Below, one piece after another: positions 1 to 52,910 of a stretch of DNA of 52,910 nt; position 1 is the first letter of the stretch; every line of letters begins with the position of its first letter. The DNA comes from Trueperaceae bacterium. GTDB taxonomy: Bacteria; Deinococcota; Deinococci; Deinococcales; Trueperaceae. A program made the position numbers and the translations under genes. A model generated the notes under the pieces. That model ran no database searches. It was not told the DNA's origin and was given only the letters and a program-made list of their open reading frames with translations. The stretch is from positions 1 through 52,910 of the forward strand of contig JAGQHN010000025.1 of NCBI GenBank assembly GCA_020431825.1, in the 5' to 3' direction.

Positions 1-146
1 TTCTACCATGAAACTGCTTTGCGGGTTTCATTAAGACGCTGGTATTCAGCAACAGCATGCTATCCAACATTTGCCCGTCTCAGAAAACCTATACTAAAAA
101 TGTCAGCTTTTGTCCTTTGACTTAGCTGACAAGAAAGAGCACAGGT

Positions 147-848
147 ATGAAAGACTTAGTCATTTTTGGTGCTGGAGGTTGGGCAAGGGAGGTTTACGGC
201 ATTGTATCAGCAATTAATGCCGATAAATCAAGCTACCGCTTTCTTGGTTTTCTAGATAGCAAGCTCGAGCTTAAAAATACCACCATGCTAGGTCAACCTG
301 TCCTTGGAGATGAAACCTGGCTCGAGGGTCGCAAAGACATTTCTGTTATCGTTGGCATTGGCAATACCCTGGCCAGAAAACGGATTGCCGAATTGCTGGA
401 AACAAACTATCAAGTAACCTTCCCGACTCTCATTCACCCCCAGGCTTACATCGGCCCAGAGGTAAGCATAGGTGAAGGCAGTGTTTTACACGTCAAGAGT
501 GTTGCTACCGTTAACCTTAAGCTAGGCAGACATGCCATCCTAAACGTGAGTTCCGTCATAAGCCACGAAAACAATATTGCCGATTATGTTTCCATTCATC
601 CCAACTCGAGCATTTCTGGCGCCGTTACCATTGAAGAAGGGGTTGAGCTCGGCACCTGCTGCAGTGTCATTCATGACATTACTATTGGTCGCTGGAGCGT
701 TGTTGGAGCAGGCTCTACCGTCATTCGCAATATTGAACCCTTTACCGTGAATGTTGGTGTGCCTACCAGAGCGGTAAAAGTGCTCAGCGGTCACGACCTG
801 TATCCTCGAGCCGAAGTTTTGCCTAGACAGGTTAACGAACCCAGTTAG
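147..848 (+). CDS. NeuD/PglD-family sugar O-acyltransferase
   Basis: This 233-residue protein has the two-part build of sialic acid O-acetyltransferase NeuD and the Campylobacter N-acetyltransferase PglD. A short Rossmann-like N-terminus carries a GAGG motif at residues 8-11. From about residue 100 a left-handed beta-helix of imperfect hexapeptides follows. The His in SHENN aligns with the catalytic His region of PglD. Family members transfer an acetyl group from acetyl-CoA to a nucleotide sugar or sialic acid for surface glycans. No glycan genes follow, so the substrate is unknown. The gene converges with trpS, with one base between the stops. A TATACT box at 90-95 and an 8-bp inverted repeat (101-108 and 124-131) lie upstream. 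The family call is firm, the substrate is not. Confidence 0.82.
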   Translation: MKDLVIFGAGGWAREVYGIVSAINADKSSYRFLGFLDSKLELKNTTMLGQPVLGDETWLEGRKDISVIVGIGNTLARKRIAELLETNYQVTFPTLIHPQAYIGPEVSIGEGSVLHVKSVATVNLKLGRHAILNVSSVISHENNIADYVSIHPNSSISGAVTIEEGVELGTCCSVIHDITIGRWSVVGAGSTVIRNIEPFTVNVGVPTRAVKVLSGHDLYPRAEVLPRQVNEPS

Positions 849-849
849 C

Positions 850-1842
850 TCAAAAATACTGAATTGTCATTGCGTCTTTAACCCTGTTCAGGGTTTCACT
901 AGCTACCCTTTTGGCTCTAGCTGTACCCTCACTGACTAAGTCTTTAACTTCAGACAAGTTTTGTGCAAATGCTTCACGGCGCTCACGAATCGGTGCTAAC
1001 GTTTCAATAATTTTAGCTGTAAGCTGAGCTTTACAAAACCGACAACCTCTGCTACCTGCCCGGCACTCACCAGCAAGCTCTTCTATACCTGGAGAAAACA
1101 TTTGGTGATAGGTAAAGACAGTACAAATTTCAGGATGTCCAGCATCGTTTACTCTAAGCTTTTGCGGATCGGTTAAAGCTCCTTGAACTTTGGCTTCAAT
1201 TTGAGTGGGTGAATCTGCCAAAAAGATCGCATTATTTAGACTCTTAGACATTTTAGCTTTACCGTCTAAACCTTTCACCCTAGGGAATATGCCGTACTTT
1301 CCCTCCGGCAGCGTCAATGTTTCACCATAAATCCGGTTAAATTTACGCACCAGCTCGCGAGTTTGCTCGAGCTGTGGCATTTGATCTTCCCCAACCGGCA
1401 CCAAATCAGCATTAAATACCGTAATGTCTGCGGCCTGACTGATGGGATAACCAAGAAAACCGTAACTAACCGAATTGCCAAATAGCTCCTTTTTTAGAGC
1501 AATTTCCGTTTTTACTGTGGGGTTTTGCCGAAGTCTTGAGAGACTAACCAAGTTGCTGAAAAAGACAGTCAGCTCAGCGATTTCGGGAATCATGGACTGA
1601 ATCACAAAGGTAACCTTTTCAGGCTCAATGCCTGCAGCTAAGTTGTCTAGCACAACCTCAAAAACATGGCGTCTTACGAGTTCAGGTTCGTGAAAATGAT
1701 CTGTGAGTGCCTGCACATCGGCAATCAAAATAAAGGTATCAAACTCATCTTGTAACTTAACTCTTTCTTGCAACGAACCAAAATAATGTCCAATATGTAA
1801 TTGACCAGTAGGGCGGTCACCCGTCAGAATGCGCTTTCGCAT
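850..1842 (-). CDS. trpS: Tryptophanyl-tRNA synthetase
   Basis: This class I aminoacyl-tRNA synthetase charges tRNA-Trp. Its 330 residues match the usual length. The HIGH signature is at residues 16-19 and KMSKS at 197-201. A cysteine series Cys240-x19-Cys260-x6-Cys267-x2-Cys270 lies just before the C-terminal helices. It resembles the C-x22-C-x6-C-x2-C pattern that binds a [4Fe-4S] cluster in Thermotoga maritima TrpRS, so this enzyme probably carries a cluster. The start has a good ribosome site (AAAGGAG). A terminator hairpin at 1866-1899 and a Trp-rich leader frame at 1919-1975 lie upstream, pointing to attenuation by charged tRNA-Trp. Assignment is firm; the cluster and attenuation are inferred. 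Confidence 0.96.
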   Translation of the reverse strand: MRKRILTGDRPTGQLHIGHYFGSLQERVKLQDEFDTFILIADVQALTDHFHEPELVRRHVFEVVLDNLAAGIEPEKVTFVIQSMIPEIAELTVFFSNLVSLSRLRQNPTVKTEIALKKELFGNSVSYGFLGYPISQAADITVFNADLVPVGEDQMPQLEQTRELVRKFNRIYGETLTLPEGKYGIFPRVKGLDGKAKMSKSLNNAIFLADSPTQIEAKVQGALTDPQKLRVNDAGHPEICTVFTYHQMFSPGIEELAGECRAGSRGCRFCKAQLTAKIIETLAPIRERREAFAQNLSEVKDLVSEGTARAKRVASETLNRVKDAMTIQYF

Positions 1843-1865
1843 AAAAACTCCTTTAGTTTTGTGGG

Positions 1866-1899
1866 AAAATAAAAAAGCGCTCAGGAAAACCTAAGCGCT
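1866..1899 (-). terminator. Intrinsic terminator in the trpS leader (attenuator)
   Basis: Read on the minus strand, a 10-bp stem with one G-U pair (1876-1885 with 1890-1899) closes a four-base TTTT loop and is followed by six T, then ATTTT. It lies between the Trp-rich leader frame and the trpS start codon. No other minus-strand gene ends here, so the only transcript it can stop is the trpS leader. I could not resolve a convincing antiterminator by eye. Confidence 0.85.
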
Positions 1900-1918
1900 G
1901 ACCAAAAGCGTGCCTAAA

Positions 1919-1975
1919 CTAGCTACGCCATCGCCAGCTCGAGTGCCACCAACTTAAAGAAGTCAAAAACAACAT
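1919..1975 (-). CDS. trpL: Trp-rich leader peptide of trpS
   Basis: The frame reads MLFLTSLSWWHSSWRWRS and stops at TAG. Four of 18 codons are Trp (positions 9, 10, 14 and 16), far above chance for the rarest amino acid. It lies between a promoter and an intrinsic terminator in front of the tryptophanyl-tRNA synthetase gene, the arrangement of a classic ribosome-mediated attenuator. There is no Shine-Dalgarno sequence. The ATG begins 7 nt after the -10 box, so the message is probably leaderless. An overlapping 26-codon frame starting further upstream (ATGAGC) has no Trp codons and is the less likely reading. Function is inferred from position and codon content. Confidence 0.78.
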   Translation of the reverse strand: MLFLTSLSWWHSSWRWRS

Positions 1976-1981
1976 AGCCCA

Positions 1982-2010
1982 AGTCTAGCGAGAGAAAGCT
2001 CATTTGACAA
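1982..2010 (-). promoter_or_regulatory. Promoter of the trpL-trpS transcript
   Basis: On the minus strand TTGTCA (2005-2010) is separated by exactly 17 nt from TAGACT (1982-1987). Six bases then precede the leader ATG. This is a near-consensus housekeeping promoter whose expected start site coincides with the leader-peptide start codon. Confidence 0.72.
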
Positions 2011-2234
2011 GCCCTGCAATCAAAACTTGAGAAAATTGTAGCCAATCAACCTTAAACCCTAAAAATAATCTTGAAGTTGAGAGGCATTTTCACCAGTATT
2101 CTAGTAAAGAAAAATTATCTACTCTCCTATAAAGACTTTATTTGAAACGAGTCATTTTTTAAATTTCTGAGCTTTTGCTTTATGACAAACTTAGCAAAAC
2201 GCTGAAGCTACGCGAAGACTCAACGGCCTCAAGT

Positions 2235-2258
2235 AAAAAACGCTGCTCTGAAGCAGCG
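2235..2258 (-). terminator. Terminator of the small lipoprotein gene
   Basis: On the minus strand a perfect 7-bp stem (2241-2247 with 2252-2258) with a four-base loop is followed by six T. It sits about 25 bases after the stop codon of the lipoprotein gene. Between here and the trpL promoter (2011-2234) I see no further gene or structure. Confidence 0.8.
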
Positions 2259-2284
2259 CCCAAGCTAAATGTAATCTCGTATGT

Positions 2285-2671
2285 TTACTGCAAACCCTGC
2301 CAGCTAAACTTAAAGGTTCCATTGGATAAGATGCGGTCACGGCTGTCTTTAAAGCGGTAAAGACCTGACATAAAGATGTCATATACCGAGCCATTGGTTT
2401 CATAATAATCTCCGTTTTCCTCAGTAACGGTAAAGACAAAATTATGGTCAAAGACTTCACCCTCGACATCGCCGAACTTGACACCGTCCCTGTAGGCTAT
2501 GCCCGTTAATGTGCGTCCTTGCTGGCTAAGCTCGAGGCGATCAAAGACTTCCTTACTTATACCCTGAGGCTCCCAGACACCACTTAAACTATCCAGCGTA
2601 TTGGCTGACTCTGCGGGCACACAAGCACTTAAACCCAGTAATAGAACCAAAAGTAGACTAAAATATTTCAT
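2285..2671 (-). CDS. Small predicted lipoprotein
   Basis: I do not recognise a family. The 128-residue product opens with a lipoprotein signal: Lys-2, a Leu-rich core, and an LSAC lipobox placing the lipidated Cys at residue 17. The mature part is rich in Gly, Asp and aromatic residues with alternating hydrophobics, suggesting a small beta-sheet domain. Phrases such as LSGVWEPQG and GRTLTGIAYRDG recall the small beta-barrel lipoproteins that bind or sense envelope components, but this is only a resemblance. A ribosome site (GGGAG) lies before the ATG and a terminator follows directly, so it is probably monocistronic. It is not coupled to trpS, which has its own promoter. Confidence 0.7.
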   Translation of the reverse strand: MKYFSLLLVLLLGLSACVPAESANTLDSLSGVWEPQGISKEVFDRLELSQQGRTLTGIAYRDGVKFGDVEGEVFDHNFVFTVTEENGDYYETNGSVYDIFMSGLYRFKDSRDRILSNGTFKFSWQGLQ

Positions 2672-2885
2672 AGATAACTCCCAGACAAACCTGAGTTTTA
2701 CCGGTTTGCCGCCACCATCATAGGCTTTTTAAAATTAAAACCATGGTGATGTGCTTGTCGCCCCTTCATCAATAACATCAGGCCACTAGTCTGTTTAGCA
2801 GTCGCAAAAAGTCACGACTATTACATACTTGCCAGCCTTACCGTACCCAGCCCCTTTTTCGCTCTACAATAAAGAGGATACCGCT

Positions 2886-5084
2886 ATGCTTACCCGACTT
2901 CTCGAAACCCAGTCGCTGGCCCACTTTCTGCAAGGCAAAGAACTCTTTTTTGATGTTTCGCTGGAGATTAATAAAGGTGAGCGCTACGGCCTGATTGGGC
3001 CAAATGGCTCCGGCAAAAGCACCCTTTTGAAGCTACTAGCTGGGGAGCTTAGTCCTATGATGGGCACCATCATTAAGCAACCTGGCAGCGATGTCTTACT
3101 AATGCATGAAGCCTTTTCTCAGGCTAACCTCTGGGAAATAGCCGAAACGTCTCTCGAGCCTTTAAAAGAGCTCGAGCGCCTCATCCGCGAAGAAGAAGCT
3201 CAGCTTGCGAGGCAAAGTACCCAACTGGAAAGCTACGCCCAGCTACTCAATCAGTTTGAAACTCGCGGCGGCTACAAAGCCGAGCAGAATTTAAAAAAGC
3301 ATCTGAGCGAGTTTGGCTTTACCGAAGTGCGATTTGCTGAGGATGTCAACAACCTGTCAGGTGGAGAACGCGTGCGCCTGGCACTGGCGATGGCTCTGAG
3401 CCGACAGCCCGATGTTTTGCTGCTTGATGAACCCAGCAACCATCTGGACATAGACATGAAACGCTATCTGCAAAAAAGGCTCAGCCAGTACCCCGGAGCC
3501 CTGATAATGGCTTCTCACGACAGGGCTTTACTAGATGCTGTATGCACCCAGATTTTAAGTCTCGAGCAGGGCAAACTGCAGCGCTATAGGGGAAACTATA
3601 GCGACTACCGCGCACAAAAAAATCAGGAACTGCGCACCCGTAAAAATCAGCTTAAAGAAAAAGCTAAACTCGAGCGCTCTCTGGAGGCTACCCTTCAGGC
3701 ACCTGCCTATCAGCAGGCTGAAAAGCACAGAAAAAAGCTCGAGCGTAACCTATCTAAGCTTCAGGTAACTGGTGAGAATGAAAGCAAACAAGCTGCCTTA
3801 AGATTCAAGGAGCGGCAAGCCAAAGGGCAGCTCTACTGGGCAAAACAGTTAAGCAAACACTTTGCCAATCTGAACTTAACAGTAGAAAAAGTCCAGCTCT
3901 ACGCGGGCGATAAAGTCGCGCTGATCGGCGCTAACGGTTCGGGTAAAAGCACGCTGCTTAAACTCATTGCCGGAGAACTCGAGTCAGACAACCCTAAAGT
4001 CGAAAGCTACTTTCATAATGATGCCAAGCTATTTTATTTTGACCAGCAAAATAAGGGACTGGTCGATAAGCAGAGCCTTCTTGAAGGGCTCGAGTATCTG
4101 GTAACAGACGAACGTGCCAAAATGCTTCTGGCGCTGGTCAAACTGGGTCGTGAACACTGGCACAAACTACCCCATGAGGTCTCGAGTGGTCAAAGAGCCA
4201 GAGCGGGCTTGGCCAAGCTCATTGCCAGCGAAGCCAATTTCATCTTGCTTGATGAACCCACCAATGCGCTTGACTTAGAGCTAATAGAACTACTGGAAAA
4301 CAGCCTCAGAGACAGCTCCGCCAGCCTTATTCTGGCAAGTCATGATGAAGCCCTGATTGAGGGCGTTTGCGACACCGTCTGGGCGCTGGAGGGGGGGCAA
4401 CTCAGTCAGTACCGCGGTGGACTAGAAGGGTTCTATAAAGGAAATAAGCAAATTGAGGAGGAAGCCTTTTTAGAAGAAACAAGTCCGCAAATAGTAGAAA
4501 GTGATGAAGCAAAGCTCGAGCGTCTGGAACTCGAGCGTCTTGACTTGGAAAATGTTTTACTTGACCCTTTACTCTTAAGTGACCGAGAAAGAGAGCGGGC
4601 AAAACTGCGTTACAGCGAAGTCTTAAATGAGCTTTCTTTACTCTATAATGCCCCGTTTCCTCCACCTCTACCCCGCTATCAGGTCATAAAAGCAGGCGTG
4701 CTCATCTCGACAGATGGTTTTACCGATGGCAGTTGCCTCTTTGAAACGGCTTACGGAGCAGGCGTAAAACTACAACGACTCCCAGATAAGGCAATCGGGC
4801 ATATCAGGTTTCTAACCCCGGCGGATTCATGCCTGCTGGGCTGGGCCAGGCAGGCGCTGCTCAAGGGCGTTTTAGAGATTGCGTTTGAACGGCTCGAGCT
4901 TTCTGCCCTGCAAATCCAAACGCAGGAAGATTTGAGCAGTCTGGGCTTTCAGGCATCTCAGTCAAACTGGTGGCTCGCCCAGCGCAGCACTTATGAGGAG
5001 CAGCAGGGCTACCTGAGACCCGAACCCAACGCCAAACGCAGGCGAAACTATCGCTCACATAAGCGAGGCAAAGTCAAATCCTAA
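2886..5084 (+). CDS. ABC-F ATPase (Uup-like) with an atypical C-terminal domain
   Basis: This is a duplicated ABC ATPase without membrane segments, the ABC-F type that binds ribosomes. The first domain has GPNGSGKST, LSGGERVRLA and LLLDEPSNHLD; the second has GANGSGKST, VSSGQRARAG and LLDEPTNALD. I chose the ATG at 2886 because AAGAGGA lies 8 bases upstream; the longer TTG frame at 2829 lacks such a site. After the second domain come about 190 extra residues: an acidic Leu/Glu coiled segment, a compact alpha/beta-looking domain, and a very basic tail (Lys/Arg-rich, suited to rRNA). Typical Uup has only a short coiled coil there. The gene holds eleven CTCGAG copies. Role is probably translation-related or drug protection. 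Confidence 0.88.
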   Translation: MLTRLLETQSLAHFLQGKELFFDVSLEINKGERYGLIGPNGSGKSTLLKLLAGELSPMMGTIIKQPGSDVLLMHEAFSQANLWEIAETSLEPLKELERLIREEEAQLARQSTQLESYAQLLNQFETRGGYKAEQNLKKHLSEFGFTEVRFAEDVNNLSGGERVRLALAMALSRQPDVLLLDEPSNHLDIDMKRYLQKRLSQYPGALIMASHDRALLDAVCTQILSLEQGKLQRYRGNYSDYRAQKNQELRTRKNQLKEKAKLERSLEATLQAPAYQQAEKHRKKLERNLSKLQVTGENESKQAALRFKERQAKGQLYWAKQLSKHFANLNLTVEKVQLYAGDKVALIGANGSGKSTLLKLIAGELESDNPKVESYFHNDAKLFYFDQQNKGLVDKQSLLEGLEYLVTDERAKMLLALVKLGREHWHKLPHEVSSGQRARAGLAKLIASEANFILLDEPTNALDLELIELLENSLRDSSASLILASHDEALIEGVCDTVWALEGGQLSQYRGGLEGFYKGNKQIEEEAFLEETSPQIVESDEAKLERLELERLDLENVLLDPLLLSDRERERAKLRYSEVLNELSLLYNAPFPPPLPRYQVIKAGVLISTDGFTDGSCLFETAYGAGVKLQRLPDKAIGHIRFLTPADSCLLGWARQALLKGVLEIAFERLELSALQIQTQEDLSSLGFQASQSNWWLAQRSTYEEQQGYLRPEPNAKRRRNYRSHKRGKVKS

Positions 5085-5182
5085 GAGATTGAGTAGTAAA
5101 GTACGCCACGGTAAAATTGTAATATGACTCAAGTCTGTTTGCTCAGCTTAATTTGCCTTTCACACATTAATCATGGCAATAC

Positions 5183-6376
5183 TTAAAGTGGCATAAACTC
5201 TTCTTCCGCTTCAATTTTGGCATTATCCAGATCCATAGTTAAGCCCGGGGTTGTAGGTGCTTTGATCATTCCCTGTTCTGGTTTAAGCGGCTGGAGTAAA
5301 AAATGCTGATGAATCTCATTCCACTTTTCCAGATACTCCTGATAGGGCGTGTGAATCGGCGACTGCGTTACCGAAAAGTGTATGCCTGCTGGCGTTGAGT
5401 GCCCATGCGGAATAGTTATGAGATCATGCGCCGTGGCATAAGCAGCGATTTTTAAGGTTTCACTTAAGCCCCCTGCCCAGTAAATATCTGGCTGCAAAAT
5501 ATCCAGCGCTTCCTGATCGATAAAGCGTTTAAAGCCCCAGCGGGTGTACTCGTGCTCGGCACCTGATAGGGGTATCGAGATACGCTCTCTGATTTGCCGG
5601 TGGGTATCTATGCGGTCGGGCATGGCGGGTTCCTCGAGCCAGCGTGGCTCATACTCTTCTATCCGCTCAGCAAGTTTCACCACATAACTTAGATCCATAC
5701 TTTGCCAGCAGTCCAGCATGATGTCATCATCAGGACCCAAAGTTTCGCGCAGCGTTTTTACCAGTTCAACATTTTTGCGTAAGCCCTCAGCACCTGACAT
5801 AGGTCCGTGACGAAAAAACCATTTTTGCGCCATATAGCCTTTTTCCTGAAACGCCCTGGCCCTTTCTTTTACTCTGCCCATGTCTAAAACATTAAAACCA
5901 AGCATAGAAGCATACGCCGGGATTTCGGCTCGAGTCGGCCCCCCCAGGAGGCGGTAAACCGGCTGATTGAGTGCCCGACCTTTTAAGTCCCAGAGAGCGC
6001 AGTCAATGGCAGATACTGCCATCATAGCTTCACCTTGCCGTCCGTGCACCAGAGCGCGGTGCATGATATCCCAGAGAAATTCGTGGGCAAAAGCGTCACG
6101 GCCTAAAAGGAGAGGTCTAAGCTGCCGGGCGATGATATAAGCAACAGATTCTTCCATCGGTCCGGCAATGCCGATAACCCCTTCATCCGTCTCAATCTGC
6201 ACAAAAACCGCTGAAAGCGGGTAGTGCATCTCATTTGGCTGCCTACTCCAGGTTACCGACCGCGTCCGAAACTCATCGTAGACATCGAGCGGCATTAGCA
6301 GGCGCTCTTCCCAGAAAAAGCCTGATGTTTCCATGGTGCCACTGACCTTACGAAGCTTTACCGCACTAATGTTCAT
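5183..6376 (-). CDS. Enolase-superfamily sugar-acid dehydratase, L-rhamnonate dehydratase-like
   Basis: This 397-residue enzyme belongs to the mandelate racemase/muconate lactonizing group, which abstracts the proton next to a carboxylate with Mg2+ bound. The three metal ligands are visible as Asp222 (LDCWQS), Glu248 (WLEEP) and Glu274 (SGAEHE), and the general base is probably His324 in PHGHS. The LDCW...Q/S-x-D context and length resemble L-rhamnonate dehydratase RhmD, so a sugar-acid dehydratase is my best guess. A ribosome site (GGGAG) supports the start. The gene stands alone, convergent with the ABC-F gene, and no rhamnose genes are nearby. The exact substrate is uncertain; the superfamily is firm. 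Confidence 0.85.
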   Translation of the reverse strand: MNISAVKLRKVSGTMETSGFFWEERLLMPLDVYDEFRTRSVTWSRQPNEMHYPLSAVFVQIETDEGVIGIAGPMEESVAYIIARQLRPLLLGRDAFAHEFLWDIMHRALVHGRQGEAMMAVSAIDCALWDLKGRALNQPVYRLLGGPTRAEIPAYASMLGFNVLDMGRVKERARAFQEKGYMAQKWFFRHGPMSGAEGLRKNVELVKTLRETLGPDDDIMLDCWQSMDLSYVVKLAERIEEYEPRWLEEPAMPDRIDTHRQIRERISIPLSGAEHEYTRWGFKRFIDQEALDILQPDIYWAGGLSETLKIAAYATAHDLITIPHGHSTPAGIHFSVTQSPIHTPYQEYLEKWNEIHQHFLLQPLKPEQGMIKAPTTPGLTMDLDNAKIEAEEEFMPL

Positions 6377-6505
6377 GGGTTCTCCCTTTAGCCAAGGTGT
6401 TTGGTAGGCGAAGTTTAGCCACTGTCGTCTATGCTTGTCAATTTTCCTTGCCCCAACTTGCTCACAACAGTTAAAAACTTTGCCCGAAAGCAGGCTAAAC
6501 TTGCC

Positions 6506-6511
6506 TACACT
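6506..6511 (+). promoter_or_regulatory. Minus-10 box of a leaderless hydrolase gene
   Basis: TACACT lies five bases before the GTG start at 6517, so transcription should begin at or next to the start codon. No clear -35 box is seen at the expected distance. Confidence 0.45.
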
Positions 6512-6516
6512 AGGGT

Positions 6517-7449
6517 GTGGCTAAAGAACCAAGACCCCGTTGGCAGTGGTTATTGCTAGGGCTGTTAGGGCTACTTATCCTCGCTTATGCTGGGGCTAGC
6601 TGGTTCTTTTCTAATGTCCTCATTGCCTTTCCCACTTATAGCCTCGAGGAGGACCGAAACCGCTTAGGCATTAGCAGCCCGGCTGATTTTGGCTTGCCTC
6701 AGCCGCAAGACTTTACAGTAAACACCGCCAACGTCCAGCTTTCTGGCTGGTTTTTTCAGGGAACAAACCGTTGCGGTGTTTTGTTTTTGCACGGCATAGG
6801 CAGTAGCCGCTACACCATGCTCAAATATGCGCCTATGTTCTGGCAAAGGGGCTGCTCCCTCATGTTTTATGATGCCCGCAGGCACGGCTCGAGTACAGGC
6901 AAGTACGGAACCTACGGCTACTATGAAAGTAAAGATGCCGTTGTTATGCTATCCCAGTTTAAAGCCTTAACGGCTCTAAATGACAATCAGCTCGGTATGC
7001 TTGGCGAATCTTACGGTGCAGCCAGCGCCATTCTGGCGGCCCAAAACGTGCCCAATCTGGCCTTTGTTATTGCTGACTCCAGCTATGAAAGCCTGAAAGC
7101 CATTGTTTATGAACAGGGCGAGAAACAATACGGAAAGCTCATCAAAGTTTTTATTCCAGGGGCCTTTTTGCTCTCAGAACTACGCGCCAGATTTGATGTA
7201 AGCAAGGTTTCCCCGCTCGACAGCGTTGAACGGGTCAGAGTACCGCTTTTATTGCAACATGCCCTCGAGGACGACTATACCCCCGCCGAGCATAGTAAAC
7301 ACCTGTTTGCCAATAGCGATAAAAGTCAGACCATGCTCTATCTTTCTGATTGGGGTGCCGGTCATGCAGAGGCCATAAACACCAATCCGCAGGCTTATAC
7401 TCGAGTCGTTGATGAATTTCTGGCAGCCTACGCCCCTGAGTTTCAGTAA
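6517..7449 (+). CDS. Membrane-anchored alpha/beta hydrolase
   Basis: The 310-residue protein starts with a basic stretch and one Leu-rich membrane segment at about residues 12-38, so the catalytic part should be anchored and face outside. An alpha/beta hydrolase fold follows: oxyanion motif LHGIGSS, nucleophile Ser165 in GESYGA, probable acid Asp252 or Asp253, and His283 in GAGHAEA. This is the serine aminopeptidase/BAAT-like layout of YqkD- and FrsA-type esterases. The substrate cannot be read from the sequence. The start is GTG with TACACT five bases upstream. The gene is followed by one copy of a 109-bp dispersed repeat. Confidence 0.82.
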   Translation: MAKEPRPRWQWLLLGLLGLLILAYAGASWFFSNVLIAFPTYSLEEDRNRLGISSPADFGLPQPQDFTVNTANVQLSGWFFQGTNRCGVLFLHGIGSSRYTMLKYAPMFWQRGCSLMFYDARRHGSSTGKYGTYGYYESKDAVVMLSQFKALTALNDNQLGMLGESYGAASAILAAQNVPNLAFVIADSSYESLKAIVYEQGEKQYGKLIKVFIPGAFLLSELRARFDVSKVSPLDSVERVRVPLLLQHALEDDYTPAEHSKHLFANSDKSQTMLYLSDWGAGHAEAINTNPQAYTRVVDEFLAAYAPEFQ

Positions 7450-7460
7450 ACTTTCCAGAT

Positions 7461-7569
7461 GGTGGCATCATCCTGACAAATGGTCCGATTAAGGCATCGT
7501 TTGCGAGCCCAGCCAGATTCGTTGTTTTCTAACCCCTTCGCTAGTTCATCTGTTCACGCTATATCATTA
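7461..7569 (+). repeat. Dispersed 109-bp repeat, copy A
   Basis: This non-coding segment matches 22992-23100 over its whole length with roughly nine to ten substitutions and no gap that I can see. It starts GGTGGCATCATCCTGAC and ends near ATATCATTA. It lies between the hydrolase stop and the promoter of the regulator at 7638. It holds no open frame of note. The end sequences are weakly inverted (GGTGGYATC against AATGRTATAG read backwards), so it could be a small non-autonomous mobile element. Confidence 0.8.
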
Positions 7570-7637
7570 TCACTTTGAAAACCAAAAAGTGACCTCTCCT
7601 GCCAAAATCTTCAGGGGTTTGCTAAACTTAACCCAGG

Positions 7638-10604
7638 ATGCAACCCAGCCTAAAGCTTTTTTCTGGGCCAAAGCTTTTGATGGGGGATAAAGAAGTTTTT
7701 CTAGGCTCAAACCGACCAGCGCTATTATTTTCCTACCTGGCCTACCAGGGAGAATGGGTTAGCAGAGACGAATTAGTTCTGCTTTTCTGGCCAGAAAAGC
7801 GTGAGGCTCAGGCCAGAAAAAGTTTACGCACGCTCTTGTACAAAGCCAAACAAGAGCCTTATGCAGCTGGGCTCGAGTCTAAAGGTAACCAGCTTCGCTG
7901 GCTTGCCAAAACCGATGTCGCCCAGTTTCAAGAAAACATAGCAGCGGCCCACTGGCAAGAGGCTGTCGGACTGTACGAGGGGACTTTTCTAGAACACTAT
8001 AAAGCAGGTGAATCGACTTCTTTTGAAGACTGGCTCGAGCAAACGCGTGATGAGCTAAGTGCTGCCTGGCGAGGTGCCGTGCTTCAAATATCGGCCCAAG
8101 CGAAAGGACCTGATTTACTCAGGGCGCTTGACTTACTACAGGCGGTTTTACGCTATGACTTCCTCGCTGAAGATGTGATTCAGTCATACATGCGCATTCA
8201 GGCGCTAGCAGGCCAAACTACAGCTGCCCTGAAAACCTTTGACAGCTTTAAGCAAGCACTCAAAACTGAGCTCGAGCTTGAGCCCTTAACAGCTACTTAT
8301 GAACTGGCTGCGTTAATTCGAGATGGAAAATTAGCAGAGCCTGTATCTACCTTAACGGTTCAGAGTCAGACCCGTCCTATGCCCCAACCTTTGAGTCCTT
8401 TCATTGGCAGAACCCTCGAATTGCTCGAGCTAAAAACCCTGCTCGAGGACCCTCAGCACCGCCTTATTACCCTGCTTGGACCAGGAGGCATGGGGAAAAC
8501 TCGCCTCGCCCTGCAACTGCTTTTAGACCAGCAAGAGCACTTTAGGGATAGCATCGCCTTTGTTTCCCTTGCCTCTCTACGCCACGCTTCAGATATTCCC
8601 GATGCCGTTGCCTCTTCCCTGGCGCTTGAACTCTCAGGGGGAAGTTCGGTTGAAGCCGAGGTTCTTGGCTATATCAAAAAGAAGCATCTGCTCCTTCTTT
8701 TTGATAGTTTTGAGCATCTGCCCGAAGGCGCCACCTTTGTGACTCAAGTACTCGAGCAAGCGCCGGACTGCAAGCTTCTTGTGACCTCAAGAGCTTTACT
8801 GGGCATCGGAAATGAAGTCATTTATGATGTCAATGGTCTTACCTTACCTACCTCGCAAGATGACAGCAATATCGAAGCCTATGACGCGGTCCAACTGTTC
8901 TTACGAACTGCCCGCCGCGTTCGCTCTGATTTTAGTTTAAGCAAGGCAGACTATCCAGCTCTTTTTGAACTTTGCCAGAGTTTGGCGGGTATGCCTCTGG
9001 CACTCGAGCTAGCCGCCAACTGGGTGCGTCTTTTTAATTTACCCAAGCTGCTCAAAGAAATCCAGCAAGATCTTGATTTACTTGAAACCACCGGACTTGA
9101 GGTCAGTGAACGGCACCAGAGTTTGCGCAAGGTCTTTGACTACTCCTGGCACCGTTTAAGCCCGGATGAGCAGCGAGGTCTCGCCGCACTTTCAATCTTT
9201 CGGGGAGGCTTTCGCCAGGAAGCAGCCCGAACCATTGTTATGCTTTCCAACCGAACCTTACTCCAACTGGTCAACAAATCCTTCGTCAAAATAAGTACTG
9301 CAGGTCGGTTTTTTGTTCTTGAGGTCATACGACAATTTGCAGAAGAAGCCTTAGAGGCTGGTCATAACTATCAGCAAGAACATAGCAAATATTATTTAAA
9401 TCAGTTGCTCGAGCTAAAACAGACCTTAAATGGACCCAAAGCTGGTGAGTCTTTGGGGCTCCTTGAGCAGGATTTGGAAAATCTGCGCCAGGCCTGGCAA
9501 TGGGCCTTGCATCACGGACAGTTTGATTTGTGCCTAGCTGTTGTTGAACCTCTTAGAGACTTTCTCATGGCCAAGGCTCGAGTGCAGGAAGGGATTAGTT
9601 TTTTTGAACAGGCTCTGCGTCTTGTCAAAAACAATCATGAAGCAGAATTTATAGCCAGCGTTCATCTTCAGCTCGCCTATTTTTTCCGCCGTTTAGATCA
9701 TTATGAAGCAGCGCGCACGCATGCTGAATCGGGGCTAGAGAAGATTGGAAATCTTGCTGGTTTCCAGTACCTCAGAGTTAAAATTCTCTGCGAGCTGGCC
9801 CATATTCATACGCGTGTCGGAGACTTTCACACAGGTCAAGATTTTGCAGAAAAAGCATTAGATCTGGCAGAGAAGTTAGAGGATGCCGAACTTCTGGCAG
9901 GGTGCAGATTACGCCTGGCACTGGTCAAAACCTATCTGGGCTATTTTGAGGAAGCAAAAAAACTCTATGAGGTAGTACTGCTTTATCAAAGACAGCAGCA
10001 TAGAAATATTGCCCTACTACGAACACTAAGCGACCTTGGGCGGCTCCTAATCGACATCAAACAACCTTTGGAAGCCCGAGGATTATTTCTTGAAGGACTC
10101 GAGCTTGCCCAAAGCCAAAATCTACCTTATGAGCTTGGTTTTATGTGGGAAGGGTTAAGTCAGTGCAGCTACCTTCTTGGTAACTATGAAAAAGCTCGGG
10201 AACAAGCCGAATTAGCTTTGCTACATAGCGAAGAAGTAGCTGACACTATCGGGATAGCCGTACAATGTACCAATTTGGCAAAAATCCAACTGGCACTCGA
10301 TCACTATGGTCAGGCCAAAGTCTATCTTAAACGCGCGCTTCAGATCAGTTGGAACAAGCAAGAAACACCTGAAATTTTGAAAGTTTTACTCGTCTGGTCC
10401 CATATCTTCATCAAGGAGCAAGAGTTTGATTTAGCTGCTGCAATGTTATTCCAGGTCAGCCAAAATAGCGGTGCCGAATACGTTCATAAGCAAGATGCTC
10501 TTAGCTTATTAAATGGGCTAAACCTGACAGAACAAAACCTGACAGAGCAGGCGAAAAACAGATCCCTCGAGTCACTTATGCATCAATTGCTTTATTCTTC
10601 TTAG
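7638..10604 (+). CDS. BTAD-type transcriptional regulator with ATPase and TPR domains
   Basis: The 988-residue protein has the plan of a large AfsR/MalT-like STAND regulator. Residues about 5-90 form the winged-helix found with bacterial transcriptional activator domains (VSRDELVLLFWP, RKSLRTLLYKAK). A BTAD helical domain follows to about 230. An NTPase domain has Walker A GPGGMGKT at 281-288 and a Walker B-like LLLLFDSFEHL near 350. The C-terminal half (about 590-970) is a run of TPR-like helices for ligand or partner binding. A TAAACT box sits nine bases before the ATG, giving a very short leader. No metabolic target genes are adjacent, so what it controls is unknown. Confidence 0.88.
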   Translation: MQPSLKLFSGPKLLMGDKEVFLGSNRPALLFSYLAYQGEWVSRDELVLLFWPEKREAQARKSLRTLLYKAKQEPYAAGLESKGNQLRWLAKTDVAQFQENIAAAHWQEAVGLYEGTFLEHYKAGESTSFEDWLEQTRDELSAAWRGAVLQISAQAKGPDLLRALDLLQAVLRYDFLAEDVIQSYMRIQALAGQTTAALKTFDSFKQALKTELELEPLTATYELAALIRDGKLAEPVSTLTVQSQTRPMPQPLSPFIGRTLELLELKTLLEDPQHRLITLLGPGGMGKTRLALQLLLDQQEHFRDSIAFVSLASLRHASDIPDAVASSLALELSGGSSVEAEVLGYIKKKHLLLLFDSFEHLPEGATFVTQVLEQAPDCKLLVTSRALLGIGNEVIYDVNGLTLPTSQDDSNIEAYDAVQLFLRTARRVRSDFSLSKADYPALFELCQSLAGMPLALELAANWVRLFNLPKLLKEIQQDLDLLETTGLEVSERHQSLRKVFDYSWHRLSPDEQRGLAALSIFRGGFRQEAARTIVMLSNRTLLQLVNKSFVKISTAGRFFVLEVIRQFAEEALEAGHNYQQEHSKYYLNQLLELKQTLNGPKAGESLGLLEQDLENLRQAWQWALHHGQFDLCLAVVEPLRDFLMAKARVQEGISFFEQALRLVKNNHEAEFIASVHLQLAYFFRRLDHYEAARTHAESGLEKIGNLAGFQYLRVKILCELAHIHTRVGDFHTGQDFAEKALDLAEKLEDAELLAGCRLRLALVKTYLGYFEEAKKLYEVVLLYQRQQHRNIALLRTLSDLGRLLIDIKQPLEARGLFLEGLELAQSQNLPYELGFMWEGLSQCSYLLGNYEKAREQAELALLHSEEVADTIGIAVQCTNLAKIQLALDHYGQAKVYLKRALQISWNKQETPEILKVLLVWSHIFIKEQEFDLAAAMLFQVSQNSGAEYVHKQDALSLLNGLNLTEQNLTEQAKNRSLESLMHQLLYSS

Positions 10605-10737
10605 CTCAAAAACAGGCATTAATACCCACAGGCTAGCTAGCTTAAAACAACCAGGAATCACGTTCTGCACACTATTATAACGCCGTATTCACGCTCCGGT
10701 TATGCCTTCCCTTATAGACTAAGTTCAGGAGGCATAA

Positions 10738-10959
10738 GTGAGCGGCAAAAAGACCCCTGTAACGGCAAACATCTCTAACAGTGATCAAGATAGTACTCTT
10801 GCTGATCGTCAGGTTTTTTTGCTTACCATTTATAAATCGCGCAAAGGTAGAGAGGCAGGCGTTTATTTGCAGGCCTCGCATCAGACGGGCAACCACAAAT
10901 TTAGAGATCTAGCCAGTGCCTTTGCCTATTTACAAGAGCTCGAGGATGCAAAAAGCTAA
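10738..10959 (+). CDS. Small hypothetical protein, 73 residues
   Basis: No family is recognised. The GTG start is supported by a perfect AGGAGG six bases upstream, and a 10-bp hairpin follows the stop, so this is a real short gene. The product is soluble, with a Ser/Asp-rich N-terminus and then a compact segment (QVFLLTIYKSRKG, GVYLQASHQTG, FRDLASAFAYLQ) that looks like two or three strands and a C-terminal helix. It carries a CTCGAG copy near its end, like most genes here. Function unknown. Confidence 0.72.
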   Translation: MSGKKTPVTANISNSDQDSTLADRQVFLLTIYKSRKGREAGVYLQASHQTGNHKFRDLASAFAYLQELEDAKS

Positions 10960-10968
10960 AACTTAAAA

Positions 10969-10991
10969 TCCTGAAGCGTAACGCTTCAGGA
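10969..10991. terminator. Ten-base-pair hairpin between convergent small genes
   Basis: TCCTGAAGCG and CGCTTCAGGA form a perfect 10-bp stem with a three-base loop. It sits 10 bases after the plus-strand small gene and on the downstream side of the minus-strand gene at 11051. The T content after it is weak on both strands, so it may act as a bidirectional but not very strong terminator. Confidence 0.6.
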
Positions 10992-11050
10992 CTTATCCTT
11001 TCTAAACTAGGGTCATTAGACGGTTGCGACTCGTTGGTAAAAGCGAGACT

Positions 11051-11221
11051 TCAGGCGCGCCAGCCGTCATCCTCAAATCTATCCCAGTCATGAGGGTTGA
11101 TTCGTTTTCCCTTGCGCCTGGAATTGTCCATATGACGATCATAATAGCTATAATCATCACGGTCTAATTTCTTATCACTGTTTCGGCTTTTTCGTTGATT
11201 AGAGTATTTGTTCTTTCCCAT
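11051..11221 (-). CDS. Small, highly charged hypothetical protein, 56 residues
   Basis: On the minus strand an uninterrupted frame begins MGKNKYSNQRKSRN and ends DRFEDDGWRA. It is strikingly polar: a Lys/Arg/Asn-rich N-terminus, a middle with DRDDYSYYDRHMD, then a basic patch RRKGKR and an acidic, Trp-containing tail. The composition suggests a small nucleic-acid-binding or ribosome-associated protein, but I recognise no family. An in-frame ATG two codons upstream (11227) is an alternative start. Only a weak AGAG ribosome site is seen. The unusual non-random composition is the main argument that the frame is coding. Confidence 0.55.
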   Translation of the reverse strand: MGKNKYSNQRKSRNSDKKLDRDDYSYYDRHMDNSRRKGKRINPHDWDRFEDDGWRA

Positions 11222-11227
11222 AATCAT

Positions 11228-11482
11228 GCTCTGTAAAAGTTTTTGAGATCTTTAGTTTAGCACAAGTTTTCTCAGGATAAAAGCCTTTATGCGAAAATGT
11301 CCTTTTATAGCAGTTCAGGAACAAAAGCCCATATTTGCCTGGTTACTTTATTTCTCCTCACCCATTCAATTATTGAAGCACCCTAAACCAAAGCATAAAA
11401 CTTATCCATAATATTTTTGTAGCATTAAGCGCTTAACCTAGGAATAAAGGCACACGAGTGCCACTATTTTTCTGGAGGCAAT
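11228..11482. other. Intergenic region upstream of the LruC lipoprotein gene
   Basis: This 255-base region holds no gene I can support. It contains a perfect 12-bp palindrome TTAAGCGCTTAA at 11425-11436, which could be an operator. A small hairpin GGCAC-ACGA-GTGCC lies at 11449-11462. A strong ribosome site (TGGAGG) stands directly before the GTG of the next gene. No convincing -35/-10 pair was found. Confidence 0.4.
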
Positions 11483-13675
11483 GTGAATTCCAATCTGTTT
11501 CGTCGTTTTTTCATTCTCACTTTGCTGAGCGTTTTGCTGTTACTGGCAGCCTGCTCGAGCCCTAGCAAATCAACCCCTACTCCCACTCCAACCGACGTCA
11601 ATGACCTGGATGTACCCAGTGATTTTGACTACAGTACCACGCAAAAAGTAGACCTGGAAATCACGACTGAAGGCTTTAATGGCGAGGGTCTTGCCAATAC
11701 ACTTATTGAGATTTATCACTCTTACGATCTAAGCTCTGAAGAACCAGACTACGGTTCTGAAGTTCTGAAAGCACTGACTGATGAAAATGGTCAACTGAGC
11801 ACCACCATAGAAGTGCCCAGCTATGTTGACACACTGCTCGTAATGATCTCTTACCTTGGACTTCCCCCCAGTGCTGAAATCAGCATAGCCAAGGGCAAAG
11901 CCAGCGTACACTTTGCTCCTGCAAAACGGGCGCAAGGCAATCTGCAAAGCTTTGATACCGGCATTGCACCCGCTCTTTCCGAATTGCAATCTGCCTTTAC
12001 CTTTAGCTACAACTATCTGGGCAGCTTTAACAGTCAGGGCGTTCCTAACTACGCAACTTTTGAGCAGCCCAGTAGTCATCTTATTAGTCTGATCAATACA
12101 GGCTTACCCGAAGGCAAACCTGTGCCACAGTTTCACCCAAGCTATATTGCCAATAGCACCGAAACTAATATTGTTCTGCAAGAAAGTGCTGAAGCCTGGG
12201 TGACGTTTTTGCACGAAGGGGCTGGCTACAGAAATGCAATTGGCTATTACTACTACGACACAAATACGCCTCCTGCTTACCGTGAAAGCATAGATACTTT
12301 AACCATTATTTTCCCTAACGGCTCTTTCCAGGGTTCTGGTGGTGGCCTTATTGCAGGCGATAAAGTGCAGCTTAAGTACAAACCCGGTACTGCTCAAGAG
12401 TCAACTATTTTTCCGGACGGCACCACTATTGGCTGGTTTATTGTGGCGAACGGCTGGAATAACACGAGCGTAGGTCAGGGCTACGGCATCCATCTTTCAA
12501 ACTCAGAGCTTAACTATGAGCTTAACCCTTCCAAACAAGACCATACAGTTCTACTCTATGATGCCGTTGAAGATGCTTTCATCCTGGGCTTTGAAGACAT
12601 TTTCCGTGAAGCTTCCTGGTGTGATAATGACTTTAATGATGCCGTTTATAAGGTCGAAGTCAGCCCCGTTACAGCTATGGTTACTGAAAATATTGAGCCA
12701 GCTGACACTGGCGACAGCTCAGACAGTGACAGTGACGGTGTAACAAATACCTTTGACGATTATCCTGGCGATAGTAATAAAGCCTTCAATAACTTCTATC
12801 CTGGCGAAAACAAGACAGGCACCCTTGCTTTCGAAGATGTCTGGCCAGTTCAAGGTGACTATGATTTTAATGACCTAGTTGTTGACTACAACATCAACCA
12901 AATCACCAATGCACAAAACAAGGTGGTAATGCTCGAGACCGAATTTACCTTTAGAGCTGCGGGCGCCGCCAATTCCAATGCTTTTGCTTTTGAGCTGCCC
13001 ATTGCACCTAGCAAAGTAGCTTCGGTAAGCGGACAGTATTTTGCCGGATCCGGCGATCATAGCTACATTCCTGAAAGTCCCTGGATTTACCTGGATCTGG
13101 CTGCCAATGGCACTGAAAAAGGTCAAGATAAAGCCGTTATCTTTGTCGTTGATGACACCGCTGTATTCCTTGGTCAAATGGCAAATACGGAGACAGGTGG
13201 TACTACAGTTGCACCTAGAAAAATTAAGCTCTCTGTTACCTTTACCGAACCCATTAGCCTAACAACCCTTGGACAACCCCCCTATAATCCTTTCCTGGTA
13301 TCTAACATCTATGCAGCCTTACAGTCTGCTTGTGATTGCCAAGAGCGTGGGGTTGAAATCCACTTACCCGGTTATGCACCAACCGATCTTGCAGACTTAA
13401 GCCTCTTTAATACGGGTGATGACAACAGCAATCTGAATACCAATAGCACCTATGTATCTGAAGATAACCTACCTTGGGCACTTCATTTTCCAAATCGTTT
13501 CGAATATCCTCTAGAGTTCACCCAGATTACGCAGGCTCACTACTACTTTGCGAACTGGGCGAGCAGCAATGGTGCCAATACCAAAGACTGGTACCTCGAT
13601 AAACCAGGCTACCGCAATGACAACAAGCTTTTTGATGAGTCTGTGTTACCTGCGACAGTGACCTTTAACGAATAA
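11483..13675 (+). CDS. LruC/DUF4114-domain lipoprotein
   Basis: The 730-residue product has a lipoprotein signal with lipobox LAAC near residue 24 and a Thr/Pro-rich linker (TPTPTPT). A carboxypeptidase-regulatory-like beta domain seems to cover about 50-150. Around 350-400 lies a DUF4114-type segment (GFEDIFREASWCDNDFNDAVY). From about 430 to the end is the LruC domain first named in Leptospira, with FEDVWPVQGDYDFNDLVVDY. The repeated acidic D-N-D-F-N-D clusters suggest calcium binding. The protein is probably a surface-exposed lipoprotein. The start is GTG; the overlapping ATG runs straight into a stop. A 15-bp terminator hairpin follows. Only two CTCGAG copies occur in 2.2 kb. Confidence 0.8.
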   Translation: MNSNLFRRFFILTLLSVLLLLAACSSPSKSTPTPTPTDVNDLDVPSDFDYSTTQKVDLEITTEGFNGEGLANTLIEIYHSYDLSSEEPDYGSEVLKALTDENGQLSTTIEVPSYVDTLLVMISYLGLPPSAEISIAKGKASVHFAPAKRAQGNLQSFDTGIAPALSELQSAFTFSYNYLGSFNSQGVPNYATFEQPSSHLISLINTGLPEGKPVPQFHPSYIANSTETNIVLQESAEAWVTFLHEGAGYRNAIGYYYYDTNTPPAYRESIDTLTIIFPNGSFQGSGGGLIAGDKVQLKYKPGTAQESTIFPDGTTIGWFIVANGWNNTSVGQGYGIHLSNSELNYELNPSKQDHTVLLYDAVEDAFILGFEDIFREASWCDNDFNDAVYKVEVSPVTAMVTENIEPADTGDSSDSDSDGVTNTFDDYPGDSNKAFNNFYPGENKTGTLAFEDVWPVQGDYDFNDLVVDYNINQITNAQNKVVMLETEFTFRAAGAANSNAFAFELPIAPSKVASVSGQYFAGSGDHSYIPESPWIYLDLAANGTEKGQDKAVIFVVDDTAVFLGQMANTETGGTTVAPRKIKLSVTFTEPISLTTLGQPPYNPFLVSNIYAALQSACDCQERGVEIHLPGYAPTDLADLSLFNTGDDNSNLNTNSTYVSEDNLPWALHFPNRFEYPLEFTQITQAHYYFANWASSNGANTKDWYLDKPGYRNDNKLFDESVLPATVTFNE

Positions 13676-13685
13676 GTGACTCCAC

Positions 13686-13718
13686 AACGAAGACCCTCGA
13701 GGCTCGAGGGTCTTCGTT
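13686..13718. terminator. Fifteen-base-pair hairpin between convergent genes
   Basis: A perfect 15-bp stem (13686-13700 with 13704-13718) with a three-base loop lies between the LruC gene and the end of the dppC-like gene. Both strands have A/T-rich flanks (TTTAA on plus, TTGTGG on minus), so it probably stops transcription mainly from the plus side. The stem contains two CTCGAG copies facing each other. Confidence 0.8.
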
Positions 13719-13727
13719 TAATGTCCG

Positions 13728-14714
13728 TTAAGACACGTTTTTCAATCTAGGATCAAGCACATCTCTTAATGCATCTCCTAGTAAATTAAAACCAACGACT
13801 GTAAGAAAAATCGCTAAGCCAGGAAAGATAGATAGCCAGGGGGCTGAGCGAAAACGACCAAAACCGTCACTTATCATTGCACCCCACTCGGGCGCAGGCG
13901 GTTGCGCTCCAAGACCTAAAAAGCCCAGAGCTGCCATATCTAAAACAACCGTGCCAATCGACAAGGTAAGCTGAATCAAAATCGGTGAAAGACCATTTGG
14001 CAAAACGTGTAACCACATGGTTCGTCTTGGGTTGGCACCAAGCGATTTGGCTGCCTGTACAAACTCAGACTCGCGCAAGCTAATGACTGAGGCTCTGGTT
14101 ATGCGGATAAAGATGGGGATTTGCGTAATACTAATTGCAATCAGTGCCTTTTCGATACTTGAAAGTTCAAAAGCAAAAGGCAGAAAAGGCAATTGAAAGC
14201 TTAAGGTTCCTGCTCCTAAGGCCGAAGCCAGAGCAATTGCTAACAAGATGCCTGGAAATGCCAGTAAGACATCTACCAGCCAAACAATAACTATGTCTAT
14301 CCAACCACCAAAAAACCCGGCGACCAAACCCAGTACCATACCAATTGAAACCGAAAAAATGACCGCAACCAAACCTGCCCTTAGACTTATACGACCCCCA
14401 TAAAGTACCCGCATTAGCAAATCTCGTCCTTGTACATCTGTACCAAAAGGATAAGTCCATGCTGTTATTTTTTTCTTATCCAGATCAGCCTGCGACATCG
14501 TCCAGCTTGGTGGTAGTTGTCTAACTTTTAGATTACTTTTTAGAGGATCACCTGGACGCAGTAAGGGAGCAAAAATGGTCATTAAGATAATCAGAGACAA
14601 AATACTTAAACCCAAAATAGCCGTTGGGTTACGAAAAAACCGCTTAAGCGCATCTTGAGCTAATGATTGGCCTTTGCTAGCCTTAGCGCTACTGTTACCT
14701 ACTGTACTTGCCAT
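13728..14714 (-). CDS. Peptide-type ABC transporter permease, DppC-like
   Basis: This 328-residue inner-membrane protein is the second permease of a peptide/nickel-type importer. It has an N-terminal cytoplasmic tail and a first membrane segment near residues 30-55. A periplasmic loop with the family phrase YPFGTDVQGRDLLMRVLYGGRISL follows, and then five further membrane segments. The EAA coupling loop is visible as ESEFVQAAKSLGANPRRTMWLHVLPN. It follows the DppB-like gene by about 37 bases and the solute-binding gene further up, so the three form one transcription unit. No ATPase gene is present, so the ATP-binding subunits must be encoded elsewhere. Substrate is predicted as peptide-like but untested. 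Confidence 0.92.
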   Translation of the reverse strand: MASTVGNSSAKASKGQSLAQDALKRFFRNPTAILGLSILSLIILMTIFAPLLRPGDPLKSNLKVRQLPPSWTMSQADLDKKKITAWTYPFGTDVQGRDLLMRVLYGGRISLRAGLVAVIFSVSIGMVLGLVAGFFGGWIDIVIVWLVDVLLAFPGILLAIALASALGAGTLSFQLPFLPFAFELSSIEKALIAISITQIPIFIRITRASVISLRESEFVQAAKSLGANPRRTMWLHVLPNGLSPILIQLTLSIGTVVLDMAALGFLGLGAQPPAPEWGAMISDGFGRFRSAPWLSIFPGLAIFLTVVGFNLLGDALRDVLDPRLKNVS

Positions 14715-14751
14715 ACAGACCCTTTGTTTCTATAAACTAAGCTAGCTTTAA

Positions 14752-15804
14752 TCATGAGTACTGAATCCTTGGGTCAATCAAAGCGTAAGATAAATCAACC
14801 AGCAAATTCACAATTACAAAAATAAAGGCGACAAACAAAACACCACCTTGAATAATAGGGTAATCTCTGGCAGCAATTGCGTCATAAACCCATTTGCCGA
14901 TCCCGGGCCAGGCGAATACCGTTTCTGTCAAAATAGCCCCTGACAAAAGACCTCCAAAGGAAAGCCCGATCACGGTTATGACAGGTAAAAGAGCGTTGCG
15001 CAGCGCATGTTTATTAATGACCAGACGCTGTTTTAGACCTTTAGCCCTAGCTGTTCTTACATAGTCCTGCCCCAAAACCTCGAGCATACTGCTACGCGTC
15101 ATTCGCACAATGATGGCAAGCGGAATTGTACCCAGTGCAATACTTGGCAAAACAAGGTGCTTGATCGCATTTAAGGTAAAGCGAACGTCTCCCCGCAGCA
15201 ACCCATCTAGAACATAAAGTCTGGTGATGGGGTTAATCTCAAAACTGATATCAATTCGCCCTGAGGGTGGCAGCCAGCCCAGATTGACTGAAAAAGCATA
15301 AATCAAAATAATAGCCAACCAGAAAACAGGAAAAGACACACCCGCCAGAGCAGCAAACATAATGCCTGTATCCAGAAGTTTGCCCCGGTTTAGGGCAGCA
15401 ATGACTCCTGCAGGTACCCCAATAATAAAAGCAAAAAACATAGCAACGATTGAAAGCTCAAAGGTTGCTGGAAAGCGCTGGGCCAATTCATCTCTTACTT
15501 GGGTGAGGCGAAAAATCGAGCGACCCAAATCACCTCTCAGGGCTTTGCTTAAAAATTGAAAATACTGCGAGTCAAAAAGTCCAGCAATACCTTTTTCTTG
15601 AAACCCTTCCTGGTTAAAGAAGAGAGGACGGTTTAGCCCTAACTGCTCTCTTAAGCGTTCGAGCGTTGCAGGCTCGGCACGCTCACCTAAAATAATGGTC
15701 GCTGGGTCACCTCTAACGGCTCGAGGAATAATAAAAACCAGTAAACTTATGCCAAATAAAACAGGAATGAGACCCAAAAGTCTGCGAATAATATAAGCGC
15801 TCAC
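14752..15804 (-). CDS. Peptide-type ABC transporter permease, DppB-like
   Basis: The 350-residue protein has the signature start of DppB/OppB permeases (MSAYIIRRLLGLIPVLFGISLLVF) followed by AVRGDPATIILGE. A large periplasmic loop and five more membrane segments come next. The EAA loop reads GQDYVRTARAKGLKQRLVINKHALRNALLP. It pairs with the DppC-like permease just downstream to form the membrane channel. Two small regions of the periplasmic loop look slightly longer than in E. coli DppB. A hairpin separates it from the upstream binding-protein gene. CTCGAG occurs only once in the gene. Confidence 0.92.
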   Translation of the reverse strand: MSAYIIRRLLGLIPVLFGISLLVFIIPRAVRGDPATIILGERAEPATLERLREQLGLNRPLFFNQEGFQEKGIAGLFDSQYFQFLSKALRGDLGRSIFRLTQVRDELAQRFPATFELSIVAMFFAFIIGVPAGVIAALNRGKLLDTGIMFAALAGVSFPVFWLAIILIYAFSVNLGWLPPSGRIDISFEINPITRLYVLDGLLRGDVRFTLNAIKHLVLPSIALGTIPLAIIVRMTRSSMLEVLGQDYVRTARAKGLKQRLVINKHALRNALLPVITVIGLSFGGLLSGAILTETVFAWPGIGKWVYDAIAARDYPIIQGGVLFVAFIFVIVNLLVDLSYALIDPRIQYS

Positions 15805-15838
15805 ATAATCTCCGTGCTAGCCATAGTCAAAATAAAAG

Positions 15839-15876
15839 CATGAGTCATCCAGGAAAGCTTAAATGGATGACTCATG
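15839..15876 (-). terminator. Hairpin between the dppA-like and dppB-like genes
   Basis: A perfect 13-bp stem (15839-15851 with 15864-15876) with a 12-base loop is followed on the minus strand by CTTTTATTTT. It lies inside the transporter operon. Such a site can act as a leaky terminator or 3' stabiliser that leaves the binding protein more abundant than the permeases. Confidence 0.72.
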
Positions 15877-15888
15877 CAAAAAGCACTA

Positions 15889-17454
15889 CTAGTTTTTGGT
15901 AATGGTTCTAAAAGGAACAGTACTTCCCAGTGGGTTGGGCAAGAAGCCTTCAATATTGGCTCTGGTAGCACTTAAACTACGTGGATTAACCAGAGGCATA
16001 GCAGGCAACTCATCATAGAGAATTTGCTCAATTTGCTGATAGATGGCGGTGCGCTCTTCAACCGTTCCGGCAGACTGAGCAGCCTCAATCAGATCAAAGG
16101 CTTCGGCATTGTTCCAGCCAAAACCATCGGGGCCTTGGGTGCGACTAAAGAAAGGAGAGATAAAGTTGTCAGAGTCAGCAAAGTCGGCACTCCAACCCAG
16201 CATATAAATCGGGAACTTACCCAGTGCATAATCATCAAGGTAGATACCCCAATCTTCGGTCATTAGTTCAGCATTGATGCCAACTTCAGACAGCATGCTT
16301 GCAATAGCTTCAGCAACATCCTTTGGATTTGGGTAGTAAGGGCGAGAAACAGGCATATACCAGAACTGAGTATCAAAGCCATCAGCATATCCAGCTTCAG
16401 CTAAGAGTTCTTTAGCTTTTTCAGGATCATAAGGATACGGGTCATTTTCCAGGCGACCGATCAAGCTAGGTGGAATGAATTCATTGGCAACTGCGCCCAG
16501 TTCACCGTAAAACGCTTCAACAATAGCATCTTTGTCAATCGCGTAAGCCAGCGCCTGACGAACACGCACATCATCAAAAGGTTTATTGGCCTGGTGCATA
16601 CCGACATAGCCAACACGTAAGTCGGCATCTGGGAACACTACTTTAAGATCAGCATTGTTACTAACAGCTTCGTAATCATCAGGGGAAAGGTTGACAGCAA
16701 TGTCGATTGAGCCAGCCTCGAGTTCAGCCAAACGAGTAGCAGCTTCTTCTATGCCGCGAAAAACCAGTTTCTCAACTTTGGCGTTTTCGCCCCAGTAGTC
16801 TTCATTGCGGTCTAGCGTTAGGCGGTCGCCGTCAATCCACTCAACAAACACAAAAGGACCCGTACCCACAACACCTTTGGTAGGCCCACCATATTCAAAA
16901 CCAGATTCCATAACAGCTTTCGGGCTATGCATGCCAAAGTAAGCGGCAGCCAGGAGCTGAGGTAAGTAGCCAAGGGGACGAGTAAGATTAATCTGGGCAG
17001 TGTATTCGTCAACCACATCTACAGATTCAACGATATAGCCTTCTTCACCGTAGAAGTTAGTAAAAATACTTGGCCAGGCGGTAAAGTCTTTGCCTTCAGC
17101 AGCAAAAGCATAAGGGTTGTCCTGGTTGTTCCAGCGGTCAATATTAAATTTTACCGCTTCAGCATTAAAGGGAGTTCCGTCAGTGAAGCTAACACCTTGA
17201 CGAAGATGAAACGTCCAGGACTTAGCGTCTTCACTCGCTTCCCATGACTCAGCCAGTAATGGTTCAATTTCGGCACTGCTTTCTTTAAAACCTACTAGGT
17301 TTTCAACAATTTGATAGCCAACCGTCAGCGAGTTACCATCAGTAGCTGTATCCAGTGAAATGGGTAAGCGGCTTTGCCCAAAGACCAGGGTCTGGGCGTT
17401 GGCTACACTCCAGAAGGCCAGGAGCGATAGCAGTAGTAGAGCTAGTTTCTTCAT
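15889..17454 (-). CDS. Peptide-type ABC transporter solute-binding protein, DppA-like
   Basis: This is a family 5 extracellular solute-binding protein of 521 residues. I start it at MKKLALL, where GGAGGA lies a few bases upstream, rather than at the longer frame. The signal peptide ends near SVANAQ. Family features include WTFHLRQGVSFTDGTPFNAEAVKFN, the VGTGPFVF segment and VRQALAYAIDKDAIV. It captures a ligand in the periplasm and delivers it to the two permeases encoded downstream. A 7-bp inverted repeat (17486-17502) lies just upstream as a possible operator. A hydrolytic gene block precedes it on the same strand, so the ligand may be an amide or peptide that block degrades. Confidence 0.92.
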   Translation of the reverse strand: MKKLALLLLSLLAFWSVANAQTLVFGQSRLPISLDTATDGNSLTVGYQIVENLVGFKESSAEIEPLLAESWEASEDAKSWTFHLRQGVSFTDGTPFNAEAVKFNIDRWNNQDNPYAFAAEGKDFTAWPSIFTNFYGEEGYIVESVDVVDEYTAQINLTRPLGYLPQLLAAAYFGMHSPKAVMESGFEYGGPTKGVVGTGPFVFVEWIDGDRLTLDRNEDYWGENAKVEKLVFRGIEEAATRLAELEAGSIDIAVNLSPDDYEAVSNNADLKVVFPDADLRVGYVGMHQANKPFDDVRVRQALAYAIDKDAIVEAFYGELGAVANEFIPPSLIGRLENDPYPYDPEKAKELLAEAGYADGFDTQFWYMPVSRPYYPNPKDVAEAIASMLSEVGINAELMTEDWGIYLDDYALGKFPIYMLGWSADFADSDNFISPFFSRTQGPDGFGWNNAEAFDLIEAAQSAGTVEERTAIYQQIEQILYDELPAMPLVNPRSLSATRANIEGFLPNPLGSTVPFRTITKN

Positions 17455-17485
17455 CTTTCCTCCTTTTAGATTCGGGAAAATCCCG

Positions 17486-17502
17486 ATGATAGATACTATC
17501 AT
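17486..17502. promoter_or_regulatory. Inverted repeat upstream of the dppA-like gene
   Basis: ATGATAG-ATA-CTATCAT is a perfect 7-bp inverted repeat about 30 bases before the binding-protein start codon. It overlaps a TAGTAT sequence on the minus strand that could serve as a -10 box. Position and symmetry fit a repressor operator; no regulator gene is adjacent. Confidence 0.45.
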
Positions 17503-17570
17503 GAGATTTTTTAGACACTTTGTTTTGTTAAGTTAAATTCAACACTTAATTAATTGTAGTAATGGCACAA

Positions 17571-19343
17571 TCAAACGGGTCTTCCGAGAGGACGTGTCTT
17601 AGCCTCCAACCATTTTTGCTCCGCTGGTAGAAGTAATGGTGTTAGCGCAGTCAAGACTCGAGCATGATAGTCATTTAGCCATTCAATTTCGGACAGGGTC
17701 AAGAGTTCAGGGGCAAGCAAAGAAAGATCAAAAGGGAAAAAGGTCATCGTTTCAAAGCCCAAAAACTGAGCAAAGTCACTCGTTTGCCTGATTTCACAAA
17801 GCAACAGATTCTCGAGCCTCACACCAAACTCGCCTTCAAAATAAACCCCTGGTTCATTTGAGCTAAGCATACCTGGCTGAAAAACCACATCATTGGTTTT
17901 GCTAAAGCGCTGAGGGCCTTCATGCACATTAAGATAATGTCCTACCCCGTGCCCTATACCATGCCGACACTCCCAACCTCTCTGCCAGAGCGGTTCACGA
18001 GCAATAGCATCAAGCTGATCTCCTTTAGTGCCTTGAGGAAACTCGAGCCTGCTCAAACAAATCAGACTTTTAAGTACAGTCGTAAAAACTTGCTTTTGCC
18101 ACGGACTTACTTTACCCAGGCTAAACGTTCGGGTTATGTCTGTCGTACCGTCCAGATACTGCCCACCCGAATCTACCAGCAAGATACCCTCTGCTTTTAG
18201 CGTCGGCGTTGTTTCAGGGTAAGCCTTATAGTGTCCAACGGCAGAGTTGGCACCGTAGCCAACAATGGTACTAAAGCTTGGCTCCCTAAAATAGTCTCCT
18301 TGCGCTCTAAACGCATCAAGTTTCTGCGCAACGGTGATTTCCGTTTGTTGAGAACTAGCTATAGCCTCCTCGAGCCACATCCACCAGCGAACCAGGGCCA
18401 CACTGTCACGCAATTGTGCCCGGCGATGACTGGCACACTCGCCCATATTTTTTATTGCTTTCAGGGTGTAAGGTAGGCTCGAGCCTGCCACTAACTGACA
18501 ACGCTTTGCCAAAAGGGTTGTAATTTTGCTGCTCGTTTTTTCAGGGTCAAAATAGACGGTCGTAGGAGCTATCTCTACGAGAAAGGACTCTAGGTCATTA
18601 GAGCGGGCAATTTTTATTCCCTGTTCGTTTAGCTCAGACCGTAAAACGCTATCTAGACTTCCACATAAAAACAACCAGGCTTCTTTTTGACTGATAAAAG
18701 CAAAACTCAAAAAAACTGGATTAAAAGGAACATCCTGCCCGCGCAAATTAAAGGTCCAGGCAATATCATCTAGTGCAGCCAGAAAGTGAGCCTCGGCACC
18801 TTTTTGCTTCAGCCCTTGACGAATGCGTTCCAGCTTTTGCAAGCGAGATTCCCCCGCAAACATTTCTTCATGGGCCTCAATCTGACCCGCTGGAGGTGGA
18901 GGTCGGTCAGGCCAGATACGGGCAAAGAGATCATGCTTTCCACAAAGCGTAATTCTTTTGGCTGATAGGACATTCTCGAGCCTAGTTACTTCGGCCGCCG
19001 AAACCACCGCAGCATCAAAACCCAAACTGGCACCTTCTTCAAGCTGCTCCAGTAACCAGTCAGCATAGTCTGGCACCCCCGGCGCAGCAGCTTTAAAGAG
19101 ATGAATACTCGAGCCTTTAAGCGCCTCAGCTGCCCGTATGTAATACCGCGCATCTGTCCAGAGACCCGCTTTGGTTTGCGTAACAACGACTGTACCTGCC
19201 GAACCCGTAAATCCAGAAAGCCAGGCCCTAACCTGCCAGTGCTCTGCCACGTATTCACTTTGGTGGGGGTCGCTACTCGGGATGAGATAGGCATCCAGCT
19301 TATGCTGACGCATGACTTCACGGAGTTGCTCGAGTTTGGTCAT
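17571..19343 (-). CDS. Xaa-Pro aminopeptidase, M24B family (long form)
   Basis: The 590-residue enzyme has the three-domain layout of the long APP1-type aminopeptidase P: two creatinase-type N-terminal domains, then the pita-bread metallopeptidase domain and a C-terminal extension. Metal ligands are visible in LLVDSGGQYLDGTTD (two Asp), HGIGHGVGHYLNVHEG (His) and NEPGVYFEGEFGVRLEN (two Glu). The family removes an N-terminal residue before proline using two Mn2+ or Zn2+. No signal peptide is present, so it works in the cytosol. It lies 45 bases after the SDR gene and before a peptide importer, suggesting that imported peptides or amides are cut here. Eight CTCGAG copies fall within it. Confidence 0.9.
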   Translation of the reverse strand: MTKLEQLREVMRQHKLDAYLIPSSDPHQSEYVAEHWQVRAWLSGFTGSAGTVVVTQTKAGLWTDARYYIRAAEALKGSSIHLFKAAAPGVPDYADWLLEQLEEGASLGFDAAVVSAAEVTRLENVLSAKRITLCGKHDLFARIWPDRPPPPAGQIEAHEEMFAGESRLQKLERIRQGLKQKGAEAHFLAALDDIAWTFNLRGQDVPFNPVFLSFAFISQKEAWLFLCGSLDSVLRSELNEQGIKIARSNDLESFLVEIAPTTVYFDPEKTSSKITTLLAKRCQLVAGSSLPYTLKAIKNMGECASHRRAQLRDSVALVRWWMWLEEAIASSQQTEITVAQKLDAFRAQGDYFREPSFSTIVGYGANSAVGHYKAYPETTPTLKAEGILLVDSGGQYLDGTTDITRTFSLGKVSPWQKQVFTTVLKSLICLSRLEFPQGTKGDQLDAIAREPLWQRGWECRHGIGHGVGHYLNVHEGPQRFSKTNDVVFQPGMLSSNEPGVYFEGEFGVRLENLLLCEIRQTSDFAQFLGFETMTFFPFDLSLLAPELLTLSEIEWLNDYHARVLTALTPLLLPAEQKWLEAKTRPLGRPV

Positions 19344-19387
19344 AAAAAGTACCTAGCTCCTAGTGAAAAGTGACAGGTGCAATCATT

Positions 19388-20134
19388 TTACTTACCACCA
19401 TCAATGGATAAAACTTGACCTGTTATCCAGCCTGCATAGTCCGAGGCAAAAAAAAGTACCCCATGAGCAATATCATCTGGGCTACCGAGGCGTTTTAGAG
19501 CAATGTTGTTCAGCAGGGCTTTTTGCCCTTCATCACCGTAGCTTTGCCACTGTTTCTCAGTTGTAGGGTTAGAAAGCACAAAGCCAGGCGCAATACAATT
19601 CACTGTTATTTGCCACGCTCCTAGTTCGTGAGCAAGTTGCCGTGTCAGGCCAATAAGGGCAGCTTTTGCCGAAGCGTAAGCTTGAATACCTGTAAGACTG
19701 ATACCCAGGCCAGCCCCACTCGAGATATTAATGATGCGCCCAGAGCGCTGCTCTTTCATGGCCGGGGCTAGGGCCTGAGACAGATAAAACGCGCCACTCA
19801 CATTCACATCAAAGATACTCTGCCACTGCTCCGGGCTGACGTTTTCTATCGCCTGGCCCACCTGCCCAAGTACACCACCGGCATTATTCACCAGAATGTC
19901 AACCGGGCCTTCTGCCAGCACATCCGCCGCAAAATCCCTAATGGCCTCATGATTGCGCAGGTCAAAGACACGCGCCTCTCCCCTACTTTTTGTGGCGGTT
20001 TCCATGACATCATCACGAATATCACAAGACCAGACATGGGCGCCACGTTCAGCAAAAGCCAGGCTTATCGCCTTACCAAAGCCATGGGCAGCCCCTGTTA
20101 CCACAACCCGCTTGCCTGAAAAGTCAAGCTGCAT
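19388..20134 (-). CDS. Short-chain dehydrogenase/reductase
   Basis: This classical SDR of 248 residues reduces or oxidises an alcohol/ketone with NAD(P). The cofactor motif is TGAAHGFG at 12-19, NNAGG is at about 84-88, the catalytic Ser is in NISSGAG and the Tyr-Lys pair is in YASAKAAL. The C-terminus SIDGGK is typical. The acidic residue at the end of the second strand (CDIRDD) suggests NAD(H). Its ATG overlaps the stop of the upstream hydrolase by one base (TGATG), so the two are translationally coupled. It is the fourth gene of a creatininase-reductase-hydrolase-SDR operon. The substrate is unknown. Confidence 0.9.
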   Translation of the reverse strand: MQLDFSGKRVVVTGAAHGFGKAISLAFAERGAHVWSCDIRDDVMETATKSRGEARVFDLRNHEAIRDFAADVLAEGPVDILVNNAGGVLGQVGQAIENVSPEQWQSIFDVNVSGAFYLSQALAPAMKEQRSGRIINISSGAGLGISLTGIQAYASAKAALIGLTRQLAHELGAWQITVNCIAPGFVLSNPTTEKQWQSYGDEGQKALLNNIALKRLGSPDDIAHGVLFFASDYAGWITGQVLSIDGGK

Positions 20135-21048
20135 CAGGCACCTATCCCAAGTAGAGGATCATCAGCATTTATGGCAAGGCTCGAGACCGAAAACAGGACA
20201 ATGCCATCTATCGAGCTTATGGCCTGTTGCAAGGGTTCACCAAGTAAACTCTTGACTTCTCCCACTACCTGATTTTTCTTGACCCTGTCACCTGCAACTG
20301 CGTAGGGGTACCAGAGGCCTTCGTGTTCTGAGCGAAGCCAGGCAAACTCACTTAAATCTTTATGGGGTTTAGGCTCGAGCTCGCCCTCGAGTAAGCCCAG
20401 ATGAATCAAACAACGCTCGACCCCAAGTCGCAAGCGCTCAACTTCTGCTTCTAGCCACAAACCTTGCCCACTGGCTTCAGCCAAAATCGAGGGAATATCC
20501 TGTCTGGCACCCGCCGTAAAACTCATAATCTCACTGTCACTCGCCACCAGCAGTTCAATGCCAAAGGCTTTTGCAAGTTCATGGGAGGAGGTGTGGCCCG
20601 CCTGATATATGGTGAAGGGCGTCAGCGCCTCGATCATGTCTCCACCGTGCAGGTCAATATAGGCATCGGCTTTACAGATAAACTCTTCAGTTAGCCAGTA
20701 AACCAGCTTCTCTCCAAACGTACCCTCTGCCATACCTGGAAACAACCGGTTTAAGTTTTTGTAATCAATCGGGTTGATGTAAATCGACCTCGAGGTAAAC
20801 GCCGGGGTACTGATAATAGGCAAAATGACCACGGTTCCGCTCAGGGTTTTGGGGTCAAGCTTCGTCACACGGTAGGCGGCATCGATAGAGGCATATTCTG
20901 CCCCATGAACACCTGCCGTGACCAAAACGGTAGGGCCAGGCTTTGCACCTTTTAAAATAAAGTAAGGAATCTTTACCGGATACCCAAGTTTTGGACTGAG
21001 ATAGCCCTTTGACAGGGTTCCGGCGGCAAGGTTTTCAAGATCAAGCAT
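20134..21048 (-). CDS. Zinc hydrolase of the AspA/AstE (M14-like) family
   Basis: The 304-residue protein matches the succinylglutamate desuccinylase/aspartoacylase family, which cleaves N-acyl amino acids. The zinc ligands are His48 and Glu51 in GVHGAEY and His134 in DLHGGD. The C-terminal 80 residues form the beta-rich domain common to the family. Relatives include the N-acetyl-diaminobutyrate deacetylase of ectoine breakdown, but no other ectoine gene is here. A ribosome site (AAAGGT) precedes the ATG, which lies 5 bases after the ketopantoate-reductase-like stop. It is the third gene of the operon. Confidence 0.85.
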   Translation of the reverse strand: MLDLENLAAGTLSKGYLSPKLGYPVKIPYFILKGAKPGPTVLVTAGVHGAEYASIDAAYRVTKLDPKTLSGTVVILPIISTPAFTSRSIYINPIDYKNLNRLFPGMAEGTFGEKLVYWLTEEFICKADAYIDLHGGDMIEALTPFTIYQAGHTSSHELAKAFGIELLVASDSEIMSFTAGARQDIPSILAEASGQGLWLEAEVERLRLGVERCLIHLGLLEGELEPKPHKDLSEFAWLRSEHEGLWYPYAVAGDRVKKNQVVGEVKSLLGEPLQQAISSIDGIVLFSVSSLAINADDPLLGIGA

Positions 21049-21053
21049 GAGTT

Positions 21054-22079
21054 TTATACCTTTCCTGCTTCATGAATAGTTTTGACAAGCTCGAGGTTCT
21101 CCCAGGACAAACTGCGCTTGCCCTCTTCAATCTCGTGAATGAGTTCCAAGATTTTTTCCGTCAGAGGCATGTCCAAATCAGCTTCTTTCGCTAACGCAAT
21201 CATCATGCCAAGGTGGGCATCGGCTTCGGTTTTGCGCTTACGCACTGCCAGATCACGGTAAATTCCACTATGGGTTTTGGCAGATTTTTGATTAAAGGCC
21301 ACCATCTCCCTCAGGGATGCTTGTGACATTGCCGGACTCGCTTCAGGCATAAAAGCCAGCGGATTAAAGCCATTAAAGCCTTCTGGTTTTACACTTTTAG
21401 CAGCAGCCACCACCAAGACTTCTTTGCCCAGCGCAATAAAAACATCTCTGTAGCTTTCGGCCGCCAGGGCATCAGCAATAGAAGCGTCAGTTAGCGCAGT
21501 AGCATACAGCAGGGCACCATAGGCCATTTTGCCCCAGAGATAGCCCCAGATATTTTGAGTCGTGATGGCCCGGTCATCAAAGCTCAAAAAAAGCGAATGC
21601 AAATCGTTCAGACGCTCAGTCATGTGACCATTTAGTTCACCCAGAACAACCGCCCCTCGTCCACCGTAGTGAATGACGCCAGGCTGCAAATAATCTGCAC
21701 CAAAATTGACAAAGCTGCCAACCGTACGCTCCTCACCGATAAGTCGGGCAATAAGGGCTTCGTTAAGACCATTCTGAACAGAAACGACATAGCCATTGTC
21801 AGACAAATGAGGCTCGAGTAGCCCCATAGCACTCTCCGTATGGTGACCTTTGGTACAGAGCAAAAGGGTCTCCCATTGCCCGGTCAGGTCTGCGGGCGTA
21901 AAAGCTCGAGCCTCCACTGTAAAATTATCTATCGGACCTTCGATCCTTAAGCCCTTCTCGTTTATTGCCGCAACATGATCTGCCGCAAGATCAACAAACG
22001 TCACATCATGACCTGCTTTTATAAAATAGGCACCAATCGTCCCACCAATTGCCCCAGCACCCCAGATAAGCAGGCGCAT
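21054..22079 (-). CDS. Ketopantoate reductase-family protein (PanE/ApbA-like)
   Basis: The 341-residue protein has an N-terminal Rossmann domain with GAGAIGGTIGAYF from residue 8 and the helical C-terminal domain of 2-dehydropantoate 2-reductases. PanE itself reduces ketopantoate with NADPH for coenzyme A synthesis, but many catabolic operons hold paralogues acting on other 2-oxo or 3-oxo acids. The operon context (creatininase, deacylase, SDR) favours a catabolic role. I use the ATG at 22079, which overlaps the stop of the creatininase gene as TAATG; a TTG two codons earlier is less likely. The conserved Lys of the C-terminal domain is not obvious to me, so activity is uncertain. Confidence 0.82.
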   Translation of the reverse strand: MRLLIWGAGAIGGTIGAYFIKAGHDVTFVDLAADHVAAINEKGLRIEGPIDNFTVEARAFTPADLTGQWETLLLCTKGHHTESAMGLLEPHLSDNGYVVSVQNGLNEALIARLIGEERTVGSFVNFGADYLQPGVIHYGGRGAVVLGELNGHMTERLNDLHSLFLSFDDRAITTQNIWGYLWGKMAYGALLYATALTDASIADALAAESYRDVFIALGKEVLVVAAAKSVKPEGFNGFNPLAFMPEASPAMSQASLREMVAFNQKSAKTHSGIYRDLAVRKRKTEADAHLGMMIALAKEADLDMPLTEKILELIHEIEEGKRSLSWENLELVKTIHEAGKV

Positions 22080-22777
22080 TACCAAGGTCCTTCCATGGCT
22101 GCTCTCGTCTCCTCTACGCCAACCTGCCAGAGCTCGAGCATCGTCGCGTCATCTTTTTGAAACTCACCACCAAAATTTCCCTCTTTAAGATAATCTCGTA
22201 TACCCTGTGGTTTTAAAACTGCCATTTTGTCAAAACCGACCATAGCTTTTTTCTCTGCTGGCAAGGCTACATCCTCGAGTCTTGTCCAGGGAAAATTCTC
22301 CATCCAGGAAGCGTGGGAGGCTACCGGGTCAATCTCTTTGACTTTGGCTAAGGTTTTGGGCGCATTCCACCAGTTGTGCAGTTTAACCGTCATCTCAGGG
22401 TTTTTGGCAGTCCACTCGGTAGCAAATGCGCCCGCAGGTGAGTTGCCCCCATGCCCATTGACCAAAATGATGCGTTTAAAACCGTAGTTCATTAAACTCG
22501 TCAAAATGTCTTCAATCAGACGAAAATAAGTCTCGAGCCGCAAGCTTATACTGCCCGGATAAGCCAGAAAATAAGGAGTAATGCCATAATTGACGGGCGG
22601 AAACACCGGAATACCCAAAGGCTCAGCAGCGTCCAGTGCAACTTTTTCTGCCAGAATATTATCGACTGCCAGACTTAAATAAGCATGCTGTTCGGTACTG
22701 CCTAAAGGAATGACCGCTCGGTCATCTTTTTGCAAATAGCTTTCGACTTGCATCCAGTTCATATCGGCAATGCGCAT
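22079..22777 (-). CDS. Creatininase-family amidohydrolase
   Basis: The 232-residue protein shows the creatininase signatures: GSTEQHAYLSLAVDN (metal-binding Glu29, His31 and Asp39) and NGHGGNS near residue 107. The family uses two metal ions to open cyclic amides such as creatinine, or to process cofactor and riboflavin-like intermediates. It is the first gene of a four-gene operon with stop-start overlaps, and it begins 24 bases from a five-unit tandem repeat. No strong ribosome site is seen. The canonical LEQHGPHLP is altered to TEQHAYLSL, so the substrate need not be creatinine. Confidence 0.85.
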   Translation of the reverse strand: MRIADMNWMQVESYLQKDDRAVIPLGSTEQHAYLSLAVDNILAEKVALDAAEPLGIPVFPPVNYGITPYFLAYPGSISLRLETYFRLIEDILTSLMNYGFKRIILVNGHGGNSPAGAFATEWTAKNPEMTVKLHNWWNAPKTLAKVKEIDPVASHASWMENFPWTRLEDVALPAEKKAMVGFDKMAVLKPQGIRDYLKEGNFGGEFQKDDATMLELWQVGVEETRAAMEGPW

Positions 22778-22800
22778 AAAGACCCACTTTCTGGCAAAAC

Positions 22801-22915
22801 TGAGAGGTAGTATCTTTCAAATCTGAGAGGTAGTATCTTTTAAACTCGAGAGGTATCATCTTTCAAATTCGAGAGGTATCATCTTTCAAATTCGAGAGGT
22901 ATCATCTTTTATACC
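22801..22915. repeat. Five tandem 23-bp repeats upstream of the creatininase operon
   Basis: Five head-to-tail units of exactly 23 bp start at 22801, 22824, 22847, 22870 and 22893. The consensus is YGAGAGGTAKYATCTTTYAAATY. The first two have GGTAGTATC and the last three GGTATCATC. The array ends 23 bases before the creatininase start codon on the minus strand. Either it is the eroded end of an insertion sequence, some of which have multiple subterminal repeats, or it is an operator array with two-turn phasing. A matching 12-bp core lies inverted at 40313-40324. Confidence 0.88.
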
Positions 22916-22991
22916 TAACTTTCTCTCTCAACCTGCCAATGCCAGAGTCTAACGCCGCTTACCCTGATGTTTTTTAGTCTGAATAACGCTA

Positions 22992-23100
22992 GGTGGTATC
23001 ATCCTGACAGATGGTCCGATTAAGGTATCGTTTGCGAGCCCAGCCAGATTCGTTGCTTTCTAACCCCTTTGCTAGTTCATCTTTTTACGCTATACCATTA
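22992..23100 (+). repeat. Dispersed 109-bp repeat, copy B
   Basis: This is the second copy of the element at 7461-7569, in the same orientation and about 90% identical. It is flanked by TAACGCT on the left (22984-22990) and right (23103-23109), which may be a 7-bp target duplication. Its first bases GGTGGTATCATCC share a core with the 23-bp array just upstream. Between the array and this element (22916-22991) I see nothing identifiable. Confidence 0.8.
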
Positions 23101-23129
23101 GCTAACGCTTTATCTACTACAAAGCTGCA

Positions 23130-23804
23130 CTACAGCACAGGGTGTTGCTCCTGCAAACGCCCATCTTCCAGGTAAAAACGCTTATCCACATTTTTGACCA
23201 GTCCTTCATCATGGGTCACCATCACGACAGCACTGTTTTCCGAGCGGGCCAGATCAACCAGAATTTCATAAACCGCCCTGGCATTTACTCTATCTAAACT
23301 TCCTGTTGGCTCATCCGCCAGAATGATGCTAGGTTTCGCGTAAAGTGCTCGGGCAACAGCAACTCGCTGCCGCTCACCACCCGAGAGTTTTTTGGGCATA
23401 AAGTCGCTACGCTGTCCTAAGCCTACGGCCCCAAGCAAGGCTGTAACTCTCTCTTTATCTACCGTTCTGCGAAGCCTGCCACTTAAACTCACATTTTCAA
23501 TCACATTTAAATCCTCGAGCAAATAGTGGTCCTGAAAAATAAGTCCAACTTTTTTGAGCCTTAGCGCTGCCAGCTCATGACTGGTTTTTGCCCCAATCGC
23601 TTCGCCGTCCCAGAAAATCTCACCCTCACTTGGCTTATCTAAACCTGCCAGCAAATTGAGCAAGGTACTTTTACCCGAACCTGACGGACCCAAGATAGCT
23701 ACAACCTCACCTGCTCCCACCTCTAGGTCAATGCCTTTTAAAACCTGAATGCTTTGTGAAGAAGTTTGGAAGGTGCGATGTAAATCACGACAGGAGAGGG
23801 ACAT
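23130..23804 (-). CDS. ABC transporter ATP-binding protein, LolD/MacB type
   Basis: The 224-residue ATPase has Walker A GPSGSGKST, a Q-loop FQDHYLL, signature LSGGERQRVAVARAL, Walker B SIILADEPTGSLD and the switch His in VMVTHDE. This is the MacB/LolD/FtsE subgroup, which powers lipoprotein sorting or mechanotransmission complexes. I start it at the internal ATG (23804) because TATAGT lies seven bases upstream; the longer frame would begin inside that promoter. No permease gene is adjacent, so its membrane partner is encoded elsewhere. It is divergent from the Crp/Fnr gene, with a CRP-like site between them. Confidence 0.9.
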   Translation of the reverse strand: MSLSCRDLHRTFQTSSQSIQVLKGIDLEVGAGEVVAILGPSGSGKSTLLNLLAGLDKPSEGEIFWDGEAIGAKTSHELAALRLKKVGLIFQDHYLLEDLNVIENVSLSGRLRRTVDKERVTALLGAVGLGQRSDFMPKKLSGGERQRVAVARALYAKPSIILADEPTGSLDRVNARAVYEILVDLARSENSAVVMVTHDEGLVKNVDKRFYLEDGRLQEQHPVL

Positions 23805-23811
23805 AAACGCT

Positions 23812-23817
23812 ACTATA
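23812..23817 (-). promoter_or_regulatory. Minus-10 box of the ABC ATPase gene
   Basis: On the minus strand TATAGT is seven bases before the chosen ATG at 23804, giving a leaderless message. No consensus -35 box is found at 17 bases; upstream activation by a bound regulator at 23849-23864 is possible. Confidence 0.5.
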
Positions 23818-23848
23818 CGATTTAGATGAGTCAAAATGCCGTTTTGTC

Positions 23849-23864
23849 AGTGACCGCAGTCACA
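23849..23864. promoter_or_regulatory. CRP-like palindromic operator
   Basis: AGTGA-CCGCAG-TCACA matches the CRP consensus TGTGA-N6-TCACA with one mismatch, and contains the perfect palindrome GTGAC-N4-GTCAC. It is 33 bases before the ATG of a Crp/Fnr-family gene and 45 bases before the divergent ABC gene. Autoregulation and control of the neighbour are plausible. Confidence 0.62.
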
Positions 23865-23896
23865 AGCAAAGTATTACACAAGAGCGAGGAATTACT

Positions 23897-24601
23897 ATGG
23901 TAGAAACGCTAGATGCTAAAGAGACACTGGCCAATGTGCCTCTTTTTAAAGATGCACCTGAGCGCGCCCTCGAGGTAGCAGCTTCCGTTGTGCAACTACG
24001 TCAATTTCCAGCTGGGACCACCCTGTTTCAAGAAGGCGATATGGGTGAGGCCCTCTACATTATGCATAAAGGCTTAGTCAAACTATCCAAAGTTGATCTG
24101 GGTGGCTACGAAAAAACCCTGGCCATCTTGCAACCCCCCGAGTTTTTTGGCGAAATGGCCTTGCTGGGCGACAAAAGCAGAAGTGCTACGGCGTTAACCC
24201 TCGGCGAAGTCGAAGCCTATTTATTATTTGAAGATGACTTTAACAAGCTCATTCAGGCTTATCCTCAGGTCAGCATTAACCTGACAACCACGCTCGCTAA
24301 ACGCTTAAGCGGCACCAATGACGAGGCGCAGATTCTTTCTTATAAAGATGCGCAAGGCCGCGTGGCTTATGTTATTTTGCGCCTTTACCGCAGCGGCGTG
24401 ATTGAACTATCTGCAGATGGTACTGCCGTTGTTCAACTGACACATCAGGAGCTTGCCAACTTAGCTGGTACCAGCCGCGAAACCGTCACCAGAGCCCTCA
24501 AGGTTTTAGAAAAACAAGATGTGATTAGAACCCGTCCTAAAGAAATTATTGTTATTGATATTGACGGACTCGAGGAAATCCTCCACGGCATTCGCGAATA
24601 A
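23897..24601 (+). CDS. Crp/Fnr-family transcriptional regulator
   Basis: The 234-residue protein has an N-terminal cyclic-nucleotide-binding beta-roll and a C-terminal winged helix. The phosphate-binding cassette FFGEMALLGDKSRSATA keeps the Gly-Glu and Arg95-Ser96 that hold cAMP in CRP, so a cyclic nucleotide effector is likely. The recognition helix lies in LTHQELANLAGTSRETVTRALKVLEK. No Cys cluster is present, ruling out an Fnr-type iron-sulfur sensor. A ribosome site (GAGGAA) supports the start. A CRP-like palindrome upstream suggests autoregulation, and a terminator follows. In Deinococcus relatives of this type control stress genes; the regulon here is unknown. Confidence 0.92.
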   Translation: MVETLDAKETLANVPLFKDAPERALEVAASVVQLRQFPAGTTLFQEGDMGEALYIMHKGLVKLSKVDLGGYEKTLAILQPPEFFGEMALLGDKSRSATALTLGEVEAYLLFEDDFNKLIQAYPQVSINLTTTLAKRLSGTNDEAQILSYKDAQGRVAYVILRLYRSGVIELSADGTAVVQLTHQELANLAGTSRETVTRALKVLEKQDVIRTRPKEIIVIDIDGLEEILHGIRE

Positions 24602-24622
24602 ACTTTCAGTCCTGAACCTAGA

Positions 24623-24651
24623 AGCTCATCTGTCCAGATGGGCTTTTTATT
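24623..24651 (+). terminator. Terminator of the Crp/Fnr gene
   Basis: A 10-bp stem with one G-U pair (24623-24632 with 24635-24644) and a two-base nominal loop is followed by TTTTATTT. It begins about 20 bases after the stop codon. Confidence 0.8.
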
Positions 24652-24705
24652 TGCAGGTGTGTAAGCAAACAAATTTTCATAACAAAGCATGCCCTGAACG
24701 CCAAA

Positions 24706-24747
24706 ACGAATCATCCTGACCCTATCTAAAAGGTCAGGATGATTCGT
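24706..24747. repeat. Perfect 16-bp inverted repeat
   Basis: The 16-base arms 24706-24721 and 24732-24747 are exact reverse complements with a 10-base loop. On the minus strand the stem is followed by TTTTGG, so it may end the histidine-phosphatase transcript. The arm contains ATCATCCTGAC, the same 11 bases found near the start of both 109-bp repeats, which hints at origin from the same element family. Confidence 0.75.
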
Positions 24748-24764
24748 AACTAAAAAACTTTGTC

Positions 24765-25322
24765 TTAAACCAGCTCGAGTTCGTCAACTTCAAATTTGAG
24801 TTCGTAGGGCACGATCTCAGCGTAGTCAATCTGGCGTTTTTCCCCTAGAAGACTACTTATGACAACTGCATGGGTAACCACGATGAGGCTCGAGTACTGC
24901 TTATAGCGCACGAGGGTTTTGATAACCCTATCTCTGACTTCTTGAAGGCTTTCCCAGGGAGCAGCTTCTATGGGTACTTGTGTCATAAGTTCCTGGCTTA
25001 AACCTTCACTGGCCTTTTCCATCAGCTCCGGCTCAATCTCTGCCAGCGGGTCTTTTTGTGGTAACCACTCATGCAGATCATATTCAACAAACAGGGGTTT
25101 GTTGAGTTTCCGGCTGATGAGTGCGGCTGACTCGAGCGCTCTCGCATAACTGCTACACAGTACCGCTTCGGCTTCTTCAAGACGGAAATCGTTGGCTATG
25201 GTTGCTATTTGCAAACGGCCTATTTCAGTCAAAGGGGCTAACGAGGCAGCCATACCTTTGACGCCGCGGTTGGACATTAGTTCCCAGTCTGTCTCACCAT
25301 GCCTGATGAGATAAAGCTTCAT
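24765..25322 (-). CDS. Histidine phosphatase-family protein (phosphoglycerate mutase-like)
   Basis: The 185-residue protein begins MKLYLIRHGETDWE, with the catalytic His in RHGE, and has the second family His in VVTHAVVISSLLG. The Arg in the SSYARALESA motif would contact phosphate. Members dephosphorylate sugars, nucleotides, cofactors or proteins, and the substrate cannot be told from the sequence. I choose the ATG at 25322 because GGAG lies six bases before it; an ATG four codons upstream (25334) has no such site. It converges with the Crp/Fnr gene. Confidence 0.85.
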   Translation of the reverse strand: MKLYLIRHGETDWELMSNRGVKGMAASLAPLTEIGRLQIATIANDFRLEEAEAVLCSSYARALESAALISRKLNKPLFVEYDLHEWLPQKDPLAEIEPELMEKASEGLSQELMTQVPIEAAPWESLQEVRDRVIKTLVRYKQYSSLIVVTHAVVISSLLGEKRQIDYAEIVPYELKFEVDELELV

Positions 25323-25479
25323 AGCCTTCTCCATCTTGCTTCATAGTTTAGCGCATCCATTTGCATAAACTGCATAGGAGAACATTAGCAAGCCCTTCAT
25401 AAAGGGGTTATGTGATGTTTTACTTCGCCTTACAGCTGTGAATTTGGCTACTTTTGGCAGCTTAAAAACCTCAACATAC

Positions 25480-26307
25480 CTAAAAAGCGGCAAACAAACC
25501 TGTGGATTTTGTCACATAAATAGGGCCAAGCTCGAGTTTCTGGTCCAGTGCCACTTTGGCCTCCTGCATCACTTTAGCAAGTAGGGCTTGATCCAAAACG
25601 ATAGACTGTAAGCGGTTCATCGAGTAAATGTAGGCCAGGAAAGGTTCAGCTTCCGTAACTTCTAAATGATCGTCAAAGGGATAAAGTTCAACATTGTCAA
25701 ACTGCTTTTGCAAGGTTTCTTTACCGTTCTCGAGCCGAAAACTTAAGCCCTGTAAAAGTTCAAAAGGCTGCTCAGAATCAAGTTTGGGTTTCAGGTGCTC
25801 GAGGATAAACTGGTCAAGCTCTTTCATATGATCTTGCCCATTGGTCGCTGCATAAAGTTTGCCACCGGGCTTTAAGACACGTCTGATTTCAGCAATTGCT
25901 TTATCTAAATCTGGCACATGGTAAAGCATGTGATTGGCTATTACCAGATCAAAATGGGCGTCGGCAAAAGGAATAGTTTGAGCATCTATAAGTTTATAGT
26001 CAAAGTCAGCCATCAGGCTCGAGCCCACCTTTTTCGCCTCCTCAAGCATACCTGGTGATAAATCTGAGAGGGTAATTTGCCAGCCTTGCGGTATACGCTC
26101 GCTGTTTTTGCGCCAGAAATGGGCTGGCCCTGTGCCAAGCTCGAGTACTTTCGCCTCAGGTGGTGCTATAATCTGGTCAAACAACCAGCGGGCGAAGACT
26201 TCTTTATTGCTGCTAAAGCGTTCATGCAAATCAATTCTTGCACGCAAATTATCGGCATTTTTATACTGCTCGCCTACTAAGTAAGCCTGATCACGGGTTC
26301 TCGACAT
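25480..26307 (-). CDS. Class I SAM-dependent methyltransferase
   Basis: The 275-residue protein has a seven-strand methyltransferase core. Motif I VLELGTGPAHFW at about 53-64 binds S-adenosylmethionine, SDLSPGML is the second-strand acidic loop, and FDLVIANHMLYHVPDLDKAIAEIRRVLKPGG covers motifs II-III as in UbiE/type-11 enzymes. The C-terminal 110 residues are helical and less conserved, probably the substrate part. A good ribosome site (AGGAG) precedes the ATG. Neighbours do not reveal the substrate. The upstream 112 bases are shared with the divergent potD-like gene. Confidence 0.88.
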   Translation of the reverse strand: MSRTRDQAYLVGEQYKNADNLRARIDLHERFSSNKEVFARWLFDQIIAPPEAKVLELGTGPAHFWRKNSERIPQGWQITLSDLSPGMLEEAKKVGSSLMADFDYKLIDAQTIPFADAHFDLVIANHMLYHVPDLDKAIAEIRRVLKPGGKLYAATNGQDHMKELDQFILEHLKPKLDSEQPFELLQGLSFRLENGKETLQKQFDNVELYPFDDHLEVTEAEPFLAYIYSMNRLQSIVLDQALLAKVMQEAKVALDQKLELGPIYVTKSTGLFAAF

Positions 26308-26419
26308 AGGCGCTCCTAAACGTTCTATGAACTTTATAGTATTGTTTTTTTTCGCAATAATGCTAGTATGTTGCCGTGAGTTTTATAACTCTCTATCCCA
26401 TTCAAGGAGACCTTGTTTA

Positions 26420-27484
26420 ATGAGAAAAAGCGTTTTGCTTATTGTCCTTTTTTCCCTTTTAAGTCTGGGCCTGGCTCAAAACTGGACTTGCCCCGAAGGC
26501 TTTGAAGGACAAACCTTAAATGTCTACAACTGGACGACTTATATTGCCGAAGACACCATCCCTAACTTCGAAGAAGCCTGCGGCGTTAGCGTGCAGTATG
26601 ATACCTTCCCTACCGATGACGACATGCTCGCCAAAATCCGCCAGGGCAATCCTGGTTATGACATTGTGGTGCCCTCGAGTACTGTACTTGTCCTTATGAT
26701 TGAAGAAGGTCTGGTTGAGACTTTAGATAAAGCCAACATTCCTAACTTTGCCAACCTTGACGATACCTTCTTAGGGCTTTACTTTGACCCCGCGAATGAC
26801 TACAGCGTGCCTTATCAGTGGGGTACCATTGGCATTGGTTATAACATCGAGAAAACAGGCAAAGAAATCACTACCTGGGACGATGTTTTTAGTTATGACG
26901 GTGCGGTGAGTTGGCTAGAAGACATTCGCTCTATGATGGGTGTTGCGCTTGAAAAACTTGGCTATGACCCCAACAGCAGCAATCCTGATGAAATTAATGC
27001 CGCCAAAGATTATCTAATTGAAAATGGCAGCAACGTGGTTTACATCAATCAGGATGACGGTCAGGAAGTACTGGTACGCGGTGAAGCCGATATCGTTTCT
27101 GAGTACTCTGGTGACATCTTCCAGATTATGGATGAGTGCGGCTGCGATACCTACCGCTACGTTATTCCTTCAGACGGCGCTAACTTCTGGATTGACAATG
27201 TTGCTATTCCGGTTGACGCTCCTAACCATGCACTTGCGGAAGTCTTTATTGACTATCTGCTTGATGCCAAGGTCGGTGCTGACATCTCTAACTACACAGC
27301 TTACGGTAGCCCCAACCGCGCCTCAATTGAGGGTGGATTCATTAATGAAGCGCTACTCAGTAATAAGGGCATTTATCCTAGTGAAGAAACCCGCTCAAAG
27401 CTCTTCTTTATCATTCAAGACCCCGAGCGCGAGCAACTTTACAATGATGCCTGGGATGAAGTAAGAATCTTCGTTGGACAATAA
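26420..27484 (+). CDS. potD: Polyamine-type ABC transporter substrate-binding protein, PotD-like
   Basis: The 354-residue protein starts at MRKSVLL, with AAGGAGA nine bases upstream, and has a signal peptide ending near LGLAQ. The mature part follows PotD/PotF closely: LNVYNWTTYIAEDTIPNFEE, YDIVVPSS, YQWGTIGIGYN and FWIDNVAIPVDAPN, the last around the polyamine-stacking Trp/Asp pocket. It should bind spermidine or putrescine in the periplasm. A strong hairpin and then the potA-like gene follow. No potB or potC permease is in the window. The gene has only one CTCGAG copy, as in other transport genes here. Confidence 0.88.
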   Translation: MRKSVLLIVLFSLLSLGLAQNWTCPEGFEGQTLNVYNWTTYIAEDTIPNFEEACGVSVQYDTFPTDDDMLAKIRQGNPGYDIVVPSSTVLVLMIEEGLVETLDKANIPNFANLDDTFLGLYFDPANDYSVPYQWGTIGIGYNIEKTGKEITTWDDVFSYDGAVSWLEDIRSMMGVALEKLGYDPNSSNPDEINAAKDYLIENGSNVVYINQDDGQEVLVRGEADIVSEYSGDIFQIMDECGCDTYRYVIPSDGANFWIDNVAIPVDAPNHALAEVFIDYLLDAKVGADISNYTAYGSPNRASIEGGFINEALLSNKGIYPSEETRSKLFFIIQDPEREQLYNDAWDEVRIFVGQ

Positions 27485-27503
27485 GCTTTCTAGCTTGAAA
27501 CTT

Positions 27504-27535
27504 AAAAAGACGGGTATCCCTTACCCGTCTTTTTT
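27504..27535 (+). terminator. Intrinsic terminator between potD-like and potA-like genes
   Basis: A 13-bp stem (27504-27516 with 27522-27534) with a five-base loop ends in a T run. It lies 20 bases after the binding-protein stop and 18 before the ATPase start. It probably ends most potD transcripts and lowers potA expression; potA may have its own weak TATTCT box at 27538-27543. Confidence 0.85.
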
Positions 27536-27552
27536 GGTATTCTTGACTGCTA

Positions 27553-28662
27553 ATGAGCACTCCGTCCGTTGAACTGAAAAATCTTATTAAAGAATTTCAT
27601 GATAACAAAACCAATCAGATCGTCAGAGCCATTGATAATATTTCTTTAGCCATTGAAGATGGTGAATTTTTTGCCCTGCTTGGGCCAAGTGGCTGTGGTA
27701 AAACCACTACCCTAAGAGCGATTGCTGGTTTTGAGCAGCCCACATCTGGTGAAGTGCTCATTCGCGGGAAAGCCGTCCAGGGCATTCCTCCCTTTCATCG
27801 ACCAGTCAATACCGTTTTTCAGGACTACGCCCTATTTCCCCATATGACCATCATGCAAAATGTCATGTTTGGTCTCAAAATGGCAAAAGTAGCCACCGAT
27901 GAAGCCAAAAAGCGGGCCAAAGAAGCCCTCGAGCTTGTCCAACTGGCTCACACATCTGAGCGCAAACCCAATCAACTTTCTGGTGGACAAAGGCAGCGTA
28001 TTGCTCTGGCTAGGGCACTGGTGAACCGTCCGGCGGTTTTGCTACTTGACGAGCCTCTAGGTGCTCTTGATCTTAAACTGCGCAAAACCATGCAGTATGA
28101 GCTTAAAACCATGCAGCGTGAAGTGGGCATTACCTTTATTTTTGTGACGCACGATCAAGAAGAAGCCATGACCATGGCCGATCGCATTGCGGTTATGAGC
28201 GAGGGTAAGGTCTTGCAGGTTGGTAGGGCTGACGAAATTTATGAGGCTCCAGCGAACCGTTTTGTCGCTGATTTTATTGGCGAAACCAATTTTATTACGG
28301 GTACGCTTGACAGCACAAAGGGCGATAGTGGCACACTAAAACTGGCCGACGGTCGTAAGCTCGAGGGCAAACTTAAGGGCCATGATTTAAGCGTAGGTGA
28401 AAAGGTTAGCATGGCTATTCGCCCCGAGAAAATTCGCTTACAGGAAGTCAGTAACACAGTAAGTGAAGGTACGCAAATTGCTGGAGAAATTGCCGAATCT
28501 TACTACATAGGCACTGATACCCGTTACCGTGTGGTTTCTGGGAGTGATATTGATCTGGTTGTCAGGGTGCAAAATTTAAATACAGGTTATAAGTCTATGC
28601 TTCCGCCAGGAACCAGGGTCAACCTCTCCTGGAATGCTGACAACGCTACACTGCTGGTTTAA
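27553..28662 (+). CDS. potA: Polyamine-type ABC transporter ATP-binding protein, PotA-like
   Basis: The 369-residue ATPase has Walker A GPSGCGKTTT, Q-loop QDYALFPHMT, signature LSGGQRQRIALARAL, Walker B VLLLDEPLGALD and switch His in FVTHDQEEAM. The C-terminal 120 residues form the TOBE/MOP-like domain of PotA and related importers (AIRPEKIRL, GTRVNLSW). It would drive uptake through a PotB/PotC channel. Those permeases do not follow; the next gene is a C45-family enzyme. The permeases must be elsewhere or the ATPase serves another complex. No clear ribosome site is seen. Confidence 0.92.
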   Translation: MSTPSVELKNLIKEFHDNKTNQIVRAIDNISLAIEDGEFFALLGPSGCGKTTTLRAIAGFEQPTSGEVLIRGKAVQGIPPFHRPVNTVFQDYALFPHMTIMQNVMFGLKMAKVATDEAKKRAKEALELVQLAHTSERKPNQLSGGQRQRIALARALVNRPAVLLLDEPLGALDLKLRKTMQYELKTMQREVGITFIFVTHDQEEAMTMADRIAVMSEGKVLQVGRADEIYEAPANRFVADFIGETNFITGTLDSTKGDSGTLKLADGRKLEGKLKGHDLSVGEKVSMAIRPEKIRLQEVSNTVSEGTQIAGEIAESYYIGTDTRYRVVSGSDIDLVVRVQNLNTGYKSMLPPGTRVNLSWNADNATLLV

Positions 28663-28670
28663 AAGCTTGC

Positions 28671-28676
28671 TAAACT
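28671..28676 (+). promoter_or_regulatory. Minus-10 box of the C45-family gene
   Basis: TAAACT is six bases before the ATG at 28683, so the message is predicted to be leaderless. The box lies just past the potA-like stop, so the gene need not depend on the potA transcript. Confidence 0.55.
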
Positions 28677-28682
28677 GGATAA

Positions 28683-29771
28683 ATGAATAAGATTCGCGTT
28701 TTAGAACTGTCCGGCTCGCACTACGACATGGGTTATCAGCATGGCCTTAGCTACGCTGACAGCATAAGACACTTTGCCCAAGAGCGCGTTCGCTTAAGCG
28801 CGGAGCCTATGTGGACAGGCCAGGCGTTATCTCGTAGCGACGTTCTGGACCTGGCAGATGCTTGTCTCGAAGAGCACCGCCGATACTCTCAGGATCTGGT
28901 CGATGAATTGCAGGGCATGGCTGATGCTACTGGCCTATCTTTAGCAGAGCTGATTATTGTTTGTGGTTTTACCGATTTTATAGATACCGTCTACAATGCA
29001 GCCAGAGTAAAAGTGCCTGTAGCCGCCCATGAAGGGGCAGATAACTGCACGGCATTTCTGGTACCAAATCAAAAAGCTGTGCAAAACCACGGCTTTTATG
29101 GTCAAACCTGGGACATGCACGACACTGCCACACCCCATGTCATTTTGCTGCGTGGTAAACCGCAAAACAAACCTGAATTTCTGGCGTTTACCACGGTAGG
29201 CTGCGTTGGCATGATTGGCATGAATAGCGAAGGTGTTGCTATAGGCATTAATAATCTTTCAGGTGATGATGGGAAAATTGGCGTGACCTGGAATTTTGTG
29301 GTGCGTAAAGCACTCGAGCAGTCAAATGCCGATGATGCTCTAGCTTGCATCACCGAAGCAAATCTGGCGGGTGCTCACAACTATATGCTCATGGATAAAA
29401 CTGGCAAAGGCTATAACGTTGAGGCTATGTCAACAACGCAGGTAGTTACTCCTCTGGAAGAGGGGCCACTGGTTCACACCAACCACTGTCTACTCCCCGA
29501 AACTCAGCAAGTTCAAAGGGTGAGAGAACAAGCTTCACAGGAAAGTTCAGAAAAACGTCTGAATAGAGGCTATGAGCTTTTAGAGAAAAATGATATCAAT
29601 GAAAATGACCTGCAAGCTTTGACTCGAGACCCCGAGGCCATCTGCGTGACTTCTAAGCCGCCTCGCCACGTTGAAACCTGCGGCGCAGCCATTATGCGCC
29701 CAGCCACCGGAGACTTCTGGGCAGTCTGGGGCTTACCCTCAGAAAATGAGTACGAGCACTTCACCCTCTAA
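28683..29771 (+). CDS. C45-family acyltransferase/amidohydrolase (isopenicillin N acyltransferase-like)
   Basis: The 362-residue protein belongs to the Ntn-hydrolase group of acyl-CoA:6-aminopenicillanate acyltransferases. The N-terminal helical part contains GSHYDMGYQHG, a typical entry motif. The expected catalytic Cys122 is in ADNCTAFLV, at which the precursor would cut itself so that Cys becomes the new N-terminus. The following FYGQTWDMH and GMIGMNSEGVAIGINNL segments are conserved in the family. There is no signal peptide, so it acts in the cytosol on amide bonds of small molecules. The nearby polyamine-type importer genes suggest, without proof, an acyl-polyamine or N-acyl substrate. 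A terminator follows. Confidence 0.85.
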   Translation: MNKIRVLELSGSHYDMGYQHGLSYADSIRHFAQERVRLSAEPMWTGQALSRSDVLDLADACLEEHRRYSQDLVDELQGMADATGLSLAELIIVCGFTDFIDTVYNAARVKVPVAAHEGADNCTAFLVPNQKAVQNHGFYGQTWDMHDTATPHVILLRGKPQNKPEFLAFTTVGCVGMIGMNSEGVAIGINNLSGDDGKIGVTWNFVVRKALEQSNADDALACITEANLAGAHNYMLMDKTGKGYNVEAMSTTQVVTPLEEGPLVHTNHCLLPETQQVQRVREQASQESSEKRLNRGYELLEKNDINENDLQALTRDPEAICVTSKPPRHVETCGAAIMRPATGDFWAVWGLPSENEYEHFTL

Positions 29772-29794
29772 AACCGTCGCTTATCAGGTTAACT

Positions 29795-29829
29795 GAGCTG
29801 TAATTACGAGTGATTACAGCTCTTTTCTT
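29795..29829 (+). terminator. Terminator of the C45-family gene
   Basis: A perfect 10-bp stem (GAGCTGTAAT with ATTACAGCTC, loop of eight) is followed by TTTTCTT. It lies 23 bases after the stop codon. The remaining stretch to 30009 shows no gene; a lone GGTAGTATG at 29942-29950 resembles the core of the tandem repeats elsewhere. Confidence 0.82.
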
Positions 29830-30009
29830 ATGCACAGAGCTTAAATCCAAAAATCTGATATAGTTAGAAGCAGATTTTTACAGGCTTTTCGTTTCTGCCC
29901 TTCACCTTACTAAAGGGTAAAAAAGCTTAATCGTGTTGAAAGGTAGTATGGCTTCATAACGTTTACAAACACTCGTTACTGAAATAGTTTTAGCCCCTGT
30001 GTCTCGAAA

Positions 30010-30633
30010 ATGATTAAGATCGTCAATATAGAACCAAAGTTTGCCAAAGACCTAGAAGAATTACAACGAATTGCTTATCACACCCTGGCCGAAGAAGAAC
30101 TTCTTCTGGAGGAGCATTTTTTAAGTCATTGTCAGGTTTTCCCTGAGGGCAGCTTTGTTGCTTTAGAAAATGACAAGGTGGTTGGTCTGGGCTCAGGCTT
30201 TTTAATCGACTTTGATTTTGAGCATCCTGACCACTCATTTCAAGAAATTATTGCTGGCGGTTACTACACGAACCATGACCCAGAGGGACTCTGGTACTAC
30301 GGAGGAGATATCAGTGTTCACCCGCAACATCGGCGTAAAGGCATCGCCCGGGAACTCTACAACGCCAGAAAAGATCTGGTTAAAAGACTCAACAAAAAAG
30401 GCATTGTCGCTGGTGGCGTACTGCCAACCTATGCCCAGTATAAAGATAAATTAAGTGTTCAGGAGTATGTTGACAAGGTCATCGCTGGTGAGATTTTTGG
30501 TCGTACGTTAAGTGTGCAGCTCCGAAACGGATTTAAAGTAAAAGGGCTACTGGAGAATTACATTAAAGACGCAGCTTCAGATAACTGGTCAACCCTGATT
30601 GTCTGGGAAAACCCTGATTATTTGCCTGACTGA
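30010..30633 (+). CDS. GNAT-family N-acetyltransferase
   Basis: The 207-residue protein has one acetyltransferase fold. The acetyl-CoA pyrophosphate loop is HPQHRRKGIARELYN, after the ISV strand. The central part GGYYTNHDPEGLWYYGGDISVHP and the C-terminal RNGFKVKGLLENYIKD...STLIVWENP are typical of the GNAT group often found fused to or near carbon-nitrogen hydrolases. The acceptor substrate is unknown. Its last 16 bases overlap the end of the convergent J-domain gene, a sign of tight packing. No ribosome site is evident. Confidence 0.85.
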   Translation: MIKIVNIEPKFAKDLEELQRIAYHTLAEEELLLEEHFLSHCQVFPEGSFVALENDKVVGLGSGFLIDFDFEHPDHSFQEIIAGGYYTNHDPEGLWYYGGDISVHPQHRRKGIARELYNARKDLVKRLNKKGIVAGGVLPTYAQYKDKLSVQEYVDKVIAGEIFGRTLSVQLRNGFKVKGLLENYIKDAASDNWSTLIVWENPDYLPD

Positions 30634-30971
30634 GCTTCGGTATAAGTGAGCAAAGCCCGGTAAGCCTCGTTAATCTTTTGCACCAGTGAATTGGCAGCTT
30701 GCTTTTTTTCCAGATTTTGAAATTTATCAGGATGGTAGATTTTCATGAGCCGCTTGTAGGCCTGTTTAATCTCGGTGGTGCTTGCGCCGTAGGGAAGCTC
30801 GAGCACGCTATAGTAGTGCTTCACCTTTGGGTCTTGGCCCTGATAGCTATGCTTTACTTCTTGCCAGAAACTTTCCTGTAAAAAGGGATGATCTTGCACC
30901 GTTTTGCCAAGCCGCTCAACTTGTTCTGGCAATTTGGTTAATAGTTTAAACAACAGCCTGGAGGTGCTCAT
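30618..30971 (-). CDS. Small J-domain (DnaJ-like) protein
   Basis: The 117-residue protein has a J domain in its C-terminal half: HYYSVLELPYGAS, then helix II IKQAYKRLMKIYHPDK with the HPD triad at 80-82, and helix III KINEAYRALL. It lacks the Gly/Phe, zinc and substrate domains of full DnaJ, so it probably recruits an Hsp70 to one partner. The N-terminal 45 residues are amphipathic helices. I start at 30971, where TACACT lies seven bases upstream; the longer frame runs through that box. An array of three 22-bp repeats begins 52 bases upstream. Confidence 0.85.
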   Translation of the reverse strand: MSTSRLLFKLLTKLPEQVERLGKTVQDHPFLQESFWQEVKHSYQGQDPKVKHYYSVLELPYGASTTEIKQAYKRLMKIYHPDKFQNLEKKQAANSLVQKINEAYRALLTYTEAQSGK

Positions 30972-30978
30972 TAGAGAT

Positions 30979-30984
30979 AGTGTA
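30979..30984 (-). promoter_or_regulatory. Minus-10 box of the J-domain gene
   Basis: On the minus strand TACACT stands seven bases before the ATG at 30971, consistent with a leaderless transcript. No strong -35 is seen. Confidence 0.5.
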
Positions 30985-31022
30985 CAAAATCCACGAAGCA
31001 TTATTCGTAACTTTTAAAAATT

Positions 31023-31088
31023 CTGATGGTGGTAGCATCCCGAACTGATGGTGGTAGCATCCCGAACTGATGGTGGTAGCATCCCGAA
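31023..31088. repeat. Three identical tandem 22-bp repeats
   Basis: The unit CTGATGGTGGTAGCATCCCG plus AA occurs three times without a mismatch, at 31023, 31045 and 31067. Its core GGTAGCATCC resembles GGTATCATCC of the 109-bp repeats and GGTAGTATCT of the 23-bp array. It lies between the divergent J-domain and kinase genes. It may be a relic insertion-sequence end or an operator array. The remaining 31089-31347 holds no gene I can support. Confidence 0.9.
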
Positions 31089-31347
31089 TGCTCCCATGTG
31101 ACGCCTTGTAGAGAATAGCCCTTTGTCACGGCTTTAATAGATCTCTATCATTCACACTCGAGCCCCTGCAAAATTCTTATCAATGAAGTTGCATCTTATA
31201 GCAGGAACAGCCTTAGCAAAGCCTTTCTGCTGTAGAAATTCAGGTTCAAGTCGAACATCTTTAAGTGCAAGCAACTTGGATAAGGCGTATCAAATAACCT
31301 CCCGTAGAGGAATATGCCAGACAGCACCACAGGCCAACCTCAAACGT

Positions 31348-31353
31348 TATACT
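31348..31353 (+). promoter_or_regulatory. Minus-10 box of the kinase gene
   Basis: TATACT lies seven bases before the ATG at 31361, so translation probably starts at the 5' end of the transcript. The -35 region is poor. Confidence 0.5.
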
Positions 31354-31360
31354 GGCAGCC

Positions 31361-33214
31361 ATGCTTTCACCGGGCGAGCTGATTGATAAGCGCTACTTGA
31401 TAAACGAGCCTTTAGGTCAGGGAGGTATGGCCTACGTTTTTAAGGCGCTGGATCAGCACCTCGACCGAACCATTGCCCTAAAAATCTTACGACCCCACTT
31501 AACCGATACGGATCAGGAGCGCTTTCGCCGCGAAATCAAAACGCTTTCCAGTTTGAATCACCCTGGCATTGTGACAATCTATGATTTGGGGCGTGAAGAG
31601 CATATTTACTTCACCATGGAACTGGTAGAAGGAGGGCTTTTTACCGATCTTGGCCCCCTCGAGACCGAACCTTCTTCCTTACAGCGTTTCTTACAGGCGG
31701 CTATCAGCGTGGCGCAGGCACTGGTCTATGTCCATCAGCGGGGCATTGTCCACCGTGATCTCACTCCTCGCAATATTCTCCTGAATGCCCAGCTCCATCC
31801 TAAAGTTATGGATTTTGGTCTGGTGCAACTCGCAGAGTCAACCCGCGAACTGACTCGCACAGGTTTAACCCTGGGAACCCCTCAGTACATGGCTCCCGAA
31901 CAGGCGCAGGGAGAACTGACCGGGGCCCACACCGACCTTTATGCCTTTGGGGCTGTGCTTTATAAGGCATGTACAGGCGTCAGCCCCTTTGAAGCAGAAA
32001 ATGATCAGGCCATTTTGTATCAACATGTTTATGGAAATCTGGTACCCGTAAGAGAGCTCAACCCCTGGGTACCCCAGGGGCTCGAGCAACTCATCCACCA
32101 CTTACTGGCCAAAAAACCCGAAGCGCGTCCTCCTTCAGGACTGGTCGTAGCCGAGCAACTGCGAAACATTATGATTAATGAAAGTATGAAAAGTAGTCAG
32201 CAGCGCCTGGCGAGCCCCAGCCAAACGGGTTACTACGCAACTGGGCCTTATGCCAAAGGGTTAAAACTAGCCTGGCAAGAAAAATTACCCGAAGGCCCAC
32301 AGTGGCCCGCAAGCTTAACCGCCGGAAATGGTTTTTTATTTATTGGCCTTCGCAGTGAAGAGATTCAGGTAAGAAACCCGGCAGATGGCAGTTTGCATGC
32401 CAGATTTGAAGCCCCCGACGAAGTGAATATAGCTCCGCTTCTCCTGGACTCGAGCCTGTACTATTTAAGCCGCGACGGAAGCATAAGCGCCCTGATCTGG
32501 CCCAGTGGTAAAAAACGCTGGACCAAACAAAATGCCCACGTGGTTGGCATGATCCCGGCAGGGAAAGACCTCTTACTAAGCCGCAAACAATTCCTGGAAA
32601 AAGTCAGCCCCGATGCCAAGTCTCTCTGGCGCTATGAATGTGAAAGCCTGGTACGTTCTTTGCCCATCGTCCACCAACTTCAGGCTTTTATCGTTACGCA
32701 AGAAGGCTGGGTTCACGCCGTAGATGCGCTCACGGGTGCAGCGAAATACAAAATTCAGGTAGGCGATATGGCGGCAACTCCCAGTGCCTATAACGGGCAA
32801 CTTTACTTACCCGAACGCAGTGGGGAACTTCATGCTTTTGATCTGGAAAGCAAGGAGGTCAGCTGGACCTTTGATCTTGAAAGTCAGCTCTGGGCTTCCC
32901 CCATTTGCTGGCAGGACCGGGTTTATACGGTGAGTTGGGACGGCATGCTTTATTGCCTGAGTAGCAAAACGGGCAATGAAATTTGGGTACAGTCCTTGCA
33001 TACCAATGTCACGGCCACGCCGGTTATTGCGGCCTCGAGCCTATTCGTCGCCACCGAACAAGGTGAGCTTTTAAGCTTTGATCTTATTAATGGCAAAGTC
33101 TTATTCAGGGATAAAGTCAGTTCTAGCCCTATTCAGGCCAGTCCTCTGGTTTTTGGTGATACCGTTGTGGTTGCTGCACTAGATGGCACATTAAAAGCTT
33201 ACCGAAATCTTTAA
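31361..33214 (+). CDS. Serine/threonine protein kinase fused to a PQQ-like beta-propeller
   Basis: The N-terminal 270 residues form a Hanks-type kinase: glycine loop GQGGMAYVFKA, ATP-anchoring Lys41 in ALKIL, catalytic loop HRDLTPRN at 131-138 and DFGL at 151-154. The usual catalytic-loop Lys is Thr, as seen in some bacterial kinases. After a short Ser/Gln-rich linker with no membrane segment, residues about 310-617 form an eight-strand PQQ-like propeller with repeats such as SLYYLSRDGSISAL and TVSWDGMLYCLSSKTG. Most propeller kinases have a membrane segment between these parts; here the sensor should be cytosolic. The ligand and targets are unknown. Confidence 0.9.
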   Translation: MLSPGELIDKRYLINEPLGQGGMAYVFKALDQHLDRTIALKILRPHLTDTDQERFRREIKTLSSLNHPGIVTIYDLGREEHIYFTMELVEGGLFTDLGPLETEPSSLQRFLQAAISVAQALVYVHQRGIVHRDLTPRNILLNAQLHPKVMDFGLVQLAESTRELTRTGLTLGTPQYMAPEQAQGELTGAHTDLYAFGAVLYKACTGVSPFEAENDQAILYQHVYGNLVPVRELNPWVPQGLEQLIHHLLAKKPEARPPSGLVVAEQLRNIMINESMKSSQQRLASPSQTGYYATGPYAKGLKLAWQEKLPEGPQWPASLTAGNGFLFIGLRSEEIQVRNPADGSLHARFEAPDEVNIAPLLLDSSLYYLSRDGSISALIWPSGKKRWTKQNAHVVGMIPAGKDLLLSRKQFLEKVSPDAKSLWRYECESLVRSLPIVHQLQAFIVTQEGWVHAVDALTGAAKYKIQVGDMAATPSAYNGQLYLPERSGELHAFDLESKEVSWTFDLESQLWASPICWQDRVYTVSWDGMLYCLSSKTGNEIWVQSLHTNVTATPVIAASSLFVATEQGELLSFDLINGKVLFRDKVSSSPIQASPLVFGDTVVVAALDGTLKAYRNL

Positions 33215-33225
33215 AACCGAAATCT

Positions 33226-35796
33226 TTAAAGTGGAACGACTCGAGCCTCTTGCCGATCATGAGAGCGTTTTTCTACTTTATCGGCAAACATTCTTTGATC
33301 GCTAAGCCTGATTAACTCACCGGGACTTTTCGCTTCCTGAGGAAAGGCTGCCACGCCAATACTCACGGACACTCGAGGCAAACCTTGTGCACTTAATCTG
33401 ACCAAAACAGCATCCAAATGACCTTGAATCTCAGAGAACTTTGGCAGAAGGCGCTGAGCCACCAGCCCAATAAACTCATCACCGCCACTACGGTAGACGG
33501 TTCCACAAGACCTGAACTCCTCTTTCATTTCTTTAGCAAAGTGCTGCAGCAGTTCGTCGCCTTTCGCATAGCCCAGGCTGGCATTTATATCTTTCAGCCC
33601 GTCCAGATCAAGGGTTACGACCATGACCTCGTGGCTACCTTCTGGCCGCGACAAAGCGCTTTCCAGATCTTTTTCAAAGGCCAGACGGTTGCCCAATCGG
33701 GTTAGGGGATCAGCAAAGGACATTTGCTTTAAGTCCTGCCTTACCTGTTCAGACTCGAGCTGCAGTTGAGCAATAAGTTTTTCTTTGGTCTCGAGCTGTT
33801 TCTCATAGCGCTCAATAATCTTAAACAAATCGGTAGAGCCCATCATCGTACTGGTCTTTTTGACATTGAGCGCATCTAGCTGCACCAAAGAATCCTGCCA
33901 GCTGTCTACCGTTTCTAAATAACGACGTCCTTCTTCACTGGTATAAATGGTTAAACAGGCTTCTACAATTTCAGGATCGAACTGAGCACCGCTTTGTCGT
34001 CTGATTTCCGCCAGGGTTTCTTCCATACTCCAGGCCCGCTTATAGGGACGCTCCTGACTCAAGGCATCAAGAACGTCAGCCACGGAGACAATCCGGGCTG
34101 CCATCGGAATCGCTTCAGCTGCCAATTTTAGAGGATAGCCCGTACCATCCCAGCGCTCATGATGATAAAGCGCAATCTCTTCGGCCAGTTTTAAAAGCCT
34201 TGTTTGCCCATTGGCCAAAATACGCCCGCCAATGGTGGTGTGCTGCCGTATAATCTCAAATTCTTGTTCACTTAACCTGCCTGGCTTAAGCAAAATAGCA
34301 TCCGGGACGCCAATTTTACCAACATCGTGCAATCGAGCAGCGGTATAGAGCAGCTTGACTTCTTCCTGTGACCAGCCCAGAACATGAGCAATGGCCGCCG
34401 CAGTACGACCAACGCGCTTGGTATGCTCTCCCGTATCATCATCACGAAATTCCGCGGCAACCGCCAGCCGGGTAACCACTTCTAAATGAGCAGACTCGAG
34501 TTCTCTGGAGCGCTCTGTCACAATCGCTTCTGCTTCAAGCCGGGCTTTTTGCGCCATTTCATTTCTTAGTCTGTACTCTTCGGCTTCGTGCCTCGAGCGC
34601 TCGACATCAAAACGAACACTAAGTTGCTTAGTCCGCTTATCGGCCTCTTCGTTGAAAATGAGTTTTTCAACCCGGTGAAACTCTTTGTGATGATGTAGTG
34701 CCTTAGCTAAGTCGCCAGTAGTTTCATAGACTTCTGATAGAGATTTGTGAATCTCAAAAATACTTTTGGGGTGCTCGAGTTCTGCTGCCAGAGCAAGGGC
34801 CTCGAGCAAATCGGTTTCCGCTTTTTGAAACTCCCCTAGTTCGAGCAGGCTCGAGCCCAGGTTGTGCAAAATTTCTACTTTGACATCGCGCTTTCCTGAC
34901 TGATCTGCAATCTCCAGTGCCTGAACATAGTATTTGTTTGCTCTATCATAATCTTTTAGGGATTTGTAAACATGACCTAAACCGAGCAAATTATCGATCT
35001 TGTAAATAGCATTGCCAGCTCTACTAGCAATTTTAAGAGCCTCGAGGTAAAGCTGTTTTGCCTCATCAACCTCACCGCGAACAAGTCTTAGTTGACCGAG
35101 ATTATTCAGCACCGCAGACTCGGTATAACTATCTCCCAATTTTCTACAGACATCTCTTGCCTGCACCTGAAATTGTACAGCCTCATCGATATTCCCTATG
35201 CTCTGGTACAGAGCACCCAGTTGACTCAATAGAATAGCTTGACCCCGGCTTGGCCGTTTGAGAAGATTGGCTTTTCCATAAGCCAAACTCAAAAAGTTCA
35301 GCGCTTCTGAATAATCCCCGAAAAAAGTATAGATCGAACCGATATTACAGTATAAATTCATTATCTTTTCGGTATGGTCTGAATCTTTAACCAACTCTAT
35401 AGCCTGTTTTAAGGCTTCTACAGCATGCAAGTCCTGACCCTGATAACTAAAAACCGAGGCCTCAAGATTGAGGGCATCAGCCTGTGCCAGCTTATCCTCT
35501 ATCTGAAGGGCTATATCTCCGGCTTGCCGAAAAATCAGGAGGGCTTGCTCGAGGTTTCCCTGATCTCGCTTTATCGTACCTTGTAAAAGTAAAACGTTTA
35601 TCTGACCTGTGGGGTCTTGCTCTGCCCTAAACACAACAGATGCTTTCATCAAGAACATTTCTGCAACATCAAAATCGCCTCGAGAGAAATGCTCAGATGC
35701 TTGTTTAAACAAGCTAAACGCAACCGAAATCGCCTGATCATGATCAAAAGTATTCATCTCCTTTTGATTGATCGCCAATTCCAGTTCCACTGCCAT
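33226..35796 (-). CDS. TPR - HD-GYP - GGDEF protein (cyclic-di-GMP turnover)
   Basis: This 856-residue soluble protein joins three modules. Residues about 20-390 are tetratricopeptide repeats, followed by a helical linker. An HD-GYP phosphodiesterase domain covers about 430-610, with HD at 490-491 (RLHDVGKIG) and HHERWDGTGYP at 545-555. A coiled coil (655-690) leads to a GGDEF diguanylate cyclase domain with the intact motif SGGDEF at 770-775. No RxxD inhibitory site precedes it. Synthesis and breakdown modules in the order HD-GYP then GGDEF, driven by a TPR input, are unusual. It may switch between the two activities. A ribosome site (AAGGGA) supports the start. Confidence 0.9.
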   Translation of the reverse strand: MAVELELAINQKEMNTFDHDQAISVAFSLFKQASEHFSRGDFDVAEMFLMKASVVFRAEQDPTGQINVLLLQGTIKRDQGNLEQALLIFRQAGDIALQIEDKLAQADALNLEASVFSYQGQDLHAVEALKQAIELVKDSDHTEKIMNLYCNIGSIYTFFGDYSEALNFLSLAYGKANLLKRPSRGQAILLSQLGALYQSIGNIDEAVQFQVQARDVCRKLGDSYTESAVLNNLGQLRLVRGEVDEAKQLYLEALKIASRAGNAIYKIDNLLGLGHVYKSLKDYDRANKYYVQALEIADQSGKRDVKVEILHNLGSSLLELGEFQKAETDLLEALALAAELEHPKSIFEIHKSLSEVYETTGDLAKALHHHKEFHRVEKLIFNEEADKRTKQLSVRFDVERSRHEAEEYRLRNEMAQKARLEAEAIVTERSRELESAHLEVVTRLAVAAEFRDDDTGEHTKRVGRTAAAIAHVLGWSQEEVKLLYTAARLHDVGKIGVPDAILLKPGRLSEQEFEIIRQHTTIGGRILANGQTRLLKLAEEIALYHHERWDGTGYPLKLAAEAIPMAARIVSVADVLDALSQERPYKRAWSMEETLAEIRRQSGAQFDPEIVEACLTIYTSEEGRRYLETVDSWQDSLVQLDALNVKKTSTMMGSTDLFKIIERYEKQLETKEKLIAQLQLESEQVRQDLKQMSFADPLTRLGNRLAFEKDLESALSRPEGSHEVMVVTLDLDGLKDINASLGYAKGDELLQHFAKEMKEEFRSCGTVYRSGGDEFIGLVAQRLLPKFSEIQGHLDAVLVRLSAQGLPRVSVSIGVAAFPQEAKSPGELIRLSDQRMFADKVEKRSHDRQEARVVPL

Positions 35797-35829
35797 AAAG
35801 TTTTCCCTTCGGATTAAGCTTCTTATTAC

Positions 35830-37119
35830 TTATTTAAGGACCGTATTGAGAAAGGTTTCCAAATTAATACGACCATGACCCAATTTATAAGCAAATTTGC
35901 TGTTATTTCCTATGCTATAAACATTAGTGGCGGTATCAACCAGAGTATCAATCAGATCATTTCTAGCAACGTTCAATTCTTCCCCTAGGGCAAGTGCCAG
36001 GGCACCAGCTGCAACAGGGGCCGCCATAGAAGTACCTGTCCAGGAAGCAACCATCATATCTGGGGCAGGTCCATAAATGCTTTCACCAGGAGCGGTAAGT
36101 TCTACCGTATAACCATAGGTCGAAAAAGGCGACTTTTCATCACCGGCATTAACACTGCCTACGCTAAGACGATTATATGGAGCTGGAAAGTTGGTAAGCG
36201 CAACCGAACGGTAAGCTGGAAAGAGCACTTTTTCATCGCCCGAGTTACCCGAAGCAGCTACCACTAAAACACCTGCCTTAGCAGCTTTAGCAATGACATA
36301 ATCTGTAGCCAGGGAATACTTGTCAGAACCAAGGCTTAAATTGATGATATCAGCTTTCATTTGTAATGCCCAATCAACCGCACTGACTAGATCAGCCATA
36401 TAGCCCGCACCCTCAGAATTTAAAATGCGGATGGGCAAGATCGTTGCTGAAGGCGCAATTTGTCTGACAATGCCTGCGATAATTGTACCGTGACCATAGG
36501 CACCATTGCCTAAATTGCCTTCTTCTTGAGGAAGGGCGTCGCCATCGACATAATCTTTCCATTCACTGGCTGGTGCCAAAGCTTCAAGCAGTGCAGGATG
36601 CGTTAAATCTACGCCCGTGTCGATAATGGCAACTTTGACGCCATTACCCAAATTAGGAGCCAAGCCATAAGCTTTATCAAGTCCAATTTGTTTCCAGGAC
36701 CCCGTATTTTCAGGCATAAGCTCAAATTGACCACTGGCCCATGCTCTGGTTGCGCTTGCCCATGCTCTGGTACCACTGGCCCATGCCCTCGTACCACTGG
36801 CCCATGCTCTGGTACCATTCATACCAACTTCATAGTCGCTCGATTTAAAATCTAAAGTATTTTTTTCTAATTTACCATCTGCTAAAGCAGCAAGAGAAAT
36901 ATCATCTTCTTGTTTGAAACTTATAACGGCAAAATCATCTCCCATAACCATAATTTCGCCGCCAAAACGTTCCTTGAGAGAGGCTTCGGTATCACCCGGC
37001 TCGAGGTCTACGGTTAAGACATGGCTAACAGACTGACTGGCTTCAGGAAGGCCCGCGGTATTACAGGCAGCCAGAAGCAGCAACAACAGGGCTGCAACAA
37101 TTGAGAAGATGCGTTTCAT
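35830..37119 (-). CDS. Subtilisin-like (S8) serine protease lipoprotein with GTRAWAS repeats
   Basis: I start at MKRIFS (GGAGGT upstream), giving 429 residues with lipobox LAAC and lipidated Cys19. Residues about 30-95 resemble a subtilase propeptide (SHVLTVDLEPGDTEASLKERFGG). Four copies of a heptad GTRAWAS occupy 102-129, then the catalytic domain with Asp167 (AIIDTGVD), His210 (GHGT) and Ser364 (GTSMAAP). The Asn of the oxyanion hole is in AASGNSG. The protease is probably anchored on the outer face of the membrane, and the repeats may form a hinge or processing region. DNA of the repeats is a 21-bp tandem array. The sequence resembles Deinococcota proteases with similar repeats as I recall them. 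Confidence 0.9.
   Translation of the reverse strand: MKRIFSIVAALLLLLLAACNTAGLPEASQSVSHVLTVDLEPGDTEASLKERFGGEIMVMGDDFAVISFKQEDDISLAALADGKLEKNTLDFKSSDYEVGMNGTRAWASGTRAWASGTRAWASATRAWASGQFELMPENTGSWKQIGLDKAYGLAPNLGNGVKVAIIDTGVDLTHPALLEALAPASEWKDYVDGDALPQEEGNLGNGAYGHGTIIAGIVRQIAPSATILPIRILNSEGAGYMADLVSAVDWALQMKADIINLSLGSDKYSLATDYVIAKAAKAGVLVVAASGNSGDEKVLFPAYRSVALTNFPAPYNRLSVGSVNAGDEKSPFSTYGYTVELTAPGESIYGPAPDMMVASWTGTSMAAPVAAGALALALGEELNVARNDLIDTLVDTATNVYSIGNNSKFAYKLGHGRINLETFLNTVLK
36733..36816 (-). repeat. Four 21-bp tandem repeats within the protease gene
   Basis: Units start at 36733, 36754, 36775 and 36796 on the plus strand and encode (G/A)TRAWAS four times. The units differ at few sites, mostly at the third and first units, so the array is recently amplified or homogenised. 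Copy number could vary between strains by slippage. Confidence 0.9.
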
Positions 37120-37272
37120 AGTTTTTCTTTGACCTCCAGGACAACGTAGTAAACAACAAGTCAAGATAATTTTTACTTATGAAACCTACCACTCTCAAAA
37201 ATCAACCACGAGATTTCATTACCCCACAATAGTCTTAGCGCTATGACAATATTCTTACAGAGCAAGTAAGTT

Positions 37273-37824
37273 TTAGTTTTGCTTTTTTGGCCTCGAGACA
37301 AACTTGCTTTTTGCATCAAAAAAGCGTAAAGGCGCCTCTTTCCAGTCTTTGGCATAGTCAATACCAATGCGGGGGCTCACCGCAATTTCCTGGGGCATAG
37401 GGGCAGGCTCGAGCCAGATTTCTGGGCCTAAAAGTTCTACGCCATTGTGCTCTCTGCTTATCCCCATAGCGCGGCAAAGTTTACCCGGGCCATCGGTTTT
37501 AAGCTCGATATTTTCCAGTGGTTCAACCGCTCTGACCAGAACAGCATGAGCACTGTCTTCCTCATCTGCCACAATATTAAACATGTCATACATACCGTAA
37601 ATCAGGTAAACGTAGGCATGTCCGGGAGGACCAAATAAGGTTTCTGTACGTTTGGTGCGCCCCTTAGAGGCGTGACAGGCCAGGTCAATCTCGCCAAGAT
37701 AGGCTTCGGTTTCTACAATGCGCCCTTTGCGAAGACCGGCTTCGGTCTGAACACAAAGCGTTTGCCCTAAAAGCTCTCTGGCAAGGCTGTCTGCCGCTCT
37801 GGCATAAAAGTCTAAACCGAGCAT
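37273..37824 (-). CDS. DNA-3-methyladenine glycosylase (Mpg/AAG family)
   Basis: The 183-residue enzyme removes alkylated and deaminated purines in base excision repair. It matches the mammalian AAG/Bacillus family (not AlkA): start FYARAADSLARELLGQTL, active-site region GRIVETEAYLG with the catalytic Glu, then FGPPGHAYVYLIYGMYDMFNIV, the DNA-intercalating Tyr region, and VLVRAVEPL. The length is slightly shorter than average but complete. Its ATG directly follows the stop of the upstream secreted-protein gene (TAG-ATG), so the two form one transcript. Confidence 0.92.
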   Translation of the reverse strand: MLGLDFYARAADSLARELLGQTLCVQTEAGLRKGRIVETEAYLGEIDLACHASKGRTKRTETLFGPPGHAYVYLIYGMYDMFNIVADEEDSAHAVLVRAVEPLENIELKTDGPGKLCRAMGISREHNGVELLGPEIWLEPAPMPQEIAVSPRIGIDYAKDWKEAPLRFFDAKSKFVSRPKKQN

Positions 37825-38337
37825 CTAATTGCGCGGAAAAACCCAATCAGAAAAGGAAGTCAGCACCATGCCCCGAAAAGGAATAAGTAAAATCTTGGTT
37901 TCAATCTGACCGTTTATCTCGGTTGGTACAACTTGTCCCTGTTCACGGGTAAAGCTAAGCGCCCACGCCTTTATGGGAAATTCTTTATCTTGCTCTTCAA
38001 TCGCAAGCTGCCAGCCCGAACCGACTGAGACCAGATTATGAACCGCACAATTAAATTTAAAATTGGGTTCGGCACCCTCATCTTCGTCACGGGTTTCTGG
38101 GGGTCTGGGAAGACCGCGGTGCTCGAGCTCTTCTCCCTGCCACTCTCCTGCTTCATCACGGTACAGCCGAATTTTGCTAAAGGCGTACTCGAGCTGGCCC
38201 TGCATAATTTGAGTAGACATGATCACTTCACTGGCTTCAGCAAAGGCTGAATCTATGCTGGCAACCAGCGCCTCACAACTTTGCTGTGCAAAGCCCTGAC
38301 CCAGAACCAAAAGAACTAAAAAACTCAAAACCCTCAT
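37825..38337 (-). CDS. Secreted hypothetical protein
   Basis: I start at MRVLSFL (38337) because TACTAT lies six bases upstream on the minus strand, giving 170 residues with a clean signal peptide ending GFAQQ. The mature part has two Cys, one near the start and one at about 110, and an acidic, Pro-rich middle (RPPETRDEDEGAEPN). No family is recognised. It is probably periplasmic. It is translationally next to the DNA glycosylase gene, though the functions seem unrelated. The C-terminus ends DWVFPRN. Confidence 0.7.
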   Translation of the reverse strand: MRVLSFLVLLVLGQGFAQQSCEALVASIDSAFAEASEVIMSTQIMQGQLEYAFSKIRLYRDEAGEWQGEELEHRGLPRPPETRDEDEGAEPNFKFNCAVHNLVSVGSGWQLAIEEQDKEFPIKAWALSFTREQGQVVPTEINGQIETKILLIPFRGMVLTSFSDWVFPRN

Positions 38338-38343
38338 CGCCCT

Positions 38344-38349
38344 ATAGTA
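38344..38349 (-). promoter_or_regulatory. Minus-10 box of the secreted protein gene
   Basis: On the minus strand TACTAT is six bases before the ATG at 38337. It fixes the start of the signal peptide and predicts a leaderless transcript covering this gene and the downstream glycosylase gene. Confidence 0.5.
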
Positions 38350-38384
38350 AAGCGAATGAGGGCTCAAAACCTTAGCTGAGGATG

Positions 38385-39065
38385 CTAAATATAGTCAATA
38401 ACCAATGCCCTGGTGCTCTCAGGCAAAGTTTCTTTGCTTAGCTCTGCACTACTGTCAAAGGCAAAATCAACCTCTGCATAATCAAACAGCTTTAAAAATT
38501 CAGGAATAAAAAACATGCCCCTTGGCTTGTAACAAAGCGTTCTAAAATGCATGGGTATTACCAGTTTAGGCTGCGTCTCATCAATAATACGCTTAAGTTC
38601 CTCGAGGGCTACAACAGGAAACCCGCCTGCCAGCGCCAGCAAAACATCAACGCCTTTAAAAAAGTCCATATGGGCGTCACTAAAAGCATTGCCCATATCG
38701 CCCATGTGACCAAACTCTATGCCATCAAGGCTAAAGCGGTACATGCCATTCTGGTCAGGATCGTGCTCATCGTGCTGCAAGTGCTCCATAGCTTCGGTAG
38801 CCTTAAACACCACACCATGACTTTCATAGCTACCACCCTTTTGGGCTACCGTTAATGCATTGATGACTTCAGCACCTTCACGCTTGGGAACCAGATGATG
38901 GTTGCAATGAAAAGAGTCATTATCACTGGACATAATGATCACGTCTGCAGCGTCAGGGAAAGGCTTAAATCCTGAGGTTTGGGGGTCGTAAGGGTCAGTG
39001 ACAATACGCAGACCCGACGCTGACTCGAGCCCAAAACTTGCCTGTCCGTACCAGGTAATTTTCAT
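38385..39065 (-). CDS. Metallo-beta-lactamase-fold protein (UPF0173-like) with altered metal motif
   Basis: The 226-residue protein begins MKITWYGQASFGLES, as UPF0173/UlaG-type hydrolases do, and follows the fold through IVTDPYDP and IDETQPKLVIPMHF, where a late His is kept. The usual HxHxDH metal motif is not present: the matching place reads SSDNDSFHCNHHL. Either metal binding is changed or the enzyme uses another set of His. UlaG relatives open lactones of sugar phosphates. A ribosome site (GGAG) precedes the ATG. It lies downstream of the zinc dehydrogenase on the same strand with about 40 bases between, suggesting co-transcription. Confidence 0.75.
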   Translation of the reverse strand: MKITWYGQASFGLESASGLRIVTDPYDPQTSGFKPFPDAADVIIMSSDNDSFHCNHHLVPKREGAEVINALTVAQKGGSYESHGVVFKATEAMEHLQHDEHDPDQNGMYRFSLDGIEFGHMGDMGNAFSDAHMDFFKGVDVLLALAGGFPVVALEELKRIIDETQPKLVIPMHFRTLCYKPRGMFFIPEFLKLFDYAEVDFAFDSSAELSKETLPESTRALVIDYI

Positions 39066-39107
39066 AGATACTCCTTCAAATGAACTTTAACTATACTGCA
39101 AACACGT

Positions 39108-40271
39108 CTAGGCGTTGGGCAAGAGCAGGATTTTGGCGTCTGCTCTGGCCTCGAGCCGCTTAAAGGCGTCCTTGGCATGAGCCAGGGGATAAGTCGCTGA
39201 AATCATCGGTTTCATATTTAAACTACCCGAGGCCATTAAGCGAATGACATTGGGGAACGTACCATGTCCCGCATGTCCTAAAGAACCTGCAAGCTGCACC
39301 CCACGTACCTGATAATGCTCAAGTGAAAGGGGGGTTGGCCTTTCTGAACGCCCGATGTGCGTAATGGTTGCCCCTACCCCCAGGCCCATCTTGAGTGGCG
39401 CAAGTGTTTGTGCCGGAGCACCGGCAGCTTCGACCACAAAATCAACGCCGCGACCATAGGTCAGGTCCAGCAAAAGCTCATTAAGGTCAGCAATTTTTGT
39501 GGGGTCATAGCTACTGGTCGCCCCCATCTTTTTTGCTTGCTCGAGCCGTGTTGCACTTACATCAAACGCAATGATCTGGCTGGCACCCGCTGCCTTTGCC
39601 AGGGCAATCGCAGCCAACCCGATAGGCCCACCCCCAAACACCACACAGTAGTTACCTGGTTTCCAGGTGGCAATTCGGTTAAACATGGCATGATAGCTCA
39701 CACCTGTTGGTTCAACCATAGCTGCAAGTTGCAGGGCTTCTTTGTCATCGCCTAAGCGCTCAGCTAATTCGGTGATTTTCCAGCAGTATTTGGCTTTTAC
39801 CGCAATGTACTGCGCCATTGCCCCAGGGGTGGTGAAGCCCAGTTCTTCCATGTTGGTACAGTGATTTACTAAACCTTTGCGGCAAGCATCGCAAAGCCCG
39901 CACCACTGAATTTCTTCGGCAGTAACGAGATCACCTGCAACCAAATCTCTGACCTCTTTGCCAACTTCTACCACTCGCCCGGAAAACTCATGCCCCAAAA
40001 TATTGGGAAAGCGTGTCAGACCAGGGTAAAGAATGTAACCCTCGCTATCAGACTCATACATATGCATGTCACTGCCGCAAATACCAACTGCTGCTACCTC
40101 GAGCATCACCTCATCGGGTGCCAGCTCAGGGTCAGGCAAGGTCGTCACGTCAATGTTTGGATGTTTCCATACAGCTGAACCCGTCTGGATCTTGCGTGTG
40201 GCTTCTTCCTGCTCTGATAGCTTATAACTGGGCTTGGGCTGCCAATCTGCCTTAAGTTGCAGTGCTTTCAT
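39108..40271 (-). CDS. Zinc-dependent medium-chain dehydrogenase (polyol/inosose type)
   Basis: The 387-residue enzyme is an alcohol dehydrogenase of the sorbitol/threonine dehydrogenase group. GICGSDMHMYESD holds the catalytic zinc Cys, GHEFSGRVVEVG the zinc His and Glu, and CGLCDACRKGLVNHC the four structural-zinc cysteines. The cofactor motif is GGGPIGLAA and an acidic FDVSATR favours NAD. The long N-terminal extension and the VWKHPNI phrase remind me of scyllo-inosose 3-dehydrogenase of Thermotoga, so cyclitol breakdown is my best guess. A ribosome site (AAGGAG) supports the start. It is divergent from a DapA-like aldolase, and a copy of the array core (40313-40324) lies between. Confidence 0.85.
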   Translation of the reverse strand: MKALQLKADWQPKPSYKLSEQEEATRKIQTGSAVWKHPNIDVTTLPDPELAPDEVMLEVAAVGICGSDMHMYESDSEGYILYPGLTRFPNILGHEFSGRVVEVGKEVRDLVAGDLVTAEEIQWCGLCDACRKGLVNHCTNMEELGFTTPGAMAQYIAVKAKYCWKITELAERLGDDKEALQLAAMVEPTGVSYHAMFNRIATWKPGNYCVVFGGGPIGLAAIALAKAAGASQIIAFDVSATRLEQAKKMGATSSYDPTKIADLNELLLDLTYGRGVDFVVEAAGAPAQTLAPLKMGLGVGATITHIGRSERPTPLSLEHYQVRGVQLAGSLGHAGHGTFPNVIRLMASGSLNMKPMISATYPLAHAKDAFKRLEARADAKILLLPNA

Positions 40272-40312
40272 CTTACTCCTTGCTGGCTCGAGCCTTTTTT
40301 GGTTTATGAGCT

Positions 40313-40324
40313 ATGATACCTCTC
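40313..40324 (-). repeat. Solitary inverted copy of the 23-bp array core
   Basis: Read on the minus strand this is GAGAGGTATCAT, identical to the 12-bp core of the last three units of the array at 22801-22915. It lies 36 bases before the DapA-like start codon and 41 before the divergent dehydrogenase start. It could be a regulator site shared with the creatininase operon. Confidence 0.5.
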
Positions 40325-40360
40325 AATGTCCACGAAAACCCCTTATCTGGAGGCTAAACC

Positions 40361-41275
40361 ATGCTAAAAGGTATATTACCCATTCTTTTTATGCCCTTTA
40401 CCCCTGACGGAGAACTTGACGAAAAAGGCCTGCGCCAAATTACTCAGTTTGAGCTGAGTGGCGGCGTAGATGGTATTGGCATAAATGGCTTTGCCACCGA
40501 GGCTTATAAACTAACCGATCAGGAGCGTGAGAGAGCTGTTGAGATTGTCGCTAAAGAAGTGGCTGGCGCGGTTCCTCTTATCATCGGAATAGCCCCCGGT
40601 AGTACCGAAGCAGCCATTAAGCAGGCCAGGCATTTTGCCAAGTACAGCCCTGCTGCACTCATGGTTTTGCCCCCCGCCACTATGGATAACGGTCATCAGG
40701 CACTTGTTGACCATTATGTACGGCTGGGTCAAGCCAGTGACACGCCGATCATGGTGCAGCAATCTCCGCATATTCCGCAGTATCGCCACTGTGGTCTGCC
40801 TGCCGAACAACTGGCAGAAATGGCGCAGCGTTCTGACGCCATTCAGTACTTCAAAATAGAAGGTCCTGGCGCACCAGAACGCATGGCAGCCCTTCATGCT
40901 CTTATTGGCGAGCTCGAGCTTGGTTTGTTTGGCGGCGGCGGTGGTATCACTTTTCCCGATGAACTCAAGGCAGGAGCCAGTGGTGTTATTCCAGGGGTAG
41001 GCTTTAATGAGGTCTTTATTGCTGCCTGGAAAGCCTATGGTGAAGGCAATCATGCCGAAGTCATGAATATTTTAACCAGGCATCAGCCTCTCGTTGACGC
41101 GGTGTCGGGCAAAGGTCATGAGTATTCACTTCATGCGCGCAAAGTACTTATGCAGCGCGCTGGCTACATTGACTCAGCCCATGTTCGCGGCCCTACAGTA
41201 GCGTTTACCGAACATGATGCCAATCACATTTTTGCTGTTGCTGACAGGTTTGACTTATGCATAGGTCAGAGCTAG
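40361..41275 (+). CDS. Dihydrodipicolinate synthase-family aldolase
   Basis: The 304-residue protein is a class I aldolase of the DapA/NanA group. The Schiff-base Lys165 is in YFKIEG, and the substrate loop GFATEAYKL keeps the second Thr and Glu of the GTTGE signature. The catalytic Tyr of DapA (Tyr133, YNVP) is replaced by Gln in MVQQSPH, so it is not a standard DapA and probably acts on a sugar-derived keto acid. It has a strong ribosome site (TGGAGG). The divergent zinc dehydrogenase and distant sugar-acid dehydratase suggest sugar or cyclitol catabolism. A membrane-protein gene follows after six bases. Confidence 0.85.
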   Translation: MLKGILPILFMPFTPDGELDEKGLRQITQFELSGGVDGIGINGFATEAYKLTDQERERAVEIVAKEVAGAVPLIIGIAPGSTEAAIKQARHFAKYSPAALMVLPPATMDNGHQALVDHYVRLGQASDTPIMVQQSPHIPQYRHCGLPAEQLAEMAQRSDAIQYFKIEGPGAPERMAALHALIGELELGLFGGGGGITFPDELKAGASGVIPGVGFNEVFIAAWKAYGEGNHAEVMNILTRHQPLVDAVSGKGHEYSLHARKVLMQRAGYIDSAHVRGPTVAFTEHDANHIFAVADRFDLCIGQS

Positions 41276-41281
41276 AACTAC

Positions 41282-41644
41282 ATGCTTATCGCTGCTGCAG
41301 TGCTCATTATCTTGATTGCGCTAGCCCATTCTTATCTGGGGGAAAAATACATCATCATGCGTTTACTGCGTTATAAGCACTTACCCAAACTCTTTGGCGA
41401 TGATAGTTTTACTCGCACTACCTTAAGGTTTGCCTGGCACTTAACCACTGTCGCCTGGTTTGGCTTTGCCTATTTGCTCATTGCAGTCACTGCCCAAGCT
41501 GAGCCCGGACAGAGCTTGCTTATAACTACGAGCTGGGTGTTTGCCTCGAGTGCCCTCTTATCTCTAATTTTCACCAGGGGCAGACATTTATCATGGATTG
41601 TCTTTAGCGCTATCGCTTTACTTTCCAGGCTGGCTTTAGCTTAA
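41282..41644 (+). CDS. Small four-helix membrane protein
   Basis: The 120-residue protein has four predicted membrane segments (about 2-18, 48-68, 78-96 and 102-118), separated by a basic cytosolic loop YIIMRLLRYKHLPKLFGDD. I cannot name a family, although small conserved membrane proteins of this plan occur widely. It has no ribosome site and begins six bases after the aldolase stop, so translation is probably coupled. Its stop overlaps the stop of the convergent rtcB gene by four bases. Confidence 0.72.
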   Translation: MLIAAAVLIILIALAHSYLGEKYIIMRLLRYKHLPKLFGDDSFTRTTLRFAWHLTTVAWFGFAYLLIAVTAQAEPGQSLLITTSWVFASSALLSLIFTRGRHLSWIVFSAIALLSRLALA

Positions 41645-42984
41645 TCCCCATCATCAGCCTGACCGCCCATAATCACTACCCTCGGCGTGAGTTTGGCAAT
41701 GCGCTTAATAAGAACGTCTTCCTGCAAGTCCATGACCATCTCAATATCTTTATAAGCCTGATAGGTTTCATCTGGACTCAGACCAAAGTGCAAGATGTCA
41801 GAGGTTTTCATATGTCTTTGAAAAGCCCCTTCATCGTGATCTTTTTTGGCCTGGGTACGTGACACCCAGCGACCGGCACCGTGGCTCGAGGAATGCAGGC
41901 TTGCCTCATTTCCCAAACCCCTTACCAGATAGGACGCTGTTCCGCTTGTTCCAGGGATGATGCCCAGTCTACCCACTTCGGCAGGCGTTGCCCCTTTACG
42001 GTGAATGACTTCGTCACCCTCGAGCCAGGCATAATTATGGCGATTCCAGACTGTTTCTTTAATTTGCAAACCCGCTGCACTAGCAAAGTGCTCATGAATC
42101 AGATCATGGTTGGCCTTGGCATAGTCGCCCATAAGCTCCATGCTTAACCAGTATTCTTTACCAGCATCTTCTTCAAGGGAAAGCCACTCATAGCCTTTGG
42201 GGATGCCTCTGGCGACATGCTTGGTATAGGTTTCAGCTCTTTTGACAAACAAGGTTGCCAGCTTATGCCCGGTGCCTCTACTACCACTATGGGTCATAAG
42301 GCAAACAGCAGTTTCTCCGGCCTTGTAATCACCAAAATCCTCGACAAATTCAACGGTCAGTAAATCGGCAAAGTGATTGCCACCCCCACTGCTGCCAAGT
42401 TGTATCATGGCTTTTTCGTGCAGATTTTTTAAGTCTCGAGTCTCACCCCAGCGAGGATCAAACTCAATATCATGCTCTCTTTTGCCGCTGGCAAAATCTG
42501 CCCCTAAACCAAACGAGGTTTCTGCGTAGAGGTGTTTGGCAAGGCTCTCCCTGTGCTTTTCAAACTCAGCCACCGAAAGATCCAGCAGACTTAGCTGCAC
42601 CATACAGGAAATGTCATAACCAACAAAAGACGGCGAAACGGCTCTCTCCAGACTGACCACGCCACCTATCGGCAAAGCGTAACCCACATGGGCATCGGGC
42701 ATGAGTGCCCCCCGTTTAGCAACAGGCAGTTTAAGAGCGTCATAAATTTGTCCCTCAGCCCCCTGGGGAATATGCTCACCAATAGTGCCAAAGATAGCGA
42801 GTGGCGCAGCTTTGGCATTTGGTCTTAAAAAACTACGGGGGTTAAAGGTTTCGCTGACATAGGCAAGGACCTCAGCCTCACTGGCCCCTGGATGTTGTTT
42901 CACCCATTTGCTTACGGCTTTGGCAATCTTAGGATAATTTGGGTGATCATGATAGTCGATCAGTAAGACATGTGTGTTCATCAT
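41641..42984 (-). CDS. rtcB: RNA ligase RtcB
   Basis: RtcB joins 2',3'-cyclic phosphate or 3'-phosphate RNA ends to 5'-OH ends using GTP and Mn2+, for RNA repair. The 447-residue sequence shows MPDAHVGYALPIGG, the Mn-binding Cys127 in GYDISCM, LGSSGGGNHFAD, HSGSRGTG and SSSHGAGRWVSR, which holds the His that becomes guanylylated. No archease gene is visible. A ribosome site (GAGGAA) precedes ATGATG. The 160-base leader is remarkable: a consensus promoter, two small frames that overlap each other and rtcB, and a terminator hairpin just before the start. Expression is probably controlled by attenuation. Confidence 0.95.
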   Translation of the reverse strand: MMNTHVLLIDYHDHPNYPKIAKAVSKWVKQHPGASEAEVLAYVSETFNPRSFLRPNAKAAPLAIFGTIGEHIPQGAEGQIYDALKLPVAKRGALMPDAHVGYALPIGGVVSLERAVSPSFVGYDISCMVQLSLLDLSVAEFEKHRESLAKHLYAETSFGLGADFASGKREHDIEFDPRWGETRDLKNLHEKAMIQLGSSGGGNHFADLLTVEFVEDFGDYKAGETAVCLMTHSGSRGTGHKLATLFVKRAETYTKHVARGIPKGYEWLSLEEDAGKEYWLSMELMGDYAKANHDLIHEHFASAAGLQIKETVWNRHNYAWLEGDEVIHRKGATPAEVGRLGIIPGTSGTASYLVRGLGNEASLHSSSHGAGRWVSRTQAKKDHDEGAFQRHMKTSDILHFGLSPDETYQAYKDIEMVMDLQEDVLIKRIAKLTPRVVIMGGQADDGD

Positions 42985-43055
42985 TTAGTTCCTCTACAAA
43001 ATAAAAAAGAAGGATGCCTTAACATCCTTCTGGAAAGTTGGTTTTTGCAACTCAT
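42981..43055 (-). CDS. Second leader frame upstream of rtcB, 24 codons
   Basis: The frame MSCKNQLSRRMLRHPSF... begins at an ATG that overlaps the stop of the first leader frame (TAATG) and ends with ATGA overlapping the rtcB start. It runs through the terminator hairpin, so ribosomes in this frame would prevent the hairpin from forming. It has no ribosome site of its own. The peptide composition is unremarkable; the double overlap and the terminator are the reason to list it. Confidence 0.35.
   Translation of the reverse strand: MSCKNQLSRRMLRHPSFLFCRGTK
43005..43031 (-). terminator. Intrinsic terminator in the rtcB leader
   Basis: On the minus strand a perfect 9-bp stem AGAAGGATG-CATCCTTCT with a six-base loop is followed by TTTTTATTTT. 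It ends about 20 bases before the rtcB start. No minus-strand gene lies upstream, so it acts only on the rtcB leader transcript. Confidence 0.85.
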
Positions 43056-43144
43056 TAGTTCACAAAAACGTCTGCCTCCAAAAGGGTTTTGGCGCTGGAA
43101 TCCAGATTGCGGACTATCCGCTTAAAGCAAAAAAAGCTACGCAT
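43055..43144 (-). CDS. Leaderless leader frame upstream of rtcB, 29 codons
   Basis: The ATG is seven bases after the -10 box of a consensus promoter, exactly where leaderless messages in this group begin. The peptide starts MRSFFCFKRIVRN, with three Phe and one Cys codon in codons 4-7. It ends at TAA, which overlaps the ATG of the next small frame. Several short stems lie in the frame (GCGGA-TAG-TCCGC; CCAAAA-CCC-TTTTGG). It may sense translation state, for example loss of tRNA, which RtcB repairs. This is inference; no homologue is known to me. Confidence 0.45.
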   Translation of the reverse strand: MRSFFCFKRIVRNLDSSAKTLLEADVFVN

Positions 43145-43151
43145 CGGCTAG

Positions 43152-43180
43152 AGAGTAGCAACCCTAAACACATCTGTCAA
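43152..43180 (-). promoter_or_regulatory. Promoter of the rtcB leader transcript
   Basis: On the minus strand TTGACA (43175-43180, perfect consensus) is 17 bases from TACTCT (43152-43157). The expected start site is at about 43145, next to the first leader ATG. Confidence 0.78.
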
Positions 43181-43224
43181 TACTGGAAATCTGGCGAAAA
43201 CTATGCCTCGAGGCATTCTTTAGA

Positions 43225-43230
43225 TAAACT
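43225..43230 (+). promoter_or_regulatory. Minus-10 box of the DJ-1/PfpI-like gene
   Basis: TAAACT is six bases before the GTG at 43237, again indicating a leaderless message. It is divergent from the rtcB leader promoter 45 bases away. Confidence 0.55.
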
Positions 43231-43236
43231 ATTCTC

Positions 43237-43824
43237 GTGAATATCGGCATTTTGTTGTTTCATGAGGTCAGTGAACTAGATGTGGTTGGACCTTTTTCAG
43301 TGCTAAATACTGCCCTGAGATTTTTGCCTGAGGACGATAAAACTCAGGTTTTTACCATTGCCAAATCACGCAATTCAGTGCAAACGTCTAATGAAATGAC
43401 CATAACCCCCCTTTACGCTTTTGCCAGCGCTCCTCCTTTAGATGTGCTGATTGTACCGGGGGGGAGAGGCATTGATAAGGCGCTCCGGGACAGAGCCATT
43501 GCCAGCTACCTACCCCTTGTCATACCCAAACTCAAACTGAGTGCCAGCATTTCCAGTGGGGCCTTGCTTCTAGGGCATTATGGTCTTTTGAGAGGAAAAA
43601 CAGTCACCACTCATCCGGAGGTCATGTCAAGGCTCGAGGATTACGAAATCTTGCGTGCCTCAAAAGATAGCGTGGTCTATGACGACAAAGTCTGGACGAG
43701 TAATGGCAGCGTAGCAGGCATTCAACTGGCTTTTGAACTGTGCAAAGGTCTCTTTGGCGACGGCATAACCGCAAAAGTTGCCGATGTACTGAATGTACAA
43801 ACACTGCAAGGCCAGCTTTTTTAG
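43237..43824 (+). CDS. DJ-1/PfpI-family protein lacking the usual nucleophile Cys
   Basis: The 195-residue protein has the class I glutamine amidotransferase-like fold of the isonitrile hydratase/ThiJ group. LLFHEVSELDVVGPFSVL at the start holds the acidic residue of the family, followed by LDVLIVPGGRGID and GKTVTTHPE. At the nucleophile elbow the family normally has C-T/S-G; here it reads SISSGALLLG, so Ser106 stands in place of Cys. The protein is either inactive, acts as a binding protein or uses Ser. It starts with GTG after a leaderless-type promoter and is divergent from rtcB. Confidence 0.8.
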   Translation: MNIGILLFHEVSELDVVGPFSVLNTALRFLPEDDKTQVFTIAKSRNSVQTSNEMTITPLYAFASAPPLDVLIVPGGRGIDKALRDRAIASYLPLVIPKLKLSASISSGALLLGHYGLLRGKTVTTHPEVMSRLEDYEILRASKDSVVYDDKVWTSNGSVAGIQLAFELCKGLFGDGITAKVADVLNVQTLQGQLF

Positions 43825-43939
43825 CGCTTTTTTCTCCATTACAATTCTTCAGAGATGTAGCAATATTTAGTACTTCAACCCTCCTAGAGTCTTTTTAAGC
43901 TTATTATTTAGCGCCATTTTGTCAAAACAAACAGGGTGG

Positions 43940-43959
43940 ATTCCAGCCTTCGCTGGAAT
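43940..43959. repeat. REP-like palindrome
   Basis: ATTCCAGC-CTTC-GCTGGAAT is a perfect 8-bp stem with a four-base loop, set in GGTGGATTCCAG...GGAATGACGAATGA. Sequences of this form are common as dispersed palindromes in many bacterial genomes. Only one copy is in this window. The rest of the 244-base gap between 43825 and 44069 shows no gene. Confidence 0.6.
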
Positions 43960-44057
43960 GACGAATGAAAAAGCAACCTTATTGTCACGGCCAACATTGA
44001 ATTGACTTTTTGGGGGTAATCTGGCAATGACTTACCTTTGTCACTAGTTATTGGCGT

Positions 44058-44063
44058 TAGGCT
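44058..44063 (+). promoter_or_regulatory. Minus-10 box of the helicase gene
   Basis: TAGGCT is six bases before the GTG at 44070, suggesting a leaderless transcript. No clear -35 box is seen. Confidence 0.42.
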
Positions 44064-44069
44064 AGGTTT

Positions 44070-46337
44070 GTGGCAAGTCCCGAAGCGCTAAGTTTTCATG
44101 CAAACTACAGCAGTTGGCTAAAAAGTTTGGAAGGCTACGATGAGCAAATAGCCGCTTTTAGCTTTTTTCCGCCAAGGGCAAGTGCTGACAGGGTGAGGTA
44201 TGAAGGCAAGTTTCAATCCCTGCTAGAACACTTTAATATCAGTCCCTATAAGCACCAGGCAGAAGCTCTAATGATGACAGAAATGGGCCATCATGTGGTT
44301 GTAGCTACGCCAACGGCATCGGGAAAATCTTTAACTTATCAGATACCAACACTTTACGCTTTAAGTAGTGATAAAACAGCGCTTTACCTCTTCCCTACTA
44401 AAGCACTCGCCCACGATCAATTAGACAAATTAAAGGCCATGGCAAAGAGACTCGAGCTAGAGGCTAGAGTGGCTACCTACGACGGCGACACCCCAACAAC
44501 CGAGCGCAACCGCATTCGCGAAGGCGCAGGCTGTATTTTGACCAATCCAGACATGCTGCACTACGGCATCTTGCCCTATCATGAAAAATGGGCCGGGTTT
44601 CTGGCAAGGCTCGAGTACCTGGTCATAGATGAAATGCACGCTTACCGTGGTGTTATGGGCACCCATGTTGCCAATATCCTAAGGCGACTTTTACGTCTCG
44701 CCTGGCACTACGGTGCCCAGCCTAAAGTCATCGCAGCCAGCGCTACCATTGCTAATGCCAGCGAACACGCCTTTAACCTGACAGGCTTAGAAACGCTGGC
44801 CATCAGTGAAGATGCTGGCCCCAGAGCCGCAAGAGAACTCGTGTTCTGGCAACCCCCGCTAATTAGTGAAAACGGCGAAGGGCGGCGGCGCAGTGCCAAC
44901 ACCGAGGCGGCGTGGCTGGCAGGTCACTTTGTTAAAGCAGGTCTAAAAAGCATCTTTTTTTGTAACTCGCGTAAATCTGCCGAACTTTTAAAACGGTACA
45001 GCCTGAACTATCTTGACGGTGATGAAGCGAACCATCTGCAAAGCTACCGGGCAGGCTACACCAGCGAAGATCGGCGCCTTATCGAGCAAGGCTTTAAAAA
45101 AGGCAATATAACCGTACTGACCGCTACCAGTGCCCTCGAGCTTGGGGTAGACATAGGTGGGGTGGATGCCGTTGTGCTGGTAGGCTACCCTGGCTCGATG
45201 ACCTCACTCTGGCAACGGGCAGGTCGTGCCGGACGGGGCGGCAGCCGAGCCCTCACTCTCATGATCGCAGGTGATGACCCTCTTGATGAATATTACTTGA
45301 GTCACCCGGATTTAATCACCGAAGGCAAAGTAGAAAAGGCGATTGCTGACGCCTTTAATACTGAAATCCATCCTTTACATGTGGCCTGTGCTGCGGCAGA
45401 AAAACCCATTGCCGAATCTGAGGGTTATGTGGCAAAGTGGCTCGAGCCCTCCCCGAACTCAAAACTGGTTAAGCGCAAAGACAAGTGGTTTTATCTGGGC
45501 AAATATCCGCACAAACAGGTCAATGTGCGCGGCACGGGCGGCAAACGCATCATTCTAAAAGACGGCTTTGGCACAACAGTTGGCATCAGCGATTTTGAAA
45601 CGGCCCTGCGTGAACTGCACACAGGCGCGGTTTATTTGAGTCAGGGTGAAACTTTTCTGGTTGCCAAGCTTGACTTAGGGGCAGGCGTAGCAACCCTGGT
45701 ACCCCATATCGAGGACTACTATACTCAAACGCGGTCGGTCACCGAAATTGAAATTATTGAAAGCGAATTTCAGCTTTATGGTGTGACGATTGGCAGAGTG
45801 CGGGTATCGACCGAGTACACCAGCTATGTCAAAAAACGCTATTTCCGCGAGACCATTTTAGACGAGCGCTTGCTTGACTTACCTCAGGTAGCCTACAGCA
45901 CCCAGGCCCTCTGGTTTGATGTCTCTGAGGTTAAATTTAGCGTGCCACCCCAGGACTTAGCCAGTGCCATGCATGCCCTCGAGCACACTCTTATTGGCCT
46001 GCTTCCGGCCTTTGTTCTCTGTGAGCGTGCCGATGTCGGCGGGGTATCTTATCCGATTTACCCGGCAACCGGGCAACCGCTCATTTTTATCTATGACGGC
46101 TATCCGGGTGGTGTTGGTTACAGTCGGGCAGGGACAACGGTTTTTTTAGACTGGCTAAAGGCTGCCTATGAGCTTTTAAGTGAGTGCCCCTGTAAATCTG
46201 GCTGTCCGCGCTGCACGCTGTCGCCCAAATGCGGCAACGGTAATCAGTATCTTGATAAGCATGCGGCAAAGACCCTCGCCCATGAATTGCTGACTTATTT
46301 GACTCGAGTTTATGGCAAAGAACGAAACCTCAATTAG
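44070..46337 (+). CDS. DEAD/DEAH-box helicase of the MrfA/YprA family
   Basis: The 755-residue protein is a superfamily 2 helicase with a C-terminal zinc domain. Motif I is ATPTASGKSLTYQ, motif II is the unusual DEMHAYRG in place of DEAH, motif III is ASATIANA, and motif VI is QRAGRAGRGG. A DUF1998/MZB-type region follows, ending in four cysteines, CPCKSGCPRCTLSPKC. Bacillus MrfA uses this layout to repair mitomycin C lesions independently of UvrA. The partner nuclease MrfB is not recognised next to it. The start is GTG after a leaderless-type -10 box, and the stop overlaps the convergent gene by four bases. Confidence 0.9.
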   Translation: MASPEALSFHANYSSWLKSLEGYDEQIAAFSFFPPRASADRVRYEGKFQSLLEHFNISPYKHQAEALMMTEMGHHVVVATPTASGKSLTYQIPTLYALSSDKTALYLFPTKALAHDQLDKLKAMAKRLELEARVATYDGDTPTTERNRIREGAGCILTNPDMLHYGILPYHEKWAGFLARLEYLVIDEMHAYRGVMGTHVANILRRLLRLAWHYGAQPKVIAASATIANASEHAFNLTGLETLAISEDAGPRAARELVFWQPPLISENGEGRRRSANTEAAWLAGHFVKAGLKSIFFCNSRKSAELLKRYSLNYLDGDEANHLQSYRAGYTSEDRRLIEQGFKKGNITVLTATSALELGVDIGGVDAVVLVGYPGSMTSLWQRAGRAGRGGSRALTLMIAGDDPLDEYYLSHPDLITEGKVEKAIADAFNTEIHPLHVACAAAEKPIAESEGYVAKWLEPSPNSKLVKRKDKWFYLGKYPHKQVNVRGTGGKRIILKDGFGTTVGISDFETALRELHTGAVYLSQGETFLVAKLDLGAGVATLVPHIEDYYTQTRSVTEIEIIESEFQLYGVTIGRVRVSTEYTSYVKKRYFRETILDERLLDLPQVAYSTQALWFDVSEVKFSVPPQDLASAMHALEHTLIGLLPAFVLCERADVGGVSYPIYPATGQPLIFIYDGYPGGVGYSRAGTTVFLDWLKAAYELLSECPCKSGCPRCTLSPKCGNGNQYLDKHAAKTLAHELLTYLTRVYGKERNLN

Positions 46338-46729
46338 CTATGCGTTACCCCTAAGCGTTTAAGCAATTCCTCAATTGGTTTATCACTGATACGCCGTGTT
46401 TCGCAGGCTTCAGTATTTTTGCACAGTGAAACATAAAAAAAGTGCCGACCTTTTGAACCGGCAACCTCAGCACGATAAAGTTGCAAATAGTAGCGATTGC
46501 CGCTGTGCTGACAAAAATCACAGCAAAGGGTGGTACTGGCATTTCCTGAGGGCTGAACAGGGCTTAAGCTTATAAGATCTTGCCCTTTACTGTTAGCAAT
46601 GATGATTTGACCATCATGATTTTTAAGGTCATAAGCGCTTGAAACAGGAATAAGCTGCTCCCGAGTTGCAGGAAAAAACTCGAGTACGATTTCCCTTGCG
46701 CTATAGGTCTGCTGTGGTTCGTCACTCAC
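46334..46729 (-). CDS. FBP/FusB-like treble-clef zinc protein
   Basis: The 131-residue protein has a C-terminal treble-clef zinc finger CCDFCQHSG...GRHFFYVSLCKNTEAC, like the elongation factor G-binding FBP/FusB domain, which helps release EF-G from ribosomes. The N-terminal 60 residues are a small alpha/beta region. I place the start at GTG 46729, nine bases after AGGAG; the longer TTG frame directly abuts that site. Members are common in actinobacteria and Deinococcota. A role in translation or fusidic acid tolerance is possible but unproved. Its stop overlaps the helicase stop. Confidence 0.65.
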   Translation of the reverse strand: MSDEPQQTYSAREIVLEFFPATREQLIPVSSAYDLKNHDGQIIIANSKGQDLISLSPVQPSGNASTTLCCDFCQHSGNRYYLQLYRAEVAGSKGRHFFYVSLCKNTEACETRRISDKPIEELLKRLGVTHS

Positions 46730-47029
46730 CGTAGTCAACTCCTTTAAAGCATCCTTAAACTGACGGTTGCTGCTTTGGTAGCCAGGGACAAACGAAATGA
46801 GATGACACTACGTTTTATAACCCTCTCTACCTAAAACCTAGTAACCCGTCTTAAATCAGTATAACGCCTCAACGTTTTTCAACAAGGTGATTTCATGCTG
46901 CATGCTACGCTTAAAAGCCCGTCTTCAAACAGCTTATTTTGCTATACAAATTCTTACTTTGCTCTGACACATATAAAAAATCAGACAGTTTCCTCCTTTA
47001 GCTAAAGCCTTTATGAAGAAATGCATGGA
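46730..47029. other. Intergenic region upstream of the pilus operon, first part
   Basis: I see no gene I can support firmly. A 36-codon plus-strand frame (46895-47005, starting MLHATLKSPS) has AAGGTG five bases before its ATG, but its Ser-rich composition looks random, so I leave it as a possibility only. The region is A/T-rich with no clear promoter pair. Confidence 0.35.
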
Positions 47030-47165
47030 GGCTAAAAAAAGGCCCTGCTACCTTAACGATTGACTCTGTACACCAACCCTTACCGGAGTCTAAGTACTTC
47101 CTTTGTGGTTGTTTAGCAGGGCGATGCGGCCCCCTCAGCTCAGGCTCGAGGGGGTTTTATTTGTT
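47030..47165 (+). ncRNA. Candidate structured RNA ahead of the pilus operon
   Basis: A 9-bp stem GCCCTGCTA (47042-47050) with TAGCAGGGC (47114-47122) closes about 60 bases. Inside are GACTC/GAGTC (47062-47066 with 47086-47090) and CAACC/GGTTG (47074-47078 with 47107-47111), so the core could form a multi-stem or pseudoknot fold. An intrinsic terminator follows at 47130. I cannot match it to SRP RNA, 6S RNA or any riboswitch I know. On the minus strand the closing stem is followed by seven T, so transcription from that strand is also possible. Either it is a leader controlling the pilus genes or a separate small RNA. Confidence 0.4.
47130..47162 (+). terminator. Intrinsic terminator before the pilus operon
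   Basis: CCCCCTC (47130-47136) pairs with GAGGGGG (47148-47154) and is followed by TTTTATTT. It lies about 85 bases before the first pilus-operon start and after the candidate structured RNA. Confidence 0.82.
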
Positions 47166-47246
47166 GTGAGATTTATGTAAGACCTTTTGCGCTACAACTA
47201 GACTGGTTAGCTCTGTTTCCTTGGCCTTTGCTACGAAAGGAACTTC

Positions 47247-49415
47247 ATGTTAAGAGGCAAACATCAGTCAGGTATAGCCCTCATAAGCGTGCTCTTTATT
47301 GCAGTCGTGCTTATGATTCTGGCGTCTATTTTTTCTTCCGTCATCACTTCCGAAAACCAGTCAATGGCCAGTAATAAACTGGTAGATATTGGTGTACAAG
47401 TCGCCGACGGCATTTCAGAGCGGGCGCGCATGGTCATCATTGATGAGTACAGAAACAGCGCCCTTACCAATGAGGCCTTCCTCAAAAAACTCTATGAGGG
47501 AAATTATAGTGGCATGGCGATAGATCAGGTCTTTAGTACCAGTCTTGATGGCTATAATGCCAAATGGAAAATCAGTGCTGTCTCACAGCCCGATAGCGAT
47601 CATCTTTGGGTAGAAATCGCAACCACAGCGACCACACCAAAGGGCGCTCAAACCGTCATTAAACGCATTGGCTTTGGCACTTCAAATATATTCCAGCTAG
47701 CTATGCTGGCAGACAATACCGACTGCATGTACTGCCACCTTAAGGTAAATGGGGATGTGGGCTCACTCAAACAACTTGCACCCGGGTGGTCAGGTGCCAA
47801 CTCTGGAAAAACCTCAACCATTAATGGCAAGGCTTATGTCGCACCAACGGGGGTTACTGGTGTAACCGGCTACCGCACTGACGGAAATACCAGTGTGAAT
47901 GCAAGTTCAGCCTCAAAGATCAATGATGCAGATTTTACTGGGGGCGTTGAAACAGACTATAGCGGTGACAAATTACCAAAGGATGAAGATGGCGATGGCA
48001 TTCCAGATTTTCCTGCTCTAACCAGAGAAATGATGGCAGGTAATTCGTATGGCACATTAACAGGTGGCGAAAAAATAATCGGCATCCCCAGTGGGAGTAC
48101 TTTATCCAGCCTGCCAGCGAGTTCTAATCTGACCACAATTAAAGGTAAATATGATGGCAACCTTATTTTAGAGGGTACTGCAACCAACCCAATCAATCTT
48201 GACGAAGATATATATGCCAGCGGCGATATTATTATTAAAGGATATGTAACTGGTCGCGGTGCTCTATATGCTGGTCGCAATATCTACATAGCAGGCGACC
48301 TTATAAATGTGAACCCGGCCGATAAGCCTGGGCAGGGTGTTTGCTCGAGCACCACCGATGCAGACGCCTGTGCCCGTAAAAACATTGCCGCGGGCAAAGA
48401 CGAAACCCGTCTGGGTGCCAGAGGCAGCATTATTCTGGGTGACTATACCGAAACCACTACAGGTGGCAATCCCAATCTCTGGCGAGATATGCAAGCACCC
48501 GACTTTTTCCGCTCCCAGTTTGGCTTTCAGACAGGAACTCCCAAGTACTATGACAAGCGCAACGGCGATGAGCTTTTTGAAATTGGCGGGGTTTTCAAAA
48601 ATGTTGACGGTACGGTGGTCTCTGCTGGGAATATTGCTAAAGGCAGTTCAGGCGTTGATGGACAAACCGCTTATGACTACAGCTTCAAACCCGGTACCGT
48701 AACCAATAGTGGTGATTTTCAGGCCTGGTTAGGTGATGATCTGTATCAGGACTTTTTAGGAGATGAGGTACGAGGCTATAACCTCTGGCGCTATGACGTT
48801 AATAGCTCGAGCTACGCTAGCTCCACCGAACTCTTGACCGAATTGCAAACCCAATTTGCAGGGTCTACGGCTTCTGACGCCTCTCTGCTTGAGATCGCTG
48901 ACGCTTTAAAGGCAGGTAACACCACAACCATAGATTTGAAAGATATCAATGGCGTTTCCGTAGGGGAAGTTAATGTACGACCTAACCACATAGATGTCAT
49001 AACAGACACAAAGCAAACCGTTACCAAACAAACCAAAAAAGTCGACGCCTTTTTGTATGCCAACCAGCGCATCGCCGGAAAAGCCTTTAACGCGCCCATG
49101 GTCATTAATGGCGGTATGATTGCCAAAACCCTTGGCGTTTTAGCACCTGGCGTTATGGACTTTGCAATGTACGGTGGTTTTAAACCAAGCGCCAGCCGCT
49201 ATCAGGCGCTAGATAACATTGACTGCTCGAGCTCTAGTTCAGCTGACCTGATTGGCGCTCCAGCACATGAGCCAGACGCCGTTGATTGCAGCCTTACCAT
49301 CAACTATGACAACCGCATGAAAACCGGTGGCTACAGCTATAACTTAATTGCCGCCAAACTGGGTCAGACACTGAGCTGGAGCCTCGCTGATAAGCGTACG
49401 GACCGAGTGGAGTAA
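47247..49415 (+). CDS. PilX/DUF4900-like pilus-associated protein with a CxxCH motif
   Basis: The 722-residue protein starts with a pilin-like N-terminus: a short basic leader, then GIALISVLFIAVVLMILASIF as a single membrane helix. This is typical of PilX minor-pilin-like proteins and of DUF4900 proteins in Deinococcota. A CMYCH sequence (CxxCH, the haem c attachment motif) lies near residue 155, in DNTDCMYCHLKVNGDVG. An acidic DEDGDGIPDF segment resembles a calcium-binding repeat. Residues about 290-360 (GNLILEGTATN, DIYASGDIIIKGYVTG, LYAGRNIYIAGDL) suggest a bactofilin-like beta-helix. It heads a five-gene operon with pseudopilins. The ribosome site is AAAGGAA. Confidence 0.72.
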   Translation: MLRGKHQSGIALISVLFIAVVLMILASIFSSVITSENQSMASNKLVDIGVQVADGISERARMVIIDEYRNSALTNEAFLKKLYEGNYSGMAIDQVFSTSLDGYNAKWKISAVSQPDSDHLWVEIATTATTPKGAQTVIKRIGFGTSNIFQLAMLADNTDCMYCHLKVNGDVGSLKQLAPGWSGANSGKTSTINGKAYVAPTGVTGVTGYRTDGNTSVNASSASKINDADFTGGVETDYSGDKLPKDEDGDGIPDFPALTREMMAGNSYGTLTGGEKIIGIPSGSTLSSLPASSNLTTIKGKYDGNLILEGTATNPINLDEDIYASGDIIIKGYVTGRGALYAGRNIYIAGDLINVNPADKPGQGVCSSTTDADACARKNIAAGKDETRLGARGSIILGDYTETTTGGNPNLWRDMQAPDFFRSQFGFQTGTPKYYDKRNGDELFEIGGVFKNVDGTVVSAGNIAKGSSGVDGQTAYDYSFKPGTVTNSGDFQAWLGDDLYQDFLGDEVRGYNLWRYDVNSSSYASSTELLTELQTQFAGSTASDASLLEIADALKAGNTTTIDLKDINGVSVGEVNVRPNHIDVITDTKQTVTKQTKKVDAFLYANQRIAGKAFNAPMVINGGMIAKTLGVLAPGVMDFAMYGGFKPSASRYQALDNIDCSSSSSADLIGAPAHEPDAVDCSLTINYDNRMKTGGYSYNLIAAKLGQTLSWSLADKRTDRVE

Positions 49416-49417
49416 GC

Positions 49418-49798
49418 ATGTCACTAAATAAACTTCCAATGCCTCTTGTTATTGTTATGACCAGTCTGGTTGTACTTGCCCTGCTTTTTGCCTTAAGACC
49501 CCGCTCGAGTTCAGTGGTTGCCGCAAGTGGCCCTGTTTATGAACCAGACCTTAACTCGAGCACCACAATTACTATCAATGGACAAACCCTTCAAAGTTTG
49601 GGATCTGAGCGCATTATCCCGCTTAGCTGGACACTGGCAAGAGACATTAACAGTGCTCAGGTTTATGCCATTAGTCGTAGCAAAACAGGAATTTCGCTCA
49701 TCATGATTGACGGTAGCGAGAAAAAACTAAGTAGTCCAGAAATAAATCAATTACCCGCCGATTTACAACTAAGGATACGCTATGAGAACCCGAACTAA
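49418..49798 (+). CDS. Small membrane-anchored protein of the pilus operon
   Basis: The 126-residue protein has a single N-terminal membrane helix (PLVIVMTSLVVLALLFALRP) and an exported Ser/Thr-rich domain with the segment ITINGQTLQSLGSERIIPL. I do not recognise a family. It lacks the G-F-x-x-x-E prepilin site, so it is not a pilin. It lies two bases after the preceding stop, and its end overlaps the next start by 17 bases, so it belongs to the operon and may help pilus assembly. Confidence 0.65.
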   Translation: MSLNKLPMPLVIVMTSLVVLALLFALRPRSSSVVAASGPVYEPDLNSSTTITINGQTLQSLGSERIIPLSWTLARDINSAQVYAISRSKTGISLIMIDGSEKKLSSPEINQLPADLQLRIRYENPN

Positions 49799-50198
49799 GG
49801 GCTTTAGCCTTGTTGAACTGCTCCTGGTTATAGCCGTTTTAGGCATTCTACTATCCATAGGGGCTATCACTTTAAACAAAGTCATCAAAACACAAAAGCT
49901 TCAGGAAGCTACGGTCACGCTGGCCGAGAATCTCAGGCAGGCAGGTAACCATGCCAGGCTCGAGAGCCGAACTGTAAGAGTAAAAGTCAGTAGCAGCGGC
50001 ATAAGCTGGGACTATGGTACCGATGCCAGCCAGTTTAAAAGCGACAAAATACCCTACAGCGCAAGTATAAGTCCAGCTGCCACCATCACCTTCTCTGGTC
50101 GCGGGCTTCCGCTAGCAAGCTCGAGTTTCACTGTTGGGCTTTACAGCAAAAGTAAACAGGTCTTTCTTTTACCCACAGGAGCCGTGATAAGTCGATGA
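49782..50198 (+). CDS. Type IV pseudopilin, GspH/FimT-like
   Basis: The 138-residue protein has a prepilin leader ending KG-FSLVELLLVIAVLG: Gly before the cleavage site, N-methylated Phe+1 and Glu+5, then a 20-residue hydrophobic helix. The C-terminal beta domain fits GspH/FimT (LESRTVRVKVSSSGISWDYG, ITFSGRGLP). It would be cleaved by the prepilin peptidase PilD, which is not in the window. Its ATG overlaps the previous gene, and its stop overlaps the next start by four bases (ATGA). Confidence 0.85.
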   Translation: MRTRTKGFSLVELLLVIAVLGILLSIGAITLNKVIKTQKLQEATVTLAENLRQAGNHARLESRTVRVKVSSSGISWDYGTDASQFKSDKIPYSASISPAATITFSGRGLPLASSSFTVGLYSKSKQVFLLPTGAVISR

Positions 50199-50620
50199 AA
50201 CGTTCTCGTTCTGGTTTTAGCCTTATAGAATTAATGATTGCGGTTGCGGTTTTTTCAGTCGTTATGCTTCTTATGAGTGGCATTATTGTCAATGGGCTCA
50301 GGGTAAGAAAATCAAACAGTTTTGAGGTAAGGGCTCAGGTTTATGCCAGTACCTATTTGCAGAAAATAAAAAATCACTGGTTGAACAATACGATGTTTAA
50401 TGCCGGAAATATTCAAGTATTGCCCCCCCCAGATGGCCTTGTTACCCCTAGCTTTACGATGACTTGCGCCAATCTCGATGGCAGTACCATAGCTGTCACC
50501 AATGTTTTAACGTGTGATGATATCCCACCACCCTTAAGACGATTAAGTATAGATGTCTACGATACAGAAGGTAAATTGCGAGCTCATCTGGTCACCGAAA
50601 TAGGAAATCCCAGCCCATGA
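50195..50620 (+). CDS. Type IV minor pilin, PilV-like
   Basis: The 141-residue protein has the prepilin site SG-FSLIELMIAVAVFS with Glu+5 and a helix rich in Val and Met. The exported part contains a Cys pair (TCANLDG and LTCDDIPPP), which may form a disulfide as in minor pilins. Two four-base overlaps bind it to its neighbours, so all three pseudopilins should be made together. Assignment to PilV rather than another minor pilin rests on position and size only. Confidence 0.78.
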   Translation: MKRSRSGFSLIELMIAVAVFSVVMLLMSGIIVNGLRVRKSNSFEVRAQVYASTYLQKIKNHWLNNTMFNAGNIQVLPPPDGLVTPSFTMTCANLDGSTIAVTNVLTCDDIPPPLRRLSIDVYDTEGKLRAHLVTEIGNPSP

Positions 50621-51363
50621 AAAAAGCAGGTTTTACCCTTACCGAAGTGCTTATTGCTATGGGCATTTTTGGCGTCTTAATGACCGCCATGACCATGTTC
50701 TTTATTGGCAATCAAACCGTGGCAACCCAGCAAATCAGTTCAGCAGCTACCGAAAACAATGTTCGTCTTGCCCTTTTACGCATAAATGAAATTGTTTCTC
50801 AGGCAAATTACATATATCCAGCAGGTCAGACCCTGCTGCTCAATGGTCAAAGCTACACAACAGGTAAAAATGCTTTAGCTGTCCTTATACCCGAAGGAAC
50901 AACCTACTGCGAGGAAACTGCTACTGATGGTGAAACCTACTGTGGCTTCCTCTTCAGCGTTGAAGATCGTAGCACCTACTCGAGTATTCTGGGTGCAGAC
51001 ACAGGCACAACAGGTAAGGTTGTAGCTGAGCACCGCATTACGGGTATGAGCTGGCCACAGCACACTCTCCCAAGCCTCAACTGGCCAACCACCAACCATG
51101 TTTATGCTCCGGTGGCAGATTCCGTAAGCGATAACACCTCGCTTGGTGAAGACCTCGAGGCTGCCAGCTTTATCAGTTTTGACCGCGACACCTTTGACTA
51201 CGGTTTGGGTACTAATACCAGTCTAGCCAAAGCTCTCATAAAAACGGTAAACAGCACCATTGAAGTTAGCTTTACTTTTAAAGGTCAACCTATAAAGACG
51301 ATACGCTCGAGCTACATTTTAGCCAGAGCTATCCCCCGAGGGGCCCTACCCCATCCCAATTAA
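50617..51363 (+). CDS. Type IV minor pilin, PilW-like
   Basis: The 248-residue protein has the prepilin site AG-FTLTEVLIAMGIFG, with Glu+5 and a hydrophobic helix. Its exported domain is larger than in the previous two pilins and has a Cys pair (TYCEET, TYCGFLF). Length and position at the end of a fimT-pilV-like series match PilW. It ends the operon, followed by a hairpin. Together with the two preceding pseudopilins and the PilX-like protein it would form the initiating tip complex of a type IV pilus or competence pseudopilus; the motor and secretin are not in this window. Confidence 0.8.
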   Translation: MKKAGFTLTEVLIAMGIFGVLMTAMTMFFIGNQTVATQQISSAATENNVRLALLRINEIVSQANYIYPAGQTLLLNGQSYTTGKNALAVLIPEGTTYCEETATDGETYCGFLFSVEDRSTYSSILGADTGTTGKVVAEHRITGMSWPQHTLPSLNWPTTNHVYAPVADSVSDNTSLGEDLEAASFISFDRDTFDYGLGTNTSLAKALIKTVNSTIEVSFTFKGQPIKTIRSSYILARAIPRGALPHPN

Positions 51364-51366
51364 AAG

Positions 51367-51390
51367 ACGAGCGGTTAGAGCCGCTCGTTT
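51367..51390. terminator. Hairpin between the pilus operon and a convergent gene
   Basis: ACGAGCGG and CCGCTCGT form a perfect 8-bp stem with a six-base loop right after the last pilin stop. T runs are short on both strands, so it may act weakly in both directions. Confidence 0.6.
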
Positions 51391-51411
51391 GCTTTAGAGT
51401 TGTTTACTAAC

Positions 51412-52023
51412 TTAGGGCAAAAAGACATCCATAACAATGTCTTCAACACTTGGCTGAACCGCATAATCAGGGCTGGGTGGACTGGTATCGGCCTGACTTG
51501 ATTCAGGAAAACGTACCGTAAAAACATTCCAGCCGGGTGCCAGGTTTAAATCAACGCCACGACCCGAAAGCGTCACAGCCTTATCAACATAAATCAGGGT
51601 GAAAAAACCAATGGGATTTTCTAAACTGGGCACGCCAATAAAGAAGGCATCGGTGGTGCGGTCAAAGACTTCATTACCGTTGGCATCTACATACATATTG
51701 ACGCGGGCAAGAGCAAAATTGACACCTTCAGAAGGGTTGATCGTGTATTCATTTTGTAGACCTGGCAACAAAATAGAACCATTACGCATTACGCTGAGCT
51801 CACTGGCCTCTAAGGGCTTGGTGGTTATGCTAAACGTTCCGGCAACCGGACTTGCATTTACCACCTCACGTTGCCAGACACCATCGCGGTCTACGACATG
51901 AATCGCAACCCTGGTTCCTTCGGGAACGTCACCATCCGTTTTGATGATGCCACTCAGGGTTGCTTCTTGTTGGGCCAAACACAAACTGCTTAGTAAAGCA
52001 ATAATAATTATCAAGTGTTTCAT
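51412..52023 (-). CDS. Secreted hypothetical protein with carboxypeptidase-like beta domains
   Basis: I start at MKHLIIII (52023), since this gives a clean signal peptide ending CLAQQ; upstream codons are unconvincing. The 203-residue product has an opening ATLSGIIKTDGDVPEGTRVAIHVVD that looks like a carboxypeptidase-regulatory beta-sandwich. A later segment VNMYVDANGNEVFDRTTDAFF has calcium-loop-like acidic residues. No family is firmly recognised. It converges with the pilus operon. A TATGCT box about 35 bases upstream may be the -10. Confidence 0.65.
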   Translation of the reverse strand: MKHLIIIIALLSSLCLAQQEATLSGIIKTDGDVPEGTRVAIHVVDRDGVWQREVVNASPVAGTFSITTKPLEASELSVMRNGSILLPGLQNEYTINPSEGVNFALARVNMYVDANGNEVFDRTTDAFFIGVPSLENPIGFFTLIYVDKAVTLSGRGVDLNLAPGWNVFTVRFPESSQADTSPPSPDYAVQPSVEDIVMDVFLP

Positions 52024-52270
52024 AACGTCATAACTCCAGACGACGCATCTTAGCATACCGACGCGAGCTGTAGGTTCACTGGCTATTCACCTAGTATTAA
52101 TGCTAAGAACAGGCAAATTAGTCCAGCCTCTTGCCCAGTCTATGTTAAATTTTTTCTGTCAATCGTGAGAATGCTTTATATGTTTTAAGCTTATACGGCT
52201 TAAGCTATAGATGGGAACCGCTGAGCAAAGCTCTGTGCTATTACGAATATCCGTAGGTGGGCTTCTCAGG

Positions 52271-52276
52271 TATAGT
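52271..52276 (+). promoter_or_regulatory. Minus-10 box of the gene at 52286
   Basis: TATAGT is nine bases before the ATG at 52286, so the leader would be only two or three bases. It supports choosing that ATG over one 75 bases further upstream. Confidence 0.5.
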
Positions 52277-52285
52277 AATTTCACG

Positions 52286-52750
52286 ATGAAACCAACAGAA
52301 CCCTACCTGGCTCGAGCAATCTCTTTTGTCGAGCTTTTTGAAAAACAAGGCTGGCGACTCAAGGTCTACAGCATTTTGCACCCTGACAAACAACTAAATC
52401 CCGACTTAATTAAGGCCACCGAAGAAACGGCTTTCTCTTTCTTGCCTCAACCTGCTGTTACTCCACGCCACTATGGTCTTGGCTTTATCAGCGTGCATCA
52501 GGGCAAGAGTTATGACTTTGTCACGGTAGCTTACTGGGCCTATGACAGCGAGTTAAGACATCAGACCTATATGCGGCCTTCAAGCAGCAGCCAGAGGCTC
52601 GAGCCTGTCAGTGGTGATGAACTGTCCTATGACGTCTGGGATATTAGACTCCTCGCCTTTGAAAGGGATGCCTGGCTCCAAAATGTTTTGCGCTCTCCCA
52701 AACCTGACCTCGAGGCTTATTTACAAGAAAGGCTGACAGAAACAGTTTAG
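52286..52750 (+). CDS. Hypothetical soluble protein, 154 residues
   Basis: No family is recognised. I start at 52286 because of the TATAGT box just upstream. The protein has no signal or membrane segment. It begins with a helix (YLARAISFVELFEKQGW), continues LKVYSILHP, and contains GLGFISVHQGKSYDFVTVAYWAYDSELRHQTYM, a strand-rich core with many aromatics. The C-terminal part DVWDIRLLAFERDAWLQNVL looks helical. This mix suggests a compact alpha/beta enzyme or binding domain. A terminator follows. Confidence 0.68.
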   Translation: MKPTEPYLARAISFVELFEKQGWRLKVYSILHPDKQLNPDLIKATEETAFSFLPQPAVTPRHYGLGFISVHQGKSYDFVTVAYWAYDSELRHQTYMRPSSSSQRLEPVSGDELSYDVWDIRLLAFERDAWLQNVLRSPKPDLEAYLQERLTETV

Positions 52751-52772
52751 CTACTACCGACCAGCTAAAAAG

Positions 52773-52793
52773 CCTGCGCTTGCAGGTTTTTTT
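52773..52793 (+). terminator. Terminator after the 154-residue protein gene
   Basis: CCTGC (52773-52777) pairs with GCAGG (52782-52786), flanked by complementary A and T, and a run of seven T follows. It lies 22 bases after the stop. Confidence 0.8.
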
Positions 52794-52837
52794 AAGGCCG
52801 CTTAATCCTTTTCACAACTCAATAAACTCAGATACGC

Positions 52838-52843
52838 TAAACT
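52838..52843 (+). promoter_or_regulatory. Minus-10 box of the last gene
   Basis: TAAACT is five bases before the ATG at 52849, a further leaderless-type arrangement. Confidence 0.5.
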
Positions 52844-52848
52844 AACCT

Positions 52849-52910
52849 ATGGATGAGTTTGAACTTATTCATGAGTTTGAAGACCGTCATTTAGCGTATC
52901 TGATCTATGA
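52849..52910 (+). CDS. Truncated hypothetical protein at the window end
   Basis: An open frame starts MDEFELIHEFED and runs off the end of the window after 20 codons. The acidic N-terminus with alternating hydrophobics recalls small DUF1292-like proteins, but too little is present to assign a family. A second ATG (52853) is out of frame; the chosen ATG fits the -10 box. Confidence 0.4.
   Translation, partial: MDEFELIHEFEDRHLAYLIY

Follow-up and report, generated by a model that had tools for sequence, protein, structure and literature searches.

Little is settled about the control of the RNA ligase gene rtcB in bacteria that lack RtcR, and a stretch of 52,910 nucleotides from a Trueperaceae bacterium (assembly GCA_020431825.1, contig JAGQHN010000025.1; hereafter the window) raises this question at a locus where a promoter, two short reading frames and a terminator precede the gene. 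In this genome rtcB is solitary: RtcR and RtcA (PF06956, PF01137) were not found in the assembly, which is about 94% complete, with E. coli controls positive, and archease was not found either. Control by RtcR was rejected because no RtcR was found; the known RtcR/sigma-54 route for rtcBA (PMC7790460), which likewise controls rtcB but relies on a protein activator with a CARF domain, is unavailable to an rtcB that lacks RtcR, RtcA and archease. With a little better than even confidence, we read the rtcB leader as a ribosome-mediated (leader-peptide) transcription attenuator. The gene and its ribosome site are located as follows.

41641..42984, minus strand: rtcB, RNA ligase, 447 aa (PF01139, 1.9e-72; relatives with solved structures)
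42991..42996, minus strand: Shine-Dalgarno sequence AGAGGA of rtcB, read from the sequence

Upstream of this ribosome site lie the promoter and the two frames.

43175..43180, minus strand: -35 element TTGACA, exact consensus
43152..43157, minus strand: -10 element TACTCT, 17-nt spacer, 7 nt to ATG 43144, fitting the Deinococcota motif TANNNT
43055..43144, minus strand: uORF1, 29-codon leader peptide MRSFFCFKRIVRNLDSSAKTLLEADVFVN with stop codon TAA, predicted to be leaderless from the promoter spacing and a trpS-like layout
42981..43055, minus strand: uORF2, 24 codons, probably incidental, with a TAATG overlap with uORF1 and an ATGA overlap with rtcB

The original prediction had placed TTGACA, a 17-base spacer and TACTCT beside ATG 43144, followed by a 29-codon frame, TAATG, a 24-codon frame and ATGA at the rtcB start; every promoter coordinate proved correct and the frames are as described. 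Since 402 kb of the genome, searched on either strand, hold only 20 promoters of the exact type TTGACA-N16-18-TANNNT, the promoter is not weak evidence. TTGACA-N17-TACTCT is unlikely to have arisen by chance, and still less likely with an ATG at leaderless distance. A sigma-70 scan gave no match at TACTCT because this element agrees with TATAAT at only three of six positions. In Deinococcota, many genes are leaderless, with a TANNNT -10 element whose distance to the start codon is 6-7 nt (PMC12340547), and in the 402 kb TANNNT preceded in-frame ATGs at gaps of 6 and 7 nt in 4.1% and 3.9% of cases, compared with 2.0% and 1.2% for out-of-frame ATGs at the same gaps. As TACTCT fits this leaderless motif, the transcript may well begin with ATG 43144, and a start at or next to it, as originally proposed, is supported further by a trpS leader of identical layout described below. 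A weak -10-like sequence, TATTTT, lies inside the U-tract of the terminator and could act as a weak second promoter that bypasses the switch.

Between this promoter and the gene, folding of the leader yielded two competing structures.

43008..43031, minus strand: intrinsic terminator, stem-loop AGAAGGATGTTAAGGCATCCTTCT followed by TTTTTATTTT, 10 bp, -13 kcal/mol, with U-tract
43075..43085, minus strand: 5' strand of the antiterminator, CCUUUUGGAGG (leader nt 60-70), from folding of the truncated leader
43026..43036, minus strand: 3' strand of the antiterminator, UUUCCAGAAGG (leader nt 109-119), from folding
43041..43069, minus strand: hairpin GUUUUUGUGAACUAAUGAGUUGCAAAAAC inside the antiterminator, -8.8 kcal/mol, holding the uORF1 stop and the uORF2 start

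The terminator had been recognized from the start, and its hairpin (43031-43008, -13 kcal/mol) is real, while the description of it as strong does not hold, the hairpin being of moderate and ordinary stability. According to the folding model, the decisive element is the antiterminator, which was absent from the earlier description. In the emerging leader, 43085-43075 pairs with 43036-43026 in an 11-bp helix, and the sequence AGAAGG is common to the 3' strand of this helix and the 5' arm of the terminator; because both structures use this arm, they are mutually exclusive. Nucleotides 60-67 of the antiterminator also overlap a small hairpin formed with nt 53-58. Competition of the antiterminator with the terminator arm amounts to -9.1 kcal/mol, a strength reached in 3 of 1000 shuffles (0.3%) and in 0.6% of controls in which random segments of the same window were substituted for the natural upstream sequence.

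The outcome of this competition depends on how much of the leader has emerged and on where a ribosome stands. The antiterminator has a modelled probability of at least 0.97 with nt 121-133 exposed and of nearly 1.0 once nt 121 is out, and as long as a ribosome has not gone past about codon 17 of uORF1 it is free while the 5' arm of the terminator emerges. A ribosome edge beyond nt 61-64, which corresponds to an A site beyond about codon 17, abolishes it, and the terminator then reaches a probability of 1.00; these codon numbers come from a model run with two ribosome edges 2 nt apart, of which the downstream edge shifts them about one codon earlier. Once the 3' arm of the terminator is exposed, the terminator wins at equilibrium, with a probability in the finished leader of about 0.93 without a ribosome and 0.77 with a ribosome edge at nt 37. 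As the finished leader favours the terminator, antitermination must be kinetic.

From this arrangement we infer the direction of control. RNA polymerase would start at or next to ATG 43144, so that ribosomes would load onto uORF1 at the extreme 5' end of the transcript and presumably translate its peptide. Under free translation, the ribosome would cover leader nt 60-70 while the polymerase makes nt 109-137; with these nucleotides covered, the antiterminator would be blocked, the terminator would form and rtcB would be off. With no ribosome on uORF1, or with one that moves slowly or has stalled no later than about codon 17, nt 60-70 would pair with nt 109-119, and this pairing would delay the terminator, allowing the polymerase to read into rtcB, which has its own Shine-Dalgarno sequence. 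The uORF1 peptide carries Phe-Phe-Cys-Phe at codons 4-7 and Ser-Ser at codons 16-17, with less-used codons at positions 9, 10 and 16 (CGG, ATA, TCC), and close to the switch point no control codon is repeated in a row. The Phe-Phe-Cys-Phe noted in the original prediction is not special in the model, which leaves the antiterminator free wherever the A site stands up to about codon 17, and its candidacy as a set of dedicated control codons was rejected since the model gives it no preference over other early codons. Because no single control codon run lies near the switch point, the signal is probably slow or blocked translation in general rather than one amino acid.

An internal control for this interpretation is found at the opposite end of the window.

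850-1842, minus strand: trpS, class I Trp/Tyr synthetase
2010-1876, minus strand: trpS leader, TTGTCA-N17-TAGACT-N6-ATG, leaderless four-Trp peptide MLFLTSLSWWHSSWRWRS and terminator, read from the sequence

In another genus of the family (L123), a trpS that is 64% identical is preceded by the leader peptide MKTVIFHSRSSNLALAVWWHCGRWRRFV and a terminator, with WWH...RWR kept in the peptide. The ribosome model places the trpS switch between the first and second Trp codons, the value being -7.8 kcal/mol when the first Trp codon occupies the A site and 0.0 when the second does. The trpS leader is thus clearly a ribosome-driven Trp attenuator of a tRNA synthetase gene, and its modelled switch at the Trp codons indicates that this clade uses 5'-end leader peptides for attenuation, as well as that the ribosome model identifies the expected codon in a case with a known answer. 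When stretches amounting to 1.29 Mb of genome were examined for the same layout, a gap of 5-8 nt combined with a Shine-Dalgarno-led gene returned three cases (rtcB, trpS and a PLP-type aminotransferase), whereas other gap sets returned none or one each, one of these being the rtcB leader again by way of an alternative -10 element. The leader of the PLP-type aminotransferase (L059:12637-12540, minus strand) has an 11-codon frame, MLLSNTVVITF, predicted to be leaderless and followed by a terminator; no antiterminator was seen in it in the model.

The attenuator reading of the rtcB leader is accordingly supported by the leaderless motif, the exclusive antiterminator, the trpS control, the three-fold occurrence of the layout and the lack of RtcR. 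It is weakened by the lack of a homologous leader, a terminator favoured at equilibrium, the lack of an obvious control codon and of an Rfam match, and the possible bypass promoter TATTTT. That transcription into rtcB depends on the ribosome, as first suggested from the letters, is supported by the leaderless motif, the antiterminator/terminator pair and the trpS leader.

The same pair of structures would also serve a switch that is real but worked by RtcB, another RNA-binding protein, an RNA fragment or a ligand, an alternative that we consider rather unlikely and in which binding would take place at a set of tandem small hairpins and the short frames would be incidental. The leader does contain three perfect tandem hairpins with 3-nt loops and stems of 5, 4 and 6 bp (leader nt 24-67; 43121-43078, minus strand), a trio matched in 0.3% of shuffles, and the model favours the antiterminator without any ribosome. 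However, Rfam covariance models produced no match to the leader at gathering score and spurious weak ones at permissive thresholds, with no family emerging even there, and both the ATG at leaderless distance and the clearly ribosome-driven trpS leader of the same genome argue for the ribosome as the agent.

It is decidedly unlikely, in our assessment, that the locus is not regulated at all. In that case an ordinary promoter would be followed by a terminator that leaks constitutively, or would make a small RNA with its end at 43008, and both the short frames and the alternative helix would be there by coincidence. The folding energy of the whole leader, unexceptional at z -1.37, would agree with this, as would the fact that the pattern was chosen after the whole window had been read, and evidence from conservation is absent. 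For the latter, rtcB was searched in the family, order, class and phylum, in GTDB contigs, viral contigs and plasmids, the order, class and phylum searches representing one set of 111 genomes. In the only close rtcB (L011/L023, 79-81% identity), from a genome of the same family (G001), the contig (CALHRJ010000004.1) ends inside the gene, so that the 5' part and the leader are missing; other relatives are at most 45% identical, and no comparable leader was seen upstream of their rtcB. The leader searched as DNA gave no match in the 111 genomes. These searches thus found no homologous leader and gave no conservation support for the uORF1 peptide or the helices. The rtcB subtype itself was found in only two genomes of the phylum, this one and G001, from different genera, and not in the other genome of the same genus as this one, a patchy distribution that suggests gene transfer or frequent loss. 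An interspersed-repeat origin was rejected as well: TGGATTCCAGC has nine genome copies compared with one for the reversed-pattern control, a mild excess in a sequence too short to explain the leader. Against a locus without regulation stands the coincidence of an exact promoter, a leaderless ATG and a terminator between promoter and gene, together with an exclusive antiterminator at p ~0.003-0.006.

The second frame contributes little to this argument. The TAA of uORF1 shares one base with the ATG of uORF2 (TAATG), and the TGA of uORF2 overlaps the rtcB ATG at 42984 (ATGA); shuffling produced an overlapping two-frame chain into a fixed start in 0.4% of cases and a chain of one frame, uORF2 alone, in about 9%. 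A survey of 185 gene starts that have free space upstream gave 15 with a chain, three of them with a double chain, and two of these three are the rtcB locus itself counted at two adjacent ATGs. Because the whole window had been screened, the frame chain alone is weak evidence, and uORF2 taken alone is unremarkable and probably incidental. That both frames are translated in a chain, with restart at TAATG and ribosomes crossing the terminator so that translation opens rtcB, is very unlikely even though the chain is exact and reinitiation at overlapping stop and start codons is well established, since uORF2 has no Shine-Dalgarno sequence, starts inside the -8.8 kcal/mol hairpin and would, if translated, oppose the antiterminator logic, while rtcB has its own Shine-Dalgarno sequence and the trpS leader works without any such frame. 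For the same reasons a necessary role for the second frame, an integral part of the original prediction, is not supported.

Comparison with known systems shows that the earlier statement that no described system resembles this leader was too strong, because leaders of the same kind exist in whiB7, toiL and trp-type attenuators (PMC10287673, PMC12121999). The two helices of the rtcB leader correspond to the 2:3 and 3:4 arrangement of classical attenuators. Like trp-type attenuators, including the leaderless trpL of Sinorhizobium meliloti (PMC7298713), the rtcB leader opens with a short frame, provides an upstream strand complementary to the 5' arm of an intrinsic terminator and is followed by a gene with a ribosome site of its own, with ribosome position deciding the outcome. 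It differs in having no single regulatory codon run near the switch, in preceding an RNA ligase rather than a biosynthetic gene, and in that the model favours the antiterminator without any ribosome. The whiB7/wblC uORF attenuator of actinobacteria is thought to sense ribosome stalling in general, and whiB7 is raised when the toxin VapC5 cuts a tRNA, the authors linking cutting to stalling and attenuation (PMC10287673). This uORF-mediated attenuator and proposed general stalling sensor is similar in kind to the rtcB leader and differs in having a transcription factor as its target and in belonging to another phylum. As no single amino acid is marked in uORF1, a general translation sensor of the whiB7 type becomes likelier for rtcB. 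The toiL uORF of E. coli topAI-yjhQ is multipurpose and responds to stalling at different positions (PMC12121999), but acts via a ribosome site and Rho, not via an intrinsic terminator. Within the same phylum, the RtcB gene Deide_21600 of Deinococcus deserti is radiation-induced and listed among the responders of the IrrE/DdrO pathway (PMC5552922), and is thus a further rtcB family gene under stress control. In the literature covered, no paper tied bacterial rtcB to transcription attenuation, and the rtcB leader is probably an addition to the leader-peptide attenuators with a target gene of a new kind.

If the leader is indeed an attenuator read by ribosomes, RNA repair would respond directly to how translation is faring, and leaderless leader peptides, which suit the Deinococcota naturally, would serve stress genes besides amino-acid genes. 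A bolder version, in which the leader senses translation stress in general and turns the RNA ligase on when ribosomes stall because tRNAs are cut, appears doubtful to us at present, and tRNA damage as the signal is speculative; were it true, the damage would be sensed by the ribosome itself and not by a protein of the RtcR type. For experiments on the rtcB leader, the trpS leader in the same window offers a ready internal control.

Beyond the leader, a divergent DJ-1/PfpI gene on the plus strand (43225-43239: TAAACT-N6-GTG) looks leaderless as well, judging from its sequence. Between the divergent rtcB and PfpI promoters lies a perfect 14-bp palindrome, ATGCCTCGAGGCAT (43203-43216), which sits at the -35 element and spacer of the PfpI promoter and is a possible operator. 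Of the 895 CTCGAG palindromes in 402 kb, 8 are extended at least as far as ATGCCTCGAGGCAT. CTCGAG itself occurs 2.2 times per kb in this genome, and loci of 3-4 kb from related genomes (L024-L030) hold 10-32 copies each, resembling a highly repeated palindrome found across the phylum.
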